From: Bacteroidales bacterium
Lineage (GTDB): Bacteria > Bacteroidota > Bacteroidia > Bacteroidales > F082
Assembly (NCBI GenBank): GCA_024709145.1
Contig: JANJXG010000113.1
Span: forward strand, 1 to 35,902
Reading direction: 5' to 3'
DNA length: 35,902 bases
Shown here: one piece after another, positions 1-35,902 of the stretch
Layout: the number at the start of each line of letters is the position of its first letter
How positions within the stretch are numbered: the stretch's first letter is position 1
The notes under the pieces: model-generated
What the model was told of the DNA's origin: nothing
Seen by the model: only the letters and a program-made list of their open reading frames with translations
Database searches by the model: none
Program-made: the position numbers and the translations under genes

Positions 1-202
1 AAAATATGAATAAACGCAATTGAAAGATTTAAAAAGAGGTTGTTGCAGCAAATCTTAAATCATTTTCTGGCTTTTCATTTTATTGGATTCCTTCTTTAGC
101 CGGTGCCATAAGTCTACCGGAAGTCATGTGGTCTACTGTCAATCATTAACAGCTTTTTACCTAAAATCCTTGCCATTTTTGATTCAATTGCCTGAATTAT
201 CC
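1..202. other. Left-edge non-coding stretch
   Basis: AT-rich sequence with no convincing reading frame on either strand and no RNA gene that I can recognise. It ends at the promoter of queG. It may be the downstream flank of a gene outside the window. Confidence 0.4.
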
Positions 203-210
203 TAAGTTTG
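203..210 (+). promoter_or_regulatory. Candidate -7 promoter element for queG
   Basis: TAAGTTTG matches the Bacteroidota -7 consensus TAnnTTTG and lies 23 bases before the queG ATG. A TTG at 179-181 is a possible -33 element with a 21-base spacer, slightly longer than usual. Confidence 0.5.
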
Positions 211-233
211 GCAAAAAATAGCTTTAGTGAAAA

Positions 234-1184
234 ATGCCGACTGAGGAAACATCCGGTTTAAATGCAGTAAAAAAGTTAATCCTGGAAACAGCTTCATCGC
301 TTGGTTTTGATGCGTGCGGATTTTCAGAAGCCGGATTTTTGCCGGAGCATGCAAGCCTGATGGAGCAATGGCTCGAAAATGGTTTTCAAGGCGAAATGAG
401 TTACCTCGAAAGGAACAAGGAAAAGCGTTATGACCCAAGCTTACTGGTTGAAAATACGAGAACCGTTGTCACCGTTCTGCAAAACTATTACCCTGCTCAA
501 CTACTGCCCGAAAGCAGCGGTTATAAAATTGCAAAATATGCCTATGGTACCGACTACCATCAGGTGATTCGAAACAAACTGATGATGCTGCTGGCCGAAA
601 TCGAAAAAGTTACAGGTGCGCTTGAGGCTCGGGTGTTCACCGATTCAGCCCCTGTTCTCGACCGGGCCTGGGCTGAGAAGTGTGGATTGGGCTTTGTCGG
701 CAAAAATACCTGCCTGATTCATCCGCGTAAAGGCTCATTTTTTTTCATCGGGCATCTGTTTTTACCTCTTGCACTCGAAGCTGATACCACTGCTGTTACT
801 GAATATTGTGGCACCTGCCGACGTTGTATCGATGCCTGTCCCACAAATGCTCTGGTGGCTCCTCATCAGCTCGACTCCAACAAATGCATCTCCTACCTCA
901 CCATCGAATACCGTGGCGACTTACCCGCTCAACTTCGCAACCAGTTCAATGACTGGATTTTCGGTTGCGATATCTGTCAGGATGTTTGTCCGTGGAATCG
1001 CTTCGCCTCACCACACCAGGAACCACTTTTTGCCCTTAAACCGGAGCTTAAAGCTATGCAAAAAGAAGATTGGGATGGACTTACAAAAGAACAGTTCAAC
1101 AATCTATTTAAACGAAGCGCTGTCGTAAGGACAAAATATGAAGGGCTGAAGCGGAATATTGATTTTTTAAAACAAGGATGCTGA
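234..1184 (+). CDS. queG: Epoxyqueuosine reductase QueG
   Basis: Cytoplasmic cobalamin- and iron-sulfur-dependent enzyme for the last step of queuosine synthesis, reducing epoxyqueuosine to queuosine in the wobble position of tRNAs with GUN anticodons. The 316-residue product has the family layout. The middle contains the conserved segment TDSAPVLDRAWAEKCGLG, with the catalytic-type Asp. Two [4Fe-4S] motifs follow: CGTCRRCIDACP from about residue 192 and CDICQDVCPWN from about residue 245. Length is at the short end of the usual 310-380. The ATG at 234 sits 23 bases after a TAnnTTTG element and no better upstream start is visible. It is a single gene; no other queuosine gene is nearby. Family assignment is firm. 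Confidence 0.95.
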   Translation: MPTEETSGLNAVKKLILETASSLGFDACGFSEAGFLPEHASLMEQWLENGFQGEMSYLERNKEKRYDPSLLVENTRTVVTVLQNYYPAQLLPESSGYKIAKYAYGTDYHQVIRNKLMMLLAEIEKVTGALEARVFTDSAPVLDRAWAEKCGLGFVGKNTCLIHPRKGSFFFIGHLFLPLALEADTTAVTEYCGTCRRCIDACPTNALVAPHQLDSNKCISYLTIEYRGDLPAQLRNQFNDWIFGCDICQDVCPWNRFASPHQEPLFALKPELKAMQKEDWDGLTKEQFNNLFKRSAVVRTKYEGLKRNIDFLKQGC

Positions 1185-1531
1185 ATTCTTCCGATCTCTC
1201 TGATTATCAATTGATGAAATAGGTTTCCTTCATAATCCGCATACCTATGCATAATTAAGCACGAAAAACGTCTTTGCCAAATCAAAATTCGGTTTTTAAT
1301 TTTAACCGCCTGACCGCGAAAGCTACGGTGGCCGCAGAAAAATCGATGCTTTCCGATCGCTTCCTTTGCCTGGGTCGTTTTCGCATTGTTCGTCATCCTT
1401 CAGCGAACATACTCACGTCTTCTTAAAACCAAAGGGGCAGTCTTTGCATCTGCCTGGCGTGTTCTGAGGTATTGTGAATGAAGTTTCCGGTTTTTTAAAA
1501 AATTTACGGCTTGTTTTTCAAAGGCAATCCG
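1185..1531. other. Intergenic region, queG to sugar dehydrogenase
   Basis: No gene I can support. A 139-codon minus-strand frame (977-1396) starts here, but it runs into queG antisense and resembles nothing I know. Small inverted repeats are present (GGCAG at 1437-1441 with CTGCC at 1451-1455; CGGTT/AACCG near 1290-1308), but neither has a T-run that would make it a clear terminator. The right end holds the next promoter. Confidence 0.4.
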
Positions 1532-1539
1532 TATTTTTG
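1511..1539 (+). promoter_or_regulatory. Promoter of the nucleotide-sugar dehydrogenase gene
   Basis: TTG at 1511-1513, an 18-base spacer and TATTTTTG at 1532-1539 match the Bacteroidota -33/-7 promoter well. The predicted leader before the ATG at 1636 is about 90 bases, long for this window, and contains two small coupled reading frames. Confidence 0.6.
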
Positions 1540-1565
1540 CCGGGCTCAAAATGTAACTTTCCAGG

Positions 1566-1639
1566 ATGAGTTTTTTTCGTTTTCAACATAAAACCAGCTT
1601 CATGAAACAACCATGAGCACCAATATGATTCTACCATGA
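1566..1639 (+). promoter_or_regulatory. Chain of two tiny upstream ORFs ending on the start codon
   Basis: In the leader, ATG at 1566 opens a 16-codon frame ([16 protein letters not shown]) whose TGA at 1614-1616 overlaps the ATG at 1613 as ATGA. That second frame (MSTNMILP) ends with TGA at 1637-1639, overlapping the gene's ATG at 1636, again as ATGA. CAGG lies directly before the first ATG. The arrangement is compatible with translational coupling, but very short ORFs can arise by chance and nothing shows that these are translated. Confidence 0.3.
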
Positions 1640-3006
1640 AAAAAATCTGTGTCATCGGCCTCGGTTATGTAGGCCTTCCCCTTGCCGTTGAATTTGCCAA
1701 AAAACGCCCTGTTGTTGGTTTCGATATCAAGCCCCAGCGCATCAAAGAATTGAACGAAGGCCACGATCCCACCCTCGAAGTCTCTGACGAAGACCTGAAG
1801 TCCGTCCTCGTCACCTCTTCTCCCTCAGTCACTCAGTCACCCAGTCACTCAGTCACCAACAAAGGCCTCTTTATAACTAACCAACTTGATAGCATCCACG
1901 ACTGCCAGATCTACATCGTTGCCGTACCCACCCCCACCGATAAAAACAACCGCCCCGACCTCACGCCGCTTGTAAAAGCCTCCGAAACGGTTGGTAAAGT
2001 ACTCAAAGACGGCGACATCGTCATCTACGAAAGCACCGTCTATCCGGGAGCTACCGAAGAAGACTGTGTACCTGTGCTGGAAAAGACCTCCGGCAAAAAG
2101 ATGAACGAACATTTCTTCGTGGGCTACAGCCCCGAGCGCATCAACCCCGGCGACAAACTTCACACGCTCACCACCATCAAGAAGGTGACAAGTGGCAGCA
2201 CACCGGAGATCGGCCTGGAGGTGGATGCCCTCTACCGCGAGATCATCGTGGCCGGAACACACCTGGCCCCCAGCATCAGGGTGGCCGAAGCCGCCAAGGT
2301 GATCGAAAACTCGCAGCGCGACATCAACATCGCCTTTGTAAATGAGCTCAGCAAGATTTTTCACAAGATGGGCATCGACACCTTAGAAGTGCTCGAAGCC
2401 GCCGGAACCAAATGGAACTTCCTGCCCTTCCGTCCGGGCCTGGTGGGTGGCCACTGCATCGGTGTTGACCCCTATTATCTTGCACAAAAAGCTCAGGAGG
2501 TGGGCTACCATCCCGAAATCATCCTGGCCGGACGCCGCCTCAACGACGGCATGGGCGCCTATGTGGCCGGCGAAGTGGTGAAGCTGTTGCTCAAAGCCGG
2601 CAAACCGGTGAAGGGTGCCAAAGCCCTCATGCTGGGCATCACCTTCAAGGAAAACTGCCCCGACATCCGCAACACCCGCGCCACCGACATCTATCATGAG
2701 CTGGTCTCCTTTGGCATGGAAGTAGATATCTACGACCCCTGGGCCGATGCCGAAGAGGTGAAACATGAATATGGACTCGATATCTTAACTGAATACCCAA
2801 GTCACTCAGTCACTCCATCCCTCCCTCACTCCATCACTAAGTCACCCGGTCACTCGTCATTAGTCACCTCTTACGCAGCAATAATTCTGGCAGTGGCGCA
2901 CAACGAGTTTAAAGAAATTGACATGGCTGCCCATAAAGCAGATGGCGCCATCATCTATGATGTGAAGGGGATCTTGCCGAAAGCAGTTGTGGACGCCAGA
3001 CTTTAG
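1636..3006 (+). CDS. UDP-glucose/GDP-mannose dehydrogenase family (TviB/WbpA type)
   Basis: Cytoplasmic NAD-dependent enzyme that oxidises a UDP-sugar (by similarity a UDP-N-acetyl-hexosamine) at C6 to the uronic acid, for capsule or O-antigen synthesis. Visible features are the N-terminal Rossmann motif GLGYVGLP (residues 8-15), [42 protein letters not shown], the central helix [18 protein letters not shown], the catalytic Cys274 in [12 protein letters not shown], and [14 protein letters not shown] in the C-terminal domain. Family members usually have about 425-435 residues; this one has 456. The excess lies in two Ser/Thr/Pro/His-rich inserts, roughly residues 60-74 and 388-412, both encoded by TCACTCAG-like tandem repeats. 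All key motifs are intact, so the enzyme is probably active. No polysaccharide cluster surrounds it. Exact substrate is not determined. Confidence 0.9.
1811..1857 (+). repeat. Octamer-like tandem repeat inside the coding region (insert 1)
   Basis: About four copies of an 8-base unit (CTCAGTCA with one CCCAGTCA), preceded by TCACCTCTT. It encodes the Ser/Pro/Val/Thr-rich stretch at residues about 60-74, in the loop before the strand that leads to [10 protein letters not shown]. As I recall the family, homologues have only a short turn here. Confidence 0.75.
2796..2871 (+). repeat. Related repeat inside the coding region (insert 2)
   Basis: A degenerate run of CACTCAGT, CCCTCACT and CATCACTAA words ending in GTCACCTCTT, the same terminal word as in insert 1 (TCACCTCTT). 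It encodes residues about 388-412 (rich in SHSVT / PHSIT), in the C-terminal domain just before [12 protein letters not shown]. The 11-mer GTCACTCGTCA at 2849-2859 recurs as its reverse complement TGACGAGTGAC at 35380-35390 and 35400-35410. Confidence 0.75.
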
Positions 3007-3126
3007 TCAGTAAAGGGTAATGGGTGACGGGTGATGCGTAATGGGCTGTGCTATTGGCTATTGGCTTTTAGCCGAATGACAGCCCATGACCCTGACTCCA
3101 AGACCCCCAGACTCCTAGACCAAAAT

Positions 3127-3165
3127 CCTACCGCCCGAAGCCCGATCAAGCCCAAGCGTGATGGG
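3127..3165 (+). repeat. Interspersed repeat, copy 1
   Basis: Contains CGCCCGAAGCCCGATCAAG followed by CCCAAGCGTGA and a seven-base repeat run. The same element recurs at 3224-3253 (copy 2, which diverges after ATCAAGCC) and at 6866-6903 (copy 3, with CATAATCAAG in place of CCCGATCAAG). Confidence 0.65.
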
Positions 3166-3223
3166 TGTTGGGTGTTGGGTGTGAAGAAAAAAAACTAACG
3201 CCTAACGCCTAACAACTTCAGCC

Positions 3224-3253
3224 GCCCTACCACCCGAAGCCCGATCAAGCCAA
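3224..3253 (+). repeat. Interspersed repeat, copy 2
   Basis: CCCTACCACCCGAAGC followed by CCGATCAAGCC, then directly a GACCAAA heptamer array. It shares its first part with the copies at 3127 and 6866 and lacks the CAAGCGTGA tail. Confidence 0.65.
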
Positions 3254-3294
3254 TGACCAAAGACCAAAGCCCAAAGCCCAAAGCCCGATTTCAA

Positions 3295-3302
3295 TACCTT
3301 TG
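3295..3302 (+). promoter_or_regulatory. Candidate -7 element for the DUF302 gene
   Basis: TACCTTTG matches TAnnTTTG and ends 14 bases before the ATG at 3317. The -33 region upstream falls inside the GCCCAAA heptamer array and shows no TTG, so a full promoter is not clear. Confidence 0.45.
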
Positions 3303-3316
3303 CAAAAAAAAATCCC

Positions 3317-3703
3317 ATGAGTTACTACATCACCAAAACTGTTGATGGCGATTTCACTGCGGTGATCAGCCAGCTTACTGACGAACTGAAAAAGGTGGGT
3401 TTCGGCATCATTACTACCATCGATGTCAGTGCGACCCTCAAAGAAAAGATCGGAGCCGATTTCAAGCCATATACCATCCTGGGTGCCTGCAATCCGCATT
3501 TTGCCCATGAGGCCCTGAAGCTCGAAGAGATGCTGGGCGTGTTGCTTCCTTGCAATGTGGTGGTCATCGATCAGGGAAACGGGCGCATTCAGGTAGCAGC
3601 GATGGAGGCCATGTCGGCCATGTCGGCCATTGGTAATGAAGCGCTTACATCCCTGGCCGCCGGAGTGAGTGAACGCATCGAATCGGTTATCAAGGCCCTC
3701 TGA
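3317..3703 (+). CDS. DUF302 domain protein
   Basis: A 128-residue cytoplasmic protein covering essentially one DUF302 domain: SYYITKTVDGDFTAVISQL at the N-terminus, then the typical ILGACNPHFAHEAL segment and LLPCNVVV. The family is widespread and its biochemical role is not established; no signal peptide or membrane segment is present. Near the C-terminus a 9-base tandem repeat (ATGTCGGCC) encodes the AMEAMSAMSAIGNE stretch. It stands alone between the heptamer-rich gap and the convergent atoE gene. Confidence 0.85.
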   Translation: MSYYITKTVDGDFTAVISQLTDELKKVGFGIITTIDVSATLKEKIGADFKPYTILGACNPHFAHEALKLEEMLGVLLPCNVVVIDQGNGRIQVAAMEAMSAMSAIGNEALTSLAAGVSERIESVIKAL

Positions 3704-3823
3704 GTCCATCCTTTTTCATTGGCCCGAAACAAAGGAGCAAAAAATTGTCCCCACTGCAGGAGGAATCATATTGGCGAGGTTTGGAAATAAGATCAGAATA
3801 GGGCCCGGCCGTAGCTGTTGATT
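3704..3823. other. Convergent gap, DUF302 gene / atoE
   Basis: A 120-base space between two converging genes. No strong hairpin with a T-run was seen. Confidence 0.3.
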
Positions 3824-5131
3824 CTAGCTGTTGAGCAGCAGGACAAAGCTGAAGATCACAAAGCCTGCCAGCATAAATTTCAAGGCATAAGGAAGTATTT
3901 CTCCGGCTTTCAGCCCTGTGATTCCCAGCAGGGGTAATGCCCAGAAAGGTTGCATCATATTGGTAAGCTGATCGCCATAAGCCAGCGCCATCACGGTGAC
4001 ACTGTGCGACACACCGAGTGCTGTGGCGGCATCGGTCAGCAAAGGACCCTGCACCGCCCACTGACCTCCGCCGCTGGGCACAAAAAGGTTCACCACCGAG
4101 GCACTGACAAAAGCCAGCATCGGAAAGCTGCCTGCGTCAGCCAGATCGACAAACCAGCCTGTCATGACCGCCAGCAGCCCCGAATATTTCATCATGCCCA
4201 TGATCCCCGCATAGAGGGGAAACTGCAGGATGATACCCATCGTGCTTCCGGCTGCTGTTGAGGCTGCTTTGGAAAGCTTCCCGGGTTCCGGCAAAAAAAT
4301 CAACACCAGACCAAACAGCAACAGGTTGATCTCGTTGAGCCCGATACCGCCTCCCTTTTGCATGATTTGCTGCAGCAGCACTGTAACCACAAGTGCCAGC
4401 CCCGTGACACTCAACAGACTTATTTTGAAGACTTGTTCTTTTGTCGCACCTGCCTCCCTGTCGGGTACAACGATTTCCGGAATCCGCTTGGCTGTTTCGC
4501 GGGCCATCAGATAGGTAAGCCCCGGTATCACCAGAAAAAGCAACAGCCAGGCCAGCAGGTTCATACCCGAGAAAAGGGTATCTCCCAATCCGATCAGGCC
4601 GGTCTTGTCGAAAAGAAAATGACCCTGCCCGGCTACCGTCAGCGGTGCCGAGCCCGACAATCCGCCATGCCACACCATCATACACACATAGGCTGAGGCA
4701 CCCAAAAGGGGATAATTAATGGCACTTCCTTCCTTTTTGGCTTTCTCGGCCAGCTTTCGCACCAGCACCGAACCAAAAACAAGGGCCAGTCCCCAGTTCA
4801 AAAAACCGGCCAGCAAGGCTGTTAATACCACAGCCACGGCCTGCCTCCGGGGCTTCTGACCTGTCTTACTCAGGCCTGTCGAAAGGGCATCCAGGGCCGG
4901 CGACAATGCCAGCATATATCCCAGCAGCAAAATGAGTACCATCTGCATCGAAAAGGCGAGTAACTCCCAGAATCCCTTCCCCCACCAGCCAAGAAGCTGC
5001 ACAATTCCATGCAGGCCTTCACCGGCTTCGGTGCCGAAAAACCAGGCCAAAACAAGCGTGAGCCAGCTCAGCCACAAAGCCAGCACCATTGGGTCGGGCA
5101 CCTTTATCCGGATGTTGTTTCGCTGTTTCAT
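3824..5131 (-). CDS. atoE: Short-chain fatty acid transporter, AtoE family
   Basis: Inner-membrane carrier of the AtoE family, thought to move short-chain fatty acids such as acetoacetate or butyrate. The product is 435 residues with many hydrophobic helices. Family-type segments are GTEAGEGLHGIVQLLGWWGKGFWELL, given here only in outline (Gly-rich followed by Trp-rich), NWGLALVFGSVLVRKLA, MVWHGGLSGSAPLTVAG, the C-terminal VNLFVPSGGGQWAVQGP, and GDQLTNMMQPFWALPLLGI. The frame stays open to an ATG at 5170, but a TAnnTTTG element at 5159-5166 on this strand lies inside that extension. The start MKQRNN at 5131 is therefore preferred. It is transcribed divergently from the serine hydrolase gene. 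Together with ptb-buk at 26-28 kb it suggests butyrate or related acid metabolism; the direction of transport cannot be inferred. Confidence 0.88.
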   Translation of the reverse strand: MKQRNNIRIKVPDPMVLALWLSWLTLVLAWFFGTEAGEGLHGIVQLLGWWGKGFWELLAFSMQMVLILLLGYMLALSPALDALSTGLSKTGQKPRRQAVAVVLTALLAGFLNWGLALVFGSVLVRKLAEKAKKEGSAINYPLLGASAYVCMMVWHGGLSGSAPLTVAGQGHFLFDKTGLIGLGDTLFSGMNLLAWLLLFLVIPGLTYLMARETAKRIPEIVVPDREAGATKEQVFKISLLSVTGLALVVTVLLQQIMQKGGGIGLNEINLLLFGLVLIFLPEPGKLSKAASTAAGSTMGIILQFPLYAGIMGMMKYSGLLAVMTGWFVDLADAGSFPMLAFVSASVVNLFVPSGGGQWAVQGPLLTDAATALGVSHSVTVMALAYGDQLTNMMQPFWALPLLGITGLKAGEILPYALKFMLAGFVIFSFVLLLNS

Positions 5132-5158
5132 GTCTTCTGTTTTTCTGATTGTAAACAA

Positions 5159-5166
5159 CAAAAATA
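5159..5166 (-). promoter_or_regulatory. Candidate -7 element for atoE
   Basis: On the minus strand this reads TATTTTTG, matching TAnnTTTG, 27 bases upstream of the ATG at 5131. It decides the start choice against the more upstream ATG at 5170. No good -33 TTG was seen at normal spacing. Confidence 0.5.
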
Positions 5167-5170
5167 GCAA

Positions 5171-5400
5171 GATCTGTCACCCTTTCCACATTTTTTATCC
5201 TCCAAAAATTCTGACTGCCGGCATCAAAAAGCCATCACGCTGTATACCCTTTTTGCAGTCTCATACTTCCGTCTCCACCAACGAAGCTGGTTTCAGGCTT
5301 TAGCCTGTCCTGCACGGTTACCCTCAACCCCGATTTCTCAGAAAGGCAAAAGGAACTGATTTTTTCGCGCTACGGGCTTTCAGCACGTTTTTGAAAGCCT
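5171..5400. other. Divergent intergenic region, atoE / serine hydrolase
   Basis: No gene. A small perfect hairpin CAGGCT-TT-AGCCTG lies at 5294-5307. Since the flanking genes diverge, it is not needed as a terminator; a regulatory role is possible but unsupported. Confidence 0.35.
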
Positions 5401-5408
5401 TACTTTTG
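5401..5408 (+). promoter_or_regulatory. Candidate -7 element for the serine hydrolase gene
   Basis: TACTTTTG matches TAnnTTTG, 19 bases before the ATG at 5428. No TTG is visible at a normal -33 distance. Confidence 0.45.
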
Positions 5409-5427
5409 CCGGCTGAAAATATTCCGG

Positions 5428-6657
5428 ATGAAGAAATGTTTACGTTTGCTCGCTTTCATGACCCTGCTGTTGCAGCTAAGTGCTTGCCATAATACTGATA
5501 ATGAGGAAGATATTTACAATGCCCTTCTTCGACTCAACCTACTCCCTGCCGAAAAAATCTACAAGCCTCTTCAGGAAAAAAACTTTCGCAAAAAAGCCGC
5601 TGCCGTCGACAGTGTCTTCAGTCATCTGCAAAAAATCACCGCCTTCAACGGAACAGTGCTGTATGCCGAAAACGAACGCATCGTCTACCGCAATGCCTTT
5701 GGCTGGGCCGATCCTGTTAAACGTCAGCAGCCACTCACCACCGATGCCCGGTTTGAACTGGCCTCGGTGTCGAAGATGTTTACGGCCACTGCCATCCTTA
5801 TTTTACAGGAACGTGGCTTGCTGAGTGTCGACAAAGATGTGCGTACCTATATCCCCGAGTGGCCTTACGAAGGCGTCACCCTCAGGCACCTGCTCACCCA
5901 CCGCTCGGGCATGCCGCGTTATGAACACCTTGCCGATGCCCGGTGGCCCGACAAAAACAAGGCCCTCACCAATCAGGCCATGATACAGCTTTTCATTCAG
6001 CACAAACCGGAGGTTTATTTCAAACCCGACAACGGCTTTCATTACTGCAACACCAATTACGCCCTCCTGGCCTCGGTGGTGGAGCGTGTCAGCAAACAGC
6101 CTTTCTATGCTTTCATGGAAAAAAACATCTTCCGGCCTGCCGGCATGAACAACTCCTTCATTTACCACCTGCCTGCCGACAGCGTGCTGAGCGGATACCG
6201 GCCCGAAGGAATCCCCGGATATGACCAGCGTGGCCGGAGGCTCGTCAGGGTTCCCAACGACTACCTCAATGGTGTGATGGGCGACAAGGGCATGTTCTCA
6301 ACTGTGACCGACCTCTTCCATTTTGATGTTGCCCTCAAACATGCTGTGCTCCTCTCTGCCGAAACCCTCAGTCAGGCCTATGCCCCCGGAAGTCCGCGCC
6401 GCAGAAGCAACAAAGACAACTATGGCTTTGGATGGCGCATCCATGCCGAAAGCGACAATGCTGTGTATCATTACGGCTGGTGGAAAGGCTACAGGTCGTT
6501 CTTCCTGCGCGACCTCGGCCAAAACAAAACCCTTATCGTGCTCACCAACAAATCGAAAGCCCCTGGCTCCGACCATCTCTGGGACATTATCAACGACAAA
6601 CGATACCCTATCGCCCCCTCCAGCGCCAACACCCGCGTGCTCTACCACCCAAGGTAG
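5428..6657 (+). CDS. Lipoprotein serine hydrolase, beta-lactamase (class C / PBP4*) family
   Basis: A 409-residue predicted exported lipoprotein. The signal peptide ends in the lipobox LSAC, and an acidic stretch (HNTDNEED) follows the Cys. The penicillin-recognising fold is marked by SVSK (Ser113 to Lys116, the nucleophile motif), YCN (Tyr206 to Asn208, the YxN motif) and HYG (His348 to Gly350, in place of the KTG triad). The family includes class C beta-lactamases, D-aminopeptidases and esterases; the substrate cannot be read from sequence. An HxG triad is common in the esterase or peptidase-like members, so antibiotic resistance should not be assumed. It is a single gene divergent from atoE. 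Confidence 0.88.
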   Translation: MKKCLRLLAFMTLLLQLSACHNTDNEEDIYNALLRLNLLPAEKIYKPLQEKNFRKKAAAVDSVFSHLQKITAFNGTVLYAENERIVYRNAFGWADPVKRQQPLTTDARFELASVSKMFTATAILILQERGLLSVDKDVRTYIPEWPYEGVTLRHLLTHRSGMPRYEHLADARWPDKNKALTNQAMIQLFIQHKPEVYFKPDNGFHYCNTNYALLASVVERVSKQPFYAFMEKNIFRPAGMNNSFIYHLPADSVLSGYRPEGIPGYDQRGRRLVRVPNDYLNGVMGDKGMFSTVTDLFHFDVALKHAVLLSAETLSQAYAPGSPRRRSNKDNYGFGWRIHAESDNAVYHYGWWKGYRSFFLRDLGQNKTLIVLTNKSKAPGSDHLWDIINDKRYPIAPSSANTRVLYHPR

Positions 6658-6905
6658 TCCTGCTGACAGACGCCTTTATAATGGTCTGCTGAAAACTCCC
6701 TGTACTTTACAAAGCAAAATTTCATGCCTGTACCACATGGAGAGAACCTAAAGTATTCGTGTCAAACTGATCCGGATAAGTATAACCGCAGTGACCGCCG
6801 GGTAGGCGCGAACGCAAAAAAGCTGATGAATGAAAGATATTTTATGATTTGTTGGAATTCTCCGCGCCCTGCCACCCGAAGCATAATCAAGCCCAAGCGT
6901 GACAG
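6658..6905. other. Intergenic region after the serine hydrolase gene
   Basis: No credible gene. It holds a weak inverted repeat (CAGAC/GTCTG, about 6671-6694) just after the stop codon and, at its right end, copy 3 of the interspersed repeat. Confidence 0.4.
6866..6903 (+). repeat. Interspersed repeat, copy 3
   Basis: CCCTGCCACCCGAAGCATAA followed by TCAAGCCCAAGCGTGA. It matches copies 1 and 2 near 3127 and 3224, and like copy 1 it is followed at once by heptamer-type words (GGTGATCC, GTAATGC, GTAATGG). Confidence 0.65.
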
Positions 6906-6930
6906 GTGATCCGTAATGCGTAATGGGTAT

Positions 6931-6979
6931 GAACTTTAAACTTTAAACTTTGAACTTTAAACTTTGAACTTTGAACTTG
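6931..6979 (+). repeat. Heptanucleotide tandem array, seven copies
   Basis: Seven uninterrupted 7-base units alternating between GAACTTT and AAACTTT. The reverse complement of the GAACTTT unit is a rotation of the GTTCAAA unit that makes up the array at 35271-35375. It sits 40 bases upstream of the TPR lipoprotein promoter element. Confidence 0.85.
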
Positions 6980-7019
6980 GCCAAAGTCCAAATCCCTTAC
7001 CTGGCAACGGCTTTCTGTG

Positions 7020-7027
7020 TACCTTTG
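7020..7027 (+). promoter_or_regulatory. Candidate -7 element for the TPR lipoprotein-thiL operon
   Basis: TACCTTTG matches TAnnTTTG and ends 16 bases before the ATG at 7044. No TTG was seen at the usual -33 distance. Confidence 0.5.
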
Positions 7028-7043
7028 CCGCAAAATTGAATTC

Positions 7044-7931
7044 ATGACACTGCGTTTTTTCCTTATCCTCCTCAGCGCACTCGGCTTGTTCGCCTGTTCA
7101 GCTACCAAAAAAACCCTGCCGCCTGCCATCACCGCCGACCAGGCTTTTCTTCAGCACGATTATGCCCTTGCACGCAGCCTCTATGAACAACAGATCGCCG
7201 GGATCGAAAGCAGTGGCATTGCCGATACCAGCCTGCTCTATGAAAAAGCCGCCACGGCCTGCCTCATGACAGGCGACAGCACCAAAGCCGAATCTTATTA
7301 CAAACTCGCTGTGTATCACCGGCAGACCACACCACTTTCTTTTGCCTATCTTGCAGAACTGGCCCGCCGGAGCGACAACCTTTCACGCGAGCTGATGGCC
7401 CTCGAAGGACTGGCTCAGCAACATCCCGGCGCCCCCGAAACCATCATGGTCCTTCCACGGCTTTTCGACTTATATGCCTCTACGGCTCAATATGAAGCCG
7501 CTGCCAACACCTGGACGGCCATGAACGAAAGCCAGAAAGATGCCACACTCCTCGCCCAATGGCTGAAAGTAGCCCGGCAACTTGGCCGCGACAACGACTG
7601 CGACAGCGCCGCCGAAGCATTATTGCTGAACAACCCCAACCAGGTAGAGGCCCTGAGCTGGAAAGCAATCCGCCTCTACGACAAAGGCGAAGCTCGCTAC
7701 CAACAGGAGGTAGCCGACTACGAAAAACAAAAAAACCATGCCCGCTATGCAAAGATGCTCAAAGGGCTGGAACAGGCAACGGCCGACTTCAAGGCAGCCC
7801 TGCCACTCTTCGAAAAAGCCTATAACCTTAGCCCCGACGGCCGCACGGCACGTTATATCTACAACATTTACGCACGCTTTGGCGACGAAGCCAATGCCGC
7901 CCGCTACAAACGCCTGTCCGACATTCAATAA
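7044..7931 (+). CDS. TPR-repeat lipoprotein
   Basis: A 295-residue predicted lipoprotein: a short signal peptide beginning MTLRFF, with lipobox LFAC, then helical repeats of TPR character (FLQHDYALARSLYEQQIAG; LLYEKAATACLMTGDSTKAESYY; the Ala-rich stretch AAANTWTAMNESQ). The family is not recognised beyond TPR-like. The protein is expected in the periplasm or on the inner face of the outer membrane and probably mediates protein contacts. The start at 7044 is chosen because the promoter -7 element lies between it and the farther start at 7017, and because the signal peptide begins properly there. thiL follows after 12 bases, so co-transcription is likely; a functional link with thiamine is not evident. 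Confidence 0.75.
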   Translation: MTLRFFLILLSALGLFACSATKKTLPPAITADQAFLQHDYALARSLYEQQIAGIESSGIADTSLLYEKAATACLMTGDSTKAESYYKLAVYHRQTTPLSFAYLAELARRSDNLSRELMALEGLAQQHPGAPETIMVLPRLFDLYASTAQYEAAANTWTAMNESQKDATLLAQWLKVARQLGRDNDCDSAAEALLLNNPNQVEALSWKAIRLYDKGEARYQQEVADYEKQKNHARYAKMLKGLEQATADFKAALPLFEKAYNLSPDGRTARYIYNIYARFGDEANAARYKRLSDIQ

Positions 7932-7943
7932 GTTCTCTGCAAT

Positions 7944-9002
7944 ATGACATCACCAATTTCCGACGCCGGTCCATCCGGCACATCAATCAGTCAGCTCGGC
8001 GAATTTGGCCTCATCCGCCACCTCACTGCCAACATCAGGCTGCACCAACCTACTAGCCTCACCGCTGCCGGTGATGACGCCGCCGTGATCGGCAACGATG
8101 GCAAACAAACCCTTGTGTCAGTCGACCTGCTTGTGGAAGGTGTCCATTTCGACCTCACCTACACACCACTCAAACACCTGGGCTACAAAGCAGTGGCTGT
8201 CAACATCTCCGATATCGCCGCCATGAACGGCACCGCACATCAGATCGTCGTGGGCATCGCCCTCTCCAGCCGCTTCCCCCTTGAGGCTGTGAGCGAACTC
8301 TATGAAGGCATGCTGCTTGCCTGCAACAAATACAAAGTCGACCTCGTAGGCGGCGACACCACCTCGAGCACCTCAGGCCTCCTTATTTCAATCACGGTGA
8401 TCGGAACGGCCAAAGCCGAAGAGATCTGTTACCGAAGTGGTGCCCGACCCGGAGAACTGCTCTGCGTGAGCGGCGACCTGGGTGCTGCCTATATGGGACT
8501 CCTGCTCCTCGAACGCGAAAAAGCCGCCTTCAAAGCCAACCCCGATCTCCAGCCCGACCTCGAAGGCTTTGACTATGTGCTCGAACGGCAGCTCAAACCC
8601 GAACCTCGTACCGACATCCTTGAAATACTTCGCCAGGCAGACGTCAAACCCACTGCCATGATCGATATCAGCGACGGCCTCGCTTCCGAAATTCTTCACC
8701 TCTGCAAAGCCTCCGGAACGGGTTGCAGAATCTACGAAGACAAAATTCCCTTCGACCCCGTTACGCTCAACACTGCCGACAGCTTCAACATGCTGCCTGC
8801 CATCGCTGCCCTCAACGGGGGCGAAGACTACGAGCTGCTCTTCACCATCGGGCAAAGCGACTTCGAAAAAATCCGCAACATCCGAGGCATCAGCATCATC
8901 GGTCACATGACTGACAACCCCGGCTATGCCGATATGGTCACGCCCGACAACCAGATAATCCCCCTCACCGCCCAAGGTTGGGATGCCTTGATGCGGGGCT
9001 AG
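7944..9002 (+). CDS. thiL: Thiamine-monophosphate kinase
   Basis: Cytoplasmic ATP-dependent kinase that converts thiamine monophosphate to the active cofactor thiamine diphosphate. The 352-residue product shows the ThiL/PurM-like layout: an N-terminal GEFGLIRHL, the acidic AAGDDAAVI motif, VSVDLLVEGVHFDL, GYKAVAVNISDIAAMNG, VGGDTTSS, and the C-terminal MIDISDGLASEILH and NGGEDYELLFTI. These Asp-rich motifs bind Mg-ATP and substrate in the family. It is the second gene after the TPR lipoprotein, with a 12-base gap. No other thiamine gene or TPP riboswitch was seen in the window. Confidence 0.93.
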   Translation: MTSPISDAGPSGTSISQLGEFGLIRHLTANIRLHQPTSLTAAGDDAAVIGNDGKQTLVSVDLLVEGVHFDLTYTPLKHLGYKAVAVNISDIAAMNGTAHQIVVGIALSSRFPLEAVSELYEGMLLACNKYKVDLVGGDTTSSTSGLLISITVIGTAKAEEICYRSGARPGELLCVSGDLGAAYMGLLLLEREKAAFKANPDLQPDLEGFDYVLERQLKPEPRTDILEILRQADVKPTAMIDISDGLASEILHLCKASGTGCRIYEDKIPFDPVTLNTADSFNMLPAIAALNGGEDYELLFTIGQSDFEKIRNIRGISIIGHMTDNPGYADMVTPDNQIIPLTAQGWDALMRG

Positions 9003-9031
9003 CCATTTCTCGGGTAACGAACAATTTAGAT

Positions 9032-9061
9032 ACCTAAATAGTGCTTTGTCTCGATTTAGGT
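9032..9061. repeat. Inverted repeat 1 upstream of the TonB receptor
   Basis: Perfect 8-base arms: ACCTAAAT (9032-9039) and ATTTAGGT (9054-9061). It could be a weak thiL terminator hairpin, but no T-run follows. It resembles, in sequence, the arms of inverted repeat 3. Confidence 0.55.
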
Positions 9062-9074
9062 TTGGTGAAATATA

Positions 9075-9100
9075 AAATTTAAATCAGAATCTTTAAATTT
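9075..9100. repeat. Inverted repeat 2 upstream of the TonB receptor
   Basis: Perfect 9-base AT-rich arms, AAATTTAAA (9075-9083) and TTTAAATTT (9092-9100), with an 8-base loop. The right arm overlaps the -33 element TTTG at 9098-9101. Confidence 0.6.
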
Positions 9101-9127
9101 GTTCTGTTTTAAATAGGTTTACTTTTG
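9098..9127 (+). promoter_or_regulatory. Promoter of the TonB receptor operon
   Basis: TTTG at 9098-9101, an 18-base spacer and TACTTTTG at 9120-9127: a near-ideal Bacteroidota promoter. The -7 element lies in the 12-base centre of inverted repeat 3. The predicted leader to the ATG at 9278 is about 145 bases. Confidence 0.65.
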
Positions 9128-9142
9128 TTTTAACCTATTTAA
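9109..9142. promoter_or_regulatory. Inverted repeat 3 enclosing the -7 element (operator candidate)
   Basis: Perfect 11-base arms TTAAATAGGTT (9109-9119) and AACCTATTTAA (9132-9142). GTTC at 9101-9104 and GAAC at 9143-9146 extend the symmetry after a 4-base bulge. Because transcription should start near the right arm, this cannot act as an RNA hairpin of this promoter's transcript; a DNA operator is the more likely reading. Confidence 0.55.
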
Positions 9143-9277
9143 GAACGTTTCAACACCATAGATTTATTGGATCAGCAAAGCAAAACGCAACCCTGGTAAA
9201 TTATTTTGCATCTTTACAGTCCGGCTGCAATAAAGCAAGCCGGGCAGAGTTTTCACACCGAACCAGAACCTCTAAGA

Positions 9278-11632
9278 ATGAAACATCTTTTCTTGTCGCT
9301 GCTGATGATTGGTCTGATGCAGACAATCACCGCACAAAACAAATTCACCATCAGCGGTTATGTGCGCGAAAAAGGCAGCCGGGAGCTGCTGCCGGGCGTA
9401 AATATATACTTTCCGGTTCAAAAAACCGGCACTACCACCAATAACTATGGTTTTTATTCCATCACACTTCCTGCAGGCAAATATGAGCTGCAATACTCTT
9501 TTGTTGGCTATATAACAGAATTAAGGCAGTTGAATCTGGAATCGGATCAGGTAATTGACATTGAGCTTGCATCGAGTATCACGTTGAAGGAGGTGGTGGT
9601 TGCAGGTGAGAAACTGGAAAGAGCCACCGAAAGTGCCCAGATGAGTCTTGTTGCCTTGCCGGTGAGTCAGGTAAAAAACATTCCGGCCCTCTTGGGCGAA
9701 AAAGATGTTTTTAAAGCCTTGCAATTAATGCCGGGGGTGCAGAAAGGAAGCGAAGGAAGCAGCGGCCTGTACGTACGCGGTGGCGGACCTGATCAAAACC
9801 TCATCATACTTGATGACGCGCCGGTGTACAATGCATACCATCTTTTTGGTTTCTTTTCGGTGTTCAACGGCGATGCGCTGAAAAGCGTCGAACTCACCAA
9901 AGGGGGCTTTCCGGCTCGTTTTGGCGGACGGCTCTCGTCGGTGGTTGAAATGACGATGAAAGACGGTAACAAAGAAAAGTTCTCAGGTGAAGGTGGCATC
10001 GGGCTTCTCTCTTCGCGCCTGACGTTTGAAGGCCCTGTCGTGAAGAACAAATCTTCATTCCTCATCTCAGGACGACGAACCTACGCCGATGCCCTTGTAA
10101 GACCTTTTTTATCGTCGGATGAGAAATTCGGTTATTACTTTTACGACCTCAATGCCAAAATCAATTACGACTTCGGACCGAACAACAGGCTCTACCTCAG
10201 TGGATACTTTGGAAGAGATAAGTTTTACATGAAAAGCGAATACGATGGGCAAGGGTATGACGAAGGCGGATTATACTGGCAAAATAAAACGGCTACCCTC
10301 CGGTGGAATCACCTCTTCAACAACAAAGTCTTTAGCAATACCTCTTTCATTTTCAGTGAGTATGACTTAAACATCTATTCAAAATACAAAAATGAATATG
10401 AGAACTATTCACTCGACTACCAATCAGGTATCAGGGATTTTGGGTTGAAACACGATCTCGAATACCATGTTTCTCCTGCTTATACCCTACGGGCAGGGCT
10501 TCAAACCACCCATCATTATTTCAGACCCAGCGCCATTGTTGAGATTGACGAAGGGGCTCAATACGATTTCAACAGCAAGGTGTCGTACGAGTCATTTGAA
10601 TCGGGAATTTATGCTGAAAATCATTTCAACTTCAAGGGACGGGCACAACTCAACGCAGGACTGCGTTTTTCGCATTTTATCGCCGGTGAGAAGCCTTATT
10701 TCAACATCGAACCCCGGCTTTCAGCCAATTACATCCTTCTTCCCGGTCTTTCGGCCAAAGCAGCTTTTGCCTGGATGAGCCAATACATCCACCTGTTGAG
10801 CAGCACAGGCATAGGACTACCGACCGACCTTTGGGTTCCATCAACCGACAGGGTGGCTCCGCAAAAGAGTATTCAGGCTTCTGCAGGATTAGCCAAAGAA
10901 CTGTCGGAAGGCAAGGTACTCCTCACATTGGAAGGGTATTATAAACAAAGCAGCGATATTTTGGGCTACAAGCCGGGCGCCAGTTTTCTGTTGCTCGACG
11001 ACCCTTCGGATGCACAGAATTTCACCTGGCAGGATAATGTTACGGCCGGCAATGGTAGCTCCTACGGGATAGAACTTTTGCTTCACAAAAAAACCGGCAA
11101 AACCAGTGGCTGGATCGGATATACCCTCTCCTGGACACAACTGCAGTTTGACGAAATCAACTTCGGTAAAAAATTCTGGGCCCGTTACGATCGTCGTCAC
11201 GACATTGCCCTGGTGGTCATCCACGAGTTGAGTGAACGTCTCACCCTCTCCGGAACCTGGGTTTATGGTACCGGTAATGCCGTTACGCTGCCGCTGGGTT
11301 CGTTTCCTGCCATTCCGCACAATCAATTTGAAGGTTTCGAAAATGCTGCCTTTCCTTACTTTTATTATGCCGATTTGTCCGATTACGGCCCAGTTAACGA
11401 CTTCCGGATGAAAGCCTACCACCGGCTGGACCTGGCCCTTCAGGTTCACAAAAAATTCAGCAAGCATGAAAGAACATGGGAGTTTGGCCTTTACAATGCC
11501 TACAGCCGACACAACCCATTCTTCTATTATATTCAAAACGAATATTTTAACAACGATACTTACATCACAAAACTCAAGCAGGTTTCCATTTTTCCTATCG
11601 TGCCCTCGGTTACATACTCACTCAAATTCTGA
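9278..11632 (+). CDS. TonB-dependent outer-membrane receptor with carboxypeptidase-regulatory-like domain
   Basis: A 784-residue outer-membrane beta-barrel that imports an unknown ligand using TonB/proton-motive energy. The signal peptide begins at MKHLFLS and probably ends near TITA-Q. An N-terminal CarboxypepD_reg-like Ig domain follows (YVREKGSRELLPGVNIYF ... GYITELRQL, residues about 25-105). Then comes a plug domain (LLGEKDVFKALQLMPGVQ; GLYVRGGGPDQNLIILDDAP; GGFPARFGGRLSSVVEM), and a barrel ending in SVTYSLKF with the terminal Phe typical of outer-membrane proteins. It is shorter than SusC proteins (about 1000) and has no SusD partner. It heads a run with DUF4249 (5-base gap) and DUF3788. 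The start at 9278 is chosen for its signal peptide over the farther start at 9206. Confidence 0.92.
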   Translation: MKHLFLSLLMIGLMQTITAQNKFTISGYVREKGSRELLPGVNIYFPVQKTGTTTNNYGFYSITLPAGKYELQYSFVGYITELRQLNLESDQVIDIELASSITLKEVVVAGEKLERATESAQMSLVALPVSQVKNIPALLGEKDVFKALQLMPGVQKGSEGSSGLYVRGGGPDQNLIILDDAPVYNAYHLFGFFSVFNGDALKSVELTKGGFPARFGGRLSSVVEMTMKDGNKEKFSGEGGIGLLSSRLTFEGPVVKNKSSFLISGRRTYADALVRPFLSSDEKFGYYFYDLNAKINYDFGPNNRLYLSGYFGRDKFYMKSEYDGQGYDEGGLYWQNKTATLRWNHLFNNKVFSNTSFIFSEYDLNIYSKYKNEYENYSLDYQSGIRDFGLKHDLEYHVSPAYTLRAGLQTTHHYFRPSAIVEIDEGAQYDFNSKVSYESFESGIYAENHFNFKGRAQLNAGLRFSHFIAGEKPYFNIEPRLSANYILLPGLSAKAAFAWMSQYIHLLSSTGIGLPTDLWVPSTDRVAPQKSIQASAGLAKELSEGKVLLTLEGYYKQSSDILGYKPGASFLLLDDPSDAQNFTWQDNVTAGNGSSYGIELLLHKKTGKTSGWIGYTLSWTQLQFDEINFGKKFWARYDRRHDIALVVIHELSERLTLSGTWVYGTGNAVTLPLGSFPAIPHNQFEGFENAAFPYFYYADLSDYGPVNDFRMKAYHRLDLALQVHKKFSKHERTWEFGLYNAYSRHNPFFYYIQNEYFNNDTYITKLKQVSIFPIVPSVTYSLKF

Positions 11633-11637
11633 ATCCA

Positions 11638-12489
11638 ATGAATCCAAAATACACCTTGTCGTACCACATCCTGTTACTGCTCACCCTGCTCACTGCCTGC
11701 AACATGGAATCGGATGTAGATGTTCCTGCTTCCAAACCCAAACTGGTGGTCAGCGGCTTTATCTCACCCGAAACCGACACAGCTTTTGTGAAAGTATTAC
11801 GCAGCAAACCCCTGTATACGGTGACGCATTACAACAATTATGACTATACGGTTGTGACCGATGCCGAAGTAAAAATCAACAGCGACGGGCAGCAGGTGGT
11901 GTTAAACTTCTTACCTGTTCAACAGCGATACTACACCACGGAGCTGGCTGTGATTCCAGGCAGACAATACTTCCTTGAAATCACCACCCCATCGGGCGAA
12001 AGAGTCAGTTCAAACTGTAGGGTGCCCGATCAATTGCCGCCTGATATTACGAACATCGCACTTGAAACCAATCCGTTCTACCAGGAAAAAAGCATCCGCT
12101 TCACCCTGCCCGACCGCATTGGCAGCGGCGATTATTACCGGGTTTCGGCAGGTTACGTTTTTGAACCAACCTATGAATGGCCTGCCTGGTTTAACAGCAT
12201 CGGTTTTCAATCAGGACAGGAATTTGTTTCGGATGTTCAGAAAGACGGGACAGAGTTTCTTTACAAAACATACGGATTCGGCTCTTTTGACAATCCTCCA
12301 ATCAATATCTATGTAAGCCTCACCGACGATCATTATTTTAAATACCATCAGTCGGTTAATTCATTTCAGGACGACAACCCCTTTGCCGAACCAACGCCGG
12401 TTTATTCCAATATCGAAGGAGGCCTTGGTGTTTTCGCTGCTTTGAGGACAGTTGTTACCTCTGTGGATGTGAACAAGTTCAACCAATGA
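11638..12489 (+). CDS. DUF4249 lipoprotein
   Basis: A 283-residue predicted lipoprotein with lipobox LTAC (Cys21). The DUF4249 pattern is visible: KPKLVVSGFISPETDTAFVKVLRS, cited here only in part as LVVSGFISPE, then VVTDAEVKI, TELAVIPGRQYFLEI and the C-terminal NIEGGLGVFAAL. Function is not known, but genes of this family commonly sit directly after TonB-dependent receptors in Bacteroidota, as here with only 5 bases between. By inference it is a surface or periplasmic accessory to the receptor, and the two are surely co-transcribed. Confidence 0.88.
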   Translation: MNPKYTLSYHILLLLTLLTACNMESDVDVPASKPKLVVSGFISPETDTAFVKVLRSKPLYTVTHYNNYDYTVVTDAEVKINSDGQQVVLNFLPVQQRYYTTELAVIPGRQYFLEITTPSGERVSSNCRVPDQLPPDITNIALETNPFYQEKSIRFTLPDRIGSGDYYRVSAGYVFEPTYEWPAWFNSIGFQSGQEFVSDVQKDGTEFLYKTYGFGSFDNPPINIYVSLTDDHYFKYHQSVNSFQDDNPFAEPTPVYSNIEGGLGVFAALRTVVTSVDVNKFNQ

Positions 12490-12523
12490 GACCATCGAAA
12501 TATTCTCCTGAAATGATAAAGGT

Positions 12524-12958
12524 ATGAACCCAGACAACCGGCAGATGTTGCTGCGCGACCCTGACACCGAACCCACAGACACAGCACTCGAAAACGTCAT
12601 GGGAGCAAATTTGTATGCCCAATACCACCAACTCATTGAGTTGATCACAACCGAATTCGGTATGCAGTATGAGTGGAGATATTACAACGATGGCAAAGCG
12701 TGGCTTTTTAAAAGTACTTTCAGGAAGAAAACCGTCTTCTGGCTTTCAGCCTGGGAAGGATCACTGAAAATCAGCTTCTACTTTTCACCAAAAGCTGCAG
12801 ACGGAATGATGAAACTGACAGTCAGCGATGCCATCAAGAACGATTTTGCTGCAAACGCAGGCAAGCGGAAATTCATTCCGCTGACAATCGAAACTGTTCA
12901 CGAACAACCGCTGGAAAATCTTCGGGAAATGATTCGTTTCAAAATCAGCCAAAAATAG
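12524..12958 (+). CDS. DUF3788 family protein
   Basis: A 144-residue cytoplasmic protein without signal peptide. It shows the DUF3788 features LLRDPDTEPTD at the N-terminus, YEWRYYNDGKAWLFK and TVFWLSAWEGSLKISFYF in the middle, and LTIETVHEQPLENLREMIRFK at the end. No function is established for the family. It lies 34 bases after the DUF4249 gene on the same strand with an AAAGGT before the ATG, so it may be the third gene of the TonB receptor operon. It converges with the CotH-type gene, which ends 20 bases away. Confidence 0.78.
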   Translation: MNPDNRQMLLRDPDTEPTDTALENVMGANLYAQYHQLIELITTEFGMQYEWRYYNDGKAWLFKSTFRKKTVFWLSAWEGSLKISFYFSPKAADGMMKLTVSDAIKNDFAANAGKRKFIPLTIETVHEQPLENLREMIRFKISQK

Positions 12959-12978
12959 CCGGTAACAGCTTCAAGCAT

Positions 12979-15900
12979 CTAGTGCAGCTTGACAAACTTC
13001 TGGTGATAAATCCTGTTGCCTGAGGTGACCTGGACCACATAAACTCCGGCCGGCAATTCGTGTAACGAAACCCTATGGTTTAATTCAGCCTTCTCCAGCA
13101 GCCCTGCAAGAAGCTGTTTCCCCTGCGCGTCAACCAACCGGTAATTTACCGCTTTTTCGACGGCAGGATGTAACGTAAGTTCGAGGTAAGTGGATGCAGG
13201 ATTGGGAAAGATCTGCACAAAAGGCATTTTTGTTTCGGACTGAGGAAGGCCGGTCAGGGATTCGAAATTAGCTTCAAACACAACGGCATCAGCTTGCAGC
13301 ATTCCTTCAAAAACGGTGTTGAGAGTATCGGGAATCAGGCCATTGGGCGTCCAGTTTTTAAAGGCATTAGAACCAAATGCCATAGCTTCGATCCGAACAG
13401 GCACCCCATTGAAATAGATTCCCTGCCAGGGGTAAACCTCAGGTGTAACCGTACTTATTCTGATTTGACCTGCTCCTTCCGGTTTTACTTCGAGGGTGAC
13501 ATCTACCTGGTTTGACAATAAAAAATGCTGCTGCAGATGGTTGCGAACCTGAGTGCTGCGCAATGAAAGCTGCTGTTGAAAAACGTCATGGTTAGCAGCA
13601 AAGGCAGCCATTTGCTCCGGTACATGGTTGGGATCACCCCATCGGGCAAATTCATTGGGCATTTCAGCTACCATTTTGTCGTACATCTCGTTTTCGGTTT
13701 CCAACAAGTGCTCAATCCGGTATTCTGTATTCATCAAATCGGCAAAACGATTGATAAAATAATGCTTAAAACGCTCGTTTTGAAGGCTTCGCTGCCAAAT
13801 ATTGATAAACTTATTTGCAGGATCATAGTTCAGCATATAATGGATATGGTCGGCATAGCAATCGGTCCAGGCATTGGGCAACAGGGCAAGTTCCATGTCC
13901 ATGAGGCAGAAACGCCAGCTGTTGTTGGTTTTGTCTGACCTGACGATTTTGATGTTGTTCCACGGCCAGTCGGTGTTACCCATCCAGGATTCGCCGATGA
14001 TGTAGTCGGTGTACCAGTCAAGATCGAAATACTGACTCGCGGCCTCCCAGTAATTTGAAGCAGACGGATCAAGCAGAGCAAAAGCCTGAAAATCGTTGTC
14101 AAAAGCTTCTACCGAACCTGTCACTGCCCGCAGCACACCACCATACCAGGCCGATTGCGATAAAATGTGTATCTGATCATCATCTGCACCATCCCAAACC
14201 TCAAAATATTCGGTATCCATCTTTTCACGCAAGTCATACAATCCGAAGTAAGACCCGTTGATATAGACTGATACAGGTTCCCAGGCAGCATAGTAGTTAT
14301 GCGTACCCTTGCCCATCATGGCTGTCTGACAGGCCTCTTTGTAAGGCAGAATCAGGTATTGATTGCTCCCGTTGCGCAGATAAAATTTACCGTACAGGCT
14401 GCGTTCGGGTATGGCGCTGATAAGCGGGTAATGCACCGGACCTTCGCCCAAAACGCCATCGTCGAGTTCAACCCTGAACGAATGCTGCGGATGTGAACGG
14501 GCACCTCCCCAACCACCATCCATTTGCATGCCGGCTCTTTGAGAGAAAATCAGGTTTTGGGCCGTGTCAAAAAACTCAACATAGGCTGCCTTTTCCCAAT
14601 CGACCCACCACTGATCAAAGATGCCGGTTGGTCCATAAAGGTTTGCCTCGTCGGTAACGACCGACAAGATGGGTGTTTGATGGCTGACCCCAAAAAGATA
14701 GGTTGAAACAGCTGTTTTGCCCGGCAGGATTCCCTCAGCAAAAGCCTTCGCCTTCAATACGGTTGATTGGCTGATGATGATTGGATTACCGGTGTACTGT
14801 GGTGACTGAAGGCTGACATCGCTGCCGTCGGTGGTGTAATGAACAACAGCCGGCGCAGCATTGGGGTTGGTAATATAAACAGGCAGCAAGGTATTGTAAA
14901 ATCCTGAAACAGCCGAAAAGACAGGCTCCTGAAGATATTCACTGTAAGTTGAGGCATTGTTGTTGGATGCCATTGGCGTGGCCGGCCAAAGAAGTTGAGT
15001 GCCTGCAGCGCCATCAGGAAACCGTCCGGTGCTCAGGTCAAGATCGTCGCAGTCAACATAAAGAGAATTTAAATAGGTAAGTTCAGGTGAATACAGCATG
15101 ACCATCTCCCCTCCCTCTGCAATTTTAAAACTGGTGTGCTGATACTGATTGATGTCGCTTGTTTGAAAGGTGAGTGGTACTTCACTGAGGGAGACAAGCC
15201 GCAGCTGAATTTCAAAAAAATCGTACCATGTACTGGCATCTGTTGTCACCACATCGAAAGCAAGTCGGTCGATGTTGCCTGCCGAAAGCCCTGCAGCCCT
15301 AAGTTCCGAAGCCTGAATGAGCATCTGATGGCGTGCCGACCAATACCAGTTTCCATATGGAGCCGGATAGTCGGTTGGTGAATTTTGAAGCTGACCTGTT
15401 CCAATCTGAATTCCATTGAGTTTCATGTTTGGCCGCTGTTTTACCCTGGTTCCGTAGGCCGCGGAACAGGAAGCGTTGCTCCCGTCCTGGAAAGTGAATA
15501 AGCTGGCATAAAAAGGTGTTTCGGTCTGCCTGAATACGGCATTGGAGGTGTATTGGCTGGCATTGTAGGAGCAGGTGTTTACAAGAATATCCGATACGCC
15601 ATCCCAATAAAATGGCAACTGAAAAGCATGGTTGTTCCAGCCTGCCACAGGTGTAAAATCATTGGTGCTGAACACTGTCACAAAACCTGAGACAGGCTTG
15701 CGGTCTTTTCCGCTGCAAAAGACTGGCAGAAAACCGCCCGGAGCCAGCTTGATGGAAGGGAACCGCCATTTGGCAGGTTGTGACGGATTATCGCTCAAAG
15801 CATAATTGAAAAGGTTAACTGTATCGACCCCGGTGTTGTACAATTCAATCCAATCGGGATATTCACCGTTTTCGTCGGCCAGGGTGCTGTAATTTCGGTT

Positions 15901-15999
15901 ACTGCCTTCGTTGATCACCAGTTGAGCATGCAACGATGTCGTTGCACTGAATAGAACGATAAGAAGTGTGGTAAAGGTGCGAACGCGTATTCCGGGCAT
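12979..15999 (-). CDS. T9SS-secreted CotH-kinase family protein with lamin-tail domain
   Basis: A 1006-residue secreted multidomain protein. In order: a signal peptide (ending near SLHA); a lamin-tail domain (LVINEGSN ... YPDWIELYNTG ... LAPGGFLPVFCSGKD); a less clear middle part; a chitobiase-C-like segment (VVHYTTDGSDVS ... SQSTVLKAKAFAEG, about 380-435); and a CotH domain (about 443-800) with RNGSNQY, NGSYFGLYDLREKMD, GNTDWPWNNIKIVRS and WRFCLMDMELAL. A C-terminal type A sorting domain (about 926-1006, from FPNPASTYLEL to the terminal KFVKLH) sends it out by the type IX system. Members of the CotH family include protein kinases in Bacillus spores; activity of this one is unproven. Single gene, divergent from the lipocalin. 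Confidence 0.9.
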   Translation of the reverse strand: MPGIRVRTFTTLLIVLFSATTSLHAQLVINEGSNRNYSTLADENGEYPDWIELYNTGVDTVNLFNYALSDNPSQPAKWRFPSIKLAPGGFLPVFCSGKDRKPVSGFVTVFSTNDFTPVAGWNNHAFQLPFYWDGVSDILVNTCSYNASQYTSNAVFRQTETPFYASLFTFQDGSNASCSAAYGTRVKQRPNMKLNGIQIGTGQLQNSPTDYPAPYGNWYWSARHQMLIQASELRAAGLSAGNIDRLAFDVVTTDASTWYDFFEIQLRLVSLSEVPLTFQTSDINQYQHTSFKIAEGGEMVMLYSPELTYLNSLYVDCDDLDLSTGRFPDGAAGTQLLWPATPMASNNNASTYSEYLQEPVFSAVSGFYNTLLPVYITNPNAAPAVVHYTTDGSDVSLQSPQYTGNPIIISQSTVLKAKAFAEGILPGKTAVSTYLFGVSHQTPILSVVTDEANLYGPTGIFDQWWVDWEKAAYVEFFDTAQNLIFSQRAGMQMDGGWGGARSHPQHSFRVELDDGVLGEGPVHYPLISAIPERSLYGKFYLRNGSNQYLILPYKEACQTAMMGKGTHNYYAAWEPVSVYINGSYFGLYDLREKMDTEYFEVWDGADDDQIHILSQSAWYGGVLRAVTGSVEAFDNDFQAFALLDPSASNYWEAASQYFDLDWYTDYIIGESWMGNTDWPWNNIKIVRSDKTNNSWRFCLMDMELALLPNAWTDCYADHIHYMLNYDPANKFINIWQRSLQNERFKHYFINRFADLMNTEYRIEHLLETENEMYDKMVAEMPNEFARWGDPNHVPEQMAAFAANHDVFQQQLSLRSTQVRNHLQQHFLLSNQVDVTLEVKPEGAGQIRISTVTPEVYPWQGIYFNGVPVRIEAMAFGSNAFKNWTPNGLIPDTLNTVFEGMLQADAVVFEANFESLTGLPQSETKMPFVQIFPNPASTYLELTLHPAVEKAVNYRLVDAQGKQLLAGLLEKAELNHRVSLHELPAGVYVVQVTSGNRIYHQKFVKLH

Positions 16000-16054
16000 A
16001 CAGTGATGGTTTTTGAAGCAATAACGAGGCCTGATTTATTGGATTTTTGGCTAA

Positions 16055-16062
16055 CAAATGTA
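16055..16062 (-). promoter_or_regulatory. Candidate -7 element for the CotH-family gene
   Basis: On the minus strand this reads TACATTTG, matching TAnnTTTG, 55 bases upstream of the ATG at 15999. No matching -33 TTG was seen, so this is weaker than the others. Confidence 0.35.
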
Positions 16063-16220
16063 GACAAACTACTGATTAAAGCGACACTTCCCAAAACTAA
16101 AAGATTGCAATCCGATGCAGCATTTAAAACCTGATCTTTGAGTCAGCAGCTTGGATGAATTCCCTTTTTATCTTGCTGCTGTTGCAGGGTACATTGACAA
16201 AATTCTCCTGAATGAAGAGA

Positions 16221-16250
16221 TTGATTTCAGCATATCCGTGCTTATCTTTG
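16221..16250 (+). promoter_or_regulatory. Promoter of the lipocalin gene
   Basis: TTG at 16221-16223, a 19-base spacer and TATCTTTG at 16243-16250, an excellent match to the Bacteroidota promoter. It is 53 bases before the ATG at 16304. Confidence 0.65.
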
Positions 16251-16303
16251 CAGACCAATAGCATATCCCGGGGGTGTGTCGGGTAAAAAACGAAAGGAAA
16301 AGG

Positions 16304-16858
16304 ATGAAGTTTTCAAAATTACTTACAGTCGGCCTGATGCTGGCTTTAATGGCAGGAATGATGAGTGCATGTTCAGGAAGTTTTCGCCGCAAAATGATGG
16401 CAGAGGTTAAACCTCTTGAAATTAACAGGTTTTTAGGCACCTGGTACGAAATTGCCCGCTATCCGCACCGTTTTGAGAAAGATTTGACCGGCGTGACCGC
16501 AACCTATAACCTGAAAGAAAATGGTATGATTGAGGTAATCAACAAAGGTTATCTGAACAGTCTCAGTGGTCAGGAAAAAAGAGCCGTCGGCAAAGCCAAA
16601 AGGGCCTCCAATGATGGCAAAGGTCATTTGAAAGTGTCATTTTTCTGGATCTTCTATGCTGATTACCTGGTGCTTGAGCTTGATGAGGAAAACTACAGCT
16701 ACGCTCTGATTGGCAGCAGCTCACCCGATTACCTCTGGCTGCTGAGCCGGACACCTCATCCCGAAAAAGCTGTTATTGATAGGCTCACCAGCCGGGCCAA
16801 AGATCTGGGATATGACTTATCCCTTCTTGAATATGTTGAACAGCCGAAACTCAACTAA
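16304..16858 (+). CDS. blc: Blc-like outer-membrane lipocalin
   Basis: A 184-residue bacterial lipocalin lipoprotein. The signal peptide ends in the lipobox MSAC, so it should be membrane-anchored. The lipocalin signature FLGTWYEIARYPHRFEKDL follows at once, then VTATYNLKENGMIEVINKGY, LKVSFFWIFYADYLVLELDE and YLWLLSRTPH, the conserved C-terminal part of the Blc family. Family members bind lysophospholipids or fatty acids and are thought to help envelope maintenance under stress. The start at 16304 is chosen because a purine-rich AAAGGAAAAGG lies directly before it and the signal peptide begins there. It is a single gene. Confidence 0.92.
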   Translation: MKFSKLLTVGLMLALMAGMMSACSGSFRRKMMAEVKPLEINRFLGTWYEIARYPHRFEKDLTGVTATYNLKENGMIEVINKGYLNSLSGQEKRAVGKAKRASNDGKGHLKVSFFWIFYADYLVLELDEENYSYALIGSSSPDYLWLLSRTPHPEKAVIDRLTSRAKDLGYDLSLLEYVEQPKLN

Positions 16859-16983
16859 TTGATTTATAAACTGTAAGATTCAACTTATCTGCAGGCTTGT
16901 CATTGTTTTCAAAAGTCTGCTCAGTTTTTTGAAGGTTATTTGGATGCAGCAGCCATTCAGTTTTCTTTCGAAGAAACCGGTAT

Positions 16984-18024
16984 TCAGAGCAAGCCTGCCT
17001 GATCTGCAAGCCACGTCAGTCCGATGGAAAGCAAAAACGACAACACCGGAGCGATGATCCAGATAACCCAGAATTTCTGAACGGTGCTTTTCATAAAGAT
17101 TTCCTTCCAGCTGGTTTTGGCACAACCGATGCCGAGGATGGCTCCAGTATTCAATTGAACAAGTGAGGCCGGTATGCCCTTGGTAATCGACACACTCAGC
17201 AGCAGGGTGGCCGTAATCATAGCAATGACAGTAGCCGACAAAGGACCAAATTCGATGATCTCCTTGCCTGTCGACCGCACGACTTTGTTGCCAAGCAACG
17301 AACTTCCAATGCCAAAGGCAGGTGCAATAACCAAAACGGAAAGGGTCATCACAAGGTTAAAATTCTTTTGATTGTCACCCAGGTCGAGCTCATTCAGCAC
17401 CATCGAAGCAATCGGACCACTGGCATTGGCCACGTTGTTGGCGCCGATCGAAAAGGCGACATACAATGAGGAAATAAGCACCAGCGCCTGAAGTCCCGGG
17501 TGTTTTTTCAGGGTTTCGAACTCGAATGAACTACGTTTTTTCATGGGTTTGTAGATAAACCTTCCGGCCAGGTAGGTCAGAAAAAAAGAAATCAACGGAA
17601 GAACAAACCACACCGGAATGATTTCTGTGAAGAGTTTTTCTGTTTGCAGCACCCCAAAATAATTCGCGGTGCCGGCAAGGGCGAACACGGTTGACTGACT
17701 TGTTGATTGCGGCACTCCCAGCAGGTTGGCAAGCAGAAGCGACAAAGCAACCGACATCAGGATGATCGAGGTGAGTATGATGGTCATGTTTTCAGCAGGA
17801 ACGATGCCCCTTCCGAGGGTATAAGCCACGTTTTTTCCGGCTACGATGGCACCGGCAAAAACCATGATTCCAAACAGGCCGGGAATGAGGCTTCGGGGAA
17901 TAAGGTTTGCACCGTAAGCAGCCGAAAAGGATGGTGCTGTGCCACTGCCACCCATGTTAATGGCCAGAAAAATGGCAATGACGAGTGGCAGAATCAACTG
18001 AGAATAAACGGGATCAATCAGCAT
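16984..18024 (-). CDS. pit: PiT-family inorganic phosphate transporter
   Basis: A 346-residue inner-membrane permease for phosphate (PiT/SLC20 family), with about ten hydrophobic helices. The second-half signature SIGANNVANASGP (from about Gly194) is clear, and both halves contain the family's TTGIPAS/VPQSTSQS-like loops (LGVPQSTSQSTVFAL; ITKGIPASLVQLNTGAILGIG). The first-half signature is degenerate: NMGGSGTAPSFSAAYGANL in place of GANDxANSFG. The C-terminus WLADQAGLL is intact. It lies 88 bases downstream of tyrS on the same strand; that gap has no clear terminator, so co-transcription is possible. The coupling ion is not deducible. Confidence 0.88.
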   Translation of the reverse strand: MLIDPVYSQLILPLVIAIFLAINMGGSGTAPSFSAAYGANLIPRSLIPGLFGIMVFAGAIVAGKNVAYTLGRGIVPAENMTIILTSIILMSVALSLLLANLLGVPQSTSQSTVFALAGTANYFGVLQTEKLFTEIIPVWFVLPLISFFLTYLAGRFIYKPMKKRSSFEFETLKKHPGLQALVLISSLYVAFSIGANNVANASGPIASMVLNELDLGDNQKNFNLVMTLSVLVIAPAFGIGSSLLGNKVVRSTGKEIIEFGPLSATVIAMITATLLLSVSITKGIPASLVQLNTGAILGIGCAKTSWKEIFMKSTVQKFWVIWIIAPVLSFLLSIGLTWLADQAGLL

Positions 18025-18112
18025 GACGTTGAAGCTTTAGCTGCTGCAATGTACAAAAAAAAAGTTTTTTCAAGGCAAGGCCTCACATTTTGGTTGAACG
18101 AAGGTGCAATAC

Positions 18113-19414
18113 CTAATTTACCACCACGAGGTAATAGTTCTTTTTCCCTTTTTGAACCAGAATATATTTTCCCTGCAACAGGTCTCGGAAGCTTACCACT
18201 GACTCTTCGGTCACCTTTTCCTTGTTGATGGCAACACTGTTTTCCTTCAAACTGCGTCTGGCTTCACCTTTGGAAGCAAAAATGGCCGTGTGTGTAACAA
18301 GAAATTCAACGATATTGATTTCTTCCCTGAGCAGACCAGCTTCGGTTTCAGGCCTGGGAACTCCTTCAAAAACGTTCAGCAGTGTGGCTTCGTCCATCTG
18401 ATGCAATACCTCTGTAGTGCCCTTGCCAAACAAAATCTGACTTGCTTCTTCGGCCATCCGGAGATCCGCTTCGGAATGCACACTGATGGTCACTTCCCTT
18501 GCAAGTCGTTTTTGTAACACCCTGCTGTGAGGTGCCTGCTGATGTTCTTCTGTCAGCTGGCTGATTGTCTCCTGATCGAGGAGTGTAAAAATGCGGATGT
18601 ATTTCACAGCATCCTCATCCGAGCAATTGAGCCAAAACTGGTAAAAAGCATAGGGCGAAGTTTTGGCAGGGTCGAGCCAGATATTTCCGGTTTCAGTTTT
18701 ACCAAACTTACCGCCATCGGCTTTGGTTATCAAAGGACAAGTAAGGGCAAAAGCCTCTTGTTCAGCACCCAGCTTCCTTCGGATCAGCTCCGTACCTGTA
18801 GTGATATTGCCCCACTGATCAGAACCGCCCATCTGAAGTTTGCATTGATAATGTTGATACAGGAATAAAAAATCATAGCCTTGTACCAATTGGTAGGTAA
18901 ATTCGGTGAACGACATCCCGCTGCCACTCTCGGACGAAAGGCGCTTTTTAACCGAATCCTTCGACATCATATAGTTCACTGTCAGGTGTTTACCAATGTC
19001 TCTGATAAAGCCCAGAAAACTATAATCCTTCATCCAGTCGTAGTTGTTAACCAGTTCGGCTTTATTGGCTTCGCCTGTTTCAAAATCAAGAAACTTCGAC
19101 AGTTGCTGTTTGATACAATCCTGATTGTGGCGCAATGTGTTTTCGTCCAAGAGGTTACGTTCCTGTGATTTTCCAGATGGATCGCCTATCATTCCAGTGG
19201 CACCACCCACCAGGGCAATGGGTTTGTGACCGCAAAGCTGCAGGTGTTTCAGCATCATGATGCTCACCAGGTGTCCGATATGCAGCGAATCGGCCGTAGG
19301 GTCGATCCCGACATAGGCTGCGGTCATTTCCTTGTTTAACTGTTCTTCCGTACCTGGTGTCAGGTCGTGTATCATACCGCGCCAGCGCAATTCTTCCACA
19401 AAATTTTTCTGCAT
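18113..19414 (-). CDS. tyrS: Tyrosyl-tRNA synthetase
   Basis: A class I aminoacyl-tRNA synthetase, 433 residues, charging tRNA-Tyr in the cytoplasm. It has the typical N-terminus [21 protein letters not shown], the HIGH motif at residues 45-48 (DSLHIGHLV), the tyrosine-binding region [13 protein letters not shown] and [10 protein letters not shown], the KMSKS-equivalent KFGKT at about residues 236-240, and a C-terminal S4 RNA-binding domain ([23 protein letters not shown]). The length is normal. The start is supported by a TAnnTTTG element at 19440-19447 on this strand, 26 bases upstream. pit follows downstream. Confidence 0.96.
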
Positions 19415-19439
19415 ATCCGTTAAGGGTTTTTTGAGGCGT

Positions 19440-19447
19440 CAAAGATA
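19440..19447 (-). promoter_or_regulatory. Candidate -7 element for tyrS
   Basis: On the minus strand this reads TATCTTTG, matching TAnnTTTG, 26 bases before the tyrS ATG. No -33 TTG was seen at normal spacing. Confidence 0.5.
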
Positions 19448-19522
19448 AGAAAATGCCTTTTACAGCCCTGATTTTCGTTGGGATGAATGCAGCTTTTCGG
19501 GATGACACTGATCAAACTTGGT

Positions 19523-19530
19523 TATCTTTG
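19523..19530 (+). promoter_or_regulatory. -7 element almost abutting the SDR start codon
   Basis: TATCTTTG matches TAnnTTTG and ends only 4 bases before the ATG at 19535. Bacteroidota transcripts start a few bases after this element, so the mRNA would have essentially no leader. Confidence 0.5.
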
Positions 19531-19534
19531 CCCC

Positions 19535-20554
19535 ATGAAATTAGTTACAGGTGCCACAGGATTGGTAGGTTCACACCTGCTTTTGGAGCTCAGCAACAAG
19601 GGCTTTGCGGTGCGGGCCATGAAACGGTCGGGGTCGGATATGAGTCTCGTCAACAAAGTTTTCGGGCTTTATGCTCCCAATCCGTTGAAACAGCTTTCAG
19701 CCATTGAATGGGTTGAGGCCGACCTCACCGACATCAGCCTGCTCGAGGAGCTGCTCGAAGGGGTGGATGGCGTTTTTCACTGTGCTGCCGTTGTCTCTTT
19801 CCACCCCTCACGGAAGCGGGAGATGATGCTCACCAATGTAAAAGGTACTGCCAATGTGGTGAATGCCTTGCTTCGGGTCGGTGGAGTACCGCTTTGTCAC
19901 GTGAGCTCGATAGCAGCGCTGGGCAGAAGCGAAAATAATGATGCCGTGACGGAGGAAAACCTTTGGAAAAATTCGGGCAGCAATTCGTTGTATTCCGTTT
20001 CCAAATATGCAGCCGAGCGAGAGGTATGGCGCGGCATCGCTGAAGGTCTCGAAGCTGTGATAGTGAATCCTTCGGTCATTCTGGGCCCCGGAAGCTGGCA
20101 TGCGGGCAGCAGCGAGCTTTTCGCCCTGGTATGGAAAGGCCTGAAATTTTACACGCCCGGCATCAATGGCTATGTTGATGTGCGCGACGTGGCCCGGGCC
20201 ATGGTTTTGCTCACCGAAAAAAAGATTTATGGCCAACGTTTCATCCTTTCTGCAGCCAACCTATCGTATCTGGAGTTGTTTTCGATGATGGCTGAAGGAC
20301 TGGGAAAACAAAAGCCAACGATCGCTGTGAGTCCGTGGATGGCTGAAATCGCCTGGCGACTGATGGCTGTAAAAGGATTTTTTACCGGAAAGACACCTGC
20401 CATCACCCGCGAAACAGCACGCTCCAGTCTGGCACGCAAAACCTATTCCTCTGAGAAATTTACAAGAACATCGGGAATGGATTTCATGCCCATCCGGCAG
20501 TCGGTCGGCGACATTTGCCAGATCTTTCTAAAGGATCATGCTGCGGACCATTAG
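19535..20554 (+). CDS. NAD-dependent epimerase/dehydratase (extended SDR)
   Basis: A 339-residue extended short-chain dehydrogenase/reductase. The nucleotide-binding motif TGATGLVGSH lies at the very N-terminus, as expected for the family. Other features are ADLTDISLLEELLEGVDGVFHCAA, HVSSIAALG, the catalytic YSVSK (Tyr153, Lys157), and VNPSVILGPGSW followed by VDVRDVARAM. It resembles dihydroflavonol reductase-like or 3-beta-hydroxysteroid-type SDRs; the substrate is unknown. The frame is open to ATGs at 19487 and 19502, but family alignment and the promoter element at 19523 favour 19535. It is divergent from tyrS and single. Confidence 0.85.
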   Translation: MKLVTGATGLVGSHLLLELSNKGFAVRAMKRSGSDMSLVNKVFGLYAPNPLKQLSAIEWVEADLTDISLLEELLEGVDGVFHCAAVVSFHPSRKREMMLTNVKGTANVVNALLRVGGVPLCHVSSIAALGRSENNDAVTEENLWKNSGSNSLYSVSKYAAEREVWRGIAEGLEAVIVNPSVILGPGSWHAGSSELFALVWKGLKFYTPGINGYVDVRDVARAMVLLTEKKIYGQRFILSAANLSYLELFSMMAEGLGKQKPTIAVSPWMAEIAWRLMAVKGFFTGKTPAITRETARSSLARKTYSSEKFTRTSGMDFMPIRQSVGDICQIFLKDHAADH

Positions 20555-20707
20555 CCGGCGCCTGGATAGTAAGCCAGCGGAATTCATGAAGTACACTTCA
20601 GATTATGGTATGAAACCAGGTCTTTTTCATTTCAGTTGAAAGAAATTAAAGAAAGAACCGGCAAAATGCTTATTTTTACCCCATAAAACCATAAGACATC
20701 ATCACGT

Positions 20708-21232
20708 ATGAAAAAAACTTTGTTACTCTACTGGGCTCCGGGCGGAAGCGTTGAATTTGCAGCCAAAGCCATCAGTGAAGTCATTGGCAGCGAAAAAGTT
20801 GAACTTTCTGACGTTGCCTCTTTCGATATAACCCGCCTGGATGAGTTTGAAAATGTCATCATCGGCAGTGCCACCGTGGGTGCAGAAAACTGGCGCGATA
20901 CAAGAGACAACAACAAATGGAATGAGTTTTTTGTCAAAGCTGCCGCTATCGACCTCTCAGGCAAAAAAGTTGCTGCTTTCGGTTTGGGAAATCAAATTCT
21001 TTATCCCGAGCATTTTGTTGATTCGCTGGGATATATGAAGACAGAAGTGGAAAAACGCAGCGGCCGACTCCTGGGTGCCTGGCCCGACAAAGGATACGAC
21101 TACACCGACTCAGAGGGCGTTGCCAACGGATACTTCTTTGGTCTGGCCCTGGATCAGGATCAGCAACCGGAGCTGACTGATTCACGCATCCGGGAATGGG
21201 TGAAGCTTTTGTCGGCTTCGATGCAGTTCTAG
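20708..21232 (+). CDS. Flavodoxin, Bacteroidota-type
   Basis: A 174-residue cytoplasmic FMN electron carrier. The second half is a clear long-chain flavodoxin: ENVIIGSATVGAENWRDT, NKWNEFF, DLSGKKVAAFGLGNQILYPEHFVDSLG, and the C-terminal GYDYTDSEGVANGYFFGLALDQD. The N-terminal phosphate-binding loop is unusual: YWAPGGSVEFAAKAI replaces the common GSxTGNTE. I recall similar loops in other Bacteroidota flavodoxins, so this is probably a family variant and not damage. Single gene; it ends at a strong hairpin shared with the convergent transglycosylase gene. Confidence 0.88.
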   Translation: MKKTLLLYWAPGGSVEFAAKAISEVIGSEKVELSDVASFDITRLDEFENVIIGSATVGAENWRDTRDNNKWNEFFVKAAAIDLSGKKVAAFGLGNQILYPEHFVDSLGYMKTEVEKRSGRLLGAWPDKGYDYTDSEGVANGYFFGLALDQDQQPELTDSRIREWVKLLSASMQF

Positions 21233-21264
21233 GTTCAGCATTCCCAAAAAGCACAGAATTTCGA

Positions 21265-21296
21265 AACGACTTTCAGGACTGAAGGTCGTTTTTTTA
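21265..21296 (+). terminator. Hairpin terminator between flavodoxin and mltF-like gene
   Basis: AACGACTTTCAG pairs with CTGAAGGTCGTT (one T/G mismatch) and is followed by a run of seven T. It terminates the flavodoxin transcript. Its T-run overlaps the stop codon (21294-21296) of the converging minus-strand gene, so the hairpin also lies at once after that gene. Confidence 0.8.
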
Positions 21297-22805
21297 TGGT
21301 TTGATGGCAGATTTTGGATGATCTCCGATCAGGTTTTTATAATGCTCATAGCGCTCAATGATCTGTTCTACAAACTGATAAGTTTCCTCCCCACGAACAT
21401 ACCCATAGTAAGAAGCCGGATCGTTGTAGAAAGCAGGCTTGGATTTGTTGCGCATAAAAAAGTCAACATTGTCGGTCCAAACATCAGGATTTTTGTTGTA
21501 TTTGACAGCCAGCCGGCGGGCATCAAGCACATGGCCCACCCCTGCATTGTAAGAAGCAAGTACAAACTTATTGCGTTCGAGGCTGTCGGTCACCGACTCG
21601 GGGATTTGCCTGTCGAGATATTGAATGTATTGCGCACCCACGAGCACCTGTACTTCGGGCGTGGCTGTTGAATCGATGCTGAATTGTTCCATCACACCCG
21701 GCATCAGCTGCATCAGGCCAAAAGCACCTGCCCAGCTTCTGACATCAGGTTTGAATTCCGACTCCTGGTAAATAAGCGAAGCCATCAGTCGCCAATCCCA
21801 GTTGATGCTGGCAGCTGCGGAGCGTATAATATCATCGTAAGGACTCAGCCGGTCGCCGGTAACAGAATGGTATTCGCTGGCACTTCTGTTTTTCACGAGC
21901 GGACTGAAATATTTATCGTACAAAAGCCTTCCTTCCCTGGAGGGCAAAAAATCGGCCAGCCATTTGTTGATTTCTTTCAACAAATCGTTTTCAGCTTCCT
22001 TTTTCAGGGCCCAGGCAATTTTTTGGTCAAAGCTCACAGCTGTCTTGATGTCGAGGTTGTTATAGTTTCGAAGAAAAACCGCTGCCATGTGCTCATCAGA
22101 GATGGTGTAATCAATGTCCTTGTCTGCCACGGCTGCCACAAGATCTTCCACATCCCGCTTATCCTCCACGATATAAATGGTATCGCCGATTTCGTCGGCC
22201 AGCGTTCTGAGTCTTTTGGCAAACACCGAATTCTCTTGCACGTGGATTGTTTTTCCGGCCAGTTCGAGACTGCTTCTGATCAGGCCTTTCTCGATTTCAT
22301 CGCGGGTGCGGAGCTGCAACCAGTTTTTTGGCAAACGCTGAACCAACACCTGCCTTGTGACGATGATGGGATCAGAAAAATCGAACCTGCGTACCCGTTC
22401 GCCGGTGACCGTCATATTAAGTGCAATCATATCGGCCTGTCCGGAGTCGAGTAAAGCTTGGGCAGAGCCCAAATCCTGTTCGATACGAAGCTCAAGTCTC
22501 AGCCCCAGATGCTTTGCGAAGGTCTTTAACAGCTCATATTGATAACCCATCGGTTCGCCCCGGTAAATGTAATAATTCACCGTATTGTAATCAGTCAAAA
22601 CCCTGATCTTACCGCTGTTAAGCGCCCGTTCAAATGCTGAACCCGAGCCGGCTTCCACTTTGTTTGCAGCAGCTTCTTCAGGGCTTTGTCTGCATCCGGC
22701 GATAAAAAACAACAATCCCGCCAGTAACAGGTAAAACCGCGAAAAAAAAGCATTCTGATTTGCCACTATTTTGCTTTTTGATGGGGCTAAAATACTACTT
22801 CTCAT
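21294..22805 (-). CDS. mltF: MltF-like membrane-bound lytic murein transglycosylase
   Basis: A 503-residue predicted lipoprotein that cleaves peptidoglycan glycan strands. The lipobox FIAGC has its Cys at residue 38, preceded by an unusually long n-region of about 24 residues; a GTG at codon 14 is an alternative start. Residues about 60-310 form a solute-binding-protein-3-like domain (GKIRVLTDYNTVNYYIYRG ... FDFSDPIIVTRQVLVQR), and the C-terminal part is an SLT domain with catalytic Glu348 in QESEF, then WAGAFGLMQLMPG and VLASYNAGVGHVLDARRLA. This two-domain layout is that of E. coli MltF. Single gene; 60 bases separate it from the FN3K-like gene upstream. Confidence 0.92.
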   Translation of the reverse strand: MRSSILAPSKSKIVANQNAFFSRFYLLLAGLLFFIAGCRQSPEEAAANKVEAGSGSAFERALNSGKIRVLTDYNTVNYYIYRGEPMGYQYELLKTFAKHLGLRLELRIEQDLGSAQALLDSGQADMIALNMTVTGERVRRFDFSDPIIVTRQVLVQRLPKNWLQLRTRDEIEKGLIRSSLELAGKTIHVQENSVFAKRLRTLADEIGDTIYIVEDKRDVEDLVAAVADKDIDYTISDEHMAAVFLRNYNNLDIKTAVSFDQKIAWALKKEAENDLLKEINKWLADFLPSREGRLLYDKYFSPLVKNRSASEYHSVTGDRLSPYDDIIRSAAASINWDWRLMASLIYQESEFKPDVRSWAGAFGLMQLMPGVMEQFSIDSTATPEVQVLVGAQYIQYLDRQIPESVTDSLERNKFVLASYNAGVGHVLDARRLAVKYNKNPDVWTDNVDFFMRNKSKPAFYNDPASYYGYVRGEETYQFVEQIIERYEHYKNLIGDHPKSAIKP

Positions 22806-22865
22806 TCAAAAACAAGCACATAATCTTTTTTGATCCCTAAAATTCCTTTCCGCTGATGGCTTTTT

Positions 22866-23750
22866 TCAGCGGTTCAGCCGGCGGAGCATATCGGCCAGCA
22901 TGCCTGCATAATCATGGCCAAAAAGCAGAATATGCACCAAAACAGGATACAGGTTACACAGGTCAACACGCTGCTGCCAGCCATCCTGCAAGGGGTAACT
23001 TTTGAGGTATGCTTCAAAAAAAACCGGAGGGAAGCCGCCAAAGAGCCGGGCCATCGCCAGATCCATTTCCCTGTGTCCGAAACAGACCGCCGGATCGATC
23101 AGCACAGCCTGTTTTTCGCGGCTAAACAGTATATTACCTTTCCACAGATCACCATGAAGCAAGGCAGGACTTTCGTCGGGAAAAAGCTGACCCGGCTTCC
23201 ATAGCAGGTGTTCAATCTGATGCATCATTTCTTTTGAAATACGCTGCAGGCTGAGGGCCTTCATTGCCAGTGGAAGGATGCGCTGCTCCCTGAAAAAGAT
23301 GTCCCATTGCGGACAAAAGCTGTTATTTTGCGGCAGTTGTCCGATGTAACCAGACCATTCAAGGCCAAAAACCGGTGCCTGCTGCCGGTGCATCAGGGCA
23401 AGGTGCGCGCCTGCCTGTTGCCAGGAATCTGTATCAGGGCTTGCTTGTTCGATGTACTCGAGCAACAGGAATGAAACAGGGCCATCATCGTGATGCCCAT
23501 AAACCAGGGGTATGCGAAAGGGGCTCCTGTTGCGCAGAAGGGAAAGCCCTGCTGCTTCTTTGGCAAAGGCGTCGGAACCCGCTGGCTTTGTGTTCCATTT
23601 AACAAAGAAGTCCTGGCCGGCATAGGTTATTTTTGCTGCTTCGTTGATGCAACCACCCGGCAGCGACCGGCTTGACGAAATGGTTGCAGTGTGTCCGGTA
23701 GCGTTGGCAAGCGCTGTCTCTAGCGAAGGTAGCAGGGCCCAGGGCAACAT
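22866..23750 (-). CDS. Fructosamine kinase family protein
   Basis: A 294-residue small-molecule kinase of the fructosamine-3-kinase / ketosamine kinase family, which phosphorylates sugars attached to amines and so starts deglycation. The motifs are LPGGCINEAAKI (nucleotide loop), FFVKWN (the Lys), LLLEYIE (hinge), LLHGDLWKGNILF (catalytic loop, His199) and IDPAVCFGHREMDLAM (metal-binding Asp region). The start lies 3 bases after the stop of the small membrane protein, and the GGAG before its ATG overlaps that stop codon. It is therefore the third gene of the sigma-factor operon. The protein is cytoplasmic. Confidence 0.88.
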   Translation of the reverse strand: MLPWALLPSLETALANATGHTATISSSRSLPGGCINEAAKITYAGQDFFVKWNTKPAGSDAFAKEAAGLSLLRNRSPFRIPLVYGHHDDGPVSFLLLEYIEQASPDTDSWQQAGAHLALMHRQQAPVFGLEWSGYIGQLPQNNSFCPQWDIFFREQRILPLAMKALSLQRISKEMMHQIEHLLWKPGQLFPDESPALLHGDLWKGNILFSREKQAVLIDPAVCFGHREMDLAMARLFGGFPPVFFEAYLKSYPLQDGWQQRVDLCNLYPVLVHILLFGHDYAGMLADMLRRLNR

Positions 23751-23753
23751 CTC

Positions 23754-24164
23754 CTAAAGGTTCAGCAAATTGAAACCGGATGCAGATTTTTTGAGCAGAA
23801 GTCTTTCAATCAACAAAAGGCTGCCAATGGTGAGTGCAGTCAGCAGCAGATAAAGCGGCAGTTTTCCCGCAAATCCTGCCGCCTTGTTGATAAAAAGGGT
23901 ATTCTGGCTAAAAAGCAAACTCAGCCGGGCTGTTTCTAACCAAAACCAATCGATCACAAAACTCAGATCGATAAAAAATACCATACTTACACATGCCACA
24001 ATAAGGCTGAATATCAAAAGGCTTTTTTCGGGCCAGGCCGAAAAGCCCGGCTTTGCTGAATCAGCAACCGGGTTGATGTTGCGCATAATCGAGGCCTTCA
24101 TACCTTCGGGTGCCTTGGCCATAGGTAATTGGCGAAGCAGGGATTCAAGTTGTTGCTCGTTCAT
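23754..24164 (-). CDS. Small membrane protein, candidate anti-sigma factor
   Basis: A 136-residue protein of no family that I can name. The N-terminal about 45 residues are soluble (MNEQQLESLLRQLPMAKAPE). Two hydrophobic segments follow, about 48-72 and 100-125, ending in a short basic tail. It has no HxxxCxxC zinc-binding motif. It begins 4 bases after the ECF sigma gene, the usual place of an anti-sigma factor. A sigma-binding N-terminal part held at the membrane is therefore the leading guess, based on position and topology only. Confidence 0.6.
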   Translation of the reverse strand: MNEQQLESLLRQLPMAKAPEGMKASIMRNINPVADSAKPGFSAWPEKSLLIFSLIVACVSMVFFIDLSFVIDWFWLETARLSLLFSQNTLFINKAAGFAGKLPLYLLLTALTIGSLLLIERLLLKKSASGFNLLNL

Positions 24165-24168
24165 AGTT

Positions 24169-24735
24169 TTAGTTTAAAATGGAGTTGGTAACAGCCAGCA
24201 TCATCTCCTGAAGTTTTTTCCTGATCCTGAATAATTTCACTTTGGTGTTTGAAACAGAGAGTCCGCAAATTTCGCTGATTTGATCCATGCTGTAGTTTTG
24301 GGTATAATAGAAATGAATCAGCAGTTGTTCGTCGGGCGGCAGCAAAGTTAAAGCATTTTCAAGTTGCTGTAATTGCATTTCCTTTTCATCCTGTGCAGCC
24401 GGATTATCGAAAGCAGGGTAGCTTCCGGTGATGATGTCGTCGATCGAAACCAAGTCGGTCCGGCGTTTGCGATAAGCACTGATGGCCGTGTTGTAGGCAA
24501 TGCGATTAATCCAGGTCGAAAACATGGCCTGGTTGTTGAAACTCCGCAATGACTGATACGATTTCATAAAAACAATTTGCGTGATGTCTTCAGCCTCAGC
24601 TGCATCTTTGATGATCCGTCTGACAAGGGAAAAAACAGCATCCTGATACCTGTCGACCAAATGTTCGAAAACATCCGGTCTGCCTGCCAGGATTTGATCG
24701 ATCCAACGCTTTTCTTCCTCTTTTCTGTTCATCAT
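24169..24735 (-). CDS. ECF-type RNA polymerase sigma factor
   Basis: A 188-residue group-4 (ECF, RpoE-like) sigma factor. Region 2 is clear: DVFEHLVDRYQDAVFSLVRR, then EAEDITQIVFMKSYQSLRSF and FSTWINRIAYNTAISAYRKRR (-10 recognition). Region 4 follows a linker: LTLLPPDEQLLIHFYYTQNY, then SMDQISEICGLSVSNTKVKLFRIRKKL, the helix-turn-helix that reads the -35. It is the first gene of a three-gene operon with the small membrane protein and the FN3K-like gene. An ATG at 24735 and another at 24732 are both possible starts. It is divergent from the M64 peptidase gene. Confidence 0.93.
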   Translation of the reverse strand: MMNRKEEEKRWIDQILAGRPDVFEHLVDRYQDAVFSLVRRIIKDAAEAEDITQIVFMKSYQSLRSFNNQAMFSTWINRIAYNTAISAYRKRRTDLVSIDDIITGSYPAFDNPAAQDEKEMQLQQLENALTLLPPDEQLLIHFYYTQNYSMDQISEICGLSVSNTKVKLFRIRKKLQEMMLAVTNSILN

Positions 24736-24742
24736 TCGCTTT

Positions 24743-24765
24743 GACGTTGATTGTCATCATTGGTT
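24743..24765 (-). promoter_or_regulatory. Possible ECF-type promoter in front of the sigma gene
   Basis: On the minus strand AAC (24765-24763), a 16-base spacer and CGTC (24746-24743) match the AAC-N16-CGTC pattern of many ECF promoters, suggesting self-regulation. The short motif can occur by chance, and transcription would start close to the ATG. Confidence 0.25.
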
Positions 24766-24773
24766 ACAGAAAA

Positions 24774-24789
24774 TGTGTAAATTTACACA
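24774..24789. promoter_or_regulatory. Perfect 16-base palindrome between sigma gene and M64 gene
   Basis: TGTGTAAATTTACACA is a perfect palindrome in the 139-base divergent region. A second symmetric element, CCGAC-N7-GTCGG, lies at 24813-24829. Neither is followed by a T-run, so an operator is more likely than a terminator. No TAnnTTTG element was seen for either gene here. Confidence 0.55.
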
Positions 24790-24874
24790 GCTTTTGGTGC
24801 CGGAAAGCAAATCCGACTTAAAATGTCGGTTTTATACACTTACCGGACCCTGAAATTCACACACATTTTTTAAG

Positions 24875-26155
24875 ATGATGAAGCAATTTACACTCCTTTT
24901 TTTACTCAGCCTGAGCTTATTGCAGCTGAGAGCTGAGACTGACAGCCTGTTCACCGGTGAGACCCTGCGCATTGACTACATCCATTCGGGCACTGCAAGC
25001 GATGAAACATTTGCCCTGGAAGCCTTGATCCGCGAAGCTGTCTGGGCAGGGCCGCAACACAACCTTACCGACGCGATGCATTACGGCAACCACCGGGTGA
25101 TGATGCATGATGCCGACAATGGCAGTTTACTTTTTTCGAGGGGTTACAGCAGTCTCTTTGCCGAATGGCAAACCACTGCCGAAGCCGGGCAACTGGTAAA
25201 AGCATTCGAAGAAACGGTGGTGGTTCCTTTTCCTGTAAAGCCGGTGTTGGTTAGTTTGTGGTCGCGCATGCGGGACACCACTTTTAGTCTGAAGCTTCGC
25301 TTTCGTGTAGATCCTGACAGTTATTTCATCCGACCGGCTGTAAGCAACCCATGGGAAGTTTACGAAGTACAAGTGAGCCGACCTGCAGATCAAGCTGTTG
25401 ATATCGTGATCATTCCTGATGGTTTCACTGCCGGTGAAATGGAATTATTTAAAAAGGCTGCCGATCGTTTTGCCGACAATTTGTTTGGTTTTGAACCCTT
25501 TGGCCGACACCGCGAGCGCTTCAACATCAGGGCAGTGCTTGCGCCCTCCGCTGAATCAGGTGTTGCCATCCCGGCAGACGGAATCTGGCCAAACACAGTG
25601 GTATCGTCCAGTTTCTACACCTTTGACTCAGAACGCTACTGCATGACACACGATCATCACCGCCTGCGCGACCTGGCATCGGCGGTGCCTTATGATCAGA
25701 TCTATATCCTTACCAATACCAAAAAATACGGCGGAGGCGGCATTTACAACTTTTACTGCCTGAGCAGTGCCCTCAACGAATCCTCCCCCGAAATCATCGT
25801 TCACGAATTCGGTCATGGTTTTGCCGGACTTGGCGATGAATACTACGACAGCTCCACTTCCTATGAGTCTTTTTACCGCCTCGACATCGAACCCTGGGAA
25901 CCCAATATCACAACATTGGTAAACTTCGACGCTAAATGGAAGCACCTGATCGACCTCAACACCCCTGTCCCAACCCCTGATGAAGCGGCTTGGGATGGCA
26001 TCACAGGCGTTTATGAAGGTGGCGGATATGTGCCAAAGGGTATTTACCGCCCCTCGCGCGACTGCCTGATGCATACCTTTAAAAACGACCTCTTCTGCCA
26101 GGCCTGCAGTGAAGCCATCGAAAAGATGATCTTTTTCTTCACCGATGGCAAATGA
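24875..26155 (+). CDS. Secreted M64-family (IgA peptidase) metallopeptidase
   Basis: A 426-residue exported zinc peptidase of the M64 family. The signal peptide ends near LQLRA. An N-terminal beta-rich M64_N-like domain follows (TGETLRIDYIHSGTASDETF, ... FSRGYSSLFAEWQT). The catalytic domain has DIVIIPDGFTAGEMELFKK and PFGRHRERFNIRAV, then the zinc motif HEFGHGFAGLGDEY at residues 310-323, and a CLMHTF ... FCQACSEAIEKM end with conserved Cys. The family includes IgA-cleaving enzymes of gut bacteria, but a general extracellular peptidase is equally possible. The start is at 24875 or the adjacent 24878. It has no T9SS tail. It is divergent from the sigma gene. Confidence 0.92.
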   Translation: MMKQFTLLFLLSLSLLQLRAETDSLFTGETLRIDYIHSGTASDETFALEALIREAVWAGPQHNLTDAMHYGNHRVMMHDADNGSLLFSRGYSSLFAEWQTTAEAGQLVKAFEETVVVPFPVKPVLVSLWSRMRDTTFSLKLRFRVDPDSYFIRPAVSNPWEVYEVQVSRPADQAVDIVIIPDGFTAGEMELFKKAADRFADNLFGFEPFGRHRERFNIRAVLAPSAESGVAIPADGIWPNTVVSSSFYTFDSERYCMTHDHHRLRDLASAVPYDQIYILTNTKKYGGGGIYNFYCLSSALNESSPEIIVHEFGHGFAGLGDEYYDSSTSYESFYRLDIEPWEPNITTLVNFDAKWKHLIDLNTPVPTPDEAAWDGITGVYEGGGYVPKGIYRPSRDCLMHTFKNDLFCQACSEAIEKMIFFFTDGK

Positions 26156-26178
26156 AAACCGGCTGACTGCTTGTTTTT

Positions 26179-26210
26179 TTTGGCCGTTCGCGGCTAATGA
26201 TGTATTTTTG
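26179..26210 (+). promoter_or_regulatory. Promoter of ptb-buk
   Basis: TTTG at 26179-26182, a 20-base spacer and TATTTTTG at 26203-26210 match the Bacteroidota promoter. The spacer holds a small inverted repeat, GCCG-TTCG-CGGC (26183-26194), which may bind a regulator. Confidence 0.6.
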
Positions 26211-26269
26211 CCAAATTATTGTTAATTATTTCACAATTAGTCAATTCAAAAAATATCAAGCTGATAAAG

Positions 26270-27172
26270 ATGATTACAAAACTTGACCAGATGTTTGAGG
26301 TGCTGAAAAGCATGAAAAAGAAACGTCTCGTGGCAGCGTATGCCAATGATGAACACACCATCAGTGCTGTGGATATGGCCATAGGAATGGGCCTTGTTGA
26401 CGGCACACTCGTTGGTGATGAGAAAGAAATATTAAAGGTATGTGCCGCCCATGGCATCGATGCAGGCCGCATGACCATTGTGCATGAACCCGATGAGATG
26501 AAAGCTACCGTGAAAGCTGTTGAGCTGATCAACAGTGGTGAAGGCAACCTGCTCATGAAGGGCCTGGTAAGTACTGATAAGTATATGCGTGCCATCCTCG
26601 ACAAAGACAAAGGGCTGATGAACAAAGGAGCTGTTTTAAGTCATGTAACGGTGATGGAAAACCCCTTTTACCATAAGTTATTGGTTGTTGGCGATGTGGC
26701 GATTTTGCCGGCTCCGGAGCTTCCCGAGAAAATTGCCATCACCAATTACCTCATCCGGACAGCGCATTCCCTCGGTATAGAAAAGCCAAAAGTAGCGCTG
26801 ATAGCTGCTTCGGAACAGGTTTCGCCCAAAATGCCTGCCTGTGTTGACGCTTCCATCATCTCAAAAATGGCCGACCGCGGGCAGATCAAAGGCGCCTGGG
26901 TTGACGGACCACTGGCCCTGGATGTTGCCATCGACAAAGAAAGTGCCGACATTAAAAAAGTTGGCGGCATGGTTGCCGGAGATGCGGATTGTCTTGTATT
27001 CCCGAATATTGAATCAGGCAATGTGTTCTACAAAACCAATACCAAGCTGGCAGGTGGCGAACAGGGTGCTTTCGTCGTCGGAGCAAGGGTTCCGGCTGTT
27101 CTGTCGTCACGTGGCGACAGCACCAAAACCAAGCTTTACAGCATTGCGCTGGCTGCCCTCACTGCACCCTGA
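26270..27172 (+). CDS. ptb: Phosphate butyryltransferase
   Basis: A 300-residue cytoplasmic acyltransferase of the Pta/Ptb family that converts butyryl-CoA and phosphate to butyryl phosphate and CoA. The family signature residues are visible: EGNLLMKGLVSTDKYMRAIL, cited here in outline (G-N-L-LMKGLV-ST), LSHVTVME, VGDVAILPAPELPEKIAI and the C-terminal NIESGNVFYKTNTKLAGGEQ. The length is that of Ptb and far below that of Pta of the long type. The start MITKLDQMF at 26270 is chosen because the promoter ends 59 bases before it. buk follows after 43 bases, a classical pair that gives ATP by substrate-level phosphorylation. Branched-chain acyl substrates are an alternative. Confidence 0.92.
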   Translation: MITKLDQMFEVLKSMKKKRLVAAYANDEHTISAVDMAIGMGLVDGTLVGDEKEILKVCAAHGIDAGRMTIVHEPDEMKATVKAVELINSGEGNLLMKGLVSTDKYMRAILDKDKGLMNKGAVLSHVTVMENPFYHKLLVVGDVAILPAPELPEKIAITNYLIRTAHSLGIEKPKVALIAASEQVSPKMPACVDASIISKMADRGQIKGAWVDGPLALDVAIDKESADIKKVGGMVAGDADCLVFPNIESGNVFYKTNTKLAGGEQGAFVVGARVPAVLSSRGDSTKTKLYSIALAALTAP

Positions 27173-27215
27173 GACCGTAAGTCCCAAATTTTACTCCTGA
27201 AGCAAATCATTCATC

Positions 27216-28301
27216 ATGAGCGAACCCGATAACATACACATCCTGACAATCAATCCCGGTTCAACATCCACCAAATTTGGTGTGTTTACCGGGACTGACC
27301 CTGTCTTCATCAAAAATATCAGGCACAGCAATGAAGAGCTTGAAGTGTTTGATAAGATTACCGATCAGTTTAATTTCCGCAAAGGTCTGATTCTTGGACA
27401 AGTAAATGAAGCGGGGATTGATCCGGCATCCATCCGGGCTGTTGTGGGCAGAGGTGGATTGTTAAAACCTATCGAATCGGGTGTTTATGCTGTCAACGAA
27501 GCCATGCTGCGCGACCTGAGGAACAGCCCCCTGGGCGAACATGCTTCCAACCTTGGCGGACTGATTGCCTGGGATATCGCGGGCTCATTGCCCAATGCCG
27601 GAGCCTATATTGCCAACCCTGTGGTGGTTGACGAACTCGATGATCTGGCACGCATCTCAGGCCATCCGTTGCTTCCGCGCATATCGATCTTTCATGCCCT
27701 GAACCAAAAAGCAGTGGCGCGTCAGCATGCCAAATCCATCATGCGTAAGTATGAGGAGATGAATCTTATTGTGGTACATCTGGGAGGAGGCATTACCGTT
27801 GGAGCCCACCACCAGGGGCGGGTGATCGATGTGAATCAGGGTCTCGACGGCGAAGGTCCCTTCTCGCCCGAGCGCACAGGTACCCTGCCCGTAGGTGCTT
27901 TGGTAAGGCTGTGCTACAGCGGTAAATACACTGAAAAAGAAGTGTTGAAAATGATCAAGGGCGAAGGAGGTCTGGTGGCTTATCTGGGTACCAACAGTGC
28001 CTGGGAAGTAGAACAAAGGGTGCAGCAGGGCGATGAATATGCTTCGCTGATTTACCGGGCCATGGCTTATCAGGTTGCCAAAGAAATCGGCGCGATGGCC
28101 ACCGTTTTACGCTTTCAGGTCGACAGCATCCTCATCACCGGCGGCATAGCCCACGACAAGTTTTTCGTTAACCAAATCATCGAGCGCGTTCACCGCATCG
28201 CACCGGTGCACGTTTATCCCGGGGAAGACGAACTCAAGGCACTGGCCATGAACGGCCTAAGGGTGCTCAATCAGGAAACCGTTCCTAAAGTTTATCAATA
28301 G
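27216..28301 (+). CDS. buk: Butyrate kinase
   Basis: A 361-residue cytoplasmic acid kinase of the ASKHA superfamily that transfers the phosphate of butyryl phosphate to ADP, yielding butyrate and ATP. It has the N-terminal LTINPGSTSTKFGVF phosphate-binding segment, AVVGRGGLLKPIESGVYAVNE, NPVVVDELDDLARISGHP, LIVVHLGGGITVGAHHQGRVIDVNQG, DGEGPFSPERTGTLP and the adenosine-binding ILITGGIAHDKFF. All motifs and the length are normal for Buk. It is co-transcribed with ptb. A butyryl-CoA pathway (thl, hbd, crt, bcd) is not in this window. Confidence 0.94.
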   Translation: MSEPDNIHILTINPGSTSTKFGVFTGTDPVFIKNIRHSNEELEVFDKITDQFNFRKGLILGQVNEAGIDPASIRAVVGRGGLLKPIESGVYAVNEAMLRDLRNSPLGEHASNLGGLIAWDIAGSLPNAGAYIANPVVVDELDDLARISGHPLLPRISIFHALNQKAVARQHAKSIMRKYEEMNLIVVHLGGGITVGAHHQGRVIDVNQGLDGEGPFSPERTGTLPVGALVRLCYSGKYTEKEVLKMIKGEGGLVAYLGTNSAWEVEQRVQQGDEYASLIYRAMAYQVAKEIGAMATVLRFQVDSILITGGIAHDKFFVNQIIERVHRIAPVHVYPGEDELKALAMNGLRVLNQETVPKVYQ

Positions 28302-28329
28302 AAAGCTGCTCCCGTACACCCGCAATTTC

Positions 28330-28362
28330 TTAACGAAATCTTATAATTTCCCTTTTCGTTAA
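28330..28362. repeat. Inverted repeat after buk
   Basis: TTAACGAAA (28330-28338) and TTTCGTTAA (28354-28362) are perfect 9-base arms around a 15-base loop, 28 bases after the buk stop codon and 31 before the next -7 element. It may be a weak terminator (an A/T-rich tail follows) or an operator. Confidence 0.45.
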
Positions 28363-28392
28363 AAATTATTAAACGGCCAAAAGTAATTTTCC

Positions 28393-28400
28393 TACTTTTG
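28393..28400 (+). promoter_or_regulatory. Candidate -7 element for the large T9SS gene
   Basis: TACTTTTG matches TAnnTTTG, 33 bases before the ATG at 28434. No TTG lies at a normal -33 distance. Confidence 0.5.
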
Positions 28401-28433
28401 GCTTTCTTTTATTCATTCAACAAAAAATATCAA

Positions 28434-31400
28434 ATGAGAAAACACTTTACGATTCTTCTTGTCGTACTGCTGATTACGATCGGTTCGGGCCTGCAATGGC
28501 TGATCAGCTCCGACAGTAAAACAGAGCGCCAGCGTCGTAACATGGTTGATACCCGTGTTGACAACAATGGTTATTACAAGCGGCTCGCTGCCAAGGGGTA
28601 CTACACCCTGAATCCGGCAATGAACCCGGCTCCGGCTGTTTACACCGGCTCAAAAATCAAAGCCACTTCCGTCAGGACCGACGACTCACCTGATGTACCC
28701 GTAACGACAGTGAATTCTACCCAAAGCGAGAACTCCGTTTTTGTCAACCCGCTTGACCCCACCAATGTACTCAACTCAAACAACTCCACCCAAAATCCTG
28801 TTGGCTCGCTGTATGGCGCCAACGATTTGTATTCATTCGATTCGGGTGAAACCTGGCAAGGTAAGGTACAGGGCGCAGCAGGAAGTAATTCCGGCGACCC
28901 GGCTGTTGCCATGGGCTGGAACGGACGCTGGTATGTGAATTATATTTCCAACCCCGGCGGTCAGGGCATTGCCTACAGCGATAATCAAGGTGTGTCATGG
29001 ACTGCCAAAACCATCTCCCCCAACCCGGGCGACCTGGCCGACAAGAATCACCTGTGGATCGACAACAGCCTGACAAGTCCTTACGAAGGCTATCTTTACA
29101 ACGTCTGGACCGATTTTGGAGGACCTTACGATTCTGAAATCGTTGTTTCCCGTTCATCCGACGATGGCGAAACCTGGTCGCCCCGCAGCCCCATCAGCAC
29201 CGCTGTAAATGCAGGCAGCCACAACCAGGGCGTGAATGTGCATACCGGTCCCAACGGTGAAGTTTATGCCGTGTGGTCAATCTACAACAGCTGGCCTTCG
29301 GATGAGGGTGCTCTTGGCTTTGCCAAATCACTCGACGGCGGTGCCACCTGGACGCCCGCAACGCGGATTATTCAAAACATTCGTGGTATCCGTACCACCG
29401 AAACAAATAAAAACCACCGTGTGAATTCATTTCCAAGCATGGCGGTTGACATCTCCAACGGACCTGACAGGGGAACCATTTATGTTGTTTGGTCCAACAT
29501 TGGTACTCCCGGTGTGAATACCAATGTGGGAATTGATGTATACCTGATCAAATCAACCGATCAGGGTGCTACCTGGTCGGCACCTTTCCGCGTGAACCAA
29601 AATCCCTTCGGACAGGGAAAAGAGCATTATTTCCCCTGGATCACCTGCGATCCAGAAAACGGTATTCTCAGCACCATCTTTTACGGCGACCGCAACGTAA
29701 GCCAGTCACAGGTTGAAGTTTTCTGCGCCAACAGCTTTGATGCCGGCGAAACATGGGAAGATTTTAAGGTGTCGGATGTTGCTTTCACCCCATCACCCAT
29801 TCCGGGATTGGCCGGTGGTTATATGGGTGATTACCTTGGCATTGCTGCACGCGGTGGTATGGTATATCCTGTTTGGCCCGACAACCGTCTGGGTTATATG
29901 ATGACATTCTGCTCGCCTTATGAAACCAATCCGCTCAGCCGCCCCTTCAACGTTACGGCTGAAGTGACCTTTGAAACCGGTAGCGTCAGCCTGGGCTGGA
30001 ATTATACCGAAGCTCCTGATTTTACAGGCTTTAAAATTTACCGTGGCGATGAACTCGTGGGCACTACCCTCGATACCGTTTATGTGGATATGCTGCCTGA
30101 TTACGGTGTGTACACCTATGCCGTTACAGCTACCTATACAGGCGACGGTGAAAGCAGTGCCAGCCGCGCCACCGTTCAATGGGGCGATGCCCACATTGCT
30201 GTGGCACCCGAAAGCCTTTACCAAAGCCTCATGCCTGATTCGATCGCGTCACAACAAATTGTTGTCACCAACACCGGTCAGCTGCCGATGACTTATACTG
30301 TTTCTTCAGAAATTATTGATGCCGGCAAAGGAACACTGGCTTATTGTGCTGCTTCAGGCGGTGGCGATGAGTATATTTCCAAAGTTGAAATGGGAGCCAT
30401 CAACAACAGCTCGGGAGAAACCGGCTATGCCGACTACACCAACCTGAGCACCGAGGTGAAGGCCGGCGAACCGGTTTTGCTCACCGTTACCAATGGTAAC
30501 CCATACAGTGCCGACCAATTGGGTGTGTGGATCGACTGGGATCAGAATGAAGTTTTCGACGATGCCCCTGTCACCGTGAGCGGAAGTCCGGGCAACGGCC
30601 CCTACACTGCTTTAATCGATCCGCCGGTTGGAGCCAAGTCAGGTGCTACCCGCATGCGCATCCGTCTTACCTGGACAGGTTCGGTTGAGCCCTGCGGCAC
30701 TACCACCTACGGCGAAGTGGAAGATTACACCCTGAATGTGATCAGCTGGCTGGGCTATACACCCAATGCCGGAACAATCGCCCCTGGTGTTACAGACACC
30801 ATCGAGGTAACTTTTAAAGCCATCGACCTTGAAGAAGGCGATTATTATGCTAACCTGAAAATTTCGAACAACAGTCCCGACAACAACCTTGTGGTTGTGC
30901 CGGTTCATTTGAAAGTTGCCTTGTTTGCCGTTACAGCCATGGTTGAACCATCCGCTGTTTGTGCAGGCGAATCAGCCCAGCTGAGTTCAACAGTTACCGG
31001 AGGCACCGGCGATTTGAGCTTCTTCTGGAGAAATGATGCAGGCGAACTTGTTTCTACCGAGCAAAACCCCGTTGTCAGTCCTGAAGTTACCACTGCTTAT
31101 ACCGCTTTCGTGGTTCAGGGTACCGACACCATTCAAAGCATGCCCGTTACCCTGACGGTATACGAGTTGCCTGTTGTGGCGCTTGGCGAAGATCTGGTTT
31201 TCTGCGGCAACCAAATGCATACCCTCGATGCCGGTAATGCCGGATCAACCTATGCCTGGTCAAACGGATCGACAGATCAAACACTTGAGCTTTCGGCCGA
31301 CCTGCTGGGTTATGGCGACCATCAGCTTTGGGTGAACGTTACCAGCGTGAATGGTTGTGTGAGTGCCGACACCATCAACGTTACCTATCACACCCTTCCG

Positions 31401-32129
31401 GTGGTTGACCTTGGCGAAGACCAGTCAGCCTGCGGTGAACTCGTCATCAGTCTGGCTGCCGGCAACGAAGGCTCCAGCTTCCTGTGGTCGAATGGCAGCA
31501 ACGGTGGCACCCTCAATGCCGGAAGTGCCGAATTTGGTTTTGGAACCCATCAGCTGTGGGTTCAGGTAACCGATGCAAACGGCTGCGTAGCTGCTGACAC
31601 TGTAATGGCAACCTTCCTCGAAGCACCACCGGTGTTGGAACTTGGCAACGATACCACCCTGTGTGGCGGGGTTCAGAAAGTGTTGTCGGTTGATCTCACA
31701 GGCTACGCCCTGCTTTGGTCAAACGGTTCAACAGGGGCTTCAGTCACTGCCGATACCGTTGGTTTTGGCTATGGTACCCAAACCTTCTATGTGGACCTCA
31801 CTGCTGAAAATGGTTGCGTCATGCGCAGTCACGAAATCAGCATCGAGTTCAAAGACTGCACCGGTATCGACGAGCGCGATGCTGCAGCAGTGAGCGTGTA
31901 TCCAAACCCGGGTAACGGCCTTTTCCGCGTGGCACTCGAAACTGCTTCAAGCCAAAGAACATCCATCAGGGTGTTTGACGCCTCCGGCAACCTCGTTTAC
32001 CAGCAAAAAGATGTGTTGTTCAACAACGGCAGCCGACACGAAATCAACCTCACCGGTCAGCCTTCAGGCGTTTACAATATGGTGATTGAAGGCACAAAAG
32101 TTTACTCGAAAAGATTGATTATAAAATAG
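28434..32129 (+). CDS. T9SS-secreted Asp-box / GEVED multidomain protein
   Basis: A 1231-residue secreted protein beginning with a signal anchor or signal peptide (MRKHFTILLVVLL). Residues about 100-500 form a sialidase-like beta-propeller with at least six Asp-box motifs of the S/D-x-D-x-G-x-T-W type (FDSGETW, SDNQGVSW, SDDGETW, LDGGATW, TDQGATW, FDAGETW). A fibronectin-III-like domain follows (about 502-595). An Ig-like BACON/ASH-type domain is then interrupted by a GEVED domain (about 635-769, ending in GEVEDYTL). Three tandem repeats of about 76 residues come next (912-987, 988-1064, 1065-1141), each with WSNGS. The C-terminal type A sorting domain (1153-1231, from YPNPGNGLFRV) exports it by T9SS. 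Its ligand is unknown, and the catalytic residues of sialidase were not identified; a sialidase activity is not claimed. Confidence 0.9.
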   Translation: MRKHFTILLVVLLITIGSGLQWLISSDSKTERQRRNMVDTRVDNNGYYKRLAAKGYYTLNPAMNPAPAVYTGSKIKATSVRTDDSPDVPVTTVNSTQSENSVFVNPLDPTNVLNSNNSTQNPVGSLYGANDLYSFDSGETWQGKVQGAAGSNSGDPAVAMGWNGRWYVNYISNPGGQGIAYSDNQGVSWTAKTISPNPGDLADKNHLWIDNSLTSPYEGYLYNVWTDFGGPYDSEIVVSRSSDDGETWSPRSPISTAVNAGSHNQGVNVHTGPNGEVYAVWSIYNSWPSDEGALGFAKSLDGGATWTPATRIIQNIRGIRTTETNKNHRVNSFPSMAVDISNGPDRGTIYVVWSNIGTPGVNTNVGIDVYLIKSTDQGATWSAPFRVNQNPFGQGKEHYFPWITCDPENGILSTIFYGDRNVSQSQVEVFCANSFDAGETWEDFKVSDVAFTPSPIPGLAGGYMGDYLGIAARGGMVYPVWPDNRLGYMMTFCSPYETNPLSRPFNVTAEVTFETGSVSLGWNYTEAPDFTGFKIYRGDELVGTTLDTVYVDMLPDYGVYTYAVTATYTGDGESSASRATVQWGDAHIAVAPESLYQSLMPDSIASQQIVVTNTGQLPMTYTVSSEIIDAGKGTLAYCAASGGGDEYISKVEMGAINNSSGETGYADYTNLSTEVKAGEPVLLTVTNGNPYSADQLGVWIDWDQNEVFDDAPVTVSGSPGNGPYTALIDPPVGAKSGATRMRIRLTWTGSVEPCGTTTYGEVEDYTLNVISWLGYTPNAGTIAPGVTDTIEVTFKAIDLEEGDYYANLKISNNSPDNNLVVVPVHLKVALFAVTAMVEPSAVCAGESAQLSSTVTGGTGDLSFFWRNDAGELVSTEQNPVVSPEVTTAYTAFVVQGTDTIQSMPVTLTVYELPVVALGEDLVFCGNQMHTLDAGNAGSTYAWSNGSTDQTLELSADLLGYGDHQLWVNVTSVNGCVSADTINVTYHTLPVVDLGEDQSACGELVISLAAGNEGSSFLWSNGSNGGTLNAGSAEFGFGTHQLWVQVTDANGCVAADTVMATFLEAPPVLELGNDTTLCGGVQKVLSVDLTGYALLWSNGSTGASVTADTVGFGYGTQTFYVDLTAENGCVMRSHEISIEFKDCTGIDERDAAAVSVYPNPGNGLFRVALETASSQRTSIRVFDASGNLVYQQKDVLFNNGSRHEINLTGQPSGVYNMVIEGTKVYSKRLIIK
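31167..31857 (+). repeat. Three tandem domain repeats in the T9SS protein
   Basis: Three in-frame copies of about 228-231 bases. Each protein copy begins with an LPVVxLGED-like stretch, has a conserved Cys, WSNGS near the middle and NGCV near its end. The copies differ enough at both levels to be an old duplication. They resemble PKD/SprB-type adhesion repeats. Confidence 0.7.
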
Positions 32130-32146
32130 TTAATCCATCAACGAAG

Positions 32147-32177
32147 AAAAGGCGGTTCATCAGGAACCGCCTTTTTT
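32147..32177 (+). terminator. Terminator of the large T9SS gene
   Basis: GGCGGTTC (32151-32158) pairs with GAACCGCC (32164-32171) around a 5-base loop, with a run of A before and TTTTTT after, 20 bases past the stop codon. This is a typical intrinsic terminator. Confidence 0.9.
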
Positions 32178-32223
32178 GTTTTCCACCCGCTGTTCTCAGC
32201 CATTATCACCGTGTCCGGCAGGA

Positions 32224-32251
32224 TTGGAACTCCCTGATTTTTGTATCTTTG
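32224..32251 (+). promoter_or_regulatory. Promoter of lysS
   Basis: TTG at 32224-32226, a 17-base spacer and TATCTTTG at 32244-32251 match the Bacteroidota promoter. The element ends 16 bases before the ATG at 32268, which rules out the earlier TTG start at 32241. Confidence 0.6.
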
Positions 32252-32267
32252 CAAAAATTTTCAATCT

Positions 32268-33992
32268 ATGAGTTTGATGTTGAGTGAACAGGAAATGGTT
32301 CGCCGCAATTCGCTGAACGAATTGTATCAGTTGGGTATCAATCCCTATCCGCAGGAAGCTTTTGAAGTGAATGTGACCACCACAGAGATTCACCGCGATT
32401 TTCCTGCCGATAACAGCCTATTTCAGGCAGTAAGTTTTGCCGGTCGTATCATGAGCCGCCGCATTATGGGTGCTGCCTCCTTTATGGAGCTGCAGGACGC
32501 CTCGGGCAGAATACAGGTGTATTTCAAACGTGATGACATTTGTCCGGATGAAGACAAAAGCATGTACAACACCGTACTGAAGCGCCTGCTCGATATCGGC
32601 GACATCATCGGTGTGACAGGTTATGTGTTTACAACCCAGATGGGTGAGATCACCATCCACGCACAATCGTTGAAGGTGCTTAGCAAATCGCTCAAACCAC
32701 TGCCCATCGTCAAGGAAAAAGACGGGGTGATCTACGATGCCTTCACCGATGCCGAACAGCGCTACCGCATGCGTTATGTAGACCTGATTGTGAACGAAGG
32801 CGTGAAGGAAACCTTTATCCGCCGCACCAAGGTCATCAACAGCATGCGGAATTTTTTCAATGAGCAGGGCTACCTCGAAGTGGAGACACCCATCCTGCAG
32901 CCCATCCCGGGCGGAGCTGCTGCCAGGCCTTTCATCACGCATCACAACGCGCTCGACATCCCGCTCTACCTGCGTATTGCCAACGAACTCTATCTGAAAA
33001 GGCTCATCGTTGGTGGCTTCGACGGGGTGTATGAGTTTGCCAAGGACTTCCGCAACGAGGGCATGGACCGAACCCATAATCCAGAATTCACCGTGCTGGA
33101 AATCTATGTGGCCTACAAGGATTACCTCTGGATGATGGATTTCACCGAAGCCATGCTCGAACGGGTGGCATTGGAAGTGACGGGCGGCACCAAAGTGGAG
33201 ATCAGCGGAAAAACCATCGACTTTCAGCGGCCTTTCAAACGTATTTCGATTCTTGATGCCATCAGGGAGCACACCGGCTTCGATGTGGCCGCCATGGATG
33301 AAAACGGCCTGAGAGATGTGTGCCGGAAGCTGGGTATCGAAACAGATGAAGCCATGGGCAAAGGCAAACTCATTGATGAAATCTTTGGCAGCCAATGCGA
33401 ACATCACTATATCCAGCCGACTTTCATCACGGATTATCCCGTTGAAATGTCGCCGCTTTGCAAACGCCACCGCGACAATCCTGAACTGACCGAACGCTTT
33501 GAGCTGATGATCAACGGCAAGGAAATTGCCAATGCCTACACCGAGCTCAACGACCCCATCGACCAGCGAAACCGTTTCGAAGAACAGATGAAACTCTCCG
33601 AAAGAGGTGACGATGAGGCCATGTTCATCGACCAGGATTTTCTGCGTGCACTCGAGTTTGGCATGCCGCCCACCTCAGGGATGGGAATAGGCATCGACAG
33701 GCTTGTGATGTTGTTTACAGGACAAACTTCCATTCAGGAAGTGCTGTTTTTTCCGCAGATGCGCCCCGAGAAACTCAAGAAAGCAGTCAGTCCGCAGGAT
33801 TTCATCCAAATGGGTGTTTCCGAAACCTGGGCTTCACACCTCATCAAGGCAGGCTTTGCCAGCGTGGAAGCTTTCAAAGAAGAAAAAGCAGCCGTGATTC
33901 AGCAAAAGCTGAATGGCTACCGGAAAAAGAACAAGCTCGAAATCCCTGCTGTTCAGATGGACGAAGTAGAGCGCTGGCTTGCCGGAAACTAA
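32268..33992 (+). CDS. lysS: Lysyl-tRNA synthetase, class II
   Basis: A 574-residue class II aminoacyl-tRNA synthetase charging tRNA-Lys. An N-terminal OB-fold anticodon-binding domain is present (VSFAGRIMSRRIMGAASFME ... GRIQVYFKRDD). The class II catalytic core follows with motif 1 in NFFNEQGYLEVETPILQPIP, motif 2 in FRNEGMDRTHNPEFTVLEIY, and motif 3 in GMGIGIDRLVMLFTG. The last about 70 residues (from SPQDFIQMGVSETW) form a helical tail, which I believe is usual for LysRS in this phylum. The start MSLMLSEQEM at 32268 follows the promoter. The RlmI-like gene comes next, separated by a hairpin. Confidence 0.95.
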   Translation: MSLMLSEQEMVRRNSLNELYQLGINPYPQEAFEVNVTTTEIHRDFPADNSLFQAVSFAGRIMSRRIMGAASFMELQDASGRIQVYFKRDDICPDEDKSMYNTVLKRLLDIGDIIGVTGYVFTTQMGEITIHAQSLKVLSKSLKPLPIVKEKDGVIYDAFTDAEQRYRMRYVDLIVNEGVKETFIRRTKVINSMRNFFNEQGYLEVETPILQPIPGGAAARPFITHHNALDIPLYLRIANELYLKRLIVGGFDGVYEFAKDFRNEGMDRTHNPEFTVLEIYVAYKDYLWMMDFTEAMLERVALEVTGGTKVEISGKTIDFQRPFKRISILDAIREHTGFDVAAMDENGLRDVCRKLGIETDEAMGKGKLIDEIFGSQCEHHYIQPTFITDYPVEMSPLCKRHRDNPELTERFELMINGKEIANAYTELNDPIDQRNRFEEQMKLSERGDDEAMFIDQDFLRALEFGMPPTSGMGIGIDRLVMLFTGQTSIQEVLFFPQMRPEKLKKAVSPQDFIQMGVSETWASHLIKAGFASVEAFKEEKAAVIQQKLNGYRKKNKLEIPAVQMDEVERWLAGN

Positions 33993-34000
33993 AAGCTGTC

Positions 34001-34058
34001 TGTATCAAATAACCCAAAAGCCTGATTCTACGTGGTCAGGCTTTCTTGTATCAAATAA
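34001..34058. terminator. Hairpin between lysS and rlmI-like gene, flanked by direct repeats
   Basis: AAAGCCTGA (34017-34025) pairs with TCAGGCTTT (34036-34044) around a 10-base loop, followed by a partial T-run (TTTCTTG). TGTATCAAATAA occurs directly before it (34001-34012) and again directly after it (34047-34058). It is likely a lysS terminator; the flanking 12-base direct repeat is unexplained. Confidence 0.6.
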
Positions 34059-34071
34059 AAACGAACTGACG

Positions 34072-35256
34072 ATGAACCACATCCCCACTATCCGTCTCAA
34101 AAAAGGCAAAGATCAGGCCGTGAGAAGGTTTCATCCCTGGATTTTTTCGGGGGCCTTGCAACAACTTCCGTCAAACCTCTCCCCCGGCAGTCTTGTCAGT
34201 GTGGCCGACGCAAGCGGACAGCTGCTGGGCACAGCCTTTTACGAAGGCGGAACCATCGCATTGAAGATGCTCAGCTTTGGAGCAGAGCCTGTTGATGAAG
34301 GTTTCTGGCGCAACAAACTGAACAAGGCCCTTTCGCTGCGGCGCGAACTTGGGTTTTTGAACAATCCGCACACCAACGCTTACCGGCTTGTGCATGGCGA
34401 AGGCGATGGACTGCCCGGCCTGGTGGTGGATGTGTATGGCTCCACCGCCGTGTTGCAGGCACAGTCGGCCGGGATGTATGAAAGCCGGGAGATGCTGGCA
34501 AACCTCCTCTTCCAGCTGATGGAAGGGCGCATCAGCGCGGTGTACGACAAGAGCGCCGAAGCCCTTGGCAGAATGGAGCATGCTGCCGGAGATGATGCGT
34601 ATCTGATTGGAGAACACAGAGAAAGTACGGTGCTTGAGAACGGAGCGCGTTTTCAGGTGGATTGGGTCAAAGGTCAGAAAACCGGTTTCTTCCTCGATCA
34701 GCGCGATGCCCGCCGGCTGTTGGAAAGCCATTCGAAAGATAAAAGGGTGTTGAATACCTTCAGCTACAGCGGAGGATTCTCAGTATTTGCGTGCAGGGGC
34801 GGTGCCCGTCAGGTGTTCTCGGTCGACAGCTCCCGACGGGCCATTGAACTCTGCGACCAAAACATAGCCCTCAACGGGTTTGCCGAAGTCCATGAATCGG
34901 TGTGCGTGGATGCCAAGAAATACCTCGAAACTTTGCAGGGTAACGAGTTTGATGTCATCGTGCTCGATCCGCCTGCCTTTGCCAAGAACCACCACAACCG
35001 CCACAAGGGGCTGCAGGGTTACAAATACATCAACTACGAAGCCATCCGGAAGCTCAGGCAGGGCGGCTTGCTGTTTACTTTCAGCTGTTCGCAGGCGGTT
35101 GACGCAGCCTCATTTCAGGCCATTGTGATGGCAGCAGCCATCGAAGCCGGGCGCGAAGTGCAGCTGCTTCACCACCTTTCGCAACCGGCCGATCATCCGG
35201 TGAGCATTTTCCATCCCGAAGGAGCTTACCTGAAAGGCCTGGTGCTGAGGGTTTGA
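34072..35256 (+). CDS. RlmI-like class I SAM-dependent rRNA methyltransferase
   Basis: A 394-residue predicted 23S rRNA cytosine-C5 methyltransferase (RlmI/RlmK-like family). The N-terminal PUA domain (IRLKKGKDQAVRRFHPWIFS ... PGSLVSVAD) binds RNA. A central EEHAD-like part follows (NPHTNAYRLVHGEGDGLPGL). The Rossmann methyltransferase domain shows KTGFFLDQRDAR, motif I NTFSYSGGFSVFACRGGA with VFSVDSS, motif IV DPPAFAKN (Asp299), and the FSCSQ with the catalytic-type Cys. The start MNHIPTIRL at 34072 is chosen because the frame's earlier start lies inside lysS and the hairpin. The target base is inferred by family only. Confidence 0.88.
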   Translation: MNHIPTIRLKKGKDQAVRRFHPWIFSGALQQLPSNLSPGSLVSVADASGQLLGTAFYEGGTIALKMLSFGAEPVDEGFWRNKLNKALSLRRELGFLNNPHTNAYRLVHGEGDGLPGLVVDVYGSTAVLQAQSAGMYESREMLANLLFQLMEGRISAVYDKSAEALGRMEHAAGDDAYLIGEHRESTVLENGARFQVDWVKGQKTGFFLDQRDARRLLESHSKDKRVLNTFSYSGGFSVFACRGGARQVFSVDSSRRAIELCDQNIALNGFAEVHESVCVDAKKYLETLQGNEFDVIVLDPPAFAKNHHNRHKGLQGYKYINYEAIRKLRQGGLLFTFSCSQAVDAASFQAIVMAAAIEAGREVQLLHHLSQPADHPVSIFHPEGAYLKGLVLRV

Positions 35257-35270
35257 AAGCCTGAGGGTCA

Positions 35271-35375
35271 GTTCAAAGTTCAAGGTTCAAGGTTCAAGGT
35301 TCAAGGTTCAAAGTTCAAAGTTCAAGGTTCAAGGTTCAAGGTTCAAAGTTCAAGGTTCAAAGTTCAAAGTTCAAA
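35271..35375 (+). repeat. Heptanucleotide tandem array, 15 copies
   Basis: Fifteen uninterrupted 7-base units, a mixture of GTTCAAA and GTTCAAG, directly after the methyltransferase gene. Its GTTCAAA unit is the reverse complement (rotated) of the GAACTTT unit in the array at 6931-6979. Confidence 0.9.
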
Positions 35376-35412
35376 GGGGTGACGAGTGACTTATAGGGGT
35401 GACGAGTGACTT
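35376..35412 (+). repeat. Direct duplication of a 17-base word
   Basis: GGGGTGACGAGTGACTT occurs at 35376-35392 and 35396-35412. Its TGACGAGTGAC core is the reverse complement of a word inside insert 2 of the sugar dehydrogenase gene at 2849-2859. Confidence 0.75.
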
Positions 35413-35548
35413 TTTTTTACTTTTTACTTTTGCCTTTTTACTTTTGCCTTTTGCCTTCTTCCTTTTCCAGCGCCAGTGACAATCAACGAATCAACTCCTA
35501 AACCCTCTCAACTCCTAAACCATTCTAAACCAACAAATCAACTCCTCC
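35413..35548. repeat. Pyrimidine-rich heptamer run and simple-sequence tail
   Basis: From about 35418 to 35466 the sequence steps in sevens through ACTTTTT, ACTTTTG, CCTTTTT, ACTTTTG, CCTTTTG and CCTTCTT. After that come repeats of CAACTCCTAAACC. No gene is seen, and no hairpin terminator for the converging genes. Confidence 0.6.
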
Positions 35549-35902
35549 TTACTCCTTCACCAATTTCTGCACCAGCCACCGTTCTCCGTCCCACAGGCGC
35601 ACGAGGTAGAGGCCTGCCGGAAGATGGGCTGTGCTGAGCTGATGAAAACGTCCGCCGGCTGTGGCTTCATACATCACACCGCCTCTGGGGCTGATGAGCT
35701 GCAGCTGCATGGGGCTTTGGGCTGTGCGCTCGGGCAGTTGCAGCCAGGTGGTGGTGGTGGCGGGGTTGGGATATAGCAGAAAAGCTGCGGTAGTAGCTGC
35801 CGGCCTTTGCTCTTGTATGCTGACGGTGGTGTCCATGATTTCGACAAGCCAGATGTCGCTAAAGCCATGAAAATTGCAGTTTATTCCATCGTTGGATTTT
35901 GC
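35549..35902 (-). CDS. C-terminal fragment of a T9SS-secreted protein (5' end outside window)
   Basis: The frame stays open past the ATG at 35836 to the window edge, so this is the 3' part of a longer gene reading leftward. The visible 117 residues start with a segment ending HGFSDIWLVEI, then a Thr/Ala-rich linker and a type A sorting domain (FLLYPNPATTTTWLQL, GRFHQLSTAHLPAGLYLVRL, ending WLVQKLVKE). The HGFSDIWLVEI segment resembles the repeating propeller unit (NHGxxDxWVVKL) of large Bacteroidota surface proteins. A repeat-rich extracellular protein is therefore inferred for the missing part. Confidence 0.8.
   Translation of the reverse strand, partial: AKSNDGINCNFHGFSDIWLVEIMDTTVSIQEQRPAATTAAFLLYPNPATTTTWLQLPERTAQSPMQLQLISPRGGVMYEATAGGRFHQLSTAHLPAGLYLVRLWDGERWLVQKLVKE

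What the first reader, a model, noticed from the sequence alone, without database searches (positions are those of the whole stretch)
1811..2871. Intergenic tandem-repeat words invaded a sugar dehydrogenase gene twice, in frame
The dehydrogenase is about 20-30 residues longer than I expect. The excess lies in two Ser/Thr/Pro/His-rich inserts (about residues 60-74 and 388-412), each encoded by TCACTCAG-type repeats. Both inserts share the word TCACCTCTT, and the 11-mer GTCACTCGTCA in insert 2 recurs reverse-complemented in the non-coding region at 35380-35390 and 35400-35410. Catalytic motifs are intact and both inserts fall between conserved strands. Either repeats spread into tolerant loops, or repeat slippage generated them. 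Copy-number change of an 8-base unit would shift the frame, so the gene could switch on and off.
Basis: partly seen in the sequence, partly recalled or inferred. Interest (0 to 1): 0.75.

Follow-up and report, generated by a model that had tools for sequence, protein, structure and literature searches.

The report
Repeat-filled loops in sugar dehydrogenase
Two loops of a bacterial sugar enzyme are filled, in frame, with short repeats of the kind usually found between genes, and some relatives carry different repeats in the same two loops, so these loops look like tolerant spots where repeat DNA can become protein.

Summary
The gene (1636-3006, 456 aa, nucleotide-sugar dehydrogenase) is 19-29 residues longer than the orthologues in 7 of 8 other genomes of its genus. 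The excess lies in two loops encoded by imperfect 8-bp TCACYCAG arrays, out of codon phase and beyond synonymous expectation. TCACTCAGTCAC occurs three times in the 3.8-Mb genome, all in this gene, so no donor was found; its core TCACYC recurs in 7-bp arrays at 16 places. On/off switching has no support. Wider result: among 154 distinct homologues, strong 7/8/10/11-bp periodicity occurs in six, each time in these two loops, with different words. Some relatives carry palindrome-like inserts there; one palindrome has 41 copies in its host genome, several in frame inside other genes. Best reading: two insertion-tolerant loops where locally grown arrays or inserted repeats survive when in frame and stop-free. 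In effect this resembles Rickettsia palindromic elements; by element type it does not belong to them.

The parts
1636..3006 (+). nucleotide-sugar dehydrogenase gene, 456 aa (TIGR03026; NAD-binding, central and UDP-binding domains)
1810..1866 (+). insert 1 (residues 59-77): about six units of GTCACTCA-type 8-bp repeat (my parsing), between helix 51-57 and strand 77-81
2797..2874 (+). insert 2 (residues 388-413): about nine degenerate units, mostly 8 bp, some 7 bp (my parsing), between helix 372-379 and strand 415-418; model pLDDT below 50 at 392-407
2455..2457 (+). Cys274 codon in the motif GGHCIGVDP (catalytic role recalled, from no call), outside both inserts
   Evidence: invariant column
3010..3045 (-). 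7-bp array directly after the stop codon; on the minus strand it reads TCACCCGTCACCC at 3022-3034
3090..3286 (.). further 7- and 8-bp arrays with other words downstream of the gene
6930..6978 (.). 7-bp array AACTTTA between genes
35270..35466 (.). arrays between genes: GTTCAAR (7 bp), TGACGAGTGAC twice (reverse of GTCACTCGTCA), TTTTTAC/TTTTGCC

Best explanation
The enzyme has two loops whose length and sequence are hardly constrained. Genomes like this one generate imperfect 7-8-bp tandem arrays, nearly all of which, where read in G000, lie between genes or at gene edges; some relatives also carry dispersed short palindromes. In these two loops such DNA can survive if the net length is a multiple of three and its orientation gives no stop; it is then translated as a Ser/Thr/Pro/His-rich linker without a function of its own. 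In this lineage a TCACYCAG-type array was present in loop 1 first (shared with G466 and, shorter, G007). A second array with the same word appeared in loop 2 in the lineage of G000 and G008 and is about nine units long in G000 against about four in G008. Shown: the repeats, their positions, their absence or replacement in relatives, and the confinement of strong out-of-phase periodicity to the two loops. Inferred: growth by replication slippage, lack of function, flexibility of loop 1, and the order of events.
For: Loops 1 and 2 are the insertion hot spots of the alignment: 37 of 160 rows with 4 or more extra residues at query 62-72, 8 at 388 and 3 at 392-411, against 1 row each at 159 and 453. 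All 50 window-lag hits of at least 0.65, from 65,904 windows, lie in loop 1 (L007, L178, L023, L195) or loop 2 (L007, L040, L197): 6 of 154 distinct genes, against 6 of 800 codon-shuffled copies with such a window anywhere. Words differ by lineage. Near relatives show other states: G007 a short array in loop 1, G008 a short array in loop 2 and none in loop 1, G466 a collinear, diverged array in loop 1 only. The words are private to the gene in G000, G008 (13-mer) and G513, as local growth predicts. Residues 392-407 of loop 2 have pLDDT under 50, and the blocks holding loop 1 have 72 and 80. Loop 1 falls in a 15-residue gap of the alignment to 4r16 and a gap near it in Cap5O; those alignments end before loop 2.
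Against: Both loops of G000 use the same 14-base stretch although loop 2 of the other relatives printed holds no seed for it; purely local growth does not predict this, although TCACYC is a common core in this genome. Some relatives carry an inserted dispersed repeat, not a grown array (L102). Allele differences (21 nt in loop 1 of G000 against G007, 39 nt in loop 2 against G008) are not whole 8-bp steps. The gene trees are weakly supported, so the order of events is tentative. Lack of function is untested.
Confidence: 0.6

Rival explanations
1. Templated transfer: arrays are copied from site to site (intergenic to loop, or loop 1 to loop 2) by template switching or gene conversion rather than grown in place.
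For: AGTCACTCAGTCAC is shared by both loops and TCACTCAGTCAC is found nowhere else in the genome; the core TCACYC lies at 16 other places by my grouping of 50 matches, one directly 3' of the gene; the same 8-bp word forms arrays outside long frames in other genera, G027 and G101.
Against: No donor with the same 8-bp unit in this genome; G009 has different words in its two loops; in G513 the word is private to the gene.
Confidence: 0.25
2. Contingency locus: change in copy number shifts the frame and switches the gene, hence a surface sugar, on and off.
For: An 8-bp unit is not a multiple of three; a 16-bp unit is perfectly repeated twice in insert 1; sugar genes are often phase-variable in host-associated bacteria (recalled).
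Against: Most units are degenerate; 159 of 160 homologue rows hold both loops in one open frame and the other is cut off; differences among near relatives are in frame.
Confidence: 0.05
3. Adaptive linkers: the S/T/P/H-rich loops were selected for a function such as partner binding.
For: Both loops share composition in this species.
Against: Relatives have unrelated residues or no insert there; the DNA period is out of codon phase and beyond synonymous expectation, so the repeat is a DNA trait.
Confidence: 0.07
4. Assembly artefact of a draft genome.
For: Draft of 148 contigs.
Against: Other genomes, G008, G466 and G007, carry related repeats at the same places.
Confidence: 0.03

Closest known systems
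Rickettsia palindromic elements (RPEs) in frame in protein-coding genes (Ogata 2000, 2002; those papers not read, only as described in passages of PMC10969869 and PMC3733652)
   Same: Repeat DNA read through, in frame, as part of a protein that is probably functional.
   Different: RPEs are described as dispersed families of about 150 bp in unrelated genes. Here the elements are 7-8-bp tandem arrays, private to the gene in G000, G008 and G513, in the same two loops of one enzyme. The palindrome of L102 and its genome G562 is much closer to an RPE.
Intergenic heptameric simple sequence repeats (Xanthomonas, Nostoc: PMC4692102; TAACTGA in Beggiatoaceae, Cyanobacteria and Bacteroidetes: PMC4679880; abstract and passages read)
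   Same: Short tandem units of about 7 bp, abundant between genes; slippage proposed as source.
   Different: The passages read deal mainly with intergenic arrays and say that units in multiples of three are the likeliest in coding regions. Here an 8-bp unit lies inside an enzyme gene, twice.
Nucleotide-sugar dehydrogenases, TIGR03026 / TviB-like
   Same: Domains and invariant motifs intact.
   Different: Two repeat-encoded loops; score below the TviB equivalog cut-off.

Membership tests
TIGR03026 nucleotide sugar dehydrogenase | curated score cut-off 189.8 bits | tested here: met
   382.1 bits; Pfam PF03721, PF00984 and PF03720 above cut-off
NF011729 TviB equivalog | curated score cut-off 592 bits | tested here: not met
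   532 bits
Rickettsia-type coding palindromic element | in frame inside an ORF | tested here: met
   456-aa frame without a stop through both inserts
Rickettsia-type coding palindromic element | same element dispersed in the genome | tested here: not met
   TCACTCAGTCAC only in this gene; only the core TCACYC is dispersed, in 7-bp arrays
Rickettsia-type coding palindromic element | palindromic sequence | tested here: not met
   no perfect 8-bp stem with a loop of up to 12 listed for L007 in the two loops
Phase-variable contingency locus | long, near-perfect repeat tract | tested here: not met
   longest perfect tract is a 16-bp unit twice over; the rest is degenerate
Phase-variable contingency locus | length variants within a population | not testable with these tools
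   no reads
Intergenic heptameric SSR | 7-bp unit | tested here: not met
   8-bp period in both inserts; lag 7 not above shuffles

The most novel reading that the evidence does not exclude
Short word arrays in Bacteroidota are mobile: a copying process spreads 7-8-bp arrays between intergenic sites and into permissive loops, and in this gene it copied one word from loop 1 to loop 2. The two loops of this dehydrogenase act as a widespread landing site that records the process.
Probability: 0.25. Interest if true: 0.75.

Novelty: new variant of a known kind. Interest (0 to 1): 0.5.

Why it matters
Repeat DNA of an intergenic kind has become protein several times, at the same two positions of one conserved enzyme, with different repeats in different lineages. 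That is a natural experiment on where proteins accept new sequence, and a way to test whether short arrays grow in place or travel. It also points to an RPE-like coding palindrome in a Bacteroidota genome (G562).

Tried and rejected
TCACCTCTT as a link between the inserts: rejected, 5 copies in the window, three elsewhere. CCCCCTTTGGAGGGGG as a dispersed family: not found in G009 (1 exact copy, in the gene, and 2 with two mismatches); in G274 and G373 one match each with two mismatches, where the control pattern gave 2 and 3. So the hairpin look of the loop-2 inserts of G009, G274 and G373 is not backed by copies in their own genomes. GCGGGCTTGACCCGC: none in G000 and G248, and L110's genome is not held and was not searched. 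The insert of G248 (L196) was not counted in its own genome, as no search was left. GCAACCCGCAACCC: none in G000, G288 and G561 (L040's genome); 4 one-mismatch matches in G009 and 1 in G466. Perfect 8-bp stems are not concentrated in the loops: 55 stems over the alignment, 7 of them at query 55-80 or 380-415.

Alignment errors on the way: I forgot strands; still took a wrong open frame for a few distant loci (such as L027, L033, L035); chose the frame by BLAST. One search stopped on a script error and was replaced. Six of 160 rows were duplicates of one gene from two collections.

At a lower threshold (0.60) six further genes appear, L046, L050, L068, L113, L200 and L214, with windows near residues 60 or 350-400 of their own numbering; I did not map these to the loops.

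Gene trees of the genus are poorly resolved, so the history of the loops rests on shared sequence. The identity of G008 to G000 falls to 65-72% around loop 1, where G466 keeps 81-88%; replacement by recombination in G008 is possible and was not tested further.

Papers: nine searches listed no paper that I recognised as describing repeats in these dehydrogenase loops; that is a statement on those listings, in an open-access library.

Full report
The thing itself. The gene at 1636-3006 encodes a 456-aa nucleotide-sugar dehydrogenase. It passes the TIGR03026 cut-off and scores best with, but below the cut-off of, the TviB equivalog. Neighbours are queG (234-1184), a small protein at 3317-3703 with no NCBIfam match, and a TIGR00366-like protein on the minus strand at 3824-5170, below that model's cut-off. 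The window is contig C70 of a 3.8-Mb genome in 148 contigs, 99.35% complete. The best named match to the gene is in the bin Bacteroidetes bacterium GWF2_41_31.

The inserts. Insert 1 is GTCACCTC-TTCTCCCTCA-GTCACTCA-GTCACCCA-GTCACTCA-GTCACCAA; insert 2 has about nine degenerate units, mostly of 8 bp, some of 7 (my parsing). The period is 8 bp, so neighbouring units are read in different frames; the repeat belongs to the DNA, not to the peptide. Synonymous recoding of the same peptides reached the observed lag-8 identity in 0 and 2 of 5000 trials. On the opposite strand the TCAC word contains TGA, which with an 8-bp period would fall in every frame, so only the orientation present could stay open (seen from the sequence).

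Relatives. Seven of the eight other genus members have the orthologue, 427-437 aa. By my reading of the printed codons, G007 has three units in loop 1 and the other six genus members none; in loop 2 G008 has about four units and the other six none. G466, of another family, has a gene 91% identical over residues 1-391. Its loop 1 region has 45 residues, as in G000, with units that match those of G000 position by position apart from substitutions, and it has no insert in loop 2. Around loop 1 G466 is closer to G000 (81-88%) than G008 is (65-72%); elsewhere, above all in the C-terminal part, G008 is closer. The simplest history is an old array in loop 1, lost or replaced in G008, and a younger one in loop 2; the trees are too weak to prove it.

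The wider pattern. I aligned 160 homologue rows: 30, 80, 10, and 40 chosen for identity or for long span; 154 are distinct. A scan of 65,904 windows of 40 nt for identity at lags 7, 8, 10 and 11 gave 50 window-lag hits at 0.65 or more, all in loop 1 or loop 2: L007 and L178 (TCAC words), L023 (CAACTTCY) and L195 (GCAACCC) in loop 1; L007, L040 (CTTCGTC) and L197 (CATCACT) in loop 2. Three of these six genes (L007, L023, L040) are among the 115 distinct genes of the first 120 rows, three (L178, L195, L197) among the chosen 40, so the frequency is not unbiased. Codon-shuffled rows had such a window in 6 of 800 cases. Taking L007 and L178 loop 1 as one event leaves six events, all within some 40 of 456 residues. 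At 0.60, six more genes have a window, not mapped to the loops.

Other inserts at the same places look, by eye, like palindromic repeats: L102 and L110 (TGTCATTGCGGGCTTGACCC..., loop 1), L196 (loop 1), L023, L188 and L191 (C-run/G-run hairpins, loop 2); perfect 8-bp stems were found there only in L110 and L188. Only one was shown to be a dispersed family: in G562, the genome behind L102, the 15-base core occurs 41 times with up to one mismatch, 25 of them exact, control 0; the copy in the L102 loop itself carries one mismatch. Of 24 exact copies read in 20 stretches, 17 lie 90 nt or more inside an open frame of at least 80 aa. Of 10 such frames given to Pfam, 8 matched a family; in the ketoacyl synthase, amidohydrolase, DALR and ABC-transporter frames the repeat lies inside the matched domain. 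Open frames are a crude gene call and coding density is high, so this shows that in-frame copies exist, not that genes are preferred.

Where the words come from. TCACTCAGTCAC is found only in this gene in G000, 3 of 3; with up to three mismatches a 19-mer again only here, 4 of 4. GTCACTCAGTCAC is found in 14 of 173 family genomes. Eight of those 14 carry it inside what looks like one conserved coding sequence (frames of 519-522 aa, L143-L150), G027 and G101 carry it in arrays of the same 8-bp unit outside long frames, G179 and G180 as single words outside long frames, and G000 and G008 in this gene. In G000 a 7-bp relative, TCACYCDTCACYC, has 50 matches against 1 control at 16 places by my grouping (pattern chosen after seeing the C81 array). 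Of 12 such arrays read, none lies deep in a long frame: four are covered by no frame of 60 aa, six by frames of 60-92 aa only, which cannot be ruled out as genes, and two stand 12 and 59 nt from the start of frames of 225 and 224 aa. In the 328-kb sample (5,427 masked bases, window included) TRF gave 31 merged arrays, of which 8 are 7- or 14-bp arrays outside the called frames. Among 222 frames of 150 aa or more, windows with lag-7 or lag-8 identity of at least 0.6 were the two inserts, one at the very start of a frame in L177, and one in a frame antisense to the gene at 3317-3703.

Structure. In the AlphaFold model (mean pLDDT 84.3) loop 1 joins helix 51-57 to strand 77-81, with block means of 72 and 80, and loop 2 joins helix 372-379 to strand 415-418, with residues 392-407 under 50. 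The invariant columns, Cys274 among them, lie outside the inserts.

Judgement. The finding is real and part of a recurrent pattern. Invasion from intergenic repeats is proven for no tandem array here; it is likely for the L102/L110 palindrome. Growth in place, filtered by reading frame, explains most, but not the shared word of the two loops. Phase switching has no support. In effect this works like the coding palindromes of Rickettsia (passages of PMC10969869 and PMC3733652), but it is not a member of that class.

Noticed in passing
G562 (genome of L102), loci L224-L243: A palindromic repeat (peptides CHCGLDPQS, GIAGQARND, VIAGLTRHP) lies in frame inside several housekeeping-type genes, an RPE-like situation in Bacteroidota.
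   Followed up: partly
window 3010-3290 and 35270-35466: Dense 7-8-bp arrays with many different words side by side outside the genes.
   Followed up: partly
L177:18583-19578: An open frame whose first codons are an AAAGACC-type 7-bp array; the start may be misplaced or the array may encode the N-terminus.
   Followed up: no
G022:C10:32746-33222: A partial second copy of the dehydrogenase (78% identity, one internal TAA) near the copy at 34989-36266.
   Followed up: no
L178 (G466:C65): A gene 91% identical over residues 1-391 in a genome of another family, which also holds a 63%-identical copy (C23); possible horizontal transfer or binning error.
   Followed up: no
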